DNA from: an uncultured Gemmata sp.
GTDB taxonomy: Bacteria; Planctomycetota; Planctomycetia; Gemmatales; Gemmataceae
DNA: 64,000 nucleotides
Assembly (NCBI GenBank): GCA_937924775.1
Contig: CALDUT010000001.1
Location: forward strand, 434,001-498,000
Direction of reading: 5' to 3'
Every line of letters starts with the position of its first letter. Positions within the stretch are counted from its first letter, which is position 1. Below, piece by piece: positions 1 to 64,000 of this stretch. The position numbers and the translations under genes were made by a program. The notes under the pieces are model-generated. The model worked only from the letters and a program-made list of their open reading frames with translations, was not told the origin of the DNA and made no database searches.

Positions 1-92
1 ACACGGCCCCGTCTTCGGCTGTGCCAAAGGTGTTTGGCGGATCTGCCGCTGCAACCCGTGGGGCGGCAGCGGCGAAGATTGGCCGTAACGGG

Positions 93-1001
93 TCACTTCT
101 TTTTGCCTTTGTCGTCCCAGTTGGCAGCGATTTCCTCGTCGGTGACAGTGGATTGGACTCCGCGAGCCGGTACCTCCAGCTTACATAACCACACCATCGC
201 ATTGAGGACGACTTTGCGGAAGTTGTCGTCCTTCCAGTTGCGGTGCGTATGCCCCCCTGTGAAGCCGCAGCCACGGCCCCCATCGTCCCGTTCCACCACC
301 CACATCATCACTTCGTCGCGACCTTTGGCCTCCTGAATGTGCTTGTACGGCCCCCGGGGATAGACATACGGCCCATCGCGGACCGCATCGGAGGGTTTCG
401 CGACAAGAATCGGTGTAATACCTTTCATCTTTTCGCGAAACCGGATGTTGAAGTACCATTCGTCGCGAATACTCAACGGCTGCACGCCACGGCACACCGG
501 ATGGTGCGGAAACTCTTGGAACTGTGGCGTCCACATCGGATTGACAGAGTAAGCGTGTTCGTAGTAACCGCCGATCCATTCTTGGAATTGCGGCCCACCG
601 AGGTCTTTGGGTACTTCGACCCCGTAGTGCATGCACATCAGCCCCACGCCTTTCGCCATAAGCTGACCGATGCGTTCGAGGCGTTTGTCGCGAATCAGCG
701 GATGACCGTTACCACCATCGGCATAGCAAACGATGGCATCGGCTGTATCGAGGGCTGAGTCGTCTTTGGGGTAGCCATTGAGGAAGACGACCGTTTCCAG
801 ATTCGGGACGCCATGCAGGCATTTGGCCAACAGGCGGATGCCGGCGTTGAATTCATGGTCGCCCGGTCCGTGACTAGGCGTACCGGCGATCAGCACAAGC
901 TTCTTCGGTTGGTTGTTGGCGGCGATGGTGGCCGCCGGGAGCCCCCCGGCCAGGGTGATCGCCGCACCGGTGGTGAGCAGTTCGCGTCGCGAGAGAATCA
1001 T
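93..1001 (-). CDS. Exported ThuA-like domain protein
   Basis: 302 aa. The sequence resembles the ThuA (trehalose utilisation) family, whose fold is related to class I glutamine amidotransferases; many planctomycete members have no assigned substrate. Seen: a twin-arginine start (SRRELLTTGAA, about residues 4-14) and a hydrophobic run ending near Ala28, so the protein is probably exported by Tat. Family-like stretches follow: IAGTPSHGPGDHEF near residue 40, CMHYGVEVP near 125, RDEWYF near 180 and GGHTHRNW near 255. The ATG is preceded by AAAGGAATAGCC, a good ribosome binding site, which fixes the start. The gene stands alone; the next gene on this strand begins about 400 bases upstream. Activity is inferred only at family level. 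Confidence 0.85.
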   Translation of the reverse strand: MILSRRELLTTGAAITLAGGLPAATIAANNQPKKLVLIAGTPSHGPGDHEFNAGIRLLAKCLHGVPNLETVVFLNGYPKDDSALDTADAIVCYADGGNGHPLIRDKRLERIGQLMAKGVGLMCMHYGVEVPKDLGGPQFQEWIGGYYEHAYSVNPMWTPQFQEFPHHPVCRGVQPLSIRDEWYFNIRFREKMKGITPILVAKPSDAVRDGPYVYPRGPYKHIQEAKGRDEVMMWVVERDDGGRGCGFTGGHTHRNWKDDNFRKVVLNAMVWLCKLEVPARGVQSTVTDEEIAANWDDKGKKK

Positions 1002-1087
1002 GGCTATTCCTTTCTTTCAGACGGGAATGAACTCAAGACAATCACGATTTTGTCCTGGGCGGCCAACCACTTCATCTCCCCCATCGC

Positions 1088-1408
1088 TCATGAAACAGCA
1101 TCGTCGGCAAACAGTGACGACAAATCGACTTTGGGAACGTCACCAGGTCCCACCGAGCTGCCGGCGATGAGGGTGCTTCCCTGCGACATTCCCTGAATGT
1201 CTATCTTCTTGCGAACAATAATCAACGAATGGAGAACCCGCCCCGGTTTTTCGACAGTTACCAAGCCATCGCTAATTCGCACTGGCATCATGATACTGGA
1301 CGAGTTACTATCACCATTCGCCAATACCAGCGAATCCGATAGGCTGTGTGGAACCTGAACCTCCCCGTGTGATAACACCACACCGGTGAGTGAGTCGGTA
1401 GCCGTCAC
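1088..1408 (-). CDS. Hypothetical protein, translationally coupled to upstream ORF
   Basis: 106 aa, not recognised. It starts with GTG at 1408, and that GTG shares bases with the TGA stop of the ORF at 1405-1791 (GTGA overlap), the classical arrangement for translational coupling. No signal peptide or known motif is seen; the protein is rich in Ser, Val and Gly. The reading frame stays open upstream of the GTG (including a CCSAVCALG stretch), so the two ORFs could instead be one gene split by a frameshift. The minus strand is preferred over overlapping plus-strand frames because the upstream partner has a plausible signal peptide. Confidence 0.4.
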   Translation of the reverse strand: MTATDSLTGVVLSHGEVQVPHSLSDSLVLANGDSNSSSIMMPVRISDGLVTVEKPGRVLHSLIIVRKKIDIQGMSQGSTLIAGSSVGPGDVPKVDLSSLFADDAVS

Positions 1409-1791
1409 TCCGAGCGCACAAACTGCGCTACAGCACTTCTGCGGAGCCCATTTCCGGCTGAATCTTTATGCTTCTGAACGATGGTCTTATGAGTACAAAT
1501 AACTGCGGTTTGAATTTTGTCCCATCGTGATGGTCCGCTTGTGGTCGGCATACCCCGCATTTGACCCAGTTCGACAAGTTTTTGGCCTATAAGCATGGCC
1601 GAGTTCCACGGTTGCTCGGCGTCGGAATCGATGTCGAGGCCTGCCAGTGCGGCTACGAAAAGCTCCACCTGACCACGTTTGGCAAACTGTTGTTGAGGCT
1701 TCAGGTCCTTATCCGTAGCCCACGCTGGTTGGAATACGGTCTCCGAAGCCATGAGCGAGAATACAGCGATGGCCAAAACACTAACTATCAC
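1405..1791 (-). CDS. Hypothetical exported protein
   Basis: 128 aa, not recognised. The N-terminus (IVSVLAIAVFSLMASETVF, residues 2-20) is a hydrophobic segment ending near AWAT, consistent with a Sec signal peptide. The rest is soluble with no known motif. The start is GTG at 1791, and the hydrophobic segment would extend a few codons further upstream (VIIKW), where a GAGG lies, so the true start is uncertain. It overlaps the following ORF by four bases. Lone pair of small genes between an exported ThuA-like protein and an unrelated divergent gene. Confidence 0.45.
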   Translation of the reverse strand: MIVSVLAIAVFSLMASETVFQPAWATDKDLKPQQQFAKRGQVELFVAALAGLDIDSDAEQPWNSAMLIGQKLVELGQMRGMPTTSGPSRWDKIQTAVICTHKTIVQKHKDSAGNGLRRSAVAQFVRSE

Positions 1792-1919
1792 CCACTTTAT
1801 GATGACCTCACGATAATTTGGTTTCGACCAATCGTCCCATCTTCTCCCATTTGCGCACCTTCGTACACTGATGGGCGACGGAATTGCCCTCCAAACCTCG
1901 CGGAGCGGGCTGGCCCGCT

Positions 1920-3230
1920 ATGTCGATTGTTCTGTCTGTTGCTGGTCAACTGACGGTCGCGGAAAAGCTGTCGCGGATTGCGGCCCGCGATTGGCTGGCC
2001 CGCGCCGCGGTGTGGTTCGAGAGCATCGGTGATGCTGTCCTCGATGCCCGTGTGGGTCGCGATGCCGAGGACAAACCCGTGTTACTGGTGGTCTTCCACC
2101 CCGCGGTGCCACCGGTGGAGCTGCGTTTGGGCGGCAGCGGTAAGCTCCGCGTGTATGCCATCACCTGCCCCGCGGGACCCGGTTATCACATCTTCTTGTG
2201 CAATTTGCTTCGCCAAATGGCTGACGATTTCGCCTTAACATGGATCGACGACGATTGCTCCGACCCCACCGGTTACTTCCAGACACAGCAGCGGGCCGTG
2301 TGCGAACAGCGGTTTCTCGCAAGCCTGAGCGAACTCTGCGCAGCGGGCCCCGCGGCGGTGGGTTTGCCCCCCGATCACGGTTTTACCTACCCGGCGGAAG
2401 TCCTGACGCCTGTGGGTCCACGCACGCGGGCATGGTGTGCAGACGTCGCGGCCGATCCGGCGAAAGGTCGCGACTTCTTCCCCTGGTGGAACCCCCAACT
2501 CGATGCCGCGTTTTACCGAGGTCGGGCTCTGGTCCGGTTGTGGTGCGAATTCTTCTGGCGACCGCCGCTGACCGAGGATGAAGGTGAAGTGGCCGATCAA
2601 ATCGCCAACGATCTGGCCAGCGCTTTCAAGCTCGATCCGGCGATTGAACTGCCGTGGGGGGAGTGGCTGGAGTTATTAGCCTCGATTGAGAACGACACCA
2701 GTTTTTGTGTCACCCCGAAGGATCGGGTGTTAAGCATCGAGTTATGGAAGCGGGCCGGGCCACCTCCGGTGGTGCCGGGCCGCTGCCGGATGGGGTATCG
2801 CCGCTGGCCGGTGCGTGTGCGGCTCGAAGGCGGTTGGCAGATCGAAGTTCCGGGGGAATTGGCCCGCGAATGGAATCGCGACGAACAGACATGGACCGCC
2901 TGGGACCAAACCCGCACTGTGTGGTTTCAAGTGTTGCGCTTCACCAAACGGGACGGTGAACCGCCTAGCGCGGAGGAAGCCGCAGACGTGGGCCGGCGGA
3001 GCTTGCCGGATGGGGAGGAATTGCCGCCGATCATTCGCCCCGGCTTGCGCGGGGAGGCCGTTTTCGGTGTGGTGGAAGAAGATGGCCGCAAGTTGTGGCG
3101 GCTCAGCAGTGTGACCGGCGTGCGGGGGCAACTGGCGGTCTGCAACATTTACATTGAAAAAGAAAGCGACCGCGATTGGGCCATGCGAACGTGGCATTCC
3201 TTACACTATAACCCGGATCAGGCCCCGTGA
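1920..3230 (+). CDS. Hypothetical protein of unknown function
   Basis: 436 aa from ATG 1920; an in-frame ATG at 1884 would add 12 residues that look unrelated to the fold. I do not recognise the family. Seen: a mixed alpha/beta soluble protein, no signal peptide, no membrane segment, Trp-rich in its second half (several WxxW-like positions between about residues 310 and 360), and the acidic stretch WIDDDCSD near residue 105. It is the only plus-strand gene in the first 4.6 kb and runs convergently into the PhyH gene with only an 18-base gap. Coding is supported by an uninterrupted frame, GC-rich third positions and ordinary amino-acid composition. Confidence 0.65.
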   Translation: MSIVLSVAGQLTVAEKLSRIAARDWLARAAVWFESIGDAVLDARVGRDAEDKPVLLVVFHPAVPPVELRLGGSGKLRVYAITCPAGPGYHIFLCNLLRQMADDFALTWIDDDCSDPTGYFQTQQRAVCEQRFLASLSELCAAGPAAVGLPPDHGFTYPAEVLTPVGPRTRAWCADVAADPAKGRDFFPWWNPQLDAAFYRGRALVRLWCEFFWRPPLTEDEGEVADQIANDLASAFKLDPAIELPWGEWLELLASIENDTSFCVTPKDRVLSIELWKRAGPPPVVPGRCRMGYRRWPVRVRLEGGWQIEVPGELAREWNRDEQTWTAWDQTRTVWFQVLRFTKRDGEPPSAEEAADVGRRSLPDGEELPPIIRPGLRGEAVFGVVEEDGRKLWRLSSVTGVRGQLAVCNIYIEKESDRDWAMRTWHSLHYNPDQAP

Positions 3231-3248
3231 GCCGCCCGAGTCGTGCGT

Positions 3249-4082
3249 TCAATCGTCGATCGGTCGCGGGCGATGGCTCCAATGAGCGGGGGGGGGGCCT
3301 TTCACCACCACCCCCTTCTCATGCCAGCCCATATAGGCCCGTACATCGCCACTGGTATACCGGAGAGTGAGCCCGCAGCGGCGGCGATCGCTCGTGTTAG
3401 CATCCGACCCATGTAGCAGGAGGTCGGAATGCAGCGCGGCTTCGCCCGCTTTCAGTTCGACATACACCGGGTCCCCGTACTTCTCAACGTCGGGCACGGT
3501 TTGGTTGAGGACGTTGGCTTCGTCGTTTTCGCTCAGCTTATAGGTGAGGTGACCGAGCCGGTGTGTGCCGGGAATGTACTTCATACAGGCGTTACCGCGG
3601 TCGGCGTCGTCGATCGCCAGCCACACGGTGATAGCTTTGCTTGGCGTCAGCGGCCAGTAGCTGGCGTCCTGGTGCCAACTGACCGTTTTGCCATCGTGTG
3701 GCATTTTGCAGAAAAAGTGTGAGCCCCACGCGATCACGCTCTCCCCCAGCAAATCGGCGACGATCGCCACAATCCGCGGATGGGTCAGAAGATCCCAAAC
3801 CCGCCCGTGGCGCAGATGGGCTGAGCTGATCGCGTAACTGTCTTTCCCTTCGGCCAGATAGTGGGTCAGCAAGCCGTCGAAGTAGCGGCGTAGCTCGGTG
3901 ATTTCTGCGTCGTTGAAGATGCGAAACGGCATGAGGTAGCCATCGCGGTTGAAACGTTCGATGTCCGCCGCCGTAAGAACTTGTGGGGTGGTATTGACTA
4001 CGGGATGAAACGACAAATCGCGTTCAACCGTCTGCAGTTCGTCGGTGGCGGGAATCGGTTGAAAGGTGGTGGGAGCAGTCAT
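3249..4082 (-). CDS. Phytanoyl-CoA dioxygenase (PhyH) family protein
   Basis: 277 aa. Fe(II)/2-oxoglutarate dioxygenase of the PhyH type, which hydroxylates small organic substrates; the substrate is not predictable here. Seen: the iron-binding HxD pair in SWHQDASYW (about residues 135-143), the distal His region LHSDLLLHGSD (about 215-225), and the Arg of RRRCGLTLRY that usually binds 2-oxoglutarate. The line RFNRDGYLMPFRIF near residue 45 matches the usual PhyH N-terminal strand-helix. Length fits the family. No signal peptide, so cytoplasmic. Start ATG 4082; no strong ribosome binding site is visible. Confidence 0.88.
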   Translation of the reverse strand: MTAPTTFQPIPATDELQTVERDLSFHPVVNTTPQVLTAADIERFNRDGYLMPFRIFNDAEITELRRYFDGLLTHYLAEGKDSYAISSAHLRHGRVWDLLTHPRIVAIVADLLGESVIAWGSHFFCKMPHDGKTVSWHQDASYWPLTPSKAITVWLAIDDADRGNACMKYIPGTHRLGHLTYKLSENDEANVLNQTVPDVEKYGDPVYVELKAGEAALHSDLLLHGSDANTSDRRRCGLTLRYTSGDVRAYMGWHEKGVVVKGPPPAHWSHRPRPIDD

Positions 4083-4130
4083 GGCAGGCTCCGCGTATCA
4101 TTGGTGAAGGTGATGCCCCCGCCGCAGTCG

Positions 4131-4559
4131 TTACCGCGTGGGTGGGATTTCTTGCCAGAACAGGTCGTGACCGGCAGCGTAAATTTCGCTGGCGCGGAAG
4201 TCGAAGACCTTAGCGACTTCGCCTGATTCGAGACCGACTGAATCGAACGCGACGTAGAACAGTCCGTTCAAATAGCTGATGCGGGCGTCGGTGATCTTCA
4301 CTTTGGGTTGGCGCGGCCGCATCTGAAAGCGAAATTCCTCCACGCCTTCCAGAACGATGCGTAAGCGTACCGGGCGCGGGGGCCGACCGAGATCGGTGAT
4401 CACTTCCCGGGCCCGGATGCGGAACTCGACGGCCACCGTTCGCAACCCGCGATGGCGGAGTTTGACAGATTGTAATACACCGCCGATCAGCCGGTGCATC
4501 CGCACGAACTTCGCTAACTCGTGCGGTTCCAGACGGGTCAATTCCGACATACAACGCAT
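4131..4559 (-). CDS. Hypothetical protein
   Basis: 142 aa (ATG 4559; a second ATG three codons in at 4550 is possible). Not recognised. The protein is basic and beta-rich with no signal or membrane segment; lines such as AVEFRIRAREVITDLG and LRIVLEGVEEFRFQMR suggest a small all-beta domain. It sits 48 bases upstream of the PhyH gene on the same strand, so the two may be co-transcribed. No functional inference is justified. Confidence 0.6.
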   Translation of the reverse strand: MRCMSELTRLEPHELAKFVRMHRLIGGVLQSVKLRHRGLRTVAVEFRIRAREVITDLGRPPRPVRLRIVLEGVEEFRFQMRPRQPKVKITDARISYLNGLFYVAFDSVGLESGEVAKVFDFRASEIYAAGHDLFWQEIPPTR

Positions 4560-4732
4560 CTCGCGTAGCAGCCACTGCGCGGATCACGGCCCCTCCTATT
4601 CTACCGCAACCACGGCCCCAAGCCCACCTGTCCGCCTCTCATGTGAAGATTCTCGGAGAAGCCCCTTCCAGTATCATCACTACATCGGTAAACTTTCTTC
4701 GAGTTACTTCCCGCCGATGTGAGCGTCCCGCC

Positions 4733-6457
4733 ATGATCCGCCGGTCGTGTTGGCTAATCCTGATCCTGTGGTTAGTTCTCCTCAGCCCCTTCGCGATGGC
4801 TGAGACAGTCCCGATAGCCCCACCACCACGCACTAAGGATACCGCCACTGCGACCAACCCCACCCGGGCTACTGGTCCGAAGATGCCATTGACCGGACTG
4901 ACCATCGCCAAGCCGATGTTCGAGGCCTGCCTCTACCACTACCCGGTCAGTACCCTAAGCGAGCAGTGTCAGGCCTTCGTCGATCAGGGTTTGGGCATGT
5001 ACTATTCCTATGTGTGGATCGAAGCCGCCCGGGCCTTCGAAACCGCTTTGCAGCACGACCCCGAGTGCGCCTATGCGTGGCTGATGCTGCACCGCTCATT
5101 GGAAAAGTGGGGGCGAACCGGGAACGTGGTTTTTCCCCCAGGGCCGTGGGCCGCGATCGCCGGCGGCGTGATTTACGCCAAACTTCCCGATCCGCTCGGC
5201 AAAAACGCCCGGGACTATGCGCTGGAACGCGCCCGGCAGTTGATGCCCAAAGCCAATGCCCGCGAACAACTTCTGATCCAATCCCGCTTGCAAGAAAAGG
5301 GCATGTGGCCGAACGTGGCTCCGGCAGATCGCATCAAAAAAGCCCAACAGTCGCTCGATGAACTGCTGATGCTGCATGACGACGACGAAGAAGGTTGGTT
5401 CTGGCGGGCACAGCTAGCCAAAAGCGATGGCCCCCACGCACCGGCTGTGTTCTACAAAGCTCTTCTGAAGGTTAACCCGCTGCATCCTGGGGCCAATCAC
5501 GAGCTGGTCCACTTCTACGAAAACATCCGCCGCCCGGCGTTGGGCTGGCCCTACGCGGAGAACTACATCAAGTCCTCGCCAGGGATTCCGCATGCCTTCC
5601 ATATGCAAGCGCACCTGGGTATGCGCATCGGCAAGTGGGGTGTAACCACCGATTGGAGCTGGCGGGCGATCGAACTTCAACGCGAATACCACGCGTATCA
5701 GGGCGTCACGCCGGGAGAAGACCACCAGTTCAATCACCACATAGAAACGCTCACCCGCAGTTTGGTTCACGATGGCCGCTTCGCGGAAGCCCAGCAGATT
5801 CGCGCCCTCGCAGAGGGTTACAAATACAGCTACCGGCCCGAATGGCTGCGTATGGCGATGACGCAGCAGGATTGGGCGGAAGCGCAGCGGCTCGTGGAGC
5901 AATTCCGCCGCACCGATAAGGCCGCGGGGGCTTACTACGGAGCCCTGGTGGCCTTGGAAAAAGGCGATACCAATCAGGCCGGTCGCGAAGTCGATACCCT
6001 CCGCCAATTGCAACAGGCGAAGAAGTCCGACCGCACGCTTGAACGCCGCCTCTGGGAAGTGCAGGGCCGCTACCTGTGCCAACGCGGCGATGGCGACGCC
6101 GGCCTGAAGCTGCTCAAGAAACTCGTCGATGCCACCAAAAACGACTTCAGCCATCACGCGTGGGGTAATGGTGCGGTGTACATGGAGTCGTGGGGTATTG
6201 CGGCCCTGGAAGCCGGTGAGGCAGAAGTCGCGGAGGAAGCCTTCCAGGAAGCTCTAGCCCACGATGCCGGTAGCGTCCGTGGAGCGTTGGGAATGTGGGC
6301 AGTGTGCGAGCGCCTCGGTCGCGCCGAAGAAGCCGCCCGGTACATGAAACTGGCACAGCGGGTCTGGGCCAAAGCCGACCCCAAAGACTTTGCCCGCCTC
6401 CAATCGTCCATCGCCCAACGCGCCGCGAAGATTATCCGCGGCACCTCACAACAGTGA
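4733..6457 (+). CDS. Exported tetratricopeptide-repeat protein
   Basis: 574 aa from ATG 4733, chosen because the signal peptide begins there (MIRRSCWLILILWLVLLSPF, cleavage near AMA-ET, residues 21-23). The mature protein is helical with TPR-like units: WIEAARAFETALQHDPECAYAW near residue 95, later AGEAEVAEEAF and AHDAGSVRGALGMWAV near residues 500-540. Similar exported TPR proteins in planctomycetes and Bacteroidetes are long solenoids with no assigned substrate. Probably periplasmic or membrane associated. Free-standing gene; the next one on this strand begins 110 bases downstream. Confidence 0.8.
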   Translation: MIRRSCWLILILWLVLLSPFAMAETVPIAPPPRTKDTATATNPTRATGPKMPLTGLTIAKPMFEACLYHYPVSTLSEQCQAFVDQGLGMYYSYVWIEAARAFETALQHDPECAYAWLMLHRSLEKWGRTGNVVFPPGPWAAIAGGVIYAKLPDPLGKNARDYALERARQLMPKANAREQLLIQSRLQEKGMWPNVAPADRIKKAQQSLDELLMLHDDDEEGWFWRAQLAKSDGPHAPAVFYKALLKVNPLHPGANHELVHFYENIRRPALGWPYAENYIKSSPGIPHAFHMQAHLGMRIGKWGVTTDWSWRAIELQREYHAYQGVTPGEDHQFNHHIETLTRSLVHDGRFAEAQQIRALAEGYKYSYRPEWLRMAMTQQDWAEAQRLVEQFRRTDKAAGAYYGALVALEKGDTNQAGREVDTLRQLQQAKKSDRTLERRLWEVQGRYLCQRGDGDAGLKLLKKLVDATKNDFSHHAWGNGAVYMESWGIAALEAGEAEVAEEAFQEALAHDAGSVRGALGMWAVCERLGRAEEAARYMKLAQRVWAKADPKDFARLQSSIAQRAAKIIRGTSQQ

Positions 6458-6566
6458 CGCCTCACGCCACGCGGCCCACCATTAGTAGCAACTGTTGCCG
6501 CCCCCGTGGAGCGCGAACCGCGGCATGGTATCAAAAAGTATACTAGTTATTCGCACAGGTTCTATC

Positions 6567-7127
6567 ATGAAACACTCTCTTGCGAGGATGGCTGTCATCC
6601 TTGGTGTAGCAGGTGGGTGGGCAGCAGCCGCTGAGCCGTGCCTCTCGGGCCTGCCGGTGGGCCAACGGCCAGGGCCATACAGCTTTCTGGTGGCCACCGG
6701 ACCGCAACGCGGTCAACAAACCTGCTACATCTGCGAACAGCACGACGAGAACAAACCCGGCATCGTTGTGTTCGCCCGTTCACTTAATCCTACGCTAGGA
6801 AAGCTGCTGAATCAACTCGATTCTGCCGCCCAACAGCAAAAAAATTCCGGCTGCAAAGTCTGGATGACGCTGTTGACAGAAAAAGCCGATCTCAACGGAT
6901 TGGCCAAATGGGCACAACAACAGGGACTGAAATCGTGCCCCGTGGGAGCGTTCGAAGATCCCGACGGCCCACCGTCGTACAAGCTCAATAAGGAAGCCGA
7001 CGTCACAGTGATTCTCTTCACCCAGCAGAAGGTGGTGGCGAATTTTGCCTTCCGGGCCGGCGAGCTCGATGATACTGCCATCGCTACGGTGATGAAGTCC
7101 GTACCCCGACTGTTCGACAAGAAATGA
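6567..7127 (+). CDS. Exported thioredoxin-fold-like hypothetical protein
   Basis: 186 aa. The start ATG 6567 gives a signal peptide (MKHSLARMAVILGVAGGWAA, cleavage after AAA near residue 22). The mature part contains TCYICEQ (CxxC, near residues 52-56) at the position expected in a thioredoxin-like fold, followed by GIVVFARS and later DVTVILFTQQKVVANFAF, strand patterns usual for thioredoxin-like proteins. It is likely periplasmic and could bind or handle a redox partner, but this is inference. Its TGA overlaps the ATG of the next gene (ATGA at 7124-7127), so the two are translationally coupled. Confidence 0.65.
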   Translation: MKHSLARMAVILGVAGGWAAAAEPCLSGLPVGQRPGPYSFLVATGPQRGQQTCYICEQHDENKPGIVVFARSLNPTLGKLLNQLDSAAQQQKNSGCKVWMTLLTEKADLNGLAKWAQQQGLKSCPVGAFEDPDGPPSYKLNKEADVTVILFTQQKVVANFAFRAGELDDTAIATVMKSVPRLFDKK

Positions 7128-8032
7128 GGGCGTTGGGGGTCAGCCCGCGACCCTGTCCGCGGCTGCCAGACGTAACGGATGCCCACTGCCGCGACGCCCT
7201 CGCGGCTTTCGAGCGTCAGGCCCTTCAGCATCGCTTTTCTACGGGCCGTTACTGCATGCGTTATGTGCTGTGGCAGCCGGCCAATGCCGCTGACCAGCTC
7301 CCCGTGGTGATTATTCACGGATTGGCTGACGCAGTCCGCGGTTTCGCCATGGTTATGCACCGGCTGGTGGAGAGGATGCCGTGCATCGCCTACGAATTGC
7401 CCAATGGCCTCGACGACGACGCCCGACTGGGTTCGTACCGTCATGGCCACTATGTCGATGATCTTCTGGCCCTTCTGGATCACCTGAAGCTCGAGCGCGT
7501 GGTGTTGATGGGTTCGTCGTTTGGAACCACAGTGGCCTTGGCCGCGTTGGCCAGGCAGCCACACCGGTTTCCCGCATGCGTATTGAAAAGTGCGTTTGCA
7601 TATCGACCACTGCGATGGTATGAACGCTTAGGGGCACGGCAGGGGCGGTATTGGTCGGGGCGGTTGTGCGAGTTGCCGCTGCGCAAATGGGCTCTGCGGT
7701 GGGCCGATCCTGCGACATGGGCGGGGTGTTCTCCCCAGGCGCGGAAACTGTTTTTGGAATGCAACGGCCAAACCCCGATTCGGGCGGCGTGCCGGCGTGC
7801 CGTGCTCCTCGACCGACTCGATTTGCGCCCGTTACTGCCCACCCTCCCAACACCGGTGCTGTTGATTGGCGGGGATCGCGACGGCATCGTTCCGCGTCGC
7901 TACGAAGCGGCCCTCGAAGTCGGCTTGCCGAAGGTCCAGCGGGTGGAATTGTCGGACTGTGGCCATTACCCCCAGTACACCCACCCTCTCGCCACGGCCC
8001 AAGCGATTCTCCAGTTTCTCCAGGACCGCTAA
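7124..8032 (+). CDS. Alpha/beta-fold hydrolase
   Basis: 302 aa. Alpha/beta hydrolase superfamily. Seen: the oxyanion strand VVIIHGLADAVRGF (about residues 62-75), the nucleophile elbow LMGSSFGTTVAL (Ser near residue 129), the acid strand LLIGGDRDGIVP (about 247-258) and the catalytic His in DCGHYPQYTHP near 280. No signal peptide, so cytoplasmic; the substrate is unknown. Translationally coupled to the exported thioredoxin-like gene by an ATGA overlap. Its last four bases overlap the 3' end of the convergent pdxA gene. Confidence 0.85.
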   Translation: MRALGVSPRPCPRLPDVTDAHCRDALAAFERQALQHRFSTGRYCMRYVLWQPANAADQLPVVIIHGLADAVRGFAMVMHRLVERMPCIAYELPNGLDDDARLGSYRHGHYVDDLLALLDHLKLERVVLMGSSFGTTVALAALARQPHRFPACVLKSAFAYRPLRWYERLGARQGRYWSGRLCELPLRKWALRWADPATWAGCSPQARKLFLECNGQTPIRAACRRAVLLDRLDLRPLLPTLPTPVLLIGGDRDGIVPRRYEAALEVGLPKVQRVELSDCGHYPQYTHPLATAQAILQFLQDR

Positions 8033-9036
8033 TCGGACGCGATGGCCAGGCGGGCAGCCAGTTGGACGGCCCGCACGAAACTGGAAACATCCGCAATTCC
8101 CTGCCACGCGATGTCGAAGGCCGTTCCGTGATCAACGCTGGTGCGAATGATGGGTAGCCCTAGGGTGATGTTGACCGCTTCCTCGAAAGCCAGTGTTTTG
8201 AGGGGGATCAGGCCCTGATCGTGGTACATGCACACATACGCATCGCAGCGGGCCCGATATTTGGGCAGAAAGGCGGTATCCGGGGGTAGTGGTCCTTGCA
8301 CGTTAATGCCCAAAGCCCGGGCGGCGTCGATCGCCGGGAGGATGAAGCGCTCTTCTTCCCGCTGGCCGAAGAGGCCGTGTTCCCCAGCATGCGGGTTGAG
8401 GCCGCACACGAGCAAACGGGGTTCACGTCCGCGAATTCGGCGCATGGCGGCGGCGGTCAGTTCGATCGTCTGGCCAATCCGTTCGACGCTGAGCCAATCC
8501 GGCACGTCGCGATAGCCGATATGAGCCGTAACCAGACTGCAGGTGATGGCTTCGGACGTCAGCATCATACACCAGCGATCGGTACCCGTGCGATGGGCGA
8601 GAATTTCGGTGTGTCCCGGAAAGGGGATGCCGGCGGCGTGAAGAGCTTCTTTATGAATCGGCCCGGTGGCAATGGCATCGACACGGTTGGCTAGAGCCTC
8701 GTCAATGGCCCAGAGGATGAAGTCGTAGGCCGCCCGACCACACGCTGCGGTGACCACCCCCGGTTCGAATGTCGTCTCAGTCTGAGGGTGGAGGTCGATC
8801 ACGGTGGCTTGCGTCACCGTGTGCCACACATCGGGCCACTGTTCTGCGGAGATGATCCGAGGCACGGCTGGCCATTGGAGTTGGGTGGCTACCCGGGCCA
8901 GCACCCCCGCATCGCCGATCACCAGGGGAACGCAGACGGAGGTGAGGCGTTCCTCACGCAGCAGTCGCAGGCATAGCTCCGGCCCGATCCCGGCTGGGTC
9001 GCCCATGGTGATCGCGACGCGGGGTAATCGAGGCAT
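8029..9036 (-). CDS. pdxA: 4-hydroxythreonine-4-phosphate dehydrogenase PdxA
   Basis: 335 aa, the usual length. PdxA oxidises 4-phosphohydroxy-L-threonine with NAD to 2-amino-3-oxo-4-phosphonooxybutyrate, a step of deoxyxylulose-5-phosphate-dependent pyridoxal phosphate synthesis. Seen: the N-terminal signature ITMGDPAGIGPEL (residues 9-21), the metal-binding His region TAHIGYRDV (near 170), CGLNPHAGEHGLFG (near 212) and MYHDQGLIPLKTLAFEEAVN (near 272) carrying the third metal His. C-terminal VDHGTAFDIAWQG is conserved. Monocistronic; no pdxJ in the window. Confidence 0.95.
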   Translation of the reverse strand: MPRLPRVAITMGDPAGIGPELCLRLLREERLTSVCVPLVIGDAGVLARVATQLQWPAVPRIISAEQWPDVWHTVTQATVIDLHPQTETTFEPGVVTAACGRAAYDFILWAIDEALANRVDAIATGPIHKEALHAAGIPFPGHTEILAHRTGTDRWCMMLTSEAITCSLVTAHIGYRDVPDWLSVERIGQTIELTAAAMRRIRGREPRLLVCGLNPHAGEHGLFGQREEERFILPAIDAARALGINVQGPLPPDTAFLPKYRARCDAYVCMYHDQGLIPLKTLAFEEAVNITLGLPIIRTSVDHGTAFDIAWQGIADVSSFVRAVQLAARLAIASD

Positions 9037-9148
9037 AGCGATTCCTGAGTGGACGACGCGTTGCTGCCCCGTATCTTAGGCAGATTGACGGGGCTGGCCA
9101 GTAGCCGTCATCAGCAACAGAAGCGGCGTGGGACCGACCCGCTCCGAG

Positions 9149-10591
9149 TTACTCGCTCGCTTTGCGCTGGGGAGGATTGCGGTAATCGAGAGGTGGTTTT
9201 TGGTCCTTTTCCAGTAAGGGGGAGTATTTTCGGCCGTCGAGCCGTTGGGTGTGTTCGGCTTTGGCGGCGGCCCGGAGTTCGGCATCGGTGAAAAGATCAT
9301 ATGCGGTGGCGGCGAGGGTACGGGCGGCGAGGTTCATCCCTTTTTTACCAATGGTGGTCCCGCCGCAGGCTACCGCCTGCCAGGAATGCCCCGGAGTTCC
9401 GGGAACCCAGCAGGCGGTACTGAAGCCCGCGACAGGTGTGACCCAGGAAACGTCGCCCACGTCGGTACTGCCGCCGCCAGTTTTCCCGGAGTTGTCGAAT
9501 ACTTTGGCGATTTCTTCCAGCGGTGGGGCTTTGTCAGGGAAGGTTTCGCGGATCCGGAGGGCGAATTTCTTTTCGTCGTCGTCGTATTGCAGGTCGTTGA
9601 GGGCGGTGAGATTCTTGCGGATGGCCTCGGCCAGCGGGCGGTTGGGCAACAGTTCCATGGTTCCGCCGAGGTAGACCACTTCGAGCTTGGTTTCAGTAGC
9701 CAGAGCCGCACCTTGGGCGCACTTGAGGAGCCGCGGATAGAGTTTTTGTACCACTTCCGCTTTGGGATGGCGGACGTAGAAGAAGCCTTCGGCGAATTCC
9801 GGCACCACGTTGGCCGCACCACCGCCACTGGTGATGGTATGGTGCAAGCGGGTGCCGTCGGGGGTGTGTTCGCGGAGTAGTTCCACCGCATGCATCGTCA
9901 GCACCAGGGCATCCAGGGCGCTGCGGCCTTTCTCCGGGGAGCCCGACGCATGGGCCGCGATGCCGTGGAAGCGGAATTTCACCGCGATGCGGGCTAAACA
10001 ACTGGCATCACCGGCGGAATTGCGGGAGCTGGGGTGCCAATGCAGCACAGCGTCGCAATCGTCGAAAAGCCCGGCTCGCGCCATGAAGGCTTTCGCCGCG
10101 CCACCTTCCTCGGCCGGGCACATGTAGAACCGGATGGTTCCTTTCAAATGGCCGGCCTGGATTTGCTCGGCGATGGCGATGGCCGCTGACAGAGACGCAA
10201 CACCAAACAGGTGATGCCCGCAGGCGTGGCCATAGCCGTTGCCGTCTTGGCGGGGCTGACGGAAGGGCACGGCCTGTTGCGAGAGTTCCGGCAACGCATC
10301 GAATTCCCCCAAAATGCCGATAATCGGCTGACCGTGACCCACTTCCGCGATGAAAGCCGTGGGGATATCGGCCACGCCCTTCTTCACCTTCATCCCCGCT
10401 TTTTCCGCCATGGCGATTAGCGCGGCACACGATTTTTTCTCCTGGTACCCCGGTTCGGCCCATTCCCAGATTTTCAACGCGGTCGGCCAAGCGGCATCAG
10501 CATGGGTGCTGGCCGATTGGATCGCCACATCTTTCTGAGCGTAAGCCCCCCTGGGGACAAGCAGGAGCGTAATGACAGCGAAGAAACGCAT
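9149..10591 (-). CDS. Exported M20-family amidohydrolase (AbgB-like)
   Basis: 480 aa from ATG 10591, chosen because it begins a signal peptide (MRFFAVITLLLVPRGAYA, cleavage before QKD). Metallopeptidase M20 / amidohydrolase family, close in layout to aminobenzoyl-glutamate hydrolase subunit B: it would cleave an N-acyl amino acid or similar amide. Seen: GILGEFDALPELSQ, the di-metal motif GHACGHHLFG, the catalytic EEGG and the dimerisation domain after FHGIAAHASG. Predicted periplasmic, unlike cytosolic AbgB. It is divergent from thrS with a 298-base gap that must hold both promoters; I see no convincing -35/-10 pair there. Confidence 0.88.
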   Translation of the reverse strand: MRFFAVITLLLVPRGAYAQKDVAIQSASTHADAAWPTALKIWEWAEPGYQEKKSCAALIAMAEKAGMKVKKGVADIPTAFIAEVGHGQPIIGILGEFDALPELSQQAVPFRQPRQDGNGYGHACGHHLFGVASLSAAIAIAEQIQAGHLKGTIRFYMCPAEEGGAAKAFMARAGLFDDCDAVLHWHPSSRNSAGDASCLARIAVKFRFHGIAAHASGSPEKGRSALDALVLTMHAVELLREHTPDGTRLHHTITSGGGAANVVPEFAEGFFYVRHPKAEVVQKLYPRLLKCAQGAALATETKLEVVYLGGTMELLPNRPLAEAIRKNLTALNDLQYDDDEKKFALRIRETFPDKAPPLEEIAKVFDNSGKTGGGSTDVGDVSWVTPVAGFSTACWVPGTPGHSWQAVACGGTTIGKKGMNLAARTLAATAYDLFTDAELRAAAKAEHTQRLDGRKYSPLLEKDQKPPLDYRNPPQRKASE

Positions 10592-10889
10592 AGGGCCTCT
10601 CGATGGGGTTGGGGCGACAGTATCCGTGGGAATAGGCCTCTTCGGGCCACAAAAGCCAATACCCAAGCTACTGCGGGCGTGCTTTGATTGATTTTCCTTG
10701 AAAAGCACCGCCGTGGAAAGCGGAATTCACTTTCAGCCGGTGAACCCCACATCCTGGGGGTTCTCTCGGGGGAATGGTCGGCCCACCGCGGCTGCCGGGG
10801 GACAGTCGGCCTACTATGTTGAAAGAGGGTGTGGGAGATTGCCTCTGGAGGCGTGCGTGCCACACACCCGTGTGACAGGATACCCTCTC

Positions 10890-12740
10890 ATGGCGACTGA
10901 AGCGGAACTGAAAGCAGCCGGTGAAAAGTTCATTCCCAAAGGTTACGATCCGCAGCTGTACAAATTGCGGCACTCCTTGGCTCATGTGCTGGCGCAAGCG
11001 GTCGTTGAACGGTTCCCGCAGGCCAAACCCACGATCGGCCCGCCGATCGAGTACGGCTTCTACTACGATTTCGATCTCGATGTGAACCCTACCGAAGAGG
11101 ATCTCGAATGGATTACCCAGCGGATGCGGCAGATCATCCAAGGCAACCATCCATTCCAGGTCCGCGAGGTCAGCGCTGAAGAAGGTCGCCAACTGTTCCG
11201 CGATAACCCGTATAAGCTTGAACTGATCGAAGGGCTGACCCAAGGGCACGACGAATACGGCAACGCGGCGGCCGGCCCTACCACGATCACCGTTTACCAA
11301 CACGATACGTTTGTGGACCTCTGCCGGGGGCCGCACGTCGCGACCACCGGGGATTTGGACCCCCAAGCCTTCAAGATTCAGCAGGTGACCGGCTCCTACT
11401 GGCGCGGCGATAGCAACAACAAGATGCTCAAACGGTTCCACGCCACCGCGTGGGCCAACGAGGCCGACCTGCAAGCCCATCTGGCACGGCTGGAGGAAGC
11501 GGCCCGGCGTGATCATCGCAAGCTCGGTCGCGAACTGGAACTGTTCGCCAACGAGCCGATTTTCGGCAGTGGTTTCCCGATGTTGTTGCCCAAGGGGGCC
11601 ACGATCCGGCGCATTTTGGAAAGCTTCATCACCGAGTATGAACGCAAGGCGGGTTACCAGCACGTCTTCACGCCAGACATCGCCAAGAAAGAGCTGTACA
11701 TCCAATCCGGGCACTGGTCCCACTATAAGGATGGAATGTTCCCGCCCATGATCATGGGTGCGAAAGAGGGGGAGGAAGACCTTGTTCTGCGGCCCATGTG
11801 CTGCCCCCATCATATTCAAGTGTATAAGAGCAAGGCCCGCAGTTATCGCGATTTGCCCGTTCGCATCGCGGAGCTAGGCACGATGTACCGCTTTGAGCGG
11901 TCGGGGGTTGTCGGTGGTCTGTCGCGGGTCCGCTGCATGACGCTTAACGACGCTCACCTTTTCGTTCGCCCCGATCAAATCAAAGCCGAGATCGCCGGGG
12001 TATTACAACTGATGAAGAAAGCCTACGCCGATTTGGGCATCAGCGACTACCGGTTCCGGCTTTCCAAACACGATCCCAACGACACGGAAAAGTACGTTGA
12101 CAACCCCGCCATGTGGGACAGCAGCATTCGCATCTTACGCGAAGCGCTGGTGGAATCGGGGCTGCCGTTCTTTGAGGCCGACGGCGAGGCCGCGTTCTAT
12201 GGCCCGAAGATCGACGTACAGGTGAAGGATGTCATGGGCCGGGAGGAAACACTCAGTACGATTCAGCTCGATCAGCACTTGCCCGAGCAATTCCAGTTGG
12301 AATACAAGGATCGCGACGACACTCCCCAACGGCCGGTAATGATTCACCGCGGCGTCATCAGTACAATGGAGCGGATGATGGCGTATTTGATCGAACTGTA
12401 TGCGGGGGCTTTCCCGGTCTGGTTGGCTCCAGTGCAGGTGGCATTGGTCCCGATTGCCGATCGGCACTTCGAGTATACCCAAAAGCTCGCTCAGGAATTG
12501 ATCGACCTGGATTACCGCGTGGAAGCCGACTTCACGCATGGGCGCATGCAAGCCAAGATTCGCGACGCGGCCAAGCAGAAGATTCCCTACATCCTGGTGA
12601 TCGGGGATAAGGAAGTGGAAGCCCATGCGGTCGCAGTGCGCTTGCGGGATGGTACCGATCTGGGGGCGAAGCCGTGGTCGGAATTCCTCGCGCTGCTCGA
12701 ACAAGTGGTGCGAACCCGCAGCTTGCAATTGGTACCGTAA
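10890..12740 (+). CDS. thrS: Threonyl-tRNA synthetase lacking the TGS domain
   Basis: 616 aa from ATG 10890. Charges tRNA-Thr. The protein opens directly with the editing domain: HSLAH at residues 28-32 corresponds to the editing HxxxH motif, and FVDLCRGPHVATTG follows near 145. The class II catalytic core shows LRPMCCPHHIQVYKSK (zinc Cys and His), YRFERSGVVGGLSRVR and MIHRGVISTMERMM; the C-terminal anticodon-binding domain starts near WLAPVQVALVPI. About 60 N-terminal residues, the ubiquitin-like TGS domain of most bacterial ThrS, are absent. The same frame is open upstream to 10698, but that stretch does not look like TGS. It is followed by a copy of the dispersed parS-like element. Confidence 0.95.
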   Translation: MATEAELKAAGEKFIPKGYDPQLYKLRHSLAHVLAQAVVERFPQAKPTIGPPIEYGFYYDFDLDVNPTEEDLEWITQRMRQIIQGNHPFQVREVSAEEGRQLFRDNPYKLELIEGLTQGHDEYGNAAAGPTTITVYQHDTFVDLCRGPHVATTGDLDPQAFKIQQVTGSYWRGDSNNKMLKRFHATAWANEADLQAHLARLEEAARRDHRKLGRELELFANEPIFGSGFPMLLPKGATIRRILESFITEYERKAGYQHVFTPDIAKKELYIQSGHWSHYKDGMFPPMIMGAKEGEEDLVLRPMCCPHHIQVYKSKARSYRDLPVRIAELGTMYRFERSGVVGGLSRVRCMTLNDAHLFVRPDQIKAEIAGVLQLMKKAYADLGISDYRFRLSKHDPNDTEKYVDNPAMWDSSIRILREALVESGLPFFEADGEAAFYGPKIDVQVKDVMGREETLSTIQLDQHLPEQFQLEYKDRDDTPQRPVMIHRGVISTMERMMAYLIELYAGAFPVWLAPVQVALVPIADRHFEYTQKLAQELIDLDYRVEADFTHGRMQAKIRDAAKQKIPYILVIGDKEVEAHAVAVRLRDGTDLGAKPWSEFLALLEQVVRTRSLQLVP

Positions 12741-12807
12741 TGGCTCTCGCCGGCCGCGGGTGGCCGCAGTGGAGCGGGCCCTGCGCGGTTGTCGACTTGT
12801 GACGCAA

Positions 12808-12890
12808 TCGTCCCCGTGGAACGTCGCGCCGAAGCCCTTGATAATATTGAACATGTGAATACCCATCGGGCTTTCACCATTTTGCCCCGG
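12808..12890 (+). repeat. Dispersed parS-like element, copy A
   Basis: Intergenic, 70 bases after thrS. It begins with the degenerate palindrome GTCCCCGTGGAAC (12810-12822) and continues through AATATTGAACATGTGAATAC and TTTCACCATTTTGCCCC. The same order of blocks occurs at 20.10 and 60.40 kb. In one frame it reads VPVERR, ten residues, NTHRAFTILP; relative to the other two copies it lacks 18 bases (six codons) after VERR. The rest of the 277-base gap to 13017 shows nothing else I can name. Confidence 0.7.
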
Positions 12891-13017
12891 AACTCGACAA
12901 CAGTCGACATCCTCGGGTTTCCTGAAAACCTTGGCTGGAAGCCCCACTCCGGGGAAACGGCCCCCCTCTTGCTCCGCGGTTGGCCACCGTTCGAAGCCCG
13001 CTAGCGGCGGATAGCCT

Positions 13018-14280
13018 CTACTTCTTCGGAGATGGCTGCGATTCAATGCGATACAGGGCCTTCTCCGTTCGCACGAAAAGCGCCTGACCATCGACTGCGA
13101 AGCTGGCCAGCGCTCGTTCCCCGAGTTTGTTGGTTGCGACCAGCTCAAACTTGTCGCTAGGAGTGAAGACGGTGGCGGTCCCCCCTTCATCCAGCAGATA
13201 GACCCGCCCACCGGCATACAGGGGCGACGCGGAGAAAGCTCCGCCGATGCGTTCGCTCCAGCGTTCGGCCCCGGTTTTGCCATCCAAGCACGTCAGAATG
13301 CCGTTGTCTGAGATCATGTAAATGGCGTCTCCCACCGCCAAAAGCGATGGATTCAGCGGCACATTCTTTTTGACCGTGAAGGCCACATGGGTTTGCGTCA
13401 CATCGCCGCGGCCATCAGGGTGGATCGCTAGCAACAGCGGGGTATTGTACCCCGTGCAGACATACACCAATCCGTTGGCGTAAATGGGTTTGGGCACCAC
13501 CGAGTAGCCTTTGCCGAAACTGACCCGCCAAATCTCCTGACCGGTTTTCGGCTCCAACGCCAGCACAACACTACTGCCCACTGAGATGATTTGCTGCTGA
13601 TTGTTCACTGTGATGGCCAGCGGGGTACTGAACGAAAACGGCAGACCGGTAATGCCCTTACGCGGCGTTTTCCACGCCAGTTTGCCGCTATCCTTTTCCA
13701 AAGCGATGATATTTTGTTGATCGGCGCCATCGGCACTGAAGATGAGCCGATCGCTAACTAGAATCGGCGAGCCACCGTTGCCGTGTACCGGGGCGTAGCG
13801 GTGTTCTTGTGTGGCCCATATTGGGGTCCCGTCGCGGGCGTGCAGGCAGGCGGTGCCCATGTGCCCGAAGTGAACGTAGACTTTGCCGTCAGCGACAATC
13901 GGTGTGGGGCTGGCATGGCTGTTCTTCCTGTGGGGTTTGGGGGCGTTCGCGTCTTCAACGAAGACTTCCCGGTCCCACAGAATTTTGCCGCTGTGCGCAT
14001 CGAGCGATAATGCTCGCAGCGAGGGTCCGCCGTTTTTCCGGGGTACGGCTGTGGTGAGATAGACCTTCCCTTCGGCGATCACCGGCGACGACCAGCCCAA
14101 CCCGGGAATCTCCTTCCGCCACGTGACGTTGGTTTGCGCGTCCCATTCGGTGGGGAGTTGGGCCGCGGCGGCGTGGCCTTGGCCGTCAGGCCCGCGAAAC
14201 TGGTTCCAATCGGCTGCCATCAGCAGCCCGACACCAGCGAACATCTCACAAATCACCATGACCCACACAATCCGCGGCAT
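13018..14280 (-). CDS. Exported PQQ-like beta-propeller repeat protein
   Basis: 420 aa from ATG 14280 (a GTG three codons upstream is possible). A signal peptide (about residues 1-22, ending GLLMA) is followed by WNQFRGPDGQGHA, the usual opening of planctomycete PQQ-binding-like propeller proteins. Repeated blades show the tryptophan-docking pattern: GKILWDREV, GKLAWKTP, GQEIWRVSFG and GAERWSERIGG. These proteins are eight-bladed propellers; PQQ binding has not been shown for this subgroup, and a structural or sugar/metal-binding role is equally possible. Predicted periplasmic. A related protein is encoded at 18570-19901. Confidence 0.87.
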   Translation of the reverse strand: MPRIVWVMVICEMFAGVGLLMAADWNQFRGPDGQGHAAAAQLPTEWDAQTNVTWRKEIPGLGWSSPVIAEGKVYLTTAVPRKNGGPSLRALSLDAHSGKILWDREVFVEDANAPKPHRKNSHASPTPIVADGKVYVHFGHMGTACLHARDGTPIWATQEHRYAPVHGNGGSPILVSDRLIFSADGADQQNIIALEKDSGKLAWKTPRKGITGLPFSFSTPLAITVNNQQQIISVGSSVVLALEPKTGQEIWRVSFGKGYSVVPKPIYANGLVYVCTGYNTPLLLAIHPDGRGDVTQTHVAFTVKKNVPLNPSLLAVGDAIYMISDNGILTCLDGKTGAERWSERIGGAFSASPLYAGGRVYLLDEGGTATVFTPSDKFELVATNKLGERALASFAVDGQALFVRTEKALYRIESQPSPKK

Positions 14281-14448
14281 AAAAAACACCCGTTCTTGTC
14301 AGGGGAAACTGTCCTTTCAGTGTAGCGAAGAACGCTCGCCAACGCAGGGGAGAAAGGTTCTGCGATCGGCAGCATTGGCTGGGTGCGGTGAGGCGAAGTG
14401 GTGACGGAAAACGGCAGCTGACACGACCGAAAATTCCCCCCAAGAGCG

Positions 14449-14829
14449 TTACCGCCGCGACGGTAATGGCGCCATCGGGGGGAAAGCCCCGGCGTGGTAC
14501 TCGGCAGAACCAAAACCGAGAATTGGATAGAAGATGAAACCCAGCAAGGCCAAGCCCAGACCAAAGGCTTCGGACTTCCCAAAGCGTTTCGCCACCTCCA
14601 AATTCACCAGAATGGCCGCGATGATCTGCACCACGGGCAGAAGCACAAGGATGTACCACAACAAACTCAGCCGGGCCACACCCACGACCAAAACGTAAAT
14701 GTTGTACAACGGCACCAACGCCGCCCAGGCAGGATAGCCCGCTTTGGGGAAAATCCGCAGCCAGCCGATCACCACCCCCGGCACAGTGACCGCAGCCCAC
14801 GCCAACAGATACCAAATCAGATCGTCCAC
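14449..14829 (-). CDS. DUF5684-type integral membrane protein
   Basis: 126 aa, GTG start. Three to four hydrophobic segments: WYLLAWAAVTVPGVVIGWL (residues 6-24), AGYPAWAALVPLYNIYVLVV (30-49), LLWYILVLLPVVQIIAAILV (about 55-74) and FGLGLALLGFIFYPILGFG (about 88-106). The line KAGYPAWAALVPLYN is characteristic of the DUF5684 family of small membrane proteins, often found near signal peptidase genes; none is present here. Function unknown. The last 15 residues are Pro/Ala-rich and cytoplasmic or exposed. Confidence 0.75.
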   Translation of the reverse strand: MDDLIWYLLAWAAVTVPGVVIGWLRIFPKAGYPAWAALVPLYNIYVLVVGVARLSLLWYILVLLPVVQIIAAILVNLEVAKRFGKSEAFGLGLALLGFIFYPILGFGSAEYHAGAFPPMAPLPSRR

Positions 14830-15193
14830 GCGGCGATACTCCTCGCTGGGCCCGGCGAACAGCCAGCCCGATTCGCGGTGAGCTTCTGGGAGTGTTGTAT
14901 ACCGCGGCCAAGAGTTGTGCGAAAAAGACTGTGATCCTCACCACGCTTCGTCAGCAGTCGCCCCACGCCGGTTTTGCACAATTTTGTGCTGAAGTGGTCA
15001 CTTTAACAATGATCACATGAGCGATAGACCACGTTCGTCGACGAATACGATCCGGAGTGGGGAGAGGGGGGCCAGAAAGCCAATACTCGATTGTCGTTCG
15101 GAATTGGTACAGCCACGTTGGCAAAATAACCGCCGGGGCGTGGATGAAACGCCCCAGCGGTGCGGAGAGCCAGCGTTGCTCTCCCCTGCTGTG
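14830..15193. other. Intergenic region with palindrome and terminator
   Basis: 364 bases between the start of the DUF5684 gene and the end of a DUF1501 gene. It carries the short palindrome GCACAA-TT-TTGTGC (14976-14989), which sits 147 bases before the DUF5684 start on the minus strand and could be an operator, and the minus-strand terminator listed separately. No coding frame looks real. Confidence 0.5.
15121..15160 (-). terminator. Rho-independent terminator after DUF1501 gene
   Basis: On the minus strand CCGC-T-GGGGCGT / ACGCCCC-G-GCGG pair (15130-15160, loop of seven bases), followed by TTATTTTG. It lies 34 bases past the stop of the DUF1501 gene and would end the DUF1549/1553-DUF1501 transcript. 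Confidence 0.7.
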
Positions 15194-16462
15194 TCAGATA
15201 ATGTCTTGGGTGAACGGTTTGGCCTTCTCAACAATTTGGATGGGGCGGCCAGTCGCGGTTTCGTTCTTCTTGGTGTGGTCGATGCCCATCAATTCGCACA
15301 CGGTGGCGAGGAAGTCTTGCGCGGTGGTGGGCCGTTCGACGACGGTGGCCCCTTCTTTATCGGTCTGGCCGATGACCGCGCCTTTTTGTCCGCCGCCGAA
15401 CAGGGCCAGGCTCCACGCCCGGGGGTAGTGGTCGCGGCCGGGTTGGGCTCCGCGGGCGTTGATGTGCGGGGTGCGGCCAAATTCGCCCATCCAGATAATG
15501 AGAGTGCTATCGAGCAAGCCGCGTTCTTTCAATTCCACCACCAATGTCGCGAGGGCCACGTCTACTTGTTGCGACAACGCTTTGACGCGCGCGAAGTTGT
15601 TTTGGTGCGTGTCCCAACCGCCGAGCGACACTTCGATAAACGGCACGCCCACTTCTACTAGCCGCCGGGCCATCAGCACCCCATCGGCAAAGCGGCCAGT
15701 GCCGTATTTGCCTTTCGATTTATCCGTGGAAATATCGAAAGCCCGGGCTTCGGCCGATTGCATGAGTTGGACGGCCCGTTGGTAGGTGGTTTTATGGTCG
15801 TTGATCACATCGGCGCCGTATTCACGGTGGAAGGCCTTTTCCATTTGTTCCAACAGGCCGACGCGGTTATCGAACTGCGACGCGGAGATAGCACTCTTGA
15901 GATCCTCCACGCCGCGGTTGGGATCGACGATCAACAGTGGTTGATGTTTCGGCCCTAAAAAGCCCGAGCCGAAACTGCGGCCGCTGATGCAAACATAGTT
16001 GGGCAGAGGGCTTTCCGGCCGGCCCACTTCTTGCGAGACGATCGAGCCGATCGAAGGGTAGATCACACCGCCTTGGCCTTCACGGTAACCGGTGTGCATG
16101 TAGTATCGGGCCCGCGGGTGCGCCCCCTCGGGAGTGGTCATGCCGCGAACGATCGTACCCCAATGCATGATCTTCGCCACTTCCGGCAAGTGTTCGCTGA
16201 TCTGCACTCCTGGAACAGAGGTTTTGATCGGTTGGAATTCCCCGGCCCCCTTGCTGTCGGGTTTGAGATCCCAGGTGTCTTTGTGGCTGGGGCCGCCGTC
16301 CATCCACAACAGGATGCACGATTTGACTTTCCCCCGACCGCCTTGGGGAGCAGCTTGAGCCAACAGGGGCAGCCACCCAGACAGCGACGGAGCGAATACC
16401 CCCGCCGCGGAGAGTTTCAGGATGTCGCGGCGAGTCTTTTCTTGTAATTTGAGTGAGAACAT
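15194..16462 (-). CDS. DUF1501 domain-containing exported protein (cassette 1)
   Basis: 422 aa. DUF1501 proteins belong to the alkaline phosphatase/sulfatase-like superfamily and are greatly expanded in planctomycetes; their substrate is unknown. Seen: TRRDILKLSAAG at the N-terminus, a Tat-type signal; then CILLWMDGGPSHKDTWDLKP (about residues 48-67) with the metal-site Asp; RGMTTPEGAHPRARYYMHTG; and the C-terminal STLIIWMGEFGRTP (about residues 328-341) with GRDHYPRAWS. It follows the DUF1549/DUF1553 gene by 82 bases on the same strand, the standard pairing, so the two are probably one operon and act together in the periplasm. Confidence 0.92.
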   Translation of the reverse strand: MFSLKLQEKTRRDILKLSAAGVFAPSLSGWLPLLAQAAPQGGRGKVKSCILLWMDGGPSHKDTWDLKPDSKGAGEFQPIKTSVPGVQISEHLPEVAKIMHWGTIVRGMTTPEGAHPRARYYMHTGYREGQGGVIYPSIGSIVSQEVGRPESPLPNYVCISGRSFGSGFLGPKHQPLLIVDPNRGVEDLKSAISASQFDNRVGLLEQMEKAFHREYGADVINDHKTTYQRAVQLMQSAEARAFDISTDKSKGKYGTGRFADGVLMARRLVEVGVPFIEVSLGGWDTHQNNFARVKALSQQVDVALATLVVELKERGLLDSTLIIWMGEFGRTPHINARGAQPGRDHYPRAWSLALFGGGQKGAVIGQTDKEGATVVERPTTAQDFLATVCELMGIDHTKKNETATGRPIQIVEKAKPFTQDII

Positions 16463-16544
16463 GGATTTCCCATCCCCAGGAATCAGAGTCGAAGGATATT
16501 TCGCAAAGCCCCACGACCGCCCGCGGGGCCGGCCAAAACCAAAA

Positions 16545-18230
16545 CTAGCGGACTAGCGTGAATTCGCTACTGTTGAGGACTGCCCAAAGAATATCGCTGT
16601 ACGCAGTCAGGCCGCCGACCCGGTCCACATAGCCGACTAGGTTCTTGCGTTCTTCCCCGGTCGGGCGACGCGACAAAGCCGTGAGGTAGATGCGTTCAAT
16701 CGCTTCCTCAGGCCGGCTGTTCCCCACAATTGCTCGCACCACCGCGGGATTGTTGGTGATCGGGGAGTTCATCAGACGCAGGGCTTGAGGAATGCCTGCT
16801 TCGTAATCAACGACACTGGTTTCCTCCGCACCGGCGAGGAAGAAGTTGACGAACTGCTCGCGGGCTGCTTGGCGTGGCCCTTTGGGAGCCGCACCGATTC
16901 GGCCGCCTTTGCCGAGGTTGCGCTGGGCCCCGGTCACTTGCGTGAGGGAATCGAAGAGTTGTTCCGGCGTCAGGACCTTCACGGTCATGTGGCTGAAGAG
17001 GGCTTTGTCGTCTTTGTTCTCCGGTACAGGTTTGCTCGTGCGTTGGTAGGTATCCGAAAGGCACATGGCCTTCAGCAGATACTTCACGTCGTATTGGCCG
17101 GTGGTAGCGATGTGGTGGGCGAGCGAATCGAGCAGTGGGGGGTGGCTGGGGGTGTTCTCCGGCAGCATGTCGTCGATGGGATTGACGAAGCCATAGCCGA
17201 AAAGATGGGCCCACAGCCGATTCACCAGCGCCCGGGAAAAGAACGGATTCTCAGGAGCGGTCATCCACTTGGCCAAGGCGGGCCGGTAAGGCTCGGAAAC
17301 GTCGAGCTTGGGTTGTTCGCCGCTGAGGAATCGCACCGGGACATTCTTCGTCGATTCGGGGAAGAAATCCTTCTGCCGGCTGCGGGTGGTGCCTTCGCGG
17401 ACGCCAATTTGCGTGTTGTCCCCGCCTTTGTTGGCATTCTTCGGATTATCGGCTTGGACTTTGGCGTAAAACCCCGCCATCCCCCAGTACTCCACCTGCT
17501 TCCAACTGGTGAATGGGTGGTTGTGGCACTGGGCACATTGCAACTGAATACCGAGGAAGTGCTGGGCCGTGGTATCGATCAGCTTATCGACCGAGCGGTT
17601 AGCGAGAAAATAGGTGACCGCAGGGTTATCCGCCACCGTCCCAGTGGCCGTAACTAGGCTCGTGACCAGTTGGTCCCACCCGGTGTTGTTGTTGAATTGC
17701 TCCTGCAGCCAATCGTAGAGCGGTTCTTTGAGCACAAAGCGATTGGCCGAATCCCGCGGGAAGAGCTTGGCTGTCCAAATATCGGCCATGCGGCGACCGA
17801 AATTCGGGTCCGCGAGCAATTCGTCGATCAGTTTGGCCCGTTTGTCGGGGGAGCGGTCGTCAAGGAAGGCTTTGGCCTTCTCCGCAGTCGGAATCGTTCC
17901 GGTCAAGTCGAGATACACGCGGCGGAGGAATTCCTCGTCACTGGCCCGAGCCGACGCGGGAATTTTCGCCTCGGCCAATTTCTGGTGGATCGCGGCGTCG
18001 ATCACTTGGGCCAAGGCCACAGCATCCTTGGTTTTAGGTACCGGCAACGACGCTACCGGGGCTTTCACCGCCGGGTTGGGCTCGGGAAACTTGACATTCT
18101 CCGGAGGGTCGTTCCGCTTGTTCTTGTTCTTCTTGGCAACTTGCGCTTGCACATCAATCAACGCAACATCGCCCACCATCAGAGCCAATCCAGCCGTCAG
18201 GGCCAACAACGCGAGGGGACGGAAACGCAT
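16545..18230 (-). CDS. DUF1549 and DUF1553 domain protein (cassette 1)
   Basis: 561 aa from ATG 18230, preceded by GAGGATTGTCG and opening a signal peptide (about residues 1-31, ending VQA). The DUF1549 (PSCyt2) half contains DEEFLRRVYLDLTGTIPTA near residue 95 and a heme-type CAQCH near 230. The DUF1553 (PSD1) half contains NPFFSRALVNRLWAHLFGYG near 325 and the C-terminal AVLNSSEFTLV. These proteins are planctomycete-specific and suspected to be c-type cytochrome-like partners of DUF1501 proteins; the enzyme activity is not established. A single CxxCH is present. Upstream partner of the DUF1501 gene at 15194-16462. Confidence 0.92.
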   Translation of the reverse strand: MRFRPLALLALTAGLALMVGDVALIDVQAQVAKKNKNKRNDPPENVKFPEPNPAVKAPVASLPVPKTKDAVALAQVIDAAIHQKLAEAKIPASARASDEEFLRRVYLDLTGTIPTAEKAKAFLDDRSPDKRAKLIDELLADPNFGRRMADIWTAKLFPRDSANRFVLKEPLYDWLQEQFNNNTGWDQLVTSLVTATGTVADNPAVTYFLANRSVDKLIDTTAQHFLGIQLQCAQCHNHPFTSWKQVEYWGMAGFYAKVQADNPKNANKGGDNTQIGVREGTTRSRQKDFFPESTKNVPVRFLSGEQPKLDVSEPYRPALAKWMTAPENPFFSRALVNRLWAHLFGYGFVNPIDDMLPENTPSHPPLLDSLAHHIATTGQYDVKYLLKAMCLSDTYQRTSKPVPENKDDKALFSHMTVKVLTPEQLFDSLTQVTGAQRNLGKGGRIGAAPKGPRQAAREQFVNFFLAGAEETSVVDYEAGIPQALRLMNSPITNNPAVVRAIVGNSRPEEAIERIYLTALSRRPTGEERKNLVGYVDRVGGLTAYSDILWAVLNSSEFTLVR

Positions 18231-18569
18231 CGACAATCCTCGTAGCGGTATGCGGCCAGCCATTTCCACCAACCGAATCGTATAGACTCACCCAGGGATG
18301 AAACCCCGCGACAGAAGCAAGGTTTCGTCACCCTATCTATTGTGAGAATGCCAAGACCCCCGACGGCCAGACATGAGAAAAAGATGAGTGAAAACTGAGA
18401 AAGCCGCGAAAATCTCCCGCGGCTTCTCTCTTCTATCCGTCAGAATTCCGCCCCCTGCCCGACGTCTTAGCTCTCCGAAAGACAATAGGCCACAGGGTTT
18501 AGGAACTGTGCCGGACCCGCAGGCGTGTTGGTACGGAAGAATTCGCCGCGGGCCTCGCGACCGCCGCGC
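18231..18569. other. Intergenic region between PQQ gene and DUF1549 cassette
   Basis: 339 bases. It holds the minus-strand terminator at 18397-18430 and must hold the promoter of the DUF1549/1553-DUF1501 operon on its lower-coordinate side. No coding frame looks genuine. Confidence 0.5.
18397..18430 (-). terminator. Probable terminator after PQQ-repeat gene
   Basis: AAGCCGCG and CGCGGCTT pair around a nine-base loop (18401-18425). On the minus strand the stem is followed by the T-rich TTTCTCAGTTTTCAC, and on the plus strand by TCTCTCTTCT, so it may work both ways. It separates the PQQ-repeat gene from the DUF1549 operon. Confidence 0.6.
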
Positions 18570-19901
18570 TCAGGGGCTTTCGATGCAGTAGAGGAACTTC
18601 TCGCCACGCAGGAACAATTGTTTGCCGACGGCGACCGGCGAAGCGTCGATCGTGTCGTCGAGTTTGTTCACCGCGATAACCTCCAGCGAATCGCCCGCTT
18701 TCAGGACCACTGCGGTACCGCTGCGATCTACGAAATAAACCCGGCCGGCCGCGGTCATTGGCGAGGCGTAGAAGCTGCGGACTTGCGGCAGCCGTTCCTT
18801 GTCGAGGATGACTTTGCCGGTTTTCGCATCCAGCACGGTGAGCAAACCTTCGTTGCGTTCGGTGAAGTAGAGACGATCACCCACCAGAACCGGTGACGGC
18901 ACATACGGTGTACCGCTGTTGTACCGCCAGTTGACGGCTCCTCGGTCACCCAAGTCGCCTTTCGCCGATAACGGCACCGAAACCGCGGCGGCTCCTCGAT
19001 AACCGCTGACGCAAATCACCGCATCGCCAAATCGCACGGGTGACGGAATCGGGTTCACCGTCATCCCCGCACATTGCCAGATCAGTTCCCCCGTGGCCAG
19101 GTCGTAACTGCGGATGCGGGTGGTGCCGTTGGTGATCACTTGGGTGCGACCGTTGGAGTGGACAACAAGCGGAGTGGACCAGGTCGTTTTTTCGTCGCGC
19201 TTGGCTTCCCAGCGGATTTTGCCGTCGGCGGTGTTCAAACAAATCAGACGGGAATTGGCTTCCTGATCGTAATTGAGAACGAGGGAATCCCCATGGACGA
19301 CCGGGGTGACGGCTTCGCCCCAACCAAGTCGGGTGTGCAGCCGGCCCAAATCAGTTCGGCTCCACAGGAGTTGGCCATCCAGGTCGTAGCAATACATACC
19401 GAAGGAGCCGAACGAGACGTACAGCCGCTGACCGTCGGTGGTGGGCGAACCGGCGGCATAGGAATGAGTTTCGTGGGTTCCCTCGTGCGGGACCATCTCC
19501 GCCGCGGTTTTCTCCCAGAGTGTTTTGCCGGTTTTGCGATCAAAGCAGTAAACCACGAACTTATAGAAGTGGGTAGGCGGTGTGGTTTTGACTTCAAACT
19601 GGGGATCACGGGGCGGCAGTTCGTCGGCTTTGGCCTGGCGGTCGGTCTTGATCGCGGTCAATACGAAGACGCGATCGCCCCACACAATCGGCGTGGCACT
19701 GCCTTTGCCAGCCAGCGGGGCTTTCCACGCGATGTTGGTTTTGGCGTCCCACTGGGTGGGGGGATCGGCTTGGGAGGCCGAACCGTTCGCATGTGGTCCC
19801 CGCCAGTGGTGCCAGTTGTTTTCGGCCCCGGGGGGAAACTCAGCAGCCCCCGCTGCCGAAACTGTGACCAAGACCAAACCCAGGGCAGCGCATCGCAGCA
19901 T
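18570..19901 (-). CDS. Exported PQQ-like beta-propeller repeat protein
   Basis: 443 aa from ATG 19901, which is preceded by CGGAGATTATCC and begins a signal peptide (MLRCAALGLVLVTVSAAGAA). The mature N-terminus NNWHHWRGPHANG is the usual opening of the family. Blade motifs: AKTNIAWKAPLAGKG, GKTLWEKTAAEM, DGQLLWSRTDLG, GKIRWEAKRDE and GELIWQCAGM. It is a paralogue of the protein at 13018-14280. Probably periplasmic, and structurally an eight-bladed propeller; neither cofactor binding nor catalysis can be read from the sequence. The neighbouring DUF1549/DUF1501 cassette on the same strand is a common association in planctomycetes. Confidence 0.87.
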   Translation of the reverse strand: MLRCAALGLVLVTVSAAGAAEFPPGAENNWHHWRGPHANGSASQADPPTQWDAKTNIAWKAPLAGKGSATPIVWGDRVFVLTAIKTDRQAKADELPPRDPQFEVKTTPPTHFYKFVVYCFDRKTGKTLWEKTAAEMVPHEGTHETHSYAAGSPTTDGQRLYVSFGSFGMYCYDLDGQLLWSRTDLGRLHTRLGWGEAVTPVVHGDSLVLNYDQEANSRLICLNTADGKIRWEAKRDEKTTWSTPLVVHSNGRTQVITNGTTRIRSYDLATGELIWQCAGMTVNPIPSPVRFGDAVICVSGYRGAAAVSVPLSAKGDLGDRGAVNWRYNSGTPYVPSPVLVGDRLYFTERNEGLLTVLDAKTGKVILDKERLPQVRSFYASPMTAAGRVYFVDRSGTAVVLKAGDSLEVIAVNKLDDTIDASPVAVGKQLFLRGEKFLYCIESP

Positions 19902-20099
19902 GGATAATCTCCGCGAGAACAAATCCCCAAAAACAAAACCCAACGTTCGCCGGTGGGAGCGACTTCCCCCTGAACGGGTTGTGGGCATTTCCCCGGTAGG
20001 AAACGCTTGCAAACCGGTGTGATTGTAGCCGGCCCTCCCCCCCTCTGCGAGGGGTCCCAGGGCGACCAGGTCGCAGGAGATGATGTCACCGTGGGGCGA

Positions 20100-20205
20100 A
20101 AATGTTCCCCGTGGAACGTCGGCGAAGGTTAGAACGTTGCGCCACAGCGGTTGGCCGATTGGACCGTATGAATACTCATCGATTTTTCACGATTTTACCC
20201 CTCCG
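20100..20205 (+). repeat. Dispersed parS-like element, copy B
   Basis: It opens with the near-perfect palindrome GTTCCCCGTGGAAC (20104-20117), then GTCGGCGAAGGTTAGAACG, TATGAATACTCATCG and TTTTTCACGATTTTACCCC. An ATG sits directly before the palindrome (20102), so the element can encode MFPVERRRRLERC, then RMNTHRFFTILP. By eye about three quarters of the bases match copy C over the first 70, and the last third matches copy A closely. Confidence 0.75.
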
Positions 20206-20227
20206 GCTTGACAAAATGCGACATGCC

Positions 20228-20252
20228 ACGGGGGGGGCGGGAATCGAACACC
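20228..20252 (-). other. tRNA/tmRNA-like T-arm remnant
   Basis: On the minus strand GCGGG-TG-TTCGATT-CCCGC. Removing the two bases TG leaves a textbook T-stem and T-loop (GCGGG TTCGATT CCCGC). Upstream, CCCCAG-CTGG-CTGGGG resembles a long variable arm. No matching acceptor strand, D-arm or anticodon stem is found within 90 bases, so it is not an intact tRNA. Chance or a decayed tRNA/tmRNA 3' end are both possible. Confidence 0.35.
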
Positions 20253-20408
20253 CGCAAGTGACCCACCCCAGCCAGCTGGGGTTCCAAGGGCCAGCGACTG
20301 TTTGGATGGTATCTTTCAGGCGAGGTTCTGTCCGACAGGAATGAGCATTCTTGGCCACGCAGCGTGCGTAGTGCGGCACCGGAGAAGAGACTGGACATGC
20401 CGTCCCAT

Positions 20409-21650
20409 TCAAGTGGCTAATTTGACCCCCCCTTTGATCGGTACTAACCACGGATCGGTGGTTTCGAGATCGTCGCGAAGCATCCGGCAGAGGGTGTCGA
20501 GTTCACCGTCGGGTACGGCGGCCGCTTCCAGTTGGCTGAGGAAACCGGTCAGGAGCGACCACAGGAAAAGAGCATCCACGTTGAATGGGTCCGGGGATTC
20601 ACCGTCTTTCAAGAGCCAAATGGGCTCGTCCCCGAACGGTTCTTCGGCAGAACCGGGCGCTCCGTGGCGTTCCTGAGCCTGCGGGTGCAAAACGGCCTTG
20701 CCGAAGCCGAAAGCGGAAACCGGGATGGCAATGGCATCGGCAACACAGTCGGATTGCTGAATCAGATGGACCAAGGGCCCTAGCGCCCGCATGAGGACAT
20801 TTTCTGTCAGAGCCTCCCGGGCATCGTGGGCGGATTCGAACAGAGCATCGGTTTTGCTCAACACCAACGCGACAGCCGCCGGGCGTTCCAGCGTGCGTAA
20901 TCGAAGAGCTTCGCGGAGGTACGCGGCAACAATGCGCAGGTCGTTGGCGTAGCGACGGCGATCGCGGGGGCTGGGAGCCGCCGGCGGGCAAGGGATTACG
21001 GCCCACAACACATCCGCATTTACCAGGGTGCGGAGATAGTCGGTGTAGCGTTCCTGGAGTTGCGGTTCGGAATCGGGCATAGTGTGCGTGAGAATCTGTC
21101 CGATCACTTCTTGCATCTGGCAAACGGCCTTGCGTTTGTCGCCCTCGGACAAACAGTACCGGGTGTGCGACACTTCCAGCGTGGGCGGCAGACCCGATTT
21201 TTGCAGAAGCTTGTGCGCCGCTTCCGCTTCCCGAATGATCCGCGCCACTTCGCGGGGATCCGCCGCATCAAGATGCAAGCCCGAGGGTAGGTAGTTGCCG
21301 ATCAGGCTTTCACCAAGCGCGTAGAAGAGAGCCGACTTACCCGCATGCCCGCGACCAATGCAGCCTATCCGCATCTGGTAAACGTCGGGATGGCGTGCTG
21401 CCCGGCTGCGGGGTGAGGTCCCGACTTTTCCGGCTTTTTCAGATTTGCCGCTCTGGACTGTGGCCGGGGGTGGAGTGGCCGAGGCAGCTTTCCGGAGTTC
21501 TGGAATCTGCGTGCGTGTTCCGCACGCGGCACAGCGAGCCCGCTTGCCCGCGTGTTCGGCCGGAACGAAGTATTTCATCCGGCATTCCGGGTTGGGACAA
21601 CGGACGGTCAGCTGCAACGTGTTAGCGTTGTGACCACGGTGACCAGCCAT
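20409..21650 (-). CDS. Zinc-ribbon P-loop GTPase-like protein
   Basis: 413 aa from ATG 21650 (a GTG four codons upstream is also open). The N-terminus has an MJ0042-type zinc ribbon: Cys18, Cys23, Cys40 and Cys43 in VRCPNPECRMKYF and ARCAACGTR. A low-complexity linker (about residues 52-88) leads to a P-loop domain: GCIGRGHAGKSALFY has the Walker A GRGHAGKS at about residues 99-106, and LVLSKTDALF near residue 250 matches a G4-type (S/T/N)KxD. No signal peptide, so cytoplasmic. It appears to be a small GTPase-like regulator with an added zinc finger. The next gene upstream on the same strand encodes a membrane protein, a possible partner. Confidence 0.7.
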   Translation of the reverse strand: MAGHRGHNANTLQLTVRCPNPECRMKYFVPAEHAGKRARCAACGTRTQIPELRKAASATPPPATVQSGKSEKAGKVGTSPRSRAARHPDVYQMRIGCIGRGHAGKSALFYALGESLIGNYLPSGLHLDAADPREVARIIREAEAAHKLLQKSGLPPTLEVSHTRYCLSEGDKRKAVCQMQEVIGQILTHTMPDSEPQLQERYTDYLRTLVNADVLWAVIPCPPAAPSPRDRRRYANDLRIVAAYLREALRLRTLERPAAVALVLSKTDALFESAHDAREALTENVLMRALGPLVHLIQQSDCVADAIAIPVSAFGFGKAVLHPQAQERHGAPGSAEEPFGDEPIWLLKDGESPDPFNVDALFLWSLLTGFLSQLEAAAVPDGELDTLCRMLRDDLETTDPWLVPIKGGVKLAT

Positions 21651-21691
21651 GACGATTCCCACATCAAGTCAGAGTTATGAGGGCCACGGAA

Positions 21692-22273
21692 TCACTTCCC
21701 GGTGCGACCCGGGCGGCGAGCCGCCGAGGCCAACGCCCCCGCGGCTTCACGGCGTTCTATCGGCCGCAATAGCGGCACTCCCACGGGCAGCGGTTCTTCA
21801 ATTTCTTGAGCCTGCAGAATCGTCTCAAGAGGTTCATTCGAGGTCGCCACCGGCGGCGAGGCCACCCTCGGGGTCTCGACCACGGGCGTGGCCGAGACGA
21901 GCTGATCTTCCTGAAATTCTTGCGAGAACAAGGGTTGCGCCAACCGGGCGGTGCGCCGGACGCAGTCGATCACGGCCAGTAGCGGCACCACCGGGGCGAC
22001 CAAGGCACACGCCAACGACAACCCGAACGCGGGCGAGCCGATCGGCGGCAGCCAGCCCAGCCCCCCGGGGACCTCGGCCACAATCCCGGCAACCTGCTGC
22101 GGGACATCCCCGGGTTGAAGCGTCAGGTACGCCCCGGCCAGCAATAGCACAATCAGGGCCAACCGCAACACCCAACTCGTGACAGCCAGCACAAGCCGCT
22201 GAACAGAACCAAGGGGAAGGCAAAGGAGCAACAGAACCGCGAACCCGACCCCCGGGAGAATTAGCTCGGCCAT
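21692..22273 (-). CDS. Hypothetical membrane protein
   Basis: 193 aa from ATG 22273, preceded by CGAGGTCAAGGC. Three predicted membrane segments: residues about 3-20 (LILPGVGFAVLLLLCLPL), 25-50 (LVLAVTSWVLRLALIVLLLA) and 78-100 (FGLSLACALVAPVVPLLAVI). The last 90 residues are a soluble, Pro/Glu-rich tail ending in a basic stretch. Not recognised. It lies 41 bases upstream of the zinc-ribbon GTPase gene on the same strand, which suggests co-transcription and perhaps membrane recruitment of the GTPase. Confidence 0.65.
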   Translation of the reverse strand: MAELILPGVGFAVLLLLCLPLGSVQRLVLAVTSWVLRLALIVLLLAGAYLTLQPGDVPQQVAGIVAEVPGGLGWLPPIGSPAFGLSLACALVAPVVPLLAVIDCVRRTARLAQPLFSQEFQEDQLVSATPVVETPRVASPPVATSNEPLETILQAQEIEEPLPVGVPLLRPIERREAAGALASAARRPGRTGK

Positions 22274-22840
22274 GCCTTGACCTCGAAAACAGCAAAATCC
22301 GCTTGTGGTCCATTTGCCGCAACACTCTAATTTACCACGCAAACCGCCCCCCGCGGGAAAAACCCACGCTGTTCGTGGGAATCTTCCAGCGATTCGCGGC
22401 AAGTGGGACGATCTTCCGATCGCTCTCGAGGCCAGCTCCATCACGAGCAACTGCTTCCTTGTGCAGGATCGGCACAACCGCGATCAGTGCCACCACCGGC
22501 CCGCGATCGGCCCCATCCCCGCGTAGCGTGTGGAAATAATTCCACCATTTCAGAAAGATTTCGACAATTTGACCAGTTTCTGGGAGCGATAATTCCCAGA
22601 ACCCGAATCTGTGAGCGGATCCCCAGGCAACCGTCGGCAGACGTTCAGCCGCCACGGTCCTCAATCTCGGCTCCTGAAAACACCGATGGCTCACCGGCCG
22701 CTGTTTCGTATGGTCCAATAGGCCAGTGAGTGCGAAGAAGTTCGGTTCGCGAGTGGGTTCACCCGCAGGCTACGGCGATTTTGCTAACGATACCGGATTG
22801 GAGAGGCGCGGGAGTTCGGTTCGCGGTGGACCAGCTCGGA
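22274..22840. other. Intergenic region, 567 bases, no convincing gene
   Basis: Lies between the start of the membrane protein gene and the 3' end of the K+ channel gene, both on the minus strand. A hairpin GTGGAA-ATAA-TTCCAC occurs at about 22529-22544, and CTGGGA/TCCCAG pair nearby. Open frames of up to 128 codons exist on both strands but have no ribosome binding site and an unconvincing composition. Confidence 0.4.
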
Positions 22841-23629
22841 TCACTCGGCGGGCGGACTGGCAGTGGTTTCTACGGCCGCACGCAAGGCGTGTTTCTCCCG
22901 CCGCTCGCGGAGAACGTCGATCCACGCACCACCAAAGAGGGTCAGAAACACGCCGTAACTGGCCACCCCGACCACCACGGTGATCACCCCAAAGATCCGC
23001 CCCAGCTTCGTGATGGGGGTCAGGTCGCCATAGCCAACGGTAGACATCGTCACCACGCACCACCACATCGCATCGGAGGGCTTGGCGAACTTCTCCGGTT
23101 GCACCGGATGCTCGAAGTAGAATACGGCCAGGGAGTTCACCAAAATGACAAGTAAGACCACCGTTAGAACCGCCCCCAATTCGGACCGGCAACGATAAAA
23201 CGCTCGCATGAATAATAACAGCGATTCGGTGTGGCGGAACAGCCGAAACACCCGCACCATGCGCAATACGCGTAAGCCGGCCAAATCGCCGGGGTCGGCA
23301 AATAAGCCGATGTAAAACGGCATCACCGCCAACAGATCAATCATCGCCAGAAACGTCAGGGGGTAACGCCGCTGGTCGGCCGCGGTGATCCAACGGATCA
23401 GATACTCGGCCGAGAATAACACCGCAACCACCAATTCGTTCCAATACCACCACCCGGTGCTGCGGAGGGTGTCGGTTTCTAGCTCCAGCTCCAGCAACAA
23501 ACAACCCAGGCTGTAGACCGTCAGCAGGATGCTGACGATGTCCAAATACCGACGCCACCGGCGGGAAGAATTGGCAAAAGCATTCGGGTTCACAGTCACG
23601 CTCGCGGTCTGGGGCCCATTCTTGGACAA
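22841..23629 (-). CDS. Voltage-gated-type potassium channel
   Basis: 262 aa, TTG start at 23629 (in-frame GTG codons at residues 11 and 13 are alternatives). Six-helix cation channel with a K+ selectivity filter: TMSTVGYGDLTP near residues 195-205. The S4-like segment GLRVLRMVRVFRLFRHTE (about residues 120-137) has arginines at every third position, as in voltage sensors. The S6 helix is FGVITVVVGVASYGVFLTLF. The short cytoplasmic C-terminus has no RCK or cyclic-nucleotide domain. The protein should assemble as a tetramer in the cytoplasmic membrane. Free-standing gene. Confidence 0.9.
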   Translation of the reverse strand: MSKNGPQTASVTVNPNAFANSSRRWRRYLDIVSILLTVYSLGCLLLELELETDTLRSTGWWYWNELVVAVLFSAEYLIRWITAADQRRYPLTFLAMIDLLAVMPFYIGLFADPGDLAGLRVLRMVRVFRLFRHTESLLLFMRAFYRCRSELGAVLTVVLLVILVNSLAVFYFEHPVQPEKFAKPSDAMWWCVVTMSTVGYGDLTPITKLGRIFGVITVVVGVASYGVFLTLFGGAWIDVLRERREKHALRAAVETTASPPAE

Positions 23630-23756
23630 TCCCGGGGCCGCATTGTGACGCGCGTCTGCCGTCGCGACAACCTCAAGCGACCGGGGAGTTCCCGGTCGGC
23701 TCTAGGAAGCTGCGACGTTAGTGTTGTCTGTGCCGGTTCGCGACGCCAGCGACCGG

Positions 23757-25847
23757 TTACTTTCTGGTCAATTCGGCGAAAAGGGCGGCCGCTTCCGGAT
23801 AGAGCTTGCGCAGGGCTTCCAAGACCGCTTGCGAGTGAACGGCGATGTGGCGTGCCTGCACATCGGTGTAGACAAAGTTCCGCACCAACCCATGCCGGTT
23901 ACGGTCGAAGTTCACCCCGACGAGTTCCCCGGCCCGATTCAGCACCGGGGAGCCGGAGTTGCCACCGATCGTGTCGGCGGTGGAGACGAAGTTGAAGGGG
24001 GTCTTCAAATCGAGTTGCGATTGACCCTCGAGCCAGCGGCGAGGCAAGGCGAACGGTTCTTGGCCGTTGAGTTTAGCAGATTTCTCAAACGCATCCGCGA
24101 ATGTGGTGTGGAAGGGCAGTTTCGTACCATCGACTTCGTACCCACGCACCGTGCCAAAGGCCAGCCGCAACGTGAAGGTGGCATCCGGGGCCACCGACTG
24201 GCCGTACACCTGAAAACGCCATTCCGCCAGTGTGGCGTAAGCCTGGCGTTCTGGTTCCTCCACGTCGTTCTCATAGCGGCTGCGGAGCTGGCGGGCCTCG
24301 GCATCAATCGCTTGGGCCAGCCGAATCATGGGGTCGCGACTGGCGTTGATCGCGTCTTTTCCACCTTCGACCAACCGCCGCCGTTCGGCCGGGTCGAACA
24401 GCTTGGTACCGCTGACCAATTCCTGGGCTCGGGCGGCGGGGTTCTTGCCAGCCAAAACCTTTTGCACCAGCGGATGTTCGCCCCCGAGCATTTCCGCCAG
24501 GAAAGTGAGGGACGCCGTCAGTTTCGCCCGTTCCAACTCCGGAAAAAGCGGTGCGGGGCTGTAGAGCTGGAACTTGAGCGAATCCAAATGACTGTCGCGG
24601 TATTCCCGTAGCCGCTCCGCGGATTTTTTCGGCAATTCGTCGGCCATCCGCACGCAATGCCGAGCGATGTTGAACAGCGGAGAGAAGAACGCATGGCCAG
24701 TTTCGAAAAGGTAATACGGCTTTTCGAATTCGCGGAGGAGGTGTTGAATTTTCTCGATACGGCCGAAGGTACCCTCGAAATCCGGAGGCGGACTGCCCGT
24801 GGCCTTGGCGTACTCCACGACCCGCTTGCGGAATTCCTCTTCCTGCTGGCGTTTTTGCTCCAGGATCTGCGGATCGAGGAGCCCTTGGAGTTGGCCGCTG
24901 AAGGCTTTACGGGCATTGGCGACGCTGTGTAAATCGGTGGCGGCCTGACGGGCATTCTCAGGGCTTTGCTGGCTGTACTGATGCAGGGCGGCTTCGAGGG
25001 TGCGAATCCGGGCCAGGGTGTAGGGGAGTGTGTAGTCGCGGCGGTGTTTGAGCCGAGCCAGCGTTTCGAGCCGCTGCGTCGTACCGGGATGCCCCGTGAC
25101 GAAGACCAGTTCTCCCTCCGCCGGGCCGGTCTCGCTCCATCGGAAATAGTGGGGCGTTTTCGCCGGTTGACCATGCTCATAAGCCCGCAAGAAGGCGACA
25201 TCGAGATTCATCCGCGGATACTCGAAGTTGTCCACATCGCCGCCGAAGCTGGCAATCGCTCGCTCTGGAGCGAACACCAGCCGCACATCGGTGTACTTCT
25301 TGTACCGGTACAGGTGATAGGCTCCGCCGTTGTACAGCGTGACGACATCGGAGCGTAACCCAGTGGCCTTCAAGGATTTCTGCTCGATGGTACTCATCAC
25401 GGCACGGCGAGCGGCAAAGGCTTCCGCCGGCGACATCCCGGGCCGCACTGCGGCGTTCACCTCTTTGGTGACATCAAGAATTTCTTGTAAGACATTAATT
25501 TCCAGATCGGGGCACTTCAGCTCTTGGTCCCGTGTTCGGGCACAGAAGCCGTCGCGGAGGAGGTCTTCCCCCGGCTTGCTGAGCTTTTGAATGGAGTCAG
25601 CCGCCACATGGTGATTGGTGACCAGCAACCCTTCTGGGGAAACGAATCCGCCTGAACCGCCACTATTGAGCCGTACCGATGCCAGCATCGCATTGCGGAG
25701 CCAAGCATCGGTTAATTCGAATTGGTACTTGTCTTTGAGGTGCTGCCGCGGCGGGTCGTTGAGTAGCCACATACCTTCATCGGAACGCGCCGTCATCGCT
25801 GCACCTCCCAGCCCCAGCAGCATCACCACGAATGGATGCCATCGCAT
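23757..25847 (-). CDS. S46-family serine peptidase (DPP7/DPP11-like)
   Basis: 696 aa, the usual length for S46. These periplasmic dipeptidyl-peptidases remove dipeptides from oligopeptides. Seen: a weak signal peptide (residues 1-22), then DEGMWLLNDPP, the family's mature N-terminus. The chymotrypsin-like triad is visible: His in LLVTNHHVAADS (residues 79-80), Asp in FGGDVDNFEYPRM (near residue 205) and Ser in GGNSGSPVLNRAGELVG (near 630). Specificity (DPP7 or DPP11 type) depends on a residue near the Ser region that I cannot assign safely. The protein would feed peptide catabolism. Monocistronic. Confidence 0.9.
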   Translation of the reverse strand: MRWHPFVVMLLGLGGAAMTARSDEGMWLLNDPPRQHLKDKYQFELTDAWLRNAMLASVRLNSGGSGGFVSPEGLLVTNHHVAADSIQKLSKPGEDLLRDGFCARTRDQELKCPDLEINVLQEILDVTKEVNAAVRPGMSPAEAFAARRAVMSTIEQKSLKATGLRSDVVTLYNGGAYHLYRYKKYTDVRLVFAPERAIASFGGDVDNFEYPRMNLDVAFLRAYEHGQPAKTPHYFRWSETGPAEGELVFVTGHPGTTQRLETLARLKHRRDYTLPYTLARIRTLEAALHQYSQQSPENARQAATDLHSVANARKAFSGQLQGLLDPQILEQKRQQEEEFRKRVVEYAKATGSPPPDFEGTFGRIEKIQHLLREFEKPYYLFETGHAFFSPLFNIARHCVRMADELPKKSAERLREYRDSHLDSLKFQLYSPAPLFPELERAKLTASLTFLAEMLGGEHPLVQKVLAGKNPAARAQELVSGTKLFDPAERRRLVEGGKDAINASRDPMIRLAQAIDAEARQLRSRYENDVEEPERQAYATLAEWRFQVYGQSVAPDATFTLRLAFGTVRGYEVDGTKLPFHTTFADAFEKSAKLNGQEPFALPRRWLEGQSQLDLKTPFNFVSTADTIGGNSGSPVLNRAGELVGVNFDRNRHGLVRNFVYTDVQARHIAVHSQAVLEALRKLYPEAAALFAELTRK

Positions 25848-26517
25848 GGTGGAAACTCCTCGCGTAGCGGTTGAGGGCGAAAGCCCCGGGTTAACACCAC
25901 TGGCCCGGGTTACTCCCCCCGGGCCAGTGTATTCCGCGTTGGGCGGTGCGGCGGTATCGGACGAAAAATCCTCATCCGCGGTCGTTGATAATCATCACCC
26001 GCACAATTTCTCTGGCTTCACTGGCGGGCAATTCGAGCTTCTTAGGGAGTTTTTCGAGCCTTGTTTTCTCATCATTTTCTACCACATTATCGGCGAGGAC
26101 AACTTCACAAGCGTAGGCAAGAATCGTTCCGTAGAGCTCTTTTGGCAACACTTGTGTACATTTGTATATAAAAGTATCGGGACCTTCCTTCTCCCGATTT
26201 TTGAGTATCTTTTCGACCATCCTTTTGATATCGTCCCCACTGCTATTGGCAAAAAGCTTCATTCGCTTGAGAGGGATCGTAACTTGGTTTAATTCTTCTT
26301 CGGCGATAGCCCATCTACGGTGGGGATGGTCAGAAGAATTCCCAGAAATGGCGCTTGTGTGTTAAAAATCGGGCTACTGTGGATTTGTTTGAATGCATAA
26401 TCGAACAATCACATAATGAGTTGGTTTCCAAATTCTGTTAATCGCTCATTAACACAAAGCGTAACTCGCTTCGGTCTCAGGGCCAGCCGCCACTTTCCAA
26501 CATTGAGGAAAACGCTT
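25848..26517. other. Low-GC intergenic region holding a TerB-like pseudogene
   Basis: 670 bases between the divergent S46 peptidase and hydrolase-fusion genes. The part from about 25970 to 26420 is distinctly richer in A+T than its surroundings and carries the broken TerB-like gene described separately. The last 100 bases before 26518 must hold the promoter of the plus-strand hydrolase fusion. Confidence 0.5.
25972..26390 (-). pseudogene. TerB-like gene broken by a frameshift
   Basis: An intact frame of 96 codons (25972-26262, ATG start) encodes a helical protein ending YACEVVLADNVVENDEKTRL..., which matches the C-terminal two thirds of tellurite-resistance TerB-family proteins. The homology continues upstream of that ATG in the same frame (AIAEEELNQVTIPLKRM), and near 26300-26310 it jumps to another frame: AFLG-like APFLGILLTIPTVDG, just where TerB proteins have their xxDGxIxxEE motif. 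So a one-base-type frameshift separates the N-terminal and C-terminal parts. The 96-codon remainder could still be translated. Base composition is A+T-rich compared with neighbours, in line with decay or transfer. Confidence 0.55.
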
Positions 26518-28299
26518 ATGTTACGCGTCATCATTGTCTTCTGCGGTGCCGTGTTTCTCGCCCAACCTCTGGCAGCCCAGCCGCCCATGAGTGCCGGCAA
26601 ACCACAAGTGCTGCTCATGGGTGATTCGATCCGCCTCGGGTATGCCCCCCTGGTGACCAAGAAGCTGGAAGCCGTCGCCGAAGTCTTCAGCTTTCCAGCC
26701 AACGGTGGTGATACCAACGCCACCCTCCAGCAACTCGAAACATGGATTCGGGACAAACAAGGGCCGTTTGCCGAAGGGCCGCGCACGGCCCCGCACCCTC
26801 CGCTGATCGTTCACTTCAACTGCGGCCTGCACGATCTGAGATTCCACCCCACCACGCAGAAACATCAGGTTCCTCTGGAGGAATACGAGAAAAACCTCCG
26901 GGCCATTGTCGCCAAACTCCGCGAACGCACCCCGCATGTGTACTTCGCCACCACCACACCCATCCTCGACGACCGCCACGCCGGCCGCAAAGCCAACTTC
27001 GACCGCTTCGACCGCGATGTGCAACGCTACAACGAACGGGCCGTGAAGCTGATGCAGGAACTGGGGGTGCCCGTCCACGATCTCAATCGTATCGTTCATG
27101 CGGGCAACCCCGCCGAGCTGTTGGGTCCAGACGGTACCCACTATACCCCCGCCGGCAACGCCCGACTCGCTGAGGCGGTCGCCGATTGCCTGCAGCGGAA
27201 GCTGAAACTGCTCAACCCCACCGTTCGTACCGCCCCGGCCAGCGGTCCCGAGGCCGTGAAAGCCTACCAGCAAGCCGAAGCCGCAAACGATCAACTGGTA
27301 CCCGAGGTCTTCAAGACAATGACAGTACCGGAATTCCCCATACCCGCGCATAAAGCGGAGTGGGACCAACGCCGAGCCGAGGTGAAAAAGAAAGTTGTGG
27401 CGGCGCTGGGGGACTTACCCCCGCGGCCGGAGAAACCCCGAGCCCAGTTGGTATCCGCGGAAATTCACCCCGGCTTGCGGCTCGAACGCTGGCGGTTGGA
27501 GAATGGGGTTGATGGCGCGATGTCGGCCTTGATGCTCCTCCCAGAGCCGCTGAAAGCCCCGGCTCCAGCGATTCTGTGGCTGCATTCGTCGAGCTACGAC
27601 CATCACCAACTGCTGCAGCCAAACACCAACGGTGGCGAAGAACCGCTGGGTCTCACGTTCCTCAAACGCGGTTGGGTGGTTTTCGCCCCGGATGCAGCGT
27701 GGTACGGCGACCGCGCCGGTCAAGGCCCGGCCGGCCGCCGCGAAACGGGCCGCGAGCAACAGGATAGCCTGCACAAATACAACCTGTGGTTTGGCCGAAC
27801 GCTCTGGGGAATGTTTGTTCGAGATGATCAGGTCGCCCTGGACTTCCTCTGCCACCGGCCCGAGGTCAATCCCCAAAAGATCGGGGCCACCGGCATCAGC
27901 ATGGGCAGCACGCGCAGTTGGTGGCTGGCCGCGGTGGATGAACGGATCGCCTGTGTGGTCGGTGTCGCTTGCCTGACGCGCTATGAAAACTTGCTCAAAC
28001 ACGGACAATTGCGGCAACACGGCACCTATTACTATGTGTACGGTTTACTCAAACACTTCGATACGGAAGCGGTAGTGTCGCTGATCGCTCCCCGCCCGGT
28101 GCTGTTCCTGACGGGCGAACTCGATGCCGGAAGCCCCGCCGATGGCATCCGGGTGATCGAAGCCAAGGCCGGCGGCGTGTATCGAGCTATCAACGCGGCC
28201 GACAAATTCCGCAGCATCCGTTACCCGGATGTCGGCCACACCTACACCCCGACGATGCGCAAAGAAATGCTTGCGTGGTTCGACCGTTGGTTGAAGTGA
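26518..28299 (+). CDS. Exported SGNH hydrolase fused to alpha/beta hydrolase
   Basis: 593 aa from ATG 26518, preceded by GAGGAAAACGCTT and beginning a signal peptide (MLRVIIVFCGAVFLAQPLAA). Domain 1 (about residues 28-235) is a GDSL/SGNH esterase: block I VLLMGDSIRLGY (GDS at 35-37), block III HFNCGLHDLR near 115, and block V LGPDGTHYTPAGNARLAEAV near 203-222 with the Asp-x-x-His pair. Domain 2 (about 260-593) is an acetyl-xylan-esterase/dienelactone-hydrolase-like alpha/beta hydrolase: AILWLHSSSYDHH, nucleophile elbow ATGISMGSTRSWW near 460, LFLTGELDAGSP and a final VGHTYTP His. Two esterase active sites in one exported chain suggest deacylation of plant-type polysaccharide; the substrate is inference. 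Confidence 0.85.
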   Translation: MLRVIIVFCGAVFLAQPLAAQPPMSAGKPQVLLMGDSIRLGYAPLVTKKLEAVAEVFSFPANGGDTNATLQQLETWIRDKQGPFAEGPRTAPHPPLIVHFNCGLHDLRFHPTTQKHQVPLEEYEKNLRAIVAKLRERTPHVYFATTTPILDDRHAGRKANFDRFDRDVQRYNERAVKLMQELGVPVHDLNRIVHAGNPAELLGPDGTHYTPAGNARLAEAVADCLQRKLKLLNPTVRTAPASGPEAVKAYQQAEAANDQLVPEVFKTMTVPEFPIPAHKAEWDQRRAEVKKKVVAALGDLPPRPEKPRAQLVSAEIHPGLRLERWRLENGVDGAMSALMLLPEPLKAPAPAILWLHSSSYDHHQLLQPNTNGGEEPLGLTFLKRGWVVFAPDAAWYGDRAGQGPAGRRETGREQQDSLHKYNLWFGRTLWGMFVRDDQVALDFLCHRPEVNPQKIGATGISMGSTRSWWLAAVDERIACVVGVACLTRYENLLKHGQLRQHGTYYYVYGLLKHFDTEAVVSLIAPRPVLFLTGELDAGSPADGIRVIEAKAGGVYRAINAADKFRSIRYPDVGHTYTPTMRKEMLAWFDRWLK

Positions 28300-28365
28300 G
28301 TGAGCGAAAAACTCACACACGGACCGGCCGTACAGTGAACGCGGGCCGAAGCAAGATCCCGGTCG

Positions 28366-29937
28366 CTACGCGAACCACCCATGGTCGGCGAACCATGTGG
28401 CCAGATCGCGGGTCATCTGGCCGCTGTTATCCATCCGCGGCACTTTGTGCTGCCCGCCGTACTTGCCGCGGGCTTTCATCCATTCGGCAAAGCCCCCCCG
28501 TTTGACCACCCGCACCTCCGGCATCCGCATGGCCAAATCGCCGACGCGGTGCGGGCCATAGTCTTCGTTTAGCCGGGTCAGTTCTTCGTCGATCAGTTGG
28601 GCGAAACGCCGAACATCCGGCGGGGCATCCGCGAATTCAATCAAGTACAAGTGGTGGCCGGGTTGGTGCGGGTCGGGGGGAAACACGGGGCCGACGTGGA
28701 AATCGATAGCATCCACACCGCATTGATGGGCCGCGACGGCAACGGCCTTCTCTACCTCTTCACTGATCAGATGCTCACCGAAGGCCGACAGGAAGTATTT
28801 CGTCCGCCCGGTGAAGCGAATCAGCGGCGGTTGGCGGCGTTCAAAGGCGATCGTATCGCCCACCAGGTACGACCACACGCCGGCACAACTGGTGAGGACC
28901 ACCGCGTACTGCACCCCGATTTCGACATCGGCCAGGGTGTGCCGCGTGGGGCGGTCACGGCCCAGTTCCTCCACCGGGACGAATTCGAAGAAAATGCCAT
29001 GATCCGGGACAATCCGCAGCAGTTGGTACCGCGGATCTTCCGTAGCGATGAAGCCTTCGGAACACGGATAGACTTCACAGAAACTCACTGCGTCGCTGCC
29101 GATTTCGCGATGGAAAATGTCGCGGAAGGGGTCGAACTTGGTGCCGCCATGAATGACCAGCCGCAACTGCGGCCAGATTTCGGCAATCGTTGTCTTGCCC
29201 GTGACCTCTTTGAGCTTGCCAAACAACACAAGCATCCACGCCGGAACGCCACTGATGGCGGTGATCGGTTCGCGGACACTCAGTTCCGCGAAGCGGCGAA
29301 TTTTCGCGTCCCAATCGGTCATGAGGCTCAGTTCTAACGGCGGGAAGGTATAGGGCCGCAGGACTTCAGACACTTCTTTGGCCGCGATGCCGCTGAGGTC
29401 GCCGGCGTGGCTGCCGTTGGCTTGCGGGCGGAGATCGGTGCTGCCACCGAGAAAGAAGACTTTCCCGGTCAGCAGTTTCGCGGCCGGGTGAACGTGGCGG
29501 AAGAAAGCGGTGGTGGTGAATGCCGCTTGGCGATTGGAGCGCAACATTTCGCGTGATACGGGGATATACTTCGTCGTACCGCTGGTGGTGCCGCTGGAGA
29601 GGGCGAAGTAGGGAATGCGGCCCGGCCAGGTGATGTCGTCGATCTGCGGGTAGGCTTCCTTCCAGTAGGTATTCCAGAACCACTCGTATTCGCGGACTGG
29701 AACCCGGGCTTGGTAATCGGCGATCGAGCGAATCCGGGCGAAATCGTGGTCGCGGCCAAACCGGGTGTTTCGGGCGTGATGCACCAGCCGCAACAGGGTG
29801 TGGCGTTGTTCGGTGGCGGTATCGAGGCGATCCAAGGAATTCACACGATAATGCGAATAACTGACAAGAGCCGCATCGGCCAGCCGACGCACAAACCAGC
29901 TATTGGCCACGGGTGCTAGAAACGCCGTACTCGGCAT
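28366..29937 (-). CDS. GH3 auxin-responsive promoter family protein
   Basis: 523 aa from ATG 29937. The GH3 family contains adenylate-forming acyl-amido synthetases that join a carboxylate to an amino acid; bacterial members are common in planctomycetes and their substrates are unknown. Seen: the ATP-binding P-loop-like FALSSGTTSGTTKYIPVSRE (about residues 103-122), FFLGGSTDLRP, the NTP-binding YPCSEGFIATEDPRYQ near 285, and SYLVGDTIAFERRQPPLIRF near 350-370 with the conserved Asp. No signal peptide, so cytoplasmic. It is followed downstream by nothing on the same strand; upstream, two genes of the same orientation encode a methyltransferase and a hydrolase. Confidence 0.88.
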   Translation of the reverse strand: MPSTAFLAPVANSWFVRRLADAALVSYSHYRVNSLDRLDTATEQRHTLLRLVHHARNTRFGRDHDFARIRSIADYQARVPVREYEWFWNTYWKEAYPQIDDITWPGRIPYFALSSGTTSGTTKYIPVSREMLRSNRQAAFTTTAFFRHVHPAAKLLTGKVFFLGGSTDLRPQANGSHAGDLSGIAAKEVSEVLRPYTFPPLELSLMTDWDAKIRRFAELSVREPITAISGVPAWMLVLFGKLKEVTGKTTIAEIWPQLRLVIHGGTKFDPFRDIFHREIGSDAVSFCEVYPCSEGFIATEDPRYQLLRIVPDHGIFFEFVPVEELGRDRPTRHTLADVEIGVQYAVVLTSCAGVWSYLVGDTIAFERRQPPLIRFTGRTKYFLSAFGEHLISEEVEKAVAVAAHQCGVDAIDFHVGPVFPPDPHQPGHHLYLIEFADAPPDVRRFAQLIDEELTRLNEDYGPHRVGDLAMRMPEVRVVKRGGFAEWMKARGKYGGQHKVPRMDNSGQMTRDLATWFADHGWFA

Positions 29938-30124
29938 CGGGGCTTCCTCGCAGCGGGGAGAACTTCTTCGCACGCCGCCCGACGGCACGGAGAACGTCGG
30001 GGGGCAAACAGTAGGAGCCCACCCCACCGATGGGGTAGGCTCCCTATTCTAGAGGCTAATGTCTGGGGCGTTGTCTGGCGTGGTTCGTTGTACTGGCCGC
30101 CGTTCCGCCCTGGATGGGCGTGTT

Positions 30125-30868
30125 TCACCGGGTTGTCGATAGGGTTCCGCGATACCCGCGGCAGACGTAGACCCCCCCCGGCGGCAGATTGAAGGGAACA
30201 AAACGGAAGCGGACATCGTCGAAATACCGGCGGTAGAGCTTGTAATACACCAGCGGCATGACCGTGATTTGCCGGAAAGTGCCGTGGGCGGCGATCGTTT
30301 TCGCGGCCATTTCTAAAACGGCGTCGCGTGCGACCGCGGGGAACGAGGGCAACGGCAAACCCGAGATCACGTGATCGACCTGCTGGATGCCGCGCTCAGC
30401 GAGCAGATCACCAAAGCAGGTGGCATCGCCCAGAATCACATCGACATTCGCGGCATGGCGGAAGCGTTCGCGGAGCCGGCCGCAGAGGATGGGGTCGAGT
30501 TCGATCACGATCAGCTTAGTTTCAGGGCGGGCCAGTTTCGTCATCACGGCGGTGATCGGCCCGGTGCCGGCTCCCAATTCAACAATCGTTTGCGTGTTGG
30601 TCCAATCAATCCCATCAAGCAGTTTGCGGGCCATGAATCGCGAACTGGGCGCAAACGACGCGATCTTTTTGCCTTGTGTCAGGAAGGCTCGCATCATCAG
30701 CCACCAATCCGGTCCTTTGGGGGTACGGGTTCCGCCCGGGGCTGAGCCGTTGGGGAGGGCGTCGGGGGCCTCAGGATTCGCGGGGATACAGGCATCGGGG
30801 GCGGAGGCCGGGATAGCAGTTGCGGCGGCTCCGGGCTGGGAGTTTTGAGTCGTCGCCATTGATGACAT
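30125..30868 (-). CDS. PmtA-like class I SAM-dependent methyltransferase
   Basis: 247 aa (ATG 30868; a second ATG at 30859 is possible). The N-terminal 45 residues are Ala/Pro-rich and probably disordered. The core begins at KKIASFAPSSRFMARKLL, as in phospholipid N-methyltransferases and KsgA-like enzymes, then motif I IVELGAGTGPITAVM (near residue 93), LIVIELDP for the SAM ribose acidic residue, and DHVISGLPLPSFP as motif IV. The SGLPL line is typical of PmtA, which methylates phosphatidylethanolamine to phosphatidylcholine. Lipid substrate is inferred from this resemblance only. Confidence 0.78.
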   Translation of the reverse strand: MSSMATTQNSQPGAAATAIPASAPDACIPANPEAPDALPNGSAPGGTRTPKGPDWWLMMRAFLTQGKKIASFAPSSRFMARKLLDGIDWTNTQTIVELGAGTGPITAVMTKLARPETKLIVIELDPILCGRLRERFRHAANVDVILGDATCFGDLLAERGIQQVDHVISGLPLPSFPAVARDAVLEMAAKTIAAHGTFRQITVMPLVYYKLYRRYFDDVRFRFVPFNLPPGGVYVCRGYRGTLSTTR

Positions 30869-30918
30869 TCGTGATGACCGTAGTAAGGATTAACGCGAAC
30901 GATAGACGTCGGCGGTTC

Positions 30919-31770
30919 TCATTGATTTTGATTCGCCGGCCCCGGTTTGGCCAGAATCAGTTTGGTCCATGACGGATGCGCAGTGGGCTGAGGCGAATTG
31001 AGAAAATCTACGACCAACCGGTTGATCAGCCAAGGTTTCTCGACCTGGGGGGCGTGCCCGCAGCGGGGAATCTTGCGGAAGTAACCTTTGGGGAGTTCCC
31101 GGGCGGCTTCTTCCGCGGTTTGCGGGCAACAGACTTTGTCGTCACTGGCGGTCACCAGCAAGGTCGGGGCGGTGATCAGTTTCAGTTTGTCGCGAACAGA
31201 GTGTTCCAGTGTACCACTGACGGTGCGGAGGAACCCCTTTTTCCACAACCGGCTGGCGAATTTCGCTTTGTAGTAACGCAGAATCTCCCGATCGACGCGA
31301 CGGGGCTTATGAAAGACGCTCTTGACCATCGCGTGGGCGTCCTGGCCCCGGACTCCGTCGATGATGGGCAGCCGTTCGACATCCCCCATGCCGGAGGGGC
31401 AAATCAACACCATCCGATCGACCAGCCGCGGATAGCGCACCGCGAACTCCACGGCCACCTTGCCGCCTAAGCTGCTCGAAACCAAGTGATACGGCGGGGT
31501 TTGGACGAACTGATCCAAGTACAAATGCAATTGCTGAACAAGATAGTCGACCGTGATTTCTTCCTTCGCAGCAATCTTGCGGTGCAACGCCTCCCCCTCA
31601 TAAGCCAGTATGTTGGGGGTATGCACTTCAAAAAACCGCGACCAGTACTTCCGATTGCGGTACCACGATTCGGCTTGCTCGGCCAGCCCATTGATGAGAA
31701 TCAACGGCCGGCGGCGGACATAGTGTTGCGGGCGTAACCGTTCGAGTAAACCCTTCAACGGTGAACGCAT
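30919..31770 (-). CDS. Alpha/beta-fold hydrolase
   Basis: 283 aa from ATG 31770; a GTG at 31791 would add seven residues. Seen: LILINGLAEQAESWYRN (about residues 21-37) as the oxyanion region, nucleophile elbow LVSSSLGGKVAVEF (Ser near residue 97), TLLVTASDDKVCCPQTA (near 225) with the catalytic Asp, and RCGHAPQVEKPWLINRLV (near 252) with the catalytic His. The family includes esterases, haloalkane dehalogenases and lipases. No signal peptide. It lies 50 bases upstream of the methyltransferase gene on the same strand, so the two could share a transcript. Confidence 0.85.
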   Translation of the reverse strand: MRSPLKGLLERLRPQHYVRRRPLILINGLAEQAESWYRNRKYWSRFFEVHTPNILAYEGEALHRKIAAKEEITVDYLVQQLHLYLDQFVQTPPYHLVSSSLGGKVAVEFAVRYPRLVDRMVLICPSGMGDVERLPIIDGVRGQDAHAMVKSVFHKPRRVDREILRYYKAKFASRLWKKGFLRTVSGTLEHSVRDKLKLITAPTLLVTASDDKVCCPQTAEEAARELPKGYFRKIPRCGHAPQVEKPWLINRLVVDFLNSPQPTAHPSWTKLILAKPGPANQNQ

Positions 31771-32060
31771 GGCCGGGCCACTCCGCGGCACAACCTTAAA
31801 AGAAAGTAGGATGAATGTTGTTACAGAATAGCGTGATGATCAGCGAAGTGTAGAGAAAAAGTGAATTCTCGCCAAATTCTGCGCTGTGGCTTGCTCATCA
31901 ACGGCACAATCGCCGGACTCCCCGCAGCTTGCCCCGCCGAGTCGGCTCCTATCTCCGAATAGCGGACTTCCGTTGTGACGAAAAACCAATTGCACGCGGT
32001 GTGCGTGGCTCGCTAAGATGAAACGTAAACCACTTCGCGCAATCCCGTTGGGGAACACTC

Positions 32061-35060
32061 ATGCCGAATTTTAAGGTTCCGTGCCCCAGTTGCGAGGCAC
32101 CTGTACTTATCAAAGATGTCAAACTGGTCGGTTCCAAAGTCGAGTGTCCCAAATGTAAGTACCGGTTCAGGGTGGAAGAACCCAAAACGCCGCTGGGCGG
32201 CGAAACCCAGCCAGAGGAGGCCAAGAAAGGCGAGCGCGTGGCCAAAAGCGACGACAAAAAGAAAGCCAAAGCCGCCGGCAAAAAACAGAAACTCGTTCCA
32301 ATTCTCGCCGGGGTCGGCGCGGTGGTACTGCTGATCGGTGTGGGTTTCGCCATGTTCAGTGGCGGCGATAGCAACAAGAAAACCGGAGGGGGCCTCGGCG
32401 GCGGCTTCACCGGCCCTGTCAACACCGGTGGCAACAACTCCAATGGCGATGGCACCGAAGACGGCAACGACCCCGACAAGAAACCTAAAGACAAAGGCGA
32501 ACCGCCCCCGCCGCCGATTCCCCGCAGCCCCCAAGTGACTGCCAACTTGCTGCCGGGGCAAGCGGTGGCCGTTTACCGCTTCAATATGGACAAAGTCCGC
32601 GAAAACCCCATCTACCCCACACTCGCAGAAGATACCCTGATTCGCGAAATGGTCCGGCAATCCCTGGGGTTCTCCCTCAGTGAGATTGATATCTACATCC
32701 ACTGCTTTGTGGGCGCAGACCGAGCCCCTTTTGGCCTTATCAAGTTGAAAAATCCCAATGTGGAAACGGCAATCGTCAGCCGGATCAGCCGCCAGTTGGA
32801 ATCCCCCCCCAAACCGGTCAATGGACGGAATTTGTACAAAGTCCGCCACAGTTCTTTGATTAAAGCCGTTTCCCAGTCGTTGTCCTTCCCCTCCCTGTTC
32901 GGCGAGTTCTACACCACGGTGCCTGACGCCACACCCGAGGGGGGCAAAGAACGCGTCATGGGGATGTGCGTTTATGACACACAACACCTCATCATTGCCG
33001 ATTACGGGCTGCTCAACCGCTTCCTCGGCGAACTCGATGCCGATGGCTACCCGCCGTTCCAAACCATTTTGGCCGAAAACACACCCGCCCCAACGCCGAA
33101 AGCGAAAGAACCTACCGACACCAACGCGATCGGGGCGGAACCACAGGAACCTAAGAAAACGACTCCCCCCCAACCCGCGCCATCGGCCGACGGGCGGCCC
33201 TACAGCACCCGCAACGCGTACCGGACAATCGAACCGGCTCTCAAACGCGCGTTGGATGAGATGGAACCGCCCTATGTCAAGCCGATGTTTGTTTATGCCG
33301 AAAAATTCGCCTATGGCGAATATGAACCGGCCCGGATGAAGAAGGATTATGAGCTGCTCACGGGCATTCTCGACCCCATCGCCCAACGGACTCGCTACTT
33401 GGGGGCCAACGTTCTGTCGTTCACGCCCCGGGAAATTGTGGCGAACCTGCGGCTGACCTTCGACGGTATCGATGACTCGCGGACACTCGCCAAAGAACAG
33501 CTCAGCCCGGCGCTCCAGAAACTGTCCGAACTTCTGACACTGTATTTGAAAATCCCGATTCAATTCCGCGACTACACCGCCAGAGGGACCACCACGCTTC
33601 CCAATATCGGCCTGCCGGATATGGGTACGGGCCCCGGTTTTCCCGGACCTGGCTATCCTGGCCCAAGCGGCCCGGGCACCGGTTTTCCCAACCCGGGCAT
33701 CGGCAGCCCCAGCCCAGGGTTCCCCCCCGGTTCGGGAGGCCCGGGTATCGGTTCGCCAAGCGGACCCCCAACAGGCTTGCCTGGATCACCGTTCCCCCAA
33801 CCCAAAGGCGGCATCGGGATCGGTACGCTTCCACCCGATGAGGAAACCGATGATGGCGATCGCGGTCCCCGTTCGGGTTTCCCCACCTTCCCCCGAAACC
33901 CCAATCAACCGTTCGACCCCAACCGGCCGTTCGACCCCAACCGGCCGTTCGATCCCAACCAACCGATCGACCCGGATAACCCCGCTCTGCCGCCGTCGCA
34001 CCTCGATCTGGGCATGATCGACAATCAACTGCTGATCGGTGCGGAATTCTTCTGGACCGACACGATTTATCGCGTGGAGATCGCGCCGCGGGTGGTCAGT
34101 GTGATCAACCAGGTGAAAGGGAAAATGGCGATCTTCTCAGCGGAATTCTCGTGGGAAGCCCTAGCTCAAGCCGGACCACGCGCCGCGACCGAACCCAACC
34201 CCGACAAAGAGAAAATGATGTTCCCCCGCGGCACGGCCAAACGACCCACCGGAATCGATCGCTACGGTTTGGAACATCTGCCGGTCACACGGGTTAGCTT
34301 CTTCCATGAACTGCTGCCCTACATCGGCCGCGGCGAACTGGCCCGGCGGATCGACCCGCGGCATGCCTGGTTCGCCCAGGAATTTGAAAAACCCGACCCG
34401 ATGGCACCCCAGAAACCCCCGGTGGTGAAGGTGGACAACCTCACCCCGGCGACCGAATGGGTGCCCGAACTGCTCGTGCCCTACTACCCCCAATCGGCAT
34501 GGCGGGCGTCGATGCCCGATTACGCCCCCAACCACACCCTCGGGGCCACCAACTATGTCGCCGTCGCGGGGGTGGGCCTCAACATCGCCCGCAAAGACCC
34601 GCATAGCCCCGAATACAAGGCCAAAGTCGGCATGACCGGCTATGCGTGGGGTTCGCGGGTGGAAGAAGTCCGTGATGGTCTGTCCAACACGATCTATTTG
34701 CTCCAAACCCCGCCGGGCTTGCAGCAACCGTGGATCGCCGGCGGTGGAGCGACCGTCCGCGGGTTGGACGAACGCGACCCCATGGCGGCCTTCAAGTACC
34801 AGCACCCCGACGGCACCGGTGGCTGGCGCGAGGGAACCTACGCCCTCATGGGCGATGGCTCTGTGCGGTGGATCCCCGCCAACATCGACCCGAAAGTGCT
34901 GCACGCCCTGGCCACCCGCGCCGGCGGCGAGAAAATCGCCGATCTCGACACCGTAGCCCCGAAAGTCGAAGCCCCCAAACCCCCGGAGGAGCCAAAACCC
35001 GAGCCCCAACCGGTCTCCGGCACCGAAATCGCCCCCGCACCCCGGGAGAAAAAGGAGTAA
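32061..35060 (+). CDS. DUF1559-like chimera with zinc ribbon, TM segment and Gly/Pro-rich linker
   Basis: 999 aa. Order of parts: MJ0042-type zinc ribbon (VPCPSCEAPVLI ... VECPKCKYRF, residues 5-36); charged linker; one membrane segment (VPILAGVGAVVLLIGVGFAM, about residues 77-97); a Gly/Asn-rich spacer; a globular region (about 155-510); a long Gly/Pro low-complexity stretch (about 515-640) with three copies of PFDPNR; and a C-terminal DUF1559-like domain with PNHTLGATNYVAVAG, VRDGLSNTIYLLQTPPG and YALMGDGSVRWIP. The usual DUF1559 prepilin N-terminus is replaced by the zinc ribbon, so the first 75 residues should be cytoplasmic and the rest outside the membrane. Function unknown. Free-standing gene. 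Confidence 0.8.
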   Translation: MPNFKVPCPSCEAPVLIKDVKLVGSKVECPKCKYRFRVEEPKTPLGGETQPEEAKKGERVAKSDDKKKAKAAGKKQKLVPILAGVGAVVLLIGVGFAMFSGGDSNKKTGGGLGGGFTGPVNTGGNNSNGDGTEDGNDPDKKPKDKGEPPPPPIPRSPQVTANLLPGQAVAVYRFNMDKVRENPIYPTLAEDTLIREMVRQSLGFSLSEIDIYIHCFVGADRAPFGLIKLKNPNVETAIVSRISRQLESPPKPVNGRNLYKVRHSSLIKAVSQSLSFPSLFGEFYTTVPDATPEGGKERVMGMCVYDTQHLIIADYGLLNRFLGELDADGYPPFQTILAENTPAPTPKAKEPTDTNAIGAEPQEPKKTTPPQPAPSADGRPYSTRNAYRTIEPALKRALDEMEPPYVKPMFVYAEKFAYGEYEPARMKKDYELLTGILDPIAQRTRYLGANVLSFTPREIVANLRLTFDGIDDSRTLAKEQLSPALQKLSELLTLYLKIPIQFRDYTARGTTTLPNIGLPDMGTGPGFPGPGYPGPSGPGTGFPNPGIGSPSPGFPPGSGGPGIGSPSGPPTGLPGSPFPQPKGGIGIGTLPPDEETDDGDRGPRSGFPTFPRNPNQPFDPNRPFDPNRPFDPNQPIDPDNPALPPSHLDLGMIDNQLLIGAEFFWTDTIYRVEIAPRVVSVINQVKGKMAIFSAEFSWEALAQAGPRAATEPNPDKEKMMFPRGTAKRPTGIDRYGLEHLPVTRVSFFHELLPYIGRGELARRIDPRHAWFAQEFEKPDPMAPQKPPVVKVDNLTPATEWVPELLVPYYPQSAWRASMPDYAPNHTLGATNYVAVAGVGLNIARKDPHSPEYKAKVGMTGYAWGSRVEEVRDGLSNTIYLLQTPPGLQQPWIAGGGATVRGLDERDPMAAFKYQHPDGTGGWREGTYALMGDGSVRWIPANIDPKVLHALATRAGGEKIADLDTVAPKVEAPKPPEEPKPEPQPVSGTEIAPAPREKKE
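33909..33962 (+). repeat. Three 18-base tandem units inside the DUF1559-like gene
   Basis: The unit CCGTTCGACCCCAACCGG is repeated twice exactly and a third time with changes, encoding PFDPNR-PFDPNR-PFDPNQ. In-frame coding tandem repeat in a low-complexity linker, likely variable in number between strains. Confidence 0.85.
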
Positions 35061-35409
35061 ACCGGCGGAAACCGATTGGCTCCGGTTGAGCCCAAGTCTT
35101 CCGAGGATTGCTCGGAGCCACACCGCGCGGCCGAAACTCCATAGCCGAGCGCTCCGTTATCCACAGGCGACGGACACCGCGAGAAGCCATGCCGGTCGCC
35201 CTCGCTTCTGGTCGCCAACCCCATGCTCACCGCCGGTGAGAACGGCATAAACCTGGAGTTGTGTCCTGCGTTGTGGCCGAATGGCTTTCCTGGGGCCTTG
35301 TCATAGTCGTCGCCCCAGGAATCATTCACCGGGCCATCCGGCCGCGTGGCATGCTGGGCGGTGGGGAATTAGCCTTCTTCTCGGCTCAGAGCCTTAGGCG
35401 ACGCTCCGC
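35061..35409. other. Intergenic region between convergent genes
   Basis: 349 bases. It has an inverted repeat TCCTGGGGC/GCCCCAGGA (35288-35296 with 35312-35320, 15-base loop) that could fold as a hairpin but has no T-tract on either side. Nothing else is recognised. Confidence 0.4.
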
Positions 35410-36540
35410 TTACCATTGCGGAATGGCGACCCGCTCGCCGCCCTTCATCGCGCTTTCGTGGGCACACAGGCCCACGAGCGTCCAATTGGCGCTGGTGGGA
35501 GCATCGGGGAAGGCCGGACGTTCGCCCAACACGGCCATGAGGAAGTTGTGGGCCAGGTGGGGATGGCTTCCGCCGTGCCCGGCCCCTTGCAAGAAGCTCA
35601 GGTGGGTGGCATCGTGGATGGCTCCGGTGAATTTGCGAATCGGTTCCGGCAGCCGCCCGGCGAAGTCCGGAACTTTTACCCGCCGTGGGATTTGCGGCTC
35701 CGGCAGTCCACGCATGTGCAATACCGGCTCTTCGCCCTCCAATTGCTGCCACTCGAAACTGACGTTCGACGCCATCACATCGAAACTCTCACGATATTGC
35801 CGGGCCGTGTCGTAGAGGCTGCGGGTCACTTCGGCACAAATGTCGCTGTCTTTGATTTTGAAGGTGGCCGTTTCAATGGCAAACGGTGAACCATAAATCG
35901 GGATGTATTCTTCGCGAATCCGCCCCGACCCGTGACAGACCACACTCTCCGCCATTGCCAGCTTCCCCTTGGCCGGATCGGAGAGAATCGCCAAACACGG
36001 GCTGACGCAATGGGTCGCGTACCACATCGGCGGCAAACCCGGCCAATAGCCCGGCCAACCGTCCATGTCCTGCTGGTGGCTGCCGCGGAGGAATTGAATC
36101 CGCCCCAGGACCCCTCGATCGTACAGGTCTTTGACGAAGAGATACTCGCGGCTGTATACCACCGTTTCCATCATCATGTAGACTTTGCCGGTTTGCCGCT
36201 GCAGCTTCACAATCTCCTCGATTTCCTGCTTGGTGGTCGCCATCGGGACGGTGCAGGCGACGTGTTTACCGGCTTTGAGCGCGGCGATCGTTTGCGGGGC
36301 ATGGTCGGGAATGGGGCTGTTGATGTGAACCGCGTCGATGTTCGGGTCTTTCAGCAATTCCTCATAGCTACTGTAGGCTTGGGGAACCCCGAATTGCTTC
36401 TGGCAGCGTTCCAATTCGGCCTTGTTGCGGCGGCAGATGGCGTACATCTCGGCGTTGGGGTGCGCCTGATAAATCGGAATGAACTCCGCCCCAAAGCCTA
36501 GCCCCACAATCGCCACGCGAACCCGTTGAGTGCTACTCAT
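35410..36540 (-). CDS. Gfo/Idh/MocA family oxidoreductase
   Basis: 376 aa from ATG 36540, where the Rossmann domain starts; the frame is open 71 codons further upstream but that stretch does not look like protein. Seen: the nucleotide-binding VRVAIVGLGFGAEFIPIY (about residues 6-23), AVHINSPIPDHAPQTIAALKAG (about 72-93) and the EKP-loop equivalent HVACTVPMATTKQE, where the common Glu-Lys-Pro is Thr-Val-Pro. The C-terminal alpha/beta domain follows. Family members oxidise or reduce sugars, inositols or related compounds with NAD(P). No signal peptide. Loss of the EKP lysine may mean altered chemistry or a non-redox role. Confidence 0.85.
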   Translation of the reverse strand: MSSTQRVRVAIVGLGFGAEFIPIYQAHPNAEMYAICRRNKAELERCQKQFGVPQAYSSYEELLKDPNIDAVHINSPIPDHAPQTIAALKAGKHVACTVPMATTKQEIEEIVKLQRQTGKVYMMMETVVYSREYLFVKDLYDRGVLGRIQFLRGSHQQDMDGWPGYWPGLPPMWYATHCVSPCLAILSDPAKGKLAMAESVVCHGSGRIREEYIPIYGSPFAIETATFKIKDSDICAEVTRSLYDTARQYRESFDVMASNVSFEWQQLEGEEPVLHMRGLPEPQIPRRVKVPDFAGRLPEPIRKFTGAIHDATHLSFLQGAGHGGSHPHLAHNFLMAVLGERPAFPDAPTSANWTLVGLCAHESAMKGGERVAIPQW

Positions 36541-37035
36541 GTATGAAACCCCTTGAGGAGGAGGAAGAACTTGCTCGCAGATTACGAGAGCTTCCACACG
36601 CGGGCAATGAGAAAGACACGCAGATCGCCCCCCGGACCGTGGCTGCGATGGATTTTCTCCCCAGCGGTTTCGCGGGCGCGAACCTTCTGTACGGCCATGT
36701 CTCTTTTTGTCAGCACAAGCCACCGGTGGCCGGACGCGGGCCCCAGTTCCCACGGGCCCAGTCTATCACCGAGTGGGCGGGTCGGTTCGGGGCGGAAAGT
36801 CTGCGGATTCGCAAGAGCTTCACCGGACCCGTGACCGGGCGTTGAGAACCGAGGGGGAGCCAGCGCAGCCCCCGGAGGGACATTATCAAGAAGTTCATCG
36901 TCTGTGCGCTAACGAGTGTGCGGGTTGCTGTTGGGATACTTTCTCAGGCATATCCACAGACGTTCGCATCCTGGATCAACGCGGTGCAACCAACCGGTCA
37001 TTGACCGGCTTGGGCGATCGCGTTAGCATCGGCTT
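36541..37035. other. Intergenic region, 495 bases, ending in a promoter-like sequence
   Basis: Between the divergent oxidoreductase gene and the VOC remnant. A GGGGG/CCCCC hairpin lies near 36853-36874. An ATG at 36543 opens a frame of 100 codons on the plus strand, but it has no ribosome binding site and unconvincing composition. The final part carries the promoter-like element at 37001-37029. Confidence 0.4.
37001..37029 (+). promoter_or_regulatory. Sigma-70-like promoter before the VOC remnant
   Basis: TTGACC (37001-37006), a 17-base spacer and TAGCAT (37024-37029). The ATG of the truncated VOC frame begins seven bases after the -10 box, so a transcript from here would be nearly leaderless. 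It may now drive the DUF429 gene downstream. Confidence 0.4.
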
Positions 37036-37167
37036 ATGCCAGCCATTCAAGAGACTCTCGAAACGGCACTGTATGTCGACGATCTGTCGCGTTCGTTCCA
37101 GTTCTACGAAGAAAACACATGGGCAAGGCAGTTGAAACCGCGTCTGGGTCCGGAATCGAATGCGTGA
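37036..37167 (+). pseudogene. Truncated VOC (glyoxalase/bleomycin-resistance) gene remnant
   Basis: A frame of 43 codons from ATG 37036 reads MPAIQETLETALYVDDLSRS and then FQFYEEN. The pattern xxALYVDDLxRSxxFYxx is the first beta-alpha unit of VOC/glyoxalase proteins, which are normally 120-140 aa. After residue 27 the similarity ends and a stop follows at 37165-37167, inside the start region of the DUF429 gene. The best reading is that a deletion joined the 5' end of a VOC gene to downstream DNA. The N-terminus, and a promoter-like element before it, are kept. Confidence 0.6.
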
Positions 37168-37186
37168 ACCGAAGGGTAAGTTCGGG

Positions 37187-37861
37187 ATGGGGTCCAAACG
37201 CCTGTCAACCATCGCCTGGCAGGTGGTGGGGATCGACCTGGCCGGGCCGGCAAACGCCCGTGACTCCGTGATGGTGCAGTTCCACGCCCACGACCACACA
37301 TTGCAACTGGGCGAAGTCCATCCCCACGCCGACGACCGCTGCATCTGGGAACGCTTCTGCGTGTGGACTGCGGAATCTGCGATCGTGGTTGGTCTTGATG
37401 CGCCGCTGTCGTACCAGGGTGGTGGTGGCGATCGCCCCGGGGATGCCCGCTTGCGGCAAGCGATCAGAAGCGTTGGCTTGCTGCCGGGATCGGTCATGCC
37501 GCCGACGCTGCACCGCATGGTTTATCTGACGCTCCGCGGGCTAGGGGTGGCCCGGTTGTTACAAACTCTCACACCGCGGGTTCCGGCGATTGTGGAAGTA
37601 CATCCCGGAGCCGCGCTGGCCCTTCGCGGCGCACCGCCCGAGGCCGTTCGCACATTCAAGCATCAATCCCAGAGCCGCCGGGAATTGCTCCGCTGGCTGG
37701 AAGGGCAAGGGCTTCGGGAGGTTACGCGGCGGCGGGCACCGAGCGATCATTTCGTCGCAGCCTGTGCGGCGGCCTTCGCCGCGTGGAAGTGGCAACAGGG
37801 CCAAGCGGTGTGGCGGGAACCGGCCAACCCGCCCTTTCATCCCTTCGATTACGCTTGCTGA
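37187..37861 (+). CDS. DUF429 domain-containing protein
   Basis: 224 aa from ATG 37187, preceded by GAAGGGTAAGTTCGGG; an ATG at 37160 would add nine residues and overlap the VOC remnant. DUF429 proteins have an RNase H-like fold and are predicted nucleases, with no proven substrate. Seen: VVGIDLAGPANARDS (about residues 13-27) with the first acidic residue, VVGLDAPLSYQGGG (near 68) with the second, VEVHPGAALAL near 136, and SDHFVAACAAAFAAW near 195 with the last Asp. Cytoplasmic. Free-standing. Confidence 0.8.
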   Translation: MGSKRLSTIAWQVVGIDLAGPANARDSVMVQFHAHDHTLQLGEVHPHADDRCIWERFCVWTAESAIVVGLDAPLSYQGGGGDRPGDARLRQAIRSVGLLPGSVMPPTLHRMVYLTLRGLGVARLLQTLTPRVPAIVEVHPGAALALRGAPPEAVRTFKHQSQSRRELLRWLEGQGLREVTRRRAPSDHFVAACAAAFAAWKWQQGQAVWREPANPPFHPFDYAC

Positions 37862-38075
37862 CACACCGGTTCTGGCGTGCGCTCCAGGAAGCCTGTACAC
37901 CCCCCGGTGACTCTTGCGCTGACGCCGCGGAAACGGCGGGTTAGTGTTTCCCGAGCCGTCAGGAGCGGAGCGGCCCAAGCCCGCCGGTGCGTACAGAATC
38001 TCTTCTCCCCCGACGCCCAAGAGGCCTCGGCCGGCCGGGAGCCTGAACAAGGGGGCGGCCAGTACGATGCGACTT

Positions 38076-39353
38076 TCAGGCCGCGGCCACGACCGGCAGC
38101 ACATACGGCCCTTTGGGAATGACCGCCAGTTTCGCGTGCGGCCCGTACTCTGCCAGCGCATCGGCAACGGCCTGTTCCACGCTCGCGACCGGTTCGACCC
38201 GGCAACGCCGCAGGACCTCCGCTGGCAGCCCATCGCTCACAACCTTCACCCGGCAATGCTTTAACACTTTCTTGAGCATTACCAGTTGCCACTCGTCCAT
38301 CTCGCAGGTGTCGGATTGCGAAGGTTGGTCGTAGGCTCCGGTCGCCGCGTAGCGGTCGAGCAGGTCGCGGAACTCCGGGCTGCCCAGACCTTCGGTCAGG
38401 CTCGCAGCCAATATGATGGTACCGCCGCGGCGGACGATGGGCAGTGCCCCGGTTAGACCTTTCACGGCTTGGTACCACGTTGTATCGAGGGGATAGCCGG
38501 CACAACTGGTGACGACCACATCCACCGGATGAGGAACCCCCGCGCGAACCACCTTCTGGCAGAAGGCCACCCCCGCTTCCCAGGCCTGAATCATGTCGCC
38601 GGCCCACAACCCGGTGATCTGACGGCTCCCGTCAATGCAAACGTTAACAATGAAATCGCAACCAGCCATCTGGGCAATGAGGGTATTTTCTTCGTGAACC
38701 GGGTTACCCTCCAGGCTGCCGCAATCGGCCTTGGGGTGTTCGAGAAAACGCGGCCCATGCCAGACTTTGACCGTTTCCAACCCCGCGAGACCGGGGCAGA
38801 TCACCTTCCGACCGCCGCTGTAACCCGCCATCAGGTGCGGTTCGATCAGGCCGGTGGTGATTTTCAATTCGGCACGCGTGTAGCGTTTGTCGATCCACAC
38901 CGGCACGCCGCGGGGGGTGGTGCCCAGAAAATCGTGTTCGTCGTGGGCTTTGCCGTGGTGGTTTTCGCAGCGGTAGTGGGTGGCGACATATTCACCCACC
39001 AGTTCGATCAATTCGTCGCCGACATTGGGGCGGTGCAAGCCCGTGGCCACGAGGATGGTAATTCCGCTGCGGGGTACTCCCGCTGCTTCGAGCGTCTGGA
39101 GAATCGGCGGCAGCAAGAAGGCATTGGGAACCGGCCGGGTGATGTCACAAACGACGACACAGGCAGTCTTTTTGCCACGGGCCAGGTCGGCCAGCGGTGG
39201 GGTGCCGATGGGCTGCGCCAGGGCGGCCCGAAGAGCCGCGAGGGGGTCCCCCAGCGGCGGAGCGGATTGAATCGTCAGCGGGGGAGCAAGCAGCCGCTCG
39301 TCGGGCAGCGTGACGATTAGCCCGGTTTTTCCATAATCGAGGGTAACACGCAT
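38076..39353 (-). CDS. larA: Nickel-dependent lactate racemase-family protein (LarA-like)
   Basis: 425 aa, the usual length. LarA racemises lactate, or a related 2-hydroxy acid, using the nickel-pincer nucleotide cofactor. The key residues are present one position earlier than in Lactiplantibacillus LarA: His107 in ATGLHRP, His173 and Lys183 in [17 protein letters not shown] (the Lys that tethers the cofactor), and His199 in VKVWHGPRF, the nickel ligand. DITRPVPN near residue 70 is also typical. Cofactor synthesis needs LarB, LarC and LarE, none of which is in this window. LarA homologues act on many hydroxy acids, so the substrate is open. Monocistronic. Confidence 0.9.
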
Positions 39354-39492
39354 GGGAATTATCAGTTAATTGGTGAAAATTGTGATGTTTCACGGGGCGC
39401 AAGTGGGGCTTGCCGCGGAAAGCGGCCGGCTCTAGGATCACATTTCCGGTGGCCGTGAACCACTGACGAACCATCATAACCGATTTACCCCT

Positions 39493-39720
39493 ATGTCTAT
39501 CGATAAAAGCCTCAAGCGCAAAGGCGGTTTGGCGAAACAGCGCTGCGTGCTGACGCGGGCCGAACGGATTGCCAAAATGATCGAAAATGGACAATTCCCG
39601 GAAGGTCGTAGCCCCTACGGATTACCGAAAACCCGCGTGCAGAAGATTGTGCTGAAGAAGAAGTCGAAGAAGGAAGCCGCCGAAGGCACAGCCCCCGCGG
39701 GCGGTGCCGCCAAGAAGTAG
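39493..39720 (+). CDS. PVC-type small basic protein
   Basis: 75 aa, very rich in Lys and Arg. The sequence MSIDKSLKRKGGLAKQR, then VLTRAERI and GLPKTRVQKIVLKKKSKK, matches the conserved 'small basic protein' of Planctomycetes, Verrucomicrobia and Chlamydiae, thought from its charge and conservation to associate with the ribosome or RNA. The Ala/Gly-rich end is probably disordered. It starts 139 bases upstream from the divergent larA gene and ends 94 bases before folK. No clear ribosome binding site is visible. Confidence 0.88.
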   Translation: MSIDKSLKRKGGLAKQRCVLTRAERIAKMIENGQFPEGRSPYGLPKTRVQKIVLKKKSKKEAAEGTAPAGGAAKK

Positions 39721-39813
39721 CCCCCCCGGGCCGTTCCTGGCTTCTGTCGGATACGGGCGTGGTCGGACCAACGACCGTTCCTGTATCCCCCGCTCGTTTT
39801 GTGTTCAGCCATC

Positions 39814-41028
39814 ATGCCCATTGCGTATGTGGCTCTCGGTTCGAACCTCGGGGACCGTTTCGCCCATCTCTCGGCCGCCATACGCCGTTTGCGGGCCGAA
39901 CCGGGGATTCGGGTTCACGCCGTCTCATCCTTCTATGTCACGGCCCCGGTGAATTGCCCGCCGGGTTCCGGGGAATTCCTCAATGCCGTCGCTGCGATCG
40001 AAACCCACCGGAGCCCTGCCAATCTGTTGCGGCTGCTTCTGGGCATAGAACGACAGTTCGGTCGCATTCGCAGTCAACCTAACGCCCCGCGAACGCTCGA
40101 TCTCGACCTCATCCTGTACGACGATTACATCCTTGCATCCGAGGAACTGACCTTGCCGCATCCACGGATGCACGAACGGGCGTTCGTGATGGTCCCGCTA
40201 GCGGAGATCGCCCCCGATGCCCGGCATCCGGGGCTGAAGAAGACCGCACGCGAACTCGCCGCGGCGACAGACGCCAGCGGCCTTCGTATCGCCACGCCAG
40301 ACCCCGCGGACCGTCCGCGGCTATTGGTGGGGATGCGGGCCCTGGTGACCGGTTCGACCCGGGGCATTGGTGCCAGCATCGCAGAAGCGCTCGCCGAACA
40401 GGGAGCCGAAGTCATTCGCCACGGCCGCCGACCGGCTCCAGGACGGCATCTCGTGGCCGATCTTCGCGACCCGGTGCAGGTCGATCGACTCGCCCACGAC
40501 GCTTGGCAGTTGCTGAACGGCCTGGATATGCTCATCTGCAATGCCGGAGCAGATATTCTCACCGGCGAAGGACCGCAATGGCCATTCGACAGGAAACTCG
40601 AAGAGCTACTGGCGGTGGATGTGAAAGCCACCATCCGCTTGGCCCGGACCATCGGCCAGCAGATGAAAACGCAGGGCCGCGGCTGCATCATCACGATGGG
40701 CTGGGATCAGGCCGAAACCGGCATGGAAGGCGATAGCGGGGAATTGTTTGCCGCTGTCAAAGGCGCGGTGATGAGCTTCACACGCAGCCTCGCGAAAAGC
40801 CTGGCTCCCGAAGTGCGGGTCAATTGCTTGGCCCCGGGGTGGATTCGCACCGCGTGGGGGGAAACCGCCAGCGACGTCTGGCAAGAGCGGGTTCGCCGGG
40901 AAACACCGTTGGGTATCTGGGGGCTACCGGAGGATGTCGCCGCGGCGGCCGTGTGGCTGGCCAGCCCAGCCGCCCAATTCATCACGGGGCAAACCATCCG
41001 CGTCAACGGCGGAGCCATTCGTGCTTGA
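39814..41028 (+). CDS. folK: FolK-SDR fusion with degenerate SDR catalytic site
   Basis: 404 aa from ATG 39814. Residues 1-165 are HPPK (FolK), which transfers pyrophosphate from ATP to 6-hydroxymethyl-dihydropterin in folate synthesis: YVALGSNLGDR (5-15), the GSGEFLNAVAAI region, RTLDLDLILYDD (93-104) with the two catalytic Asp, and LPHPRMHERAFVMVPLAEIA. Residues 173-404 are a short-chain dehydrogenase/reductase: TGSTRGIG (179-186, NAD(P) loop), NAG (243-245). The catalytic Tyr of YxxxK is Phe312 (FAAVK, Lys316 kept), and the catalytic Ser position in TMGW (294-297) is not Ser. The SDR half could be a pterin-reductase relative with a changed mechanism, or only a binding or structural domain. 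Confidence 0.88.
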   Translation: MPIAYVALGSNLGDRFAHLSAAIRRLRAEPGIRVHAVSSFYVTAPVNCPPGSGEFLNAVAAIETHRSPANLLRLLLGIERQFGRIRSQPNAPRTLDLDLILYDDYILASEELTLPHPRMHERAFVMVPLAEIAPDARHPGLKKTARELAAATDASGLRIATPDPADRPRLLVGMRALVTGSTRGIGASIAEALAEQGAEVIRHGRRPAPGRHLVADLRDPVQVDRLAHDAWQLLNGLDMLICNAGADILTGEGPQWPFDRKLEELLAVDVKATIRLARTIGQQMKTQGRGCIITMGWDQAETGMEGDSGELFAAVKGAVMSFTRSLAKSLAPEVRVNCLAPGWIRTAWGETASDVWQERVRRETPLGIWGLPEDVAAAAVWLASPAAQFITGQTIRVNGGAIRA

Positions 41029-41069
41029 TTGACGAGCTGACGCCAGAAGCTGGCGAGTCTGTGTTTTAC

Positions 41070-41101
41070 GCGGAACCGGTGGCAGCGTATACCGGTTCCG
41101 C
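41070..41101. repeat. Perfect 11-bp inverted repeat between convergent genes
   Basis: GCGGAACCGGT and ACCGGTTCCGC flank a ten-base loop. It sits between the folK fusion (plus) and the lipoprotein gene (minus), where a bidirectional transcription end would be expected, but neither side has a T-tract. A smaller hairpin CGCCAG-AAG-CTGGCG lies just before it. Confidence 0.6.
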
Positions 41102-41133
41102 AAGCGATGGTGTGCGGGGAGAAAAGGACACAC

Positions 41134-41319
41134 CTACTTTGCGATCGCGTCGCCAGCCTGGCCTGTGCTCGTTTTTCCACCCCCTTCACCGCTTATCTTA
41201 ATCCGCGGATCGTCCTTCACATCCACCGGTTTGGGGTCTTTGTCGGTGCTGGAAGAACAACCGGTCACCACCCACCCACCGACAACAAACGCCGCGATCA
41301 CAAGCCCTTGGCGTAACAT
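41134..41319 (-). CDS. Small lipoprotein
   Basis: 61 aa from ATG 41319, preceded by CAGGAGTTGTT (good ribosome binding site). A lipoprotein signal (MLRQGLVIAAFVVGGWVVTG, then Cys21 in VVTGCSSS) is followed by a short charged tail ending in KTSTGQAGDAIAK. Very small lipoproteins of this kind often sit downstream of DUF1559 prepilin-like genes in planctomycetes, as here (283 bases after it, same strand). Function unknown; probably membrane anchored and accessory to the neighbouring surface protein. Confidence 0.75.
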   Translation of the reverse strand: MLRQGLVIAAFVVGGWVVTGCSSSTDKDPKPVDVKDDPRIKISGEGGGKTSTGQAGDAIAK

Positions 41320-41602
41320 AACAACTCCTGTGAGTATGTCGAGGAAAGCCCCTGATGCCCGAGTGAGAGCCTCGGAACGAATTTGTGAAAAAGTTCTCAT
41401 TGTCGAAGATAGCCCGCGCGGCGGAAAAAGTCCCACGCGGGCGATCGTTCGATCGTTCCCGGGGCGGACGTGGGGCGGAATCCACGGCTCAATGCCTCCA
41501 CGTCCACAACGGGACACACGGTTTTTTTCGCCATCGTGGACGTAAGCCGTGCCCAGCACAGTTTTTACGTTACTGCACGATGCTACTGACTGGACCGTTG
41601 GT

Positions 41603-42619
41603 TCACTCCACCGACATCACCTGCCCATCGGCCCGACCGGTCAGGTAGACATAGAGGGCAAATTGCATATCCGGCGGAATCGACCGCACCGAGCCATCCG
41701 AATAGGCCACGTTGATGCGGTTTTGGGCATGGAAGCTTCCCGGTTGGTTGTTCGACATACCCATACCGCTGGGGAAATCGGGGGGGAAGCGGCAGTTGGG
41801 GTTGCTGCGGTTGGGGCAGGTGCCGAAATTCGAGTAGAAAATGGCGCTGGGCCATGACATCAACCCCCAGCCTTCCCCACTGGCAAGCCGAACAAAACCG
41901 CCGGCCGATTCCGCGAAGGCGATCGTGCTGGAGGTACCATCAGTAATGCTTGTGATTTTTACGCGCGATTGATAGTACATCACGCCATAGTAATCTTCGA
42001 AATCGCCGCTGGTACCTGCTGGCCCAGGCGACATATAGCCTCCCATCGGGGCGTAGTTGGTCACTCCCAGAATGCCGATCGGCGGGCGGGTGCTGTAGGT
42101 ATAGCTGGTGTTGGTCGCTAAACCGGTGGGGAAGTTCTTGGGAGCGAAGCCGGCGGTACGGATTTGCAATTGGGCGAAGTTGGTGCCCGGGGGATGCTGC
42201 GTCGCGGGACATAGGAAGGTGCGAATGTTGGCATCCCCGCCCCAGCGGCCCCGCGGCGGCGTGGCGGTGGCGTTGGTCGTGGTGTTGCCGGCTGCCGCCG
42301 AGAACCAATACGTTCCCGTGACCAAATCGAAGTTGTTGAAAACCGCTTCTTGCTCAATAAAGGGCAACAAATACACCAAGGCGCTGGTCATCCGAGCATC
42401 TTGCCCCGGGGGTAAAAACCCGTTGCTCGATTCATAGGTATGCAGAGCTAACCCTAGCTGTTTCAAGTTGTTGCGGCACGAGGTCGTGGCCGCGGCTTCC
42501 CGCACCTTCTGCACCGCGGGCAGCAATAACCCAATCAGAATCGCAATAATCGCAATCACCACCAACAACTCGATCAACGTGAAGGCGTTGCGAGTGCGCC
42601 TGGCACATCGACGTGGCAT
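41603..42619 (-). CDS. DUF1559 prepilin-like protein
   Basis: 338 aa from ATG 42619, preceded by GTGGGAGGGTTTCTG. The N-terminus is a type IV prepilin-like signal: [20 protein letters not shown] (about residues 11-30), with cleavage expected before FTLIE, followed by [13 protein letters not shown]. The DUF1559 body has [20 protein letters not shown] (about 47-66) and a C-terminal [20 protein letters not shown], the H-x-DG signature of the family. Planctomycete genomes carry dozens of such proteins, probably pseudopilin-like surface or secretion components. An 11-bp inverted repeat lies 82 bases upstream of the start. Confidence 0.92.
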
Positions 42620-43006
42620 CAGAAACCCTCCCACAACAAGTGGGGTTAGGATCCATCGGCGAGCGACCCGATGAATTTGCGAGCACCCCCACTTATACGC
42701 TTCAACTGAACAACCATAGTTCAGTTGAAACCCCAAAAAAAAGAAAATGAACGCGCAAGTCAGATTGGTGAGGGGGAAGAGGGGTTGGCGGTTCAAGAGG
42801 ACGCTGGGGAGCACAGCGGCTCTAAGCAAATCGTCAACCGTGAAGCCGCCTCACACTCATCCATCTTCGAAATCGACCGGCGAGTGTCAATAGAATTTTC
42901 ATAATTTCTACACACCGTCTCGTCGCGGTGGGTTGCGTCGGATTTTGCCACAAGCCGAATCGAGTTTGTGCTATATACGAGGGCGTTGTTGGTGGTCTGG
43001 CCCATT
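42620..43006. other. Upstream region of the DUF1559 gene
   Basis: 387 bases, A+T-richer than average. It contains the perfect inverted repeat at 42701-42729, and, on the minus strand just after it, GCGTATAAGT, which could serve as a -10 region. No coding frame is convincing. Confidence 0.45.
42701..42729 (-). promoter_or_regulatory. 11-bp inverted repeat upstream of DUF1559 gene
   Basis: TTCAACTGAAC and GTTCAGTTGAA flank a seven-base spacer. It lies 82 bases upstream of the DUF1559 start, beside a TATAAG sequence and an A/T run. Likely an operator or an RNA hairpin in the 5' leader; the perfect symmetry in A+T-rich DNA makes chance less likely. Confidence 0.5.
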
Positions 43007-43525
43007 TCAGACCACATCCGGACAAACAGCCATAATGTGGCGAAGAATGTCGCGAACAGAAATCATGCCGATCGGTTGGCCGTTCTCCACCACGGGCAAG
43101 TGGCGGTAGCCCCCGGCATCCATCTTACTGAGAGCCAAGGCGAGCATGTCGGTGGGGCGAACAGTCTCTGGATTGGGCGTCATGAAGTCGCGAACCGGTC
43201 GGTCGTGATAGCCGGGCTGGCCGGCAATTTTGGTGAGAAAGTCGCGTTCGGTGAGAATGCCGACCAATTCTCCTGCAGCGCCCACCACCAGAACCGCCCC
43301 GGTGCGCCCGGTGATCATTTGCAGCATCGCGTCGCCCAAGTTGGCGGTCACCGGCACGGTCAGCGGCGGGCGGGGTTCGAGGATGGATACTGGATCATGA
43401 ATCAGGCTCAATTCCACCGGGCCTTGAGCGGTCGGGGAATCGAGTTGCGTCAGCGCCAAGCCGCAGTTGGCGCACTGATCCGCCCCTGGCGGGTTTTTGT
43501 CGTAACCACAAGCGGGACAATACAT
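43007..43525 (-). CDS. Zinc-ribbon plus CBS-pair protein
   Basis: 172 aa from ATG 43525; ATG 43546 is also possible. A short zinc ribbon (MYCPACGYDKNP ... QCANCGLAL, Cys at about 3, 6, 19, 22) is followed by two CBS domains: one around VGILTERDFLTKIAG (about 95-109), the second around VRDFMTPNPETVRPTDMLAL and HLPVVENGQPIGMISVRDIL. CBS pairs bind adenosyl ligands and act as sensors. No catalytic domain is attached, so a regulatory role is likely. It lies 185 bases downstream of the korAB operon on the same strand. Confidence 0.85.
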   Translation of the reverse strand: MYCPACGYDKNPPGADQCANCGLALTQLDSPTAQGPVELSLIHDPVSILEPRPPLTVPVTANLGDAMLQMITGRTGAVLVVGAAGELVGILTERDFLTKIAGQPGYHDRPVRDFMTPNPETVRPTDMLALALSKMDAGGYRHLPVVENGQPIGMISVRDILRHIMAVCPDVV

Positions 43526-43709
43526 AACACCAACACTCGCTGGCATTGCGGCGGACCAAGTCAGCACTGGTCTTTGGAATCCCAGCCCGCGGCGGAGCCA
43601 AAGGCCCAACGCCGTGGGTCAGAATGGGATCGTGCAAACCCGCAAGCCCAGGCATTCCCGGCCAAGGGCTGCGGTGCTGTCCGCAGTATGACTCTTCCGC
43701 CGGAGTGTG

Positions 43710-44744
43710 TTACGATACCGTCCACACGTCTTCGGCTTTGAAGAGATCTTCGATCCGGCCAGGACCTTTGTTCTTGTCCACCGCAGCCTGAAGGCGTTCG
43801 TGGAGGAGTTCTTCGTAGGTCGGTTTGATGACACTGCGGAAAACCCCCACCGGTTCGGGGAACGAATTCGGTTGCCGCGGCTGGTATTTGAAGCGGCTGA
43901 GCAAATACGCCAGGGTGGGGTCTTCGGCGTGGGCGTCGTGGGTGAGCAGGTCGTCGATCTGGCAATCGTGCCCGAGGGTGACGACTTCTGGTTTCAACCC
44001 ATTCAATCGAATCCCCTTGTTTTTGTCTTTGCCGAAGATCATTGGCTTGCCGTGTTCCAGGTACAACACGTTATCGGCTTTGATGGCTTTATCGGTCGCA
44101 TATTTGTACACTTCGTCGTTGAAAATGACGCAGTTCTGATAAATCTCCACGAAGGCACTGCCTTTGTGGGCCGCGGCTTTTTGCAGTGTGCTGACCAAAT
44201 GTTGGACATCGACATCAATGGTGCGGGCCACGAAGGTAGCCTCCGACGCCAAGGCGATCGTCAGCGGGCTGATGGGGGTTTCAAATGATCCCCCGGGGCT
44301 GGTTTTGCTCATGGTGCCGATCCGGCTGGAGGGCGAATATTGCCCTTTGGTCAGGCCATAAATTTCATTGTTGAACAATAACACCTTGATATCCATGTTG
44401 CGTCGCAGAGCATGGATGAGGTGATTGCCGCCGATGGACAGCCCGTCGCCATCGCCGGTCACCACCCACACTTGGAGGTCTGGGTTGGCCAAGCGTAGGC
44501 CGGTGGCGAAAGTGGGGGCGCGGCCGTGGATGGTGTGGAAACCGTAGGTGTTCATGTAGTAGGGGAAGCGGCTCGAGCAGCCAATCCCCGAGATGAAGAC
44601 GATTTTCTCCCGCGGCACGCCCACGGTGGTGAGGGCTTTTTTCATCTGGGCGAGGATGGAGTAGTCGCCGCAGCCGGGGCACCAGCGGACTTCCTGATCG
44701 GTGGTCAGGTCTTTGGTCGTCAGCGTCGGAAGAGTTGTGGACAT
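43710..44744 (-). CDS. korB: 2-oxoacid:ferredoxin oxidoreductase beta subunit
   Basis: 344 aa. TPP-binding beta subunit. Seen: WCPGCGDYSILAQMKKAL (about residues 21-38), ISGIGCSSRFPYYMNTYGFH (near 51-70), the TPP/Mg motif VVTGDGDGLSIGGNHLIHAL (near 94-113) and NNEIYGLTKGQYSPSS (near 127-142). This set is typical of two-subunit 2-oxoglutarate:ferredoxin oxidoreductases, which convert 2-oxoglutarate and CoA to succinyl-CoA with reduced ferredoxin. Pyruvate or branched-chain oxoacids cannot be excluded. It follows korA by 115 bases on the same strand. Confidence 0.92.
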   Translation of the reverse strand: MSTTLPTLTTKDLTTDQEVRWCPGCGDYSILAQMKKALTTVGVPREKIVFISGIGCSSRFPYYMNTYGFHTIHGRAPTFATGLRLANPDLQVWVVTGDGDGLSIGGNHLIHALRRNMDIKVLLFNNEIYGLTKGQYSPSSRIGTMSKTSPGGSFETPISPLTIALASEATFVARTIDVDVQHLVSTLQKAAAHKGSAFVEIYQNCVIFNDEVYKYATDKAIKADNVLYLEHGKPMIFGKDKNKGIRLNGLKPEVVTLGHDCQIDDLLTHDAHAEDPTLAYLLSRFKYQPRQPNSFPEPVGVFRSVIKPTYEELLHERLQAAVDKNKGPGRIEDLFKAEDVWTVS

Positions 44745-44859
44745 AGGTATATTTCATTAGGGGGGTTAGGGTGGTCAAGTTTTGAACAGTTGATGGTTGT
44801 CCGGATCCGGTTCAGGAGCACTCACAGTCCGACCGGGAATGTCTGGTCGGTCGGCACTT

Positions 44860-46839
44860 TCACTCCGACAAGCACTTCTCGATGGCCGCTTCCAATTCCG
44901 ACACCAGGAATGGCTTCCCTTGAATCTTGTTCAAGCCCACCGCAGGCACGAGGTATTTGGCGCGCAAAAGCCAGCACAATTGCCCGGTGTTGAGTTCGGG
45001 AACCAGAATTTTTTTGAACCGCTGAAGAACCGCGGCGGTGTTCTTGGGCATGGGGTTGAGGTAGCGGAAGTGGGCCTGCGCCACCTTGAGCCCTTGGCGT
45101 TGCGCCCGTTGCACGGCGGTGGTGATGCTGCCGTAGGTTCCGCCCCAGCCGACGACGAGCAGTTCGGCATCCGCCGGGCCGTGCACTTCCAGATCCGGAA
45201 TGGTTTGGGCGATGTTTTCGATCTTCTTGGCGCGAGTTTCGGTCATCAGTTGGTGGTTGGCCGGATCGTAGCTGATGTTGCCGGTGACATCTTGCTTTTC
45301 CAGCCCACCGATACGGTGTTCCAAGCCCGGAGTCCCCGGGAGGGCCCACGGCCGGGCGAGGAACTCGTCGCGTTTGTAAGGGAGGAATTGGCCCGCGCCG
45401 CCCCCTTCGCCCTCGCCGACTTCGTGGGTCAGGTGGGTGCCCTCGCTGTTGGGTTGGGTGGGATGGGTGATGGTGATTTTCGGCAGATTCGCCGGGTCCG
45501 GAATGCGCCACGGTTCGGAGCCGTTGGCGAGGTAGCCATCCGACAGGTAGAAGACCGGGCACATGAAGCGGGTGGCGATCCGCACGGCTTCGAAGGCCAT
45601 ATCGAAGCAATCGGCGGGCGATTGCGGGGCGACGACGGCCACGGGGCTATCGCCATTGCGGCCAAAGAGGGCCTGGAGCAGGTCGGATTGTTCGGTTTTG
45701 GTGGGCAAGCCGGTGCTGGGGCCGCCGCGTTGCACGTCGATGATCACCAGGGGCAGTTCGGTCATCACCGCAAGGTTGATCGCTTCACTTTTGAGGCAGA
45801 CCCCCGGGCCGCTGGTGCCGGTCACCCCCAGGGCCCCGCCGTAGCTGGCTCCGATGGCCACGCCGCAGGCTGCAATTTCGTCTTCCGCTTGGAACGTTTT
45901 GACGCCGAAGTGCCGCATCGCGGCGAGGCCTTCGAGGATCGGGCTGGCCGGAGTGATGGGATAGCTGGCGTACACGAGGGTTTTCTTAGCCACTTGGCTG
46001 GCGGCGACAAAACCCAATACCGCGGCATCGTTCCCGGTGATCTTGCGATAGGTTCCCGGGGGGAGTTTGGCTTTAGCCACATGGTACTGCACCGGGAGCA
46101 GTTCGACCGTTTCGCCGTAGTTGTAGCCGGCTTTCAGCGCCCGCATATTGGCCTCCATGATGTGGCGCAGTTCCGGCTTTTTGAATTTCTCGCTGATCCA
46201 TTTGAGCGTGGGTTCCAAGGGCCGTTCGTACAACCAGTACACCAGACCCAAGGCGAAGAAGTTCTTGCAGCGGTCTTGTTCTCGCGGGGATAGCCCGCAA
46301 TCTCTGACGGCTTCGACGGTCAGTTTCGCCACCGCCACCCGAATGACGCGGTAGCCCGCCAGCGATCCATCGTCCAGCGGGTTGGTTTTGTACGCGGCCT
46401 TTTTCAGGTCGCTGGTTTCAAAGCCGTCGGTATTGACGATCAGAATACCGCCGGGTTTGAGGTCTTTGAGGTTCGTTTTGAGAGCGGCGGCATTCATCAC
46501 CACCAAGGTATCGAGCGTATCACCGGGGGTGTGGATGTCGGTACTGGAGAAGTGGACTTGGAAACCCGAAACGCCGGCGAGGGTGCCCGCCGGAGCGCGG
46601 ATTTCCGCAGGGAAATCGGGGAGAGTGGCGACATCGTTACCCAACAGGGCCGAAGTATCGGTGAAACGGGTCCCGGCCAGTTGCATACCGTCGCCCGAGT
46701 CGCCCGCGAAGCGGATGGTGACCGATTCGAGCGTTTCGATCTTTTTGGCCCGCTGATGCACATGGCCGTTGGTGCTTTCTTGGTCAAGCGTGGGGCTAGC
46801 CGAGACGGTGGTGGTGGCGGAGCCGTTTTCGGAACTCAT
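44860..46839 (-). CDS. korA: 2-oxoacid:ferredoxin oxidoreductase alpha subunit (gamma-alpha fusion)
   Basis: 659 aa. The gamma domain is fused at the N-terminus (about residues 35-225; [20 protein letters not shown] near 39-58), followed by the pyrimidine-binding alpha domain: [20 protein letters not shown] (near 295-314), [40 protein letters not shown] and [22 protein letters not shown]. The C-terminal part contains [13 protein letters not shown]. With korB it forms the heterodimer that oxidises 2-oxoacids and reduces ferredoxin, probably serving the TCA cycle in place of, or beside, 2-oxoglutarate dehydrogenase. First gene of the korAB operon. Confidence 0.92.
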
Positions 46840-47106
46840 AGAATCCTAAGCCTCGTGGTAGAACGGGGGAGAGGGCGGTGCGGATGGTCGGAAGCGGTTG
46901 TCCACATTTTACACCCGGGTGGAATCCGGAACAGATGAACCCCCCTTACCTATTGATCTTAGTTGCTGCCCACGAGGATGAGGAGATGAATTCACCCGTT
47001 CGGGCCGTCCGTGGGCGACGATGGCCACGATTCCCACACTGTGGCGGTGGCCAGCGAACCAGCGGCGCGGCCCGTTTTGAGCATCCCAACCGTGGTTGAG
47101 CCCAGC

Positions 47107-47535
47107 CTAGGCCGCGGAGTTGTCAGCGGGGGCTTTGGTGAAGCGGAACCACCGCGGCGGGTACATGATAAACGCCTGCACCACCAGGATGAACATCGCG
47201 ATGTGACCCACGGTGAAGACAATCTGCGGCGTATCGGGGTAGAACAGCAAATTGTGCAGCAGGCGACCCATAAAGGTTTCACTGCCGCGAAATTCCTGGC
47301 CGCCCAGTTCGCGGAGTTGCTCTTCCCAGACCGTCAGCGGACAACGCAGCCCGACAATCTCTTCATACGCCACAATGCCGATCGCCGCCAAGTGACTGAA
47401 GCGAAACCATGGGTTGCGTGCCCATTGCCACCGGAACGGCGCGGCGATGATGATCGCCAACTGCCCGACCACCACATACGCGACATAAGCGAAGTGAATG
47501 CCCACAATCACATCCGCGGCCAATCCATACCACAT
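47107..47535 (-). CDS. DUF2784 family membrane protein
   Basis: 142 aa from ATG 47535, preceded by GAGGGCGGCGCC. Four hydrophobic segments; LAADVIVGIHFAYVAYVVVG (residues 5-24) and GIVAYEEIVGLRCPLTVWEE (about 56-75) are the family signature, with conserved RCPLTxWE. DUF2784 proteins are small inner-membrane proteins of unknown function found in many proteobacteria and planctomycetes. The C-terminal half contains FTVGHIAMFILVVQAFI. Free-standing; divergent from the acylase gene. Confidence 0.88.
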   Translation of the reverse strand: MWYGLAADVIVGIHFAYVAYVVVGQLAIIIAAPFRWQWARNPWFRFSHLAAIGIVAYEEIVGLRCPLTVWEEQLRELGGQEFRGSETFMGRLLHNLLFYPDTPQIVFTVGHIAMFILVVQAFIMYPPRWFRFTKAPADNSAA

Positions 47536-47666
47536 GGCGCCGCCCTCACACACGTTGCCAAAAAGAACTCGGCTGTCGTCACGCCGCGTGCCATTCTCAT
47601 CCGTTCACATTGTAGGAGCCGGTGAAAAGCGATTTATTCCGCGGAGGAAGGTCCTATTCTGTCCGC

Positions 47667-50195
47667 ATGAGTGTCTTCCGCTGGCTCCTGCGGCTTGTCC
47701 TTGGCCCCCGTCCGCCTCTCACCTCCGGCGAACGGTGGGTGAAGGGCTTATCGGCCCCGGTGACCATCCGTCGCGATCGGTGGGGCATTCCCCATATCGA
47801 CGCAGCCACTGAACCCGATGGTTACTTCGCCCTCGGCTTTTGTCAGGGACAAGATCGGGCGGCGCAGTTGGAGCTGATCTGGCGGCTGGTGCGCGGACGG
47901 CTGGCGGAGTGGGTCGGCCCGAAGGGCCTGATGGCCGATCGCATGAGCCGGCGGATCGGCTTTTTCCGGACCGGTGAAGCCCAAGTTCCGCTGCTAGCTC
48001 CCGAAGTGCGCGACGTGTTCAGTGCCTTTGCCGCGGGAATCAGCGCGGGGGTGACGGTCGGGCTTCCCCGCCGGCCGCACGAATTCGCCCTGCTGGGCGG
48101 CCAACCCTCGGCGTGGACAACCGCCGACGTCCTGGGGGCGATCAAACTGCAATCGTTTCTGTTGCCGTCGAATTGGGATGTGGAACTGGCACGATTACGG
48201 ATTCTCTGCACCGATGGCCCGGACGCACTGACCGCTCTCGACCCCCTAGGCCCCTTGGGCCCACAGAATCTTGGCCCCGATGACGCGGCCCACACCCCGC
48301 GCAAGACCCCGACCCAAGCCGAACCGACGGCAAAGGAAATGACCCGCACGGATACGACCCGGTCAGAAGCGGCCGGCCTGGAGGCCAGTGCCCCGCCAGC
48401 GAACCGATTCGATGTGCCCGCGCGGTCGCCCCTGATTCCCGTGCTGGAGCGACTGACAGCCGATCTGGCCGCGTTGCAGACCTATCTGCCACGCGGTGGC
48501 GGCTCGAACAATTGGGCGATCGCCGGCCCGCGGACGCAATCCGGGAAACCGCTTCTGGCGAGCGATCCGCATTTGGCCCCCACCTGCCCGCCACCGTGGT
48601 ATCTGGCCCACCTTCGCACGCCGGATTGGGAAGTGGCCGGCGCGACCCTAGCCGGGACTCCAGGATTCGCCATCGGGCACAACGGCTTCTGTGCCTGGGG
48701 TGTTACCGCCGCGTTAACGGATAACACGGATTTCTTCGTGGAAACGCTCAGCCCCGATGGAAAAGCCTATCGGCAAGCCGACGGGACTTTCGCCCCCGGC
48801 ACCGTGATTCGCGAAGTGATCCGTGTGCGAAACGGTCCGGAGGTGATCGAAGAAGTCCTGCTGACGCCCCGGGGGCCGATTCTGTCGCCGCTGGTGCCAG
48901 AAGTTCCTGTGGCCCTGTCTCTAGCGGCCACCTGGCTGGCGCCGCGGCCACTGGCCGGCTTTTACGGAGTGCCGCGAGCCCGGTCCTTCGACGAATTCCG
49001 CCAGCATTTTGCCCACTGGCCTGCGCTGCCGTTGAATATCGTCTATGCCGATGGGCAAGGAACCATCGGCTGGCAGCTGACCGGGGAACTCCCCCAACGT
49101 GGGAGCGGTAACGGGTTATTGCCACAACCGGCGGATCGTGCCGATTTCGGTTGGAAAGGCATCCTCCCCTTCGACGACCTGCCGTGGGTGGTCAATCCGG
49201 CATGCGGATACCTCGTTACGGCCAACGATCCCCCGCAGCGGATCCTCGCCGCGGCAACCCCGGCGGAGTTGGCCCAGAATTCCCCCCAGTGGCTGGGGGC
49301 CGACTTCATTGACGACTATCGGGCCCAGCGTATCCGCGAAGTTCTCGCCGAGCGGGACAACGGCTGGACTCTGGCCGACGTCGCCGCCCTCCAGCGGGAC
49401 GTACAATCCCTCCCCTGGCGGGAAATCCGCGAGAAAGTATTGTCGCTTCAGCCGCACGATCCCGATGCTCAACTGGCCCTCCAAGTTCTCCGGAATTGGG
49501 ATGGTCAGGTTCACACCGAATCGCCCGCGGCGGCGGTTTATGAGTTGTTTGTCGCGGAGATGTGCCAGCGGGTTGCCAAAGCCAAAGCCCCCAGGGCCTG
49601 GCCGCAGGTTGTCGGAGAATCCCGCTGGGGGATTGTCGATCACAACCTGTTCATCGACCGTCGCGTGGGGCATCTGACGCGATTGATTCTCGACCAACCG
49701 CCGGGGTGGTTTACCGCGTGGTCGGCGGAAATGGAAGAGGCCCTAGGAGTTGTGGTGCGGTCGCTACGTCGGCAAGCAGGGCCGGGGGTCGCGTTCTGGG
49801 CGTGGGGTCATTTGCGGATGCTGCGATTGGAACACCCGCTGTTCGGCCAACACCGGTGGTTGGGGCCTGCGTTCAATCTGGGCCCGATTCCTTGGGGAGG
49901 CGATGCCAACACCGTCAGTCAGGCCGCAGCCCGCCCGGCCCATCCGACGGCGTTCACTCATAATATCGCCAACCTTCGGGCCGTCTTCGATCTGAACAAC
50001 CTCGGCCTGAGTACCTTTGTGCTGTGCGGCGGCCAATCGGGCAACCCGGCGTCGCCGCATTACGACGATCAATTGCCGCTGTGGCAACGCGGTGAGTCGA
50101 TTGTGATACCGTGGGACCAGCCCGCGGTGATTCGGGCCACAGTGGATACGTTGCGATTACTGCCGCAACAGCCAGCAGAAGAGCCTAAAAAGTGA
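47667..50195 (+). CDS. Penicillin acylase family protein (Ntn hydrolase)
   Basis: 842 aa from ATG 47667 with AGGAAGG upstream; a GTG at 47622 is possible. Ntn-hydrolase acylases cleave amides such as beta-lactam side chains or acyl-homoserine lactones after self-processing. Seen: VTIRRDRWGIPHIDAATEPD and FCQGQDRAAQLELIWRLVRG of the alpha subunit; a spacer (about 200-255); the nucleophile Ser280 in GGGSNNWAIAG, which becomes the beta-subunit N-terminus; then SDPHLAPTCPPPWY and GFAIGHNGFCAWGVT. The N-terminus shows no clear signal peptide, unusual for a family that is often periplasmic. Substrate unknown. Confidence 0.88.
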   Translation: MSVFRWLLRLVLGPRPPLTSGERWVKGLSAPVTIRRDRWGIPHIDAATEPDGYFALGFCQGQDRAAQLELIWRLVRGRLAEWVGPKGLMADRMSRRIGFFRTGEAQVPLLAPEVRDVFSAFAAGISAGVTVGLPRRPHEFALLGGQPSAWTTADVLGAIKLQSFLLPSNWDVELARLRILCTDGPDALTALDPLGPLGPQNLGPDDAAHTPRKTPTQAEPTAKEMTRTDTTRSEAAGLEASAPPANRFDVPARSPLIPVLERLTADLAALQTYLPRGGGSNNWAIAGPRTQSGKPLLASDPHLAPTCPPPWYLAHLRTPDWEVAGATLAGTPGFAIGHNGFCAWGVTAALTDNTDFFVETLSPDGKAYRQADGTFAPGTVIREVIRVRNGPEVIEEVLLTPRGPILSPLVPEVPVALSLAATWLAPRPLAGFYGVPRARSFDEFRQHFAHWPALPLNIVYADGQGTIGWQLTGELPQRGSGNGLLPQPADRADFGWKGILPFDDLPWVVNPACGYLVTANDPPQRILAAATPAELAQNSPQWLGADFIDDYRAQRIREVLAERDNGWTLADVAALQRDVQSLPWREIREKVLSLQPHDPDAQLALQVLRNWDGQVHTESPAAAVYELFVAEMCQRVAKAKAPRAWPQVVGESRWGIVDHNLFIDRRVGHLTRLILDQPPGWFTAWSAEMEEALGVVVRSLRRQAGPGVAFWAWGHLRMLRLEHPLFGQHRWLGPAFNLGPIPWGGDANTVSQAAARPAHPTAFTHNIANLRAVFDLNNLGLSTFVLCGGQSGNPASPHYDDQLPLWQRGESIVIPWDQPAVIRATVDTLRLLPQQPAEEPKK

Positions 50196-50445
50196 GCAGA
50201 AGTGCCTAAAAACAAGGCATGAGTCCTCGAACCCAGCGAATTCATCTGAGTTTTTGAGGTTCCACACAACGTCGGACGGGTTTGAGAAGGAGAATCGCAG
50301 TACGAGTGTGACCCATTTGCGGTTGTTCTGTTCTGGGATTAGGATTAGACTGAATTGTTTCAAAATGTGAGTGTTCCCCCCTCGGCGGTGCGGATTCAAG
50401 CGTAACATCCAGGCTTCATGTCACCGTCGCCCGCGAGGAGTTTGT

Positions 50446-50664
50446 ATGTTTTTTGAATTCAAAATTGGTTCCGACGTGATGCTGGTAAATCTCGCCCAAG
50501 TGACGCAAATCCAAGTGGCGCCACCAGTTAACGATCAAGCGGAAGTGACATTCACCTTCAGTAACGGTCAACACCAGACCGTTTCCCTCTCGCCCACGGT
50601 CCTTCAACGGCTCTACAGTGCCATTCCGCGACCCACCATTTACGGTGCCGGCGGGATGGGATAA
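50446..50664 (+). CDS. Small hypothetical protein
   Basis: 72 aa from ATG 50446, preceded by GCGAGGAGTTTGT, an excellent ribosome binding site. The protein opens MFFEFKIGSDVMLVNLAQVT and later has VTFTFSNGQHQTVSLSPTV, a compact beta-rich pattern resembling small DUF-type proteins that begin with a strand-turn-strand; I cannot name the family. No signal or membrane segment. It is alone between the acylase and the second DUF1549 cassette. Confidence 0.7.
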   Translation: MFFEFKIGSDVMLVNLAQVTQIQVAPPVNDQAEVTFTFSNGQHQTVSLSPTVLQRLYSAIPRPTIYGAGGMG

Positions 50665-51082
50665 GCCGCAAGTGCTGAAATCATAAGAACATCCGTTACT
50701 GGAGGAACTCGTTTGCATTTTGGGAGCCATTTTGGGCGAGCCGCGGTGTCTGCCGGCTGCGGTCGCGGGCTTCTTTCCTGGGAACACCTGGGAGGTGAGG
50801 TATCGAACCGCTGTCGGAGTAGAGATCGTGACGCGCCCAAAAACCTGAAATCGATTATTTCTGACCACCAACCCAAGAAACCGCGAAACTGCAGGTTCTG
50901 ACGCGGGTTGAGGGAATGATACCCGCGATGTGCGAAAAACCTGCCCCCCCCGACCTCGCCGAGTTCCCCCGGACCTCGATACCCTCCTGAATCAGCCGAG
51001 CTTGACTGAACAGTAGCGGAGTTGTCCGGAGTGCGTCACTGAACGGGTTTTGACCACCGAGTTCCCCTTCGAGACTGTGACC
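50665..51082. other. Intergenic region, 418 bases
   Basis: Upstream of the second DUF1549/1553-DUF1501 cassette, whose promoter it must hold. I see no clear promoter, hairpin with T-tract or coding frame. Confidence 0.4.
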
Positions 51083-53479
51083 ATGTTCGCACGCGGAATT
51101 CTCTATAGCTTGCTAGCTGGCCTAGCCTTCCCGAGCGTAAGCGGAGCGGCTGAGATCCGCCTACCCACCGGCGGTACGCTGAAAGCCGTGGACTTTGAAC
51201 GGCACATCATGGGGTTACTCTCGAAAGTCGGCTGTAATTTGGGTAGTTGCCACGGGTCGTTCCAAGGGAAAGGTGGCTTTCGGCTCTCCCTGTTTGGCTA
51301 CGAACCCGCCATGGACTACGCCAACCTCACGCGTGACACCGGCGGTCGCCGCATCAATACCCAAACACCAGACCAGAGCCTGCTGTTGCTGAAAGCCACC
51401 GGGCAAGTGCCCCACGAAGGCGGCCTGCGCTTTGGCAAGGAAGGTTGGGTGTATAATGTGTTCCGTGAATGGATCCGCAGCGGGGCCAAGTGGAGCCGCG
51501 GCAGTGGGGACATTCGCGAACTGACCATCACGCCGGCGGATTTCGCCATCCTCACCGATTCCAAGAGCCTGCAACTGACCGTCACCGCGACATTCGCCGA
51601 CGGCACCCGGGAAGACATCACCCCCTTCTGCGACTTCAAAATCTCCGACGATGCTGTAGCCGACGTTTCCCCCTCGGGGCTGATCACGCCGCGCCAACCC
51701 GGCGACGCCGGGCTCACCGTGCTATACCGGGGCAGCGTGAAGGCGATTCGCGTCCTGGTGCCGATGCCGCCGCGGGCCAGTCCCTATCCGCAAATCCCAG
51801 AAGTCAACTTCATTGACACCGAAGTATTCGCCAAACTCAAGTTGATGAATGTGATTCCGTCGGAATTATCGACCGATGAAATGTTCCTCCGCCGGCTGTA
51901 CATCGACACCATCGCCCAACTGCCGCCGCCTGACGTGATCCGGGAATTCGTGGCCGACAAAGACCCGAAAAAACGTGAAAAAATGATCGACAAGCTGTTG
52001 GCCCATCCCCTCCATGCGGCCGTGTGGGCCACCAAGTTCTCAGACATCACCGGTAATAACACCGACGCTCTCGAAAACCCCAACCAAACCCGGGCCAAAC
52101 GCTCGCAGATGTGGCACGATTGGCTCCGCAAACGCTTCGCCGACAATGTGCCCTACGACCAGATCGTGCGTGACATTCTGACGGCCACCAGCCTCGACGA
52201 CAAAACCCCTGAAGAGTGGATCGAGTTTGTCAAGAAGGTTGATGAGCAATCGGCCCAAGGCTTCACCACCGATTATCCGCACAAGAAGACCCTCGACCTG
52301 TTCTGGCGGCGTCAGCAGCAAGTTCCGATCGAACAATGGGCGGAGAAGGTGGCCGCGGCCTTCCTCGGGGTTCGCCTGGAATGTGCCCAGTGCCACAAAC
52401 ACCCGACCGACCGCTGGACGCAAGACGAATACTGGGCCTTCGCCAATGTCTTCGCCCAGGTGACGTTCGCCGCCAATCAGTTCAGTAGCCCGGCGGTCAA
52501 GAAGTTAGCCGATGCGGAAAACGCCGCCCGGCGGGAAAAAGCCCCCAAGGGCAATAACAACCAGATTCTGCTGGTGCGCGAACTGTTTGTGTCGGATCGG
52601 CCCCGCCCGCGTCCCAATCCGGCGACAAATGTCACGCTGCGGCCACGCACTCTGGGGGGCGATGTCATCACCGTCGGCCCAGGGGAGGATGCCCGCGTCA
52701 AACTGGCCGACTGGCTGACAGCCCCGGCGAATCCCTTCTTCGCTAAAGCGTTCGTGAACCGTGTCTGGGGGCACTACATGGGTGTGGGAATTGTCAACCC
52801 CATCGACGACTTCTCGCTGGCCAACCCGCCCACCAACGAACGGCTGCTCAACGCCCTCGCCCACAATTTCATCGACAGCGGCTACGACATCCGCAAGCTG
52901 GAACGCACCATCTTGCTCAGCCGCACCTACCAACTGAGCTACATTCCCAACGAAACCAACCGCTTGGACAAAAACAACTTCTCCCATGCCTACATCCGGC
53001 CGCTGATGGCCGAGCAAGTGGTCGATGTGTTAAACGCGGCATTGGGTGTGGAGGAACGTTTCACCGGGGCTGAAGAAGCCCCTGTCGGAACCAAGATGGT
53101 CGAAGTCGGCGCCAGCCGGCTCAATAGCAGCGTCGCCTATGCTCTGCGGATCTTTGGCCGGCCCCCGCGGACCACCGCCTGCGATTGCGAACGGGCCATG
53201 GAACCGGCGTTGCCGCAAACGCTCTTCCGCATGACCGATACCACCGTGCTGGCCAAATTCACCGACCGCAACGGTCGCATCGCCAAACTGGCGCACAGCC
53301 AACTGACCCCAGAACAATTGGCTGAGGAAGTTTTCCTCGCCACCCTCTCCCGCTTCCCCACCCCCGAGGAAAAAGCGGAAGCGGTGAACCACCTCAAGCA
53401 GACCCCAAACCGCGCCGACGCCATCACCGACCTGATGTGGGCGTTGGTCAACACCCGGGAGTTCATTTTGAATCACTGA
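51083..53479 (+). CDS. DUF1549 and DUF1553 domain protein with Ig-like insert (cassette 2)
   Basis: 798 aa from ATG 51083, where a signal peptide starts (MFARGILYSLLAGLAFPSVS, cleavage after GAA). The N-terminal region has a Cys pair (VGCNLGSCHGSFQGKGGF) and then a bacterial Ig-like stretch (about residues 150-235, LQLTVTATFADGTREDITPF and GLTVLYRG). DUF1549 follows with MFLRRLYIDTIAQLPPPDVI and a heme-type CAQCH near 440; DUF1553 has NPFFAKAFVNRVWGHYMGVG near 555 and ends ALVNTREFILN. It is longer than the cassette 1 protein because of the Ig-like part. Paired with the DUF1501 gene 95 bases downstream. Confidence 0.92.
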   Translation: MFARGILYSLLAGLAFPSVSGAAEIRLPTGGTLKAVDFERHIMGLLSKVGCNLGSCHGSFQGKGGFRLSLFGYEPAMDYANLTRDTGGRRINTQTPDQSLLLLKATGQVPHEGGLRFGKEGWVYNVFREWIRSGAKWSRGSGDIRELTITPADFAILTDSKSLQLTVTATFADGTREDITPFCDFKISDDAVADVSPSGLITPRQPGDAGLTVLYRGSVKAIRVLVPMPPRASPYPQIPEVNFIDTEVFAKLKLMNVIPSELSTDEMFLRRLYIDTIAQLPPPDVIREFVADKDPKKREKMIDKLLAHPLHAAVWATKFSDITGNNTDALENPNQTRAKRSQMWHDWLRKRFADNVPYDQIVRDILTATSLDDKTPEEWIEFVKKVDEQSAQGFTTDYPHKKTLDLFWRRQQQVPIEQWAEKVAAAFLGVRLECAQCHKHPTDRWTQDEYWAFANVFAQVTFAANQFSSPAVKKLADAENAARREKAPKGNNNQILLVRELFVSDRPRPRPNPATNVTLRPRTLGGDVITVGPGEDARVKLADWLTAPANPFFAKAFVNRVWGHYMGVGIVNPIDDFSLANPPTNERLLNALAHNFIDSGYDIRKLERTILLSRTYQLSYIPNETNRLDKNNFSHAYIRPLMAEQVVDVLNAALGVEERFTGAEEAPVGTKMVEVGASRLNSSVAYALRIFGRPPRTTACDCERAMEPALPQTLFRMTDTTVLAKFTDRNGRIAKLAHSQLTPEQLAEEVFLATLSRFPTPEEKAEAVNHLKQTPNRADAITDLMWALVNTREFILNH

Positions 53480-53574
53480 GCTTCCCTCCCGAGGGGTGTG
53501 AAAACCCCTCGGTTCCACAAGCCCGCGTGAGACGACCCCGTTTTGATCACTCGTTCCTTTCCGGAGATCTTTCC

Positions 53575-54897
53575 ATGGCCACTCTTCGACGAAGCGATTG
53601 CGAAGGCTTCCACCGCCGAGACGTGCTGACCATCGGCGCCGCGGGGGCCCTCGGACTGACCCTGCCCACAATCCTGGCAGCGGAAGCCCACGCCAAAGCC
53701 AAGAACGCGGACAGTCAGGTCAAAGCCAAAAGCGTCATTCTGCTCTGGTTGGCGGGAGGGCCGGCCACCATCGACATGTGGGACAATAAACCGGAAGCCC
53801 CCGAAGGCATCCGTGGCGAGTTCCGCTCGATCGATACGAACGTCCCGGGCATTCAATTGGCGGAAACCTTCCCCAAAACCGCCCAAGTGGTCGATAAGCT
53901 CACGATTGTCCGCTCGTTGCACCACACCATCCCCAGCCACGGCCCGGCGTCGGTGTTCATGACCACCGGCAACAAGCCCACCGCGGCCCTGCAATACCCG
54001 TCGATGGGTTCACTGGCGGCCAAATTGCTCCCCACCGAAGTCGGAGTGCCGCCGTATGTGACCTTTGGTGATCTCCGCAACGGCGGGGCGGGCTTGGCTG
54101 GTTATCTGGGTACTGGTTACAATCCCTTCGTGATCGAAGGCGGGGCGGGCCGCGGCGGCTTCAGCGTCCGTGGGCTGACGCTCAAAGGCAGCTTCACCCT
54201 CGACGAATTGGAAAAACGCGATGCCCTGCTACGCAAGTTCGACAATGGCTTCGCCAGCCTCGATAGCAGCCACGAATTGATCGACGGTCTCGACACCTTC
54301 CATCAACAAGCTCTCGAAATTCTCAAGAGCGATAAAACCCGCCGGGCCCTCGACCTGACGGCCGAAAAACCCGCCACCCGCGAACTCTACGGCAACACAC
54401 CGTTCGGCCAAGGGGCACTGGCCGCGCGTCGGCTCATCGAAGCCGGCGTTCGCTTCGCCACCGTCAGCTTTGGCGGTTGGGATACGCACCAACAAACCTT
54501 CACCCGGCACAAGACCACCTTGGCACCGACCACCGACACGGTCGTTGCAGCCCTCCTCCACGACCTGGACGACCGCGGCTTGCTTGATAGCACCATCGTG
54601 ATGGTCGCCGGAGAGTTTGGCCGGACCCCGAAGATCAACAAGAACGCCGGCCGCGATCACTGGGCCCGCTCGATGGCCTGCTTGTTGGCTGGCGGCGGCT
54701 TCAAACGCGGTTACGTCCACGGCAGCACCGATTCCAGTGGCATGGCCCCCTCCACCGAACCGGTGACCCCCGACGACATCGCCAGTACCATCTTCCACAA
54801 CCTCGGCATCGACCCGCACATGGAACTGCAAACCCCCACTGGCCGGCCGATGCAACTGTTCCGCGAAGGCAAAGTCATCGAAAAGATTATCGCCTGA
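53575..54897 (+). CDS. DUF1501 domain-containing exported protein (cassette 2)
   Basis: 440 aa from ATG 53575, preceded by CCGGAGATCTTTCC. A Tat-type signal (HRRDVLTIGAAGALGLTLP, about residues 14-32) leads to VILLWLAGGPATIDMWDNKP (near 57-76), RSLHHTIPSHGPASVFMTTG (near 110), and the C-terminal STIVMVAGEFGRTP with GRDHWARSMA. The order is the standard DUF1501 core, related to alkaline phosphatase/sulfatase folds. Second gene of cassette 2 and immediately followed by a strong terminator. Confidence 0.92.
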   Translation: MATLRRSDCEGFHRRDVLTIGAAGALGLTLPTILAAEAHAKAKNADSQVKAKSVILLWLAGGPATIDMWDNKPEAPEGIRGEFRSIDTNVPGIQLAETFPKTAQVVDKLTIVRSLHHTIPSHGPASVFMTTGNKPTAALQYPSMGSLAAKLLPTEVGVPPYVTFGDLRNGGAGLAGYLGTGYNPFVIEGGAGRGGFSVRGLTLKGSFTLDELEKRDALLRKFDNGFASLDSSHELIDGLDTFHQQALEILKSDKTRRALDLTAEKPATRELYGNTPFGQGALAARRLIEAGVRFATVSFGGWDTHQQTFTRHKTTLAPTTDTVVAALLHDLDDRGLLDSTIVMVAGEFGRTPKINKNAGRDHWARSMACLLAGGGFKRGYVHGSTDSSGMAPSTEPVTPDDIASTIFHNLGIDPHMELQTPTGRPMQLFREGKVIEKIIA

Positions 54898-54935
54898 GAG
54901 AGCCCAAGACGCGACGATTTCGCCTTACCGATTGA

Positions 54936-54961
54936 CCGGGAGGTTCCACCTCCCGGTTTTT
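54936..54961 (+). terminator. Rho-independent terminator after cassette 2
   Basis: A nine-base perfect stem CCGGGAGGT/ACCTCCCGG with a three-base loop TCC is followed by TTTTT, 39 bases after the DUF1501 stop codon. The clearest intrinsic terminator in the window. Confidence 0.9.
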
Positions 54962-55032
54962 GGTTGTCGCGCCGCTGACCTGGAATTTCTCATTTTTCCA
55001 CATCGCGTCGTAACCAATTGCTAGATGAGGCG

Positions 55033-56232
55033 TTAGACCTCTTGGAGAAGTTGTTGGGCCTTCGCGAGGCTCAAAAGTTTAGTACGTTCATCGCGATACT
55101 TATGAAACCACCCCGCGACGAGCAAGACACTATCCACCGCGGCCTCGGAAAGCAACGCCGGGCCTGGCGGGGTGGTCGCTGTCGTGGCGAGGATAGTCGC
55201 TACGGCGGCGCGGTTGGCGGCCGTGGGCGCATAAACCACGGCCCGCACTTGGCCGCGATCTAGCACATACCACCGTAGCCGATGATCCACACCCATGAGT
55301 GGATAGATGAACGCCCCCTGATTCCGGGCCCGGCGGAGCAAGCGGAGCCGCTCGTCGAGCCACTGCACCGCGGTGAGTTTGTCCCGCAGCGACATGGCCT
55401 TCTCGAACTCGAAAGCCGCGGCGGCAGCCAGCATCTGCTGGTGAAGCTGGTGGAGAATCGACCGGTTCCGGCCCTCGAGAAAGGCTTTGACCGCTCGAAC
55501 CCGCTCGGCATACGCACTGCGGCTGCAACGACCCGCACACGGACCTAAACAAGTGCTCAGTTCGTAGCGGAGGCACTGCGGCGAGCGTTCCGCATCGAAC
55601 AGTTCGCCCTGGTCGGCGAAGTGCAAGGCAACACTTTGGGGGCAATCGCGGAGGCGGAACCAATCGTTGAGCCGGCGGGCCGCGGCTTCGGAACGATACC
55701 ATTGCACCAAGGGGCCGTAGATGGCCCATTCCTTCCCCGTGGGCCGAGCAGTGACAAAAACATACGGGGCCGGTAGCTTCCCCAAACAGATGTAGTGATG
55801 CCGCTGCAATCCCGGCACCCCGCGGACGTTGAATCGGGGGCGCAGCTGCTGGATCAGCTCCAATTCCCGCAACAGGGCAGCGAATTCGTCACCGGTTTGT
55901 TCCCAGACCAACCGCCGCGTCGGCTCGATGATCTTGCCCGCTTTGGGGTTTCGGCTATTCACCCGAAAGTACGAGAGTAAGCGGCCGCGGAGATTCTTCG
56001 CCTTGCCGACATAGATGAGCCGATGGTGTGCATCGAGCATGCCATAGACCCCCGGCATCGTCGGGGCGTGGTTGCGGACGCCGCGGAGAAGTATTCCGGG
56101 ACTGCGGCCACGGATTTCGTGAACCGCCGGCACTTCTTCGGCTGGGCGAAAGCGGCTGGGGCCAAATCCGTCAAACCGGGTGGGGAAAAGATGGGGGCGA
56201 GGTCGGGATCCATCCGTGGAAGTGGGTTTCAT
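55033..56232 (-). CDS. UvrC-like GIY-YIG protein lacking the C-terminal nuclease half
   Basis: 399 aa. The N-terminal half of UvrC: GIY-YIG domain with MPGVYGMLDAHHRLIYVGKA (about residues 59-78), RGRLLSYF, the central Cys-rich stretch STCLGPCAGRCS (near 227-238), and a UVR motif FEFEKAMSLRDKLTAVQWLD (near 275-294). The RNase H-like second nuclease and HhH domains of full UvrC (about 600 aa) are absent, so it resembles Cho-type incision proteins that cut only on the 3' side of a lesion. About 58 residues precede the GIY motif. The last 100 residues are not clearly UvrC-like. Confidence 0.82.
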   Translation of the reverse strand: MKPTSTDGSRPRPHLFPTRFDGFGPSRFRPAEEVPAVHEIRGRSPGILLRGVRNHAPTMPGVYGMLDAHHRLIYVGKAKNLRGRLLSYFRVNSRNPKAGKIIEPTRRLVWEQTGDEFAALLRELELIQQLRPRFNVRGVPGLQRHHYICLGKLPAPYVFVTARPTGKEWAIYGPLVQWYRSEAAARRLNDWFRLRDCPQSVALHFADQGELFDAERSPQCLRYELSTCLGPCAGRCSRSAYAERVRAVKAFLEGRNRSILHQLHQQMLAAAAAFEFEKAMSLRDKLTAVQWLDERLRLLRRARNQGAFIYPLMGVDHRLRWYVLDRGQVRAVVYAPTAANRAAVATILATTATTPPGPALLSEAAVDSVLLVAGWFHKYRDERTKLLSLAKAQQLLQEV

Positions 56233-56622
56233 AAGCCGATCACCACGCGTATCGAGGCTGACCTGCGTCTATCTTATCCGCGGAGCGACCGTTCGGATAA
56301 CGCGAAGTCGCCGACTCAACAGGAAGATGCTATTGTTGATCGCTTTTGTGATAATTTCCGCAGGAGCCTAGGATCACTCCCTGACGAAAGAAACAACCGC
56401 GGAAAAGGGTAACGCACATCCCACCAGGCCGGTAGGCTCTCCCCAAATGGCGGGGTCGTGGGTGGCGGTCGAGCGAAGGGGTATGGAAAACGCCGCCCGC
56501 TCGCCGGAGTGAAGCCGGGGCGAGCGTGAGGGGATTAGACGTAAGATTCACAGATCGGAGCGAACTTCAACGTGGTTGAGCACTGGAGGGCGCCACGGAA
56601 GTATGGCGTTTTGGTCCAGGAT
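56233..56622. other. Intergenic region with a duplicated gene end
   Basis: 390 bases between the GIY-YIG and BON-like genes, both on the minus strand. It contains the first copy of the 38-base repeat (56545-56582), a remnant of a second BON-like gene end. The rest shows no gene. Confidence 0.5.
56545..56582 (-). repeat. Remnant copy of the BON-like gene 3' end
   Basis: Differs at three of 38 positions from 56620-56657, the end of the BON-like gene. On the minus strand it still reads LNHVEVRSDL and a stop, against LNYVEVRSDL and a stop in the intact gene. The rest of the second copy is missing, so this is probably what a tandem duplication and deletion left behind. Confidence 0.8.
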
Positions 56623-56844
56623 TCACAAATCGGAGCGAACTTCGACGTAGTTGAGCAGAGTGCGTTGCCCCACGAGTGGGCGGAGCGTTTCTTGGGCCAT
56701 CTGTTTGAGGTAGTAGCTTGAGACTTGGCCGGTGATGACCACTTTCTTGTCGTCAGCGGTGACGACCAATCGGCGCAATTGGCCGATGGGGCTGCTGGTG
56801 AGGGCTTCCGCGGGTTCCGGTAGCAGAGTTGAGCAGGTGTTCAT
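56623..56844 (-). CDS. Small BON-like domain protein
   Basis: 73 aa from ATG 56844, preceded by AAGGAGCGACGCG, a strong ribosome binding site; the longer open frame upstream is not needed. The core RLVVTADDKKVVITGQVSSY followed by YLKQMAQETLRPL and LLNYVEVRSDL has the strand-strand-helix-strand order of BON domains (osmotically induced, lipid or ligand binding). No signal peptide, so cytoplasmic in its present form. Its 3' end is duplicated 75 bases further on. Confidence 0.72.
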   Translation of the reverse strand: MNTCSTLLPEPAEALTSSPIGQLRRLVVTADDKKVVITGQVSSYYLKQMAQETLRPLVGQRTLLNYVEVRSDL

Positions 56845-57225
56845 CGCGTCGCTCCTTCGGGTGATCGAGTCGGGCGAATATCCGACCCACGAACGCGACG
56901 ACAGGCGGCCGGTGGCCGCGGGCAGTCGCGCAAGGGGAATCGTTCCATAACGACAGTGGAAGGAGGCCAGAATGGTGGCGAGTCCATCCGATTTCATGCC
57001 GAGGCGAACCGAAGATTCCATTACCCTATCGGATGTTATCCGCGTCTGCGCCGGGTTGCAACGATTTTCCCGATTTTTCTCTATTTTTACACAAGTTGAA
57101 TTAAATCCTTGTTGTTCCTACACTTCCGCTGTGTGGTCGGGATCGTGGCCCTACTGGAGCCCCCCGGCTGCGCTCCAAGGCTTCGATTGGCAGTCAGGGC
57201 TGTGCGAGGGCGGAGGAGGTTACGC
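56845..57225. other. Divergent promoter region, A+T-rich
   Basis: 381 bases between the BON-like gene (minus) and the membrane protein gene (plus). The part 57060-57125 is markedly A+T-rich and carries a good promoter candidate. The plus-strand frame is open from a TTG at 57109, but the start at 57226 is preferred. Confidence 0.5.
57096..57124 (+). promoter_or_regulatory. Sigma-70-like promoter of the membrane protein gene
   Basis: TTGAAT (57096-57101), a 17-base spacer and TACACT (57119-57124), in the only strongly A+T-rich patch of this intergenic region, about 100 bases upstream of the preferred GTG start at 57226. Confidence 0.45.
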
Positions 57226-59019
57226 GTGTTTGGGTATCAGCCGTGGCGGTCGGCCCGTGCGGCGTGGGTCGTTACGTTGGCGGTTCTCCTGGCTGGAGTG
57301 CCACTGTTCCTCTGCATGCCGCCGTGGAACGATGTCACCCTGCACGACATGGTGGTACGAAACATTCTCCGCGGCGGGGTTCTCTATCGCGACGTATTCG
57401 ACACCAATTTGCCCGGCATCGATTGGGCGATGGCCGTTATCCGCAGAACGTGTGGCTGGAGTTATGAGGTTCTGCGGGCCGCGGATTTGCTGATCATCGG
57501 TGCAAGCCTGGTCGTTTTGAGCGGTTGGGTTCGCGCCTGTGGTGGCTCGCAGGCCAGTGTTGCATGGTTTGTCGCCGCCGCGGTGCTGTTTTACTTGTTC
57601 ACATCAGAATTCAATCATGTTCAACGCGACCCGTGGATGCTGTTGCCGGCGGTGGTAGCCGCCCGGTTGCGGTTATGGCGGTGCCAAAATGGCCTGACGG
57701 CTCCCCTAGCGGGGCAAGTACGCTGGGCGGTTGTAGAAGGGTTGGTTTGGGGTATGGCGGTGTGGGTGAAGCCACACGCGGCGGTTCCAGCGTTCGCGGT
57801 CTGGGGGGCGTCGGTATTCCTCCGGCGACGAACGGAATCGTTCCCACGACTCGGCGGCGAATGGGCCGCGTTGATCGGCGGGGGGCTGTTGGCCGGCGCA
57901 CCGGGTGTGGCGTGGCTGATCGCCACCGGTGCCTGGCCATACTTTCTGGATGTCTTCCTGCGTTGGAACCCCCATTACCTGGCCGATTCTGGTCCATTGG
58001 GTTACCGCTTCGTGACGGTTTTCAACTGCTTCCGCCCGTGGAGTTTATTGCATTTCATCGCCCTACCACTGGCACTGATGGCGCTGGCGGAAGCGACCCT
58101 GGGGCGCGTGGACCGGGTGCCGGTGCTGAAGTGGCTATACCAGCATAATCCGCAACCCGACGTCCGAACCGCCCGGGTGCTGCTCGCGGTGCTGTACCTC
58201 AGTTGGATGCTGCAGGCGGTTTGTATTCAGAAAGCTTTCGATTATGTTCACATCCCCCTGACATTTCTGGGCATGGCGGTGTTGGCCGGGCACTGCTGGT
58301 GCTTGGGTTTTGCTTATCTGGTGTGGTTTTTCGTCGTCGTGGTCCTTCTGTATGGGGCCGAGGCTTCCCCCCCGCTGCGTGCGGTGGTGCAAGCGATCAA
58401 CCCCAACAGCAGTTTCGTGAAATTGGAGCCATACCCGCTGTTTGATCATGAAGTGATGCAACTGTGGCCCCGCTGTTGGCGAGAAGGCAGCTCGCCTGAA
58501 CTGCGCGATCGGATCGGCCACTACACCGACATTCACTGCGGCACCCGCTGGCAGGAACTGACAGCCGTAGCGGAGTTCCTGCGTAGTCTCGACCCGCCGT
58601 TGGGGCCGCGGGAATTGAACTGCTGGCACGATAGCACGCATCCGCTGTACCTGATGCTTGATCTGGAACCAGCGACACGCTACATGCATTACGGCACCGC
58701 CTTCGGTATCCGCTCGAAGCGGGAGGTGATCGCCGAGGAAGTCCGCAACAGCCGGCAACGGTATGTGGTCAGTGATCTGGTGCGCACCACGCCCGATCGC
58801 CACGCCCCCTACGATCCGAGCGCATGGCGAGCCGGTGATCCGCTGCCGGTGTGGTTGCCGCCGGCGGAGCGGGCCAAGTTCCCATGGAATCAGCCGGTGG
58901 TGTTCCGCTGCGGCCGGTATGTGGTTCATCGCATTGACCACAGCCGGCCGTTGGGAGTCATTCGTGTCCCGGCGTGGGAGACGCTCGACCGACTGGCCGA
59001 GTTCGGCCCCGACGAATGA
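57226..59019 (+). CDS. Multi-pass membrane protein, GT-C glycosyltransferase-like
   Basis: 597 aa from GTG 57226, which follows AGGAGG by seven bases; the longer frame back to 57109 has no such site. About eight to ten hydrophobic helices, among them WVVTLAVLLAGVPLFLCM (about residues 13-30), AALIGGGLLAGAPGVAWLIA and LIIGASLVVLSGWV. The first outside loop NDVTLHDMVVRNILRGGVLY followed by RDVFDTNLPGIDW resembles the acidic first loop of GT-C fold lipid-linked-sugar transferases. A soluble C-terminal domain (about 400-597) is rich in Trp and Arg. The glycosyltransferase assignment rests on layout only. Confidence 0.65.
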   Translation: MFGYQPWRSARAAWVVTLAVLLAGVPLFLCMPPWNDVTLHDMVVRNILRGGVLYRDVFDTNLPGIDWAMAVIRRTCGWSYEVLRAADLLIIGASLVVLSGWVRACGGSQASVAWFVAAAVLFYLFTSEFNHVQRDPWMLLPAVVAARLRLWRCQNGLTAPLAGQVRWAVVEGLVWGMAVWVKPHAAVPAFAVWGASVFLRRRTESFPRLGGEWAALIGGGLLAGAPGVAWLIATGAWPYFLDVFLRWNPHYLADSGPLGYRFVTVFNCFRPWSLLHFIALPLALMALAEATLGRVDRVPVLKWLYQHNPQPDVRTARVLLAVLYLSWMLQAVCIQKAFDYVHIPLTFLGMAVLAGHCWCLGFAYLVWFFVVVVLLYGAEASPPLRAVVQAINPNSSFVKLEPYPLFDHEVMQLWPRCWREGSSPELRDRIGHYTDIHCGTRWQELTAVAEFLRSLDPPLGPRELNCWHDSTHPLYLMLDLEPATRYMHYGTAFGIRSKREVIAEEVRNSRQRYVVSDLVRTTPDRHAPYDPSAWRAGDPLPVWLPPAERAKFPWNQPVVFRCGRYVVHRIDHSRPLGVIRVPAWETLDRLAEFGPDE

Positions 59020-59155
59020 GTTTGTTCAATTTCTGACCCTCCCTTGCGAGGTTTCAGGAATGCAGGTCTGGCGTTTTTGCTCATCCTGGTGCTGGGATGA
59101 CCAGATTTTGAACATATTTTCACTCTACCCGCGGCAACCGACCCCTGAAGCCACT

Positions 59156-60025
59156 TCAGCTTTCCGCGACGACCGGGTTCTTCAAAACGCCGATACCGGC
59201 AATTTCGACTTCCACCACATCGCCGGGTTGGAGCACCACCGGCGGCTTGCGGGCGATGCCCACACCCGGAGGAGTTCCGGTGAAGATCAGATCGCCCGGT
59301 TCGAGTGTCACTACCTGTGAGAGGAACCACAGCAAATGCGGCACACCGAAGATGAACTCTTTGGTGTTCGAGTTCTGCATGGTGGTGCCGTTGAGCCGCA
59401 GTTGTACCTGGAGCTGGTGGGGGTTGGTCAGTTCGTCGCGGGTGACCAAGACCGGCCCGGTGGGGGCAAAGGTGTCGAAGGTTTTCCCAATGATCCACTG
59501 CTTTTCTTCGCCGCGGAATTGCCAATCGCGCGCGCTGACGTCGTGGCCGCAGGTATAGCCACCGACATATTCCAACGCGCTGGCATCGTTGGGAATATGC
59601 TTGCCGGTTTTACCAATCACCACCACCAATTCCGCTTCGTAATCAACCTTTTGAGCCACTTTGGGTAACCGGATTGGTTCGCCGTGGGCGATGAGGGCAT
59701 TGGGGAATTTGCCGAACAGCACCGGCTCCGTGGGAATAGCCTTGCCTCCCTCAATCGCGTGATCGCGGTAATTGAGGCCGATACAGAGAATTTTGCCGGG
59801 GTTGGGCACCGGCGGCAGGAGTCGGACGGCATTGGCCGCATATTTCACCGCATGCGGGTTGTTGGCCAGTTGAGCCGCGGCGTGGCGAATGGCCGGCGAG
59901 GCCGCGAGCAAGTCTTTCATGCAAGTCGGCAAGCCGGGATCGGTCGCGTGGAGGTCGATGTAGCCGTCGGCGACCGCCAAGGCCGCACGCGGACCGTGAG
60001 GGGTCAGAATCGTGGCGAGTTTCAT
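59156..60025 (-). CDS. Fumarylacetoacetate hydrolase family protein
   Basis: 289 aa. FAH-family enzymes hydrolyse or decarboxylate 2-oxo or 1,3-dicarbonyl acids in aromatic and sugar-acid catabolism. Seen: ILCIGLNYRDHAIEGGKAIP (about residues 79-98), PVLFGKFPNALIAHGEPI, the metal ligands in DYEAELVVVIGKTG (Glu-x-Glu near 130-132) and the Asp in GHDVSARDWQFRGEEKQW, and EPGDLIFTGTPPGVG near 255. The set is typical of 2-hydroxyhepta-2,4-diene-1,7-dioate isomerase/5-oxopent-3-ene hydrolase-like members. Cytoplasmic and monocistronic. Confidence 0.9.
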   Translation of the reverse strand: MKLATILTPHGPRAALAVADGYIDLHATDPGLPTCMKDLLAASPAIRHAAAQLANNPHAVKYAANAVRLLPPVPNPGKILCIGLNYRDHAIEGGKAIPTEPVLFGKFPNALIAHGEPIRLPKVAQKVDYEAELVVVIGKTGKHIPNDASALEYVGGYTCGHDVSARDWQFRGEEKQWIIGKTFDTFAPTGPVLVTRDELTNPHQLQVQLRLNGTTMQNSNTKEFIFGVPHLLWFLSQVVTLEPGDLIFTGTPPGVGIARKPPVVLQPGDVVEVEIAGIGVLKNPVVAES

Positions 60026-60633
60026 AGGTCGTCAACTCCGAAGAAGATATCGGAGTATTCAATAAACAAACCACGGCAAAGGCGAGCGGCACGCCGCGAG
60101 AATCGGAGCGAACGCAGAAGCCCTAGTCGCCATGTGATTGACAAAGGTTTCGGCCCCACGCCCCGCCCCGGGCCAACGCGCAGCCATCGCAACAAGAGGG
60201 TGACAACGAACCCCGGCGGGTGGCAGACTCCGAACTCTCTAGCCGCTTGGCTGAATGTATACTTTTGTATAATTTTGTATAGTTACGATGGCCCATTGTG
60301 GCGAATTCCTATACGGCATGAAAATTGCTAATGACTGTTCAATATTCATAAGTTCAATATTGCCAAGCTCTTGGGTGCGACATTCTAACAATCGCCGACG
60401 TTCCACGTGGAACACTTCGCCAAAAATAGACATCCCGCAACGGGATGTTCCCCACGGCGTCCGTCTGAAGTGGAACTTTCACGAACTGCAACCGCGGAGG
60501 AAACCGTCGGCGTTTCGGGGAATGAGGCACACGCCGTGACTGCGCGGATATCGCCTGCGTTTCTCCAGGCCGCTGCGTCGGTTGGGCAGCAGCGGTTTAT
60601 GACAACCGACCTTTGTGGTGGGGCGACTCCCGG
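60026..60633. other. Intergenic region, 608 bases, holding copy C
   Basis: Between two minus-strand genes. It contains copy C of the dispersed element (60303-60415) and, below it, an A+T-rich stretch (60240-60300, ACTATACAAAATTATACAAA on the minus strand). An open frame of 64 codons (60239-60433, minus) runs through the element. The remainder has no features I can support. Confidence 0.5.
60303..60415 (-). repeat. Dispersed parS-like element, copy C
   Basis: On the minus strand it starts with the perfect 14-bp palindrome GTTCCACGTGGAAC (60400-60413), continues GTCGGCGATTGTTAGAATG, GGCAATATTGAACTTATGAA and AGCAATTTTCATGCC. With its flanking T the palindrome differs from the 16-bp parS form known from Pseudomonas (TGTTCCACGTGGAACA) only in the last base. 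The frame reads VFHVERRRLLECRTQELGN, then IELMNIEQSLAIFMP. Confidence 0.75.
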
Positions 60634-61674
60634 TCAACTGCTGGCGAGGATGTGCAGGATGTCCGCGTCTTGGACGATGTAAGTTTTGCCTTCGGTCCGA
60701 CACAGGCCCCGGGCTTTGGCTTCTTTCTCAGAATAGCCGCAGGCGACGAAATCCTCATAACTGATGACATTGGCCCGCACAAACTTCTCGCTGAGGTCTT
60801 TGTGAATGCAGCCTGCGGCTTCCACCGCGGTGCAACCCTTGGGAATGGACCATGTCCGGCATTCGTCTTCGCCCACGGTAAAGAACACTTCGCGGCCGAC
60901 CCCGTAGAACATGGCCCGGATGGTTTCGTCGCGGCGGAAACCGGTCACGCCCAAGTCGGCCATGAACGTGCGGCGGTCCTCGTCGCTGAGGGCCCCAAGT
61001 TCCATTTCGAGTTTGACCGGGGCTTGCCGCGCGGTGGGGGCCAAGGCGAGCAGATCCGCTGGCAGCGGATCGTTGAAGCCGCTATCGCCGCGGTTGACAA
61101 AGACGATTTCCGGCTTCAGGGTGAGCAATTGGAAGCTACGGACGGCCTTTTCCTCTTCTGGGGAGAGTCCGAGTGTTGCTGCCGGCTTGCCCGCTTCGAA
61201 AGCAGCGATGAGCCGTTGCAACAGGGCGAGTTCGGCTTCATCGGCTTCGCGTTCCTTGGCCGGTTTGGCTTTTTTGAGGGCCGCTTCTACCTTCGGCAAC
61301 CGATTCGAGACCACCTCCAAATCGGCAAAGAGCAACTCTTCACGAAATTTCCGGAGTTGGTCGGCCCAATCGGTACGGCTGAAGCCATCGAGAACCACGA
61401 CCATGCCGTTGGCTTCGCGGATAATTCCCAAGCGGCGAGCGTTGTCCTTGCGTTCGTCGAGCATCAGGCCCGGGGTGTCGAGAACGGCAACTTTCGTATA
61501 GGTGGTTTTCTTGGGTTGGAGGACAGCGGCGATTTTCGCGAGCCGTTCGTCGGGTACGTCGGCCATCGCGGTTTGCCCCTGTTGAACTTTGGCCGGGTCC
61601 GGCTTTTCACCGGTCAGCCATTCGAACACCGTGCTTTTGCCGGTTCCTGCGAATCCCACCAAACCCATCTTCAT
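60634..61674 (-). CDS. YchF-like GTPase/ATPase (Obg-HflX superfamily)
   Basis: 346 aa from ATG 61674, preceded by AAGGATCTTAACC. Seen: P-loop LVGFAGTGKSTVFEWLTG (about residues 4-21; YchF usually has LPNVGKST), VAVLDTPGLMLDERKDNARR with the G3 DTPG (near 69), a coiled-coil insert (about 118-170), and a C-terminal TGS/DUF933-like domain with VGEDECRTWSIPKGCTAVEA, GCIHKDLSEKFVRANVISYE and KTYIVQDADILHI. YchF proteins prefer ATP through an NxxE motif; here VNRGDSG stands at that place. The DUF933 end clearly matches, the G domain less so, hence YchF-like rather than YchF. Confidence 0.82.
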   Translation of the reverse strand: MKMGLVGFAGTGKSTVFEWLTGEKPDPAKVQQGQTAMADVPDERLAKIAAVLQPKKTTYTKVAVLDTPGLMLDERKDNARRLGIIREANGMVVVLDGFSRTDWADQLRKFREELLFADLEVVSNRLPKVEAALKKAKPAKEREADEAELALLQRLIAAFEAGKPAATLGLSPEEEKAVRSFQLLTLKPEIVFVNRGDSGFNDPLPADLLALAPTARQAPVKLEMELGALSDEDRRTFMADLGVTGFRRDETIRAMFYGVGREVFFTVGEDECRTWSIPKGCTAVEAAGCIHKDLSEKFVRANVISYEDFVACGYSEKEAKARGLCRTEGKTYIVQDADILHILASS

Positions 61675-61843
61675 GGTTAAGATCCTTAATTGGCCGCAAG
61701 CAGCTGTTTTTCCCCTTACGTTATGAACTGTCCGGCTTGCCGGTATCATTCTCAGGAGGCCACGGGGATCGTAGTTCATAATTCAGGGAGAAACCTCGGT
61801 GGTATAACCACTGGTCCCACTCCCGCCAACAGGAGCCGATCCG

Positions 61844-63031
61844 ATGCCGTTTGATGCCGCCAAACTCGCAGAAGACACAGAAGCCTTCTGTCAAGAGATT
61901 CGCCCCGAAGAAGAAATTTGCTACGCCGAACGGCGACCCAATCCGCATGTAGTGCCGTTGGCGAAGAAGCACAATCTGTTGGGAATGAACATCCACCCGG
62001 ACTACGGCGGCCGCGGGGCCGACAATGTCAGCTATTTCCGGGCGCTGGCCCGCATTGGTCGCGAAGGCACCGCGGTGCGTACCTTCTTTTCTGGCCATCT
62101 GAGCATTGGGGCCTATCCCATTCAAACCTGGGGCAGCGACACCGCGAAAAAGAAATACCTGCCGGCTGCGGCTCGGGGGGAAAAGATCCTCGCGTTTGGC
62201 CTCACCGAACCCGAGGCTGGCAGCAACCCTCGCGAGATGACCACCACCTACCAAAAGAAAGGCGACCGCTACATTCTCAACGGCGTCAAATACCTCATCT
62301 CCAACGGCGGTATTGCCGACGCGATCATTGTTTTCGGCTATCCGGCGGAACACCTCAACGACCCGAACAAGCGGATGTCTGCCTTCATTCTCGATACCCA
62401 CCAAAAAGGCTTCGAGAAAGAATCCTTTGCCCCCGAAGCGAAAATGGGCATGCCCACGTCGAACACCGCGATGTTCGAAATGCACGACTGCGAAGTTCCC
62501 GAAGAAAACGTGCTCGCCACTGAAGGGGATGGCTTCCGCGTCGCCATGGGGACGCTGGTCAGCGGGCGGCTGAGCGTGGCCGCCGGGTGCCTGGGCGTGA
62601 TCGAAGATTGCCTGGTCGAAGCTATGGAATACGCCAAGATGCGCTGGCAACATGGCAAAGAAATCGCCCGCCACCAATTGGTGCAAGAACACATCGCCAT
62701 GATCGAGATGGATCGCGTCGCCAGCGAATCGTTGGTTTTCCGCGCTGCGGAGATGAAAGACCGGGCAGAAGCCAACCGCGGCGATAAGGACTTGGCTCGC
62801 CAAGCGGACATCCTCGCCGCCCAGGCCAAATTCCTCGCCACCAACGCCGCGTGGGACGCGGCTGATCGCGCAGTGCAGGTCTTCGGGGGCAAAGGCTGGA
62901 GTACCCTCTACCGCCCGGCGCGGCACCTCATGGATGTCCGCGTCTGCCGGATTTACGAAGGTACCGACGAAATTTTGAAGCTGAAGATCGCCTCTTCGGT
63001 TCTGGGCAAAGAGTGGGAAGCCTTCAGGTGA
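61844..63031 (+). CDS. Acyl-CoA dehydrogenase family protein
   Basis: 395 aa with CAGGAGCCGATCCG before the ATG. FAD-dependent alpha,beta-dehydrogenation of acyl-CoA. Seen: HNLLGMNIHPDYGGRGADNV (about residues 43-62), KILAFGLTEPEAGSNPREMT (near 112-131) of the FAD site, ILNGVKYLISNGGIADAIIV, and the C-terminal VQVFGGKGWSTLYRPARHLM with CRIYEGTDEILKLKIA, whose Glu in YEGT is the catalytic base of the MCAD-like type. Length is standard. A crotonase-family gene follows on the same strand, so a beta-oxidation pair is likely. Confidence 0.92.
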   Translation: MPFDAAKLAEDTEAFCQEIRPEEEICYAERRPNPHVVPLAKKHNLLGMNIHPDYGGRGADNVSYFRALARIGREGTAVRTFFSGHLSIGAYPIQTWGSDTAKKKYLPAAARGEKILAFGLTEPEAGSNPREMTTTYQKKGDRYILNGVKYLISNGGIADAIIVFGYPAEHLNDPNKRMSAFILDTHQKGFEKESFAPEAKMGMPTSNTAMFEMHDCEVPEENVLATEGDGFRVAMGTLVSGRLSVAAGCLGVIEDCLVEAMEYAKMRWQHGKEIARHQLVQEHIAMIEMDRVASESLVFRAAEMKDRAEANRGDKDLARQADILAAQAKFLATNAAWDAADRAVQVFGGKGWSTLYRPARHLMDVRVCRIYEGTDEILKLKIASSVLGKEWEAFR

Positions 63032-63161
63032 TGGATCCGCGACCACCGGCTTTCAGCAATCTCCAGACCGATTCGAGGATCGCCGCCAATATCCCCGGAA
63101 TCCCTCTCAGAGCCGTTCACCTCGGCTTGATTTCCGACCAGTCCTCGGCGAACATGGCCTC

Positions 63162-64000
63162 ATGCTGTGGGAATCGGCTCATCTGCGCATTACAGCCGAA
63201 TATGGTATCGGCACGTTGTGGCTGGCGTTTCCCGGTGCGCCGGTGAACGCCCTAAATGCGTTGCGGCTGAAGGAACTGGACGCCGCAGTGGCTGCGCTGG
63301 AAGTCCATCCGTTTCTTCATGCTGTGGTGGTACGTTCGGCGAAACCCGCGGGTTTCTGTGCGGGATTGCACCCCAACGTGGCCGAAGTCACCGACCGGCT
63401 GGCGCTGGCGGCGTTGGGTCAGCGGGTATTGGCCCGGCTGGCTACACTACCGCTGGTCACAGTCGCGTGGGTGGAGGGTTCGTGTTGCGGTGCTGGTTTG
63501 GAGTTGGCGTTAGCATGCGACTACCGGCTGTGCGTAGCCACACCCACCACGCTCTTGGGTTTCCCCGAGGGTTTCACCTGCTTCGGCGGGGGGCCGCGGT
63601 TGCGGCGGTTGCTGGGCCGTCGCGCCGAAGAGTTACTCGCCACCGGTTGCACACTCTCGGGGCGGGAAGCTCGTGCCATCGGTTTGGTCGATCGGGCGTT
63701 CTGTGCCCGGCGGGCCAAAATCGAGCTGCGGACCTTCCTCGATGAACTCGAACGCCACCCGCGCTGCCCTGGGCGTAACGTCGACGAAAGCGGCTGGGTC
63801 GCCGAACGCCGGGCTTTCGCCCAACTGCCGTGGCCGCCGACCATCAACGAGGTGGCCCGCTGTCCGCCGCAACAGTGGGATGAGTTACTGGCCCGCGGGT
63901 TCATCACACCGCTTGAAGCCGAGACGTTACGACTGCGTCCCACCAACGTGCCGTCACCGTTGGCCGCGGCCGGCTCGCGAGCAACGCCGGTTCGCCATGC
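63162..64000 (+). CDS. Crotonase (enoyl-CoA hydratase/isomerase) family protein, partial
   Basis: Starts at ATG 63162 and runs off the window at 64000 without a stop (279 codons seen). Crotonase fold: TLWLAFPGAPVNALNALRLK (near residues 17-36), AVVVRSAKPAGFCAGLHPN (near 57-75), GSCCGAGLELALACDYRL with the first active-site Glu, and LLGFPEGFTCFGGGPRLRRL with the second. After residue 220 the chain continues beyond an ordinary 260-aa hydratase (QQWDELLARGFITPLEAETL), so it may be the N-terminal part of a FadJ-like multifunctional protein with a dehydrogenase domain outside the window. The start is uncertain; no clear ribosome binding site. Confidence 0.75.
   Translation, partial: MLWESAHLRITAEYGIGTLWLAFPGAPVNALNALRLKELDAAVAALEVHPFLHAVVVRSAKPAGFCAGLHPNVAEVTDRLALAALGQRVLARLATLPLVTVAWVEGSCCGAGLELALACDYRLCVATPTTLLGFPEGFTCFGGGPRLRRLLGRRAEELLATGCTLSGREARAIGLVDRAFCARRAKIELRTFLDELERHPRCPGRNVDESGWVAERRAFAQLPWPPTINEVARCPPQQWDELLARGFITPLEAETLRLRPTNVPSPLAAAGSRATPVRH

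Follow-up and report, generated by a model that had tools for sequence, protein, structure and literature searches.

The window, that is, the whole stretch of 64,000 nucleotides analysed here, holds at 39814-41028 of the forward strand a single open reading frame, with an ATG start at 39814 and a stop codon ending at 41028, which encodes 404 amino acids and joins HPPK (FolK), a kinase of the folate pathway, to a short-chain dehydrogenase/reductase (SDR). The HPPK domain comprises residues 1-140 (39814..40233, +; delimited by PF01288 and TIGR01498), followed by a linker of residues 141-171 (40234..40326, +; delimited by the spacing across 80 fusions) and by the SDR domain, residues 172-404 plus the stop codon (40327..41028, +; PF13561/PF00106, an AlphaFold2 model and fold matches). 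Across the 80 fusions, the stretch from residue 140 to 171 measures 17-37 amino acids, with a median of 29.

The HPPK half matches PF01288 at residues 5-134 (E 1.5e-38; 132.2 bits against a Pfam cut-off of 25.7) and the folK model TIGR01498 (139.7 bits against 54.1), in agreement with the original prediction of a complete HPPK fused to an SDR. Residues R93, D96, D98, N57, R122 and F124 are each present in 80/80 aligned fusions; the first three, lying in the RTLDLDL segment, we take to be metal- and substrate-binding residues of HPPK. Judged by its sequence, this half is complete, and kinase activity is predicted for it. The SDR half matches adh_short_C2 at residues 182-400 (E 8.8e-41; Pfam), and the Pfam matches of the fusion protein comprise the HPPK and SDR families only. 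Within its own genome (4.79 Mb) the fusion is the sole match to the HPPK part, the 16 further matches all falling in the SDR part; since no other HPPK match was found in this genome, all pterin pathways of the organism seem to depend on a single HPPK. HPPK is known to occur fused to FolP and to FolB; the present fusion likewise involves a pterin-pathway enzyme, but its partner is an SDR. A FolK-SDR fusion was named in no title or abstract opening found by a word search of the open literature.

Directly upstream of the fusion and on the same strand lies a gene for a small basic protein (39493-39717, +; TIGR04137, 81 bits against 50), and a gene for a LarA-like nickel-dependent racemase, whose best model remains below its cut-off, adjoins the fusion on the opposite strand (38076-39353, -). 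A pattern scan returned three promoter-like sites against a shuffle mean of 0.5 and two terminator-like sites against a mean of 1.8, one of the latter at 41041-41055, just past the fusion stop. A plasmid search yielded 216 records, every one below 60% identity.

Active site and family placement of the SDR half

Sequence, model and fold matches agree that the SDR half has the Rossmann fold of classical SDRs, with a TGX3GXG loop and an NAG motif. The nucleotide loop TGSTRGIG spans residues 179-186 (40348..40371, +), with G180 and G184 conserved in 80/80 fusions, and NAG spans residues 243-245, so that both elements are kept as originally described; TMGW at 294-297 and FAAVK at 312-316 were likewise read from the translation. 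Of the catalytic tetrad Asn-Ser-Tyr-Lys of classical SDRs, Lys316 alone is retained, the other places being taken by Asp269, Trp297 and Phe312. In seven SDR paralogues from the same genome, the aligned columns hold Tyr at 312, Ser at 297 and Asn at 269 (7/7 each), which bears out the earlier observations that FAAVK puts Phe312 at the Tyr place and that TMGW lacks the Ser. The Asp at the Asn place, and D298 following W297, were not noted in the original prediction.

Of the 102 genomes of the order, 92 contain the fusion (E<=1e-40); 80 of these fusions were aligned and 12 left out. Adding 26 closely related SDRs that are not fused and come from other families of planctomycetes gives a family of 106 sequences with a sharply defined site. 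D247, a family-specific Asp after NAG (40552..40554, +), occurs in 106/106, with Asp in 0/10 other SDRs; D269, at the tetrad Asn place (40618..40620, +), occurs in 106/106, with Asn in 10/10 other SDRs; G296, W297 and D298 (40699..40707, +), of which W297 stands in the catalytic Ser column, are each found in 106/106, with Ser at that column in 10/10 other SDRs; and F312, at the catalytic Tyr place (40747..40749, +), is found in 105/106, with Tyr in 10/10 other SDRs. The catalytic Lys, K316 (40759..40761, +), is kept in 80/80 fusions, 29/29 of the standalone relatives listed and 7/7 paralogues, while T250, G303, R335, W343, W348 and W356 are also conserved in 106/106. Taken by group, D247, D269, G296, W297, D298, F312, K316, R335 and W343 are each present in 80/80 fusions, and the unfused relatives have D247, D269, W297, D298 and K316 in 26/26 and F312 in 25/26. 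The one departure is a close unfused member (L103, genome G234) with Tyr for Phe312, which nevertheless keeps W297, D298 and D269 and constitutes a natural test of the Tyr.

A second, named set consists of the best 80 of 527 relatives: 19 fused loci and 61 free-standing ones, the latter showing no HPPK match in their available flanks. Since this set (L122-L201) was retrieved with patterns containing GWDQ or APGW, the way it was assembled accounts for part of its conservation of W297, D298 and W343; those patterns played no role in picking the 80 fusions and 26 standalone relatives, though their organisms overlap with the named set. Record titles of these best 80 are planctomycete except for two reading 'bacterium', some metagenome bins being doubtfully named, and 6/19 fused loci are titled Gemmataceae and 1/19 Gemmatales. 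Tyr at position 312 was found in 0/19 fused and 2/61 unfused members. A normal YxxxK is thus nearly absent among close homologues, with Tyr in 0/80 fusions, 1/26 close unfused and 2/61 named unfused relatives (overlapping sets), and the alignment of homologous fusions shows Phe312 and Gly296-Trp297 conserved in 80/80: the usual proton donor is gone, as had been proposed.

Because the Tyr-less site is invariant in the fusions and nearly the same residue set recurs in unfused relatives, it is not a decayed one; decay or sequencing error as the source of the odd residues is ruled out by this invariance. On the evidence of sequence conservation, these residues are a signature of the SDR family, not damage, and an invariant but non-canonical active site fits altered chemistry, the first of the two options offered by the original prediction.

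The AlphaFold2 model of the fusion, built on 81 sequences, has a mean pLDDT of 93.3 and a pTM of 0.74. Among known structures, the SDR half matches FabG-type classical reductases, with 4nbt on top (Z 32.0, rmsd 2.1 over 229 residues), and its profile likewise matches these best; the Asn, Ser and Tyr of these enzymes are, however, Asp, Trp and Phe here. The fold gives no answer on function, and the absence of the pteridine reductase PTR1 from the 50 structural matches listed counts neither for nor against a relationship. A rapidly built tree with 75 sequences (26 standalone relatives, seven other SDRs and 42 of the 80 fusions; SH-aLRT support only) places this SDR family on one side of a branch and the seven other SDRs on the other, with support of 100. 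It contains three changes between fused and standalone labels, and a single change, as a single origin of the fusion would give, is also compatible with it.

Co-occurrence and linkage with tetrahydromethanopterin genes

Tetrahydromethanopterin (H4MPT) is a C1-carrying cofactor; MCH denotes methenyl-H4MPT cyclohydrolase and MptG is RFAP synthase. The SDR was detected at E<=1e-49 in 27/294 genomes of the phylum, spanning seven family codes (f1, f3, f4, f53, f55, f70 and f76). Weaker matches (in G310, G158, G227, G243 and G258, and a second one in G367) were omitted; the three of these six that were inspected (L119-L121) have the Ser, Tyr and Asn. MCH (PF02289) was present in 28/294 genomes, always over cut-off, and these 28 also have an MptG-like protein (TIGR00144, E<=1e-10), which exceeds the curated cut-off in 17. 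Both genes accompany the SDR in 27/27 SDR-positive genomes, and the SDR is present in 27/28 genomes with both. Mtd (PF09176) was found in 27/294, namely in all MCH-positive genomes except G382, which is 83% complete. The association of the SDR with MCH and MptG-like genes gives a Fisher p of 2e-37 with genomes as units and kinship ignored, and 3e-9 at family level (seven positive family codes against 70 negative ones, the 70 being assumed); both values are rough because of kinship, shared ancestry inflating the co-occurrence counts.

Within the order, MCH was found in 100/102 genomes. Ten genomes gave no fusion at E<=1e-40: in one of them an HPPK fragment of 51 residues sits at the end of a contig, and the other nine (G002, G005, G027, G034, G049, G057, G076, G077 and G082) possess MCH and gave no HPPK match at 1e-12; three of these (G027, G034 and G049) have a strong DHFR match. 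No GWD occurs in those SDR matches of the fusion-less genomes that were recovered as loci. The missing fusions may reflect loss or assembly gaps.

One genome of the phylum sample, G286 (L253), is alone in having MCH, MptG-like and Mtd genes and no SDR. It showed no AfpA or MJ0208-family match over cut-off, and no obvious replacement reductase was seen by eye around its MCH, DHPS-like, MptG-like and DHFR genes. As this genome has H4MPT genes without the SDR, the latter is not universal and must be dispensable or replaceable.

Gene linkage, computed on the named set, points the same way: at least one H4MPT-type neighbour occurs at 33/61 free-standing loci versus 0/19 fused loci. A DHPS-like gene lies close to the free-standing SDR at 32/61 loci, and at 16 of these 32 the two frames overlap or are at most 12 bases apart, the overlaps being upper bounds since frames were taken stop to stop. 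Other neighbours at the 61 loci are pterin-4a-carbinolamine dehydratase (10), MptG-like (9), DUF447 (9), MCH (7) and MptN-like ligase (7), and formylmethanofuran-type genes adjoin the SDR at 5 to 8 loci. These identities were settled on examples: MCH, PTPS and Pterin_4a scored over their curated cut-offs, and PabB over that of one pabB model; for the MptN-like, DHPS-like (TIGR00284) and MptG-like genes, the best-matching model stayed below its curated cut-off; FwdA and FwdB were named by eye. In Singulisphaera acidiphila (L157), for instance, the SDR is flanked by FwdB-like and DHPS-like genes within an H4MPT/methanofuran cluster that also includes MptN-like, MCH, FwdC, FTR, FwdA-like, DUF447 and MptG-like genes. 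The remaining 28/61 loci are without an H4MPT-type neighbour, some of their contigs being short. An ArsR/SmtB-type regulator is encoded upstream of the SDR on the opposite strand at 24/61 named standalone loci (e.g. L132, L142, L144 and L160). In the genome of the present fusion, contig 4 carries MCH, MptN-like, CitG and PTPS genes, contig 13 carries DHPS-like, PabB, DUF447 and MptG-like genes, and contig 1 carries Mtd.

The partner pathway of the SDR is hence H4MPT synthesis and not folate alone, its membership in the pathway being strongly supported; the SDR forms a planctomycete family of its own, linked to the making of H4MPT.

A candidate for dihydromethanopterin reductase

According to the review by Chistoserdova (2016; PMC5020050), planctomycetes have H4MPT genes, but the Afp (DmrB) gene was not recognised in their genomes, and DmrA is a non-homologous substitute for Afp in Methylobacterium. 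Burton et al. (2018; PMC6193120) assign the final step of H4MPT synthesis to DmrA, a DHFR relative that is almost exclusively alphaproteobacterial, describe AfpA/DmrB and DmrX as flavoproteins that are not homologous to it, and present a tree in which the planctomycete homologues all group with DfrA. Our search covered 32 genomes, the 28 with H4MPT genes plus another four from the order: AfpA (TIGR02699) and the MJ0208 family (TIGR02700) each exceeded the cut-off in 0/32, with partial sub-cut-off matches of at most 40 bits in 10/32 and 30/32, respectively. The control genomes were over cut-off in 2/14 for each model, with no bacterial AfpA/DmrB among the positive controls, and DmrA was judged through PF00186 and PMC6193120, not through a model of its own.

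The SDR fills this gap best, since in the phylum sample it accompanies H4MPT genes almost everywhere, often in their cluster, and has a cofactor-binding fold. It is probably a reductase of H4MPT biosynthesis, the likeliest identity being that of the planctomycete dihydromethanopterin reductase. In 2011, an estimated seven methanopterin proteins were counted as unknown (PMC3087415); with further pathway steps unassigned, co-occurrence does not single out the dihydromethanopterin reductase step. The proposed reaction would be shared with DmrA of Methylobacterium extorquens, namely a flavin-free reduction by NADPH that completes H4MPT synthesis, but DmrA is a DHFR relative whereas the fusion partner here is an SDR; it would also be shared with the FMN-containing dihydromethanopterin reductases AfpA/DmrB and DmrX, which differ in being flavoproteins. 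As far as Pfam matches go (HPPK and SDR only), the fusion protein has no homology to any of the three.

In the proposed mechanism, the HPPK half would make 6-hydroxymethyl-dihydropterin diphosphate, a precursor for both folate and methanopterin, the methanopterin branch running from there through a dihydropteroate-synthase-like enzyme. The SDR with NADPH would then turn a 7,8-dihydropterin, either dihydromethanopterin or one of its precursors, into the tetrahydropterin. Hydride would pass from NADPH to C6 of the pterin, K316 would still hold the nicotinamide ribose, and the N5 proton would be supplied by a water molecule that D298, D247 or D269 positions or charges, in the manner of DHFR and of the second PTR1 step; these three carboxylates are candidates for positioning either the water or the guanidine edge of the pterin. 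With the N5 proton drawn from water, the SDR Tyr would not be needed. In the first reduction by PTR1 the Tyr protonates the pterin, and in the second, from dihydro to tetrahydro, the proton is taken from an activated water, as postulated for DHFR (PMC8996148 and PMC1618733). By analogy, an enzyme that meets dihydropterins only could lose the Tyr and keep the carboxylates. H203, conserved in 105/106 of the family, and a nearby Arg resemble the 2'-phosphate pocket of PTR1, given as His38-Arg39-Ser40 in PMC8996148, a putative likeness that would point to NADPH as the cofactor.

The SDR shares with PTR1 and FolM its family, the proposed NADPH-dependent pterin reduction and an Asp near the Ser place. 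FolM keeps the Tyr, as does PTR1, and that these known SDR pterin reductases do so speaks against the dihydromethanopterin reductase reading. The PTR1 triad is Asp-Tyr-Lys (PMC8996148), whereas the fusion SDR has Phe312, with D298 one residue past the Ser column. The PTR1/FolM motif TGX3RXG (PMC1971073) is absent from it, the loop TGSTRGIG being of the TGX3GXG form, and the NCBIfam pteridine reductase model PRK09135 scores 119.1 bits, below its cut-off of 288. Membership of PTR1/FolM was therefore rejected on motif, triad and model cut-off.

Alternative functions and implications

An extension of the dihydromethanopterin reductase reading, which we regard as rather unlikely, is that one Tyr-less SDR reduces both dihydromethanopterin and dihydrofolate, so that the fusion would open and close both cofactor pathways; it concerns the lineages in which searches turned up no FolA and no dihydromethanopterin reductase of a known kind.

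A rather improbable but still serious alternative is that the SDR instead opens the ribofuranose ring in the arm that stems from RFAP, yielding the 1-deoxyribitol of methanopterin, with hydride added to a quinone-methide-like intermediate. To our knowledge, this reduction exists as a step of the methanopterin pathway and has no assigned enzyme. Its chemistry likewise needs no SDR Tyr, co-occurrence and linkage fit it as well as they fit a dihydromethanopterin reductase, and the gene for the SDR frequently abuts the DHPS-like one, near whose step the ring-opening reduction would fall. Such an enzyme would, however, be expected in all H4MPT makers, whereas the best 80 of 527 relatives are planctomycete-titled but for two 'bacterium' records, and the dihydromethanopterin reductase gap would be left unfilled.

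More improbable still is a purely folate enzyme, in which the SDR is a dihydrofolate reductase replacing FolA. The DHFR domain PF00186 is absent from the own genome and from 87/102 order genomes in all, as well as from 19/27 SDR-positive genomes of the phylum sample, and it is not among the Pfam matches of the fusion protein. The SDR nonetheless tracks MCH and MptG-like genes, not DHFR: DHFR occurs in 8/27 SDR-positive versus 97/267 SDR-negative genomes (105/294 in all; p 0.54), which indicates no association, most DHFR-less genomes of the phylum sample are also without the SDR, and across the order genomes the comparison of fusion and DHFR gives p 0.16. As a sole role, DHFR replacement was rejected, since the presence of the SDR is not linked to a lack of DHFR. 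The FolM-like folate role as such, which the original prediction had found sensible, is not supported either, on the same point and given the absence of TGX3RXG and the H4MPT company of the gene. In the phylum sample as a whole, 189/294 genomes, the own genome included, have no PF00186 match.

A C1-level H4MPT enzyme such as methylene-H4MPT dehydrogenase would also co-occur with MCH, but it is very unlikely here, and that dehydrogenase identity was rejected, as the known enzyme (PF09176) is already present in 26/27 SDR-positive genomes, the exception being the 83% complete G382. Equally remote is a pseudo-enzyme that regulates HPPK by binding NADP(H) or pterin without catalysis: the Ser, Tyr and Asn of the tetrad are lost, yet K316 is kept, the carboxylate-rich site is conserved and not eroded, and free-standing SDRs without HPPK keep D247, D269, W297 and D298 in 26/26; binding of NADP(H) or pterin as the only function, the second option originally offered, is less likely given the invariance of K316 and of the acidic set.

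The dihydromethanopterin reductase reading puts forward a candidate gene, present in 27/28 sampled H4MPT-positive planctomycete genomes, for the gap noted in PMC5020050, and the Tyr-less SDR offers a sharp residue signature usable for annotation. If the reading is true, one reaction would have a third solution, not homologous to the others, in this family, which would also be a natural instance of an SDR working without the catalytic Tyr; a dual-substrate SDR, if true, would be a third dihydromethanopterin reductase class and a new DHFR class at once. The role of H4MPT in non-methylotrophs was called enigmatic in the same review (PMC5020050), and a dihydromethanopterin reductase of this kind would provide a handle on that role in these bacteria.
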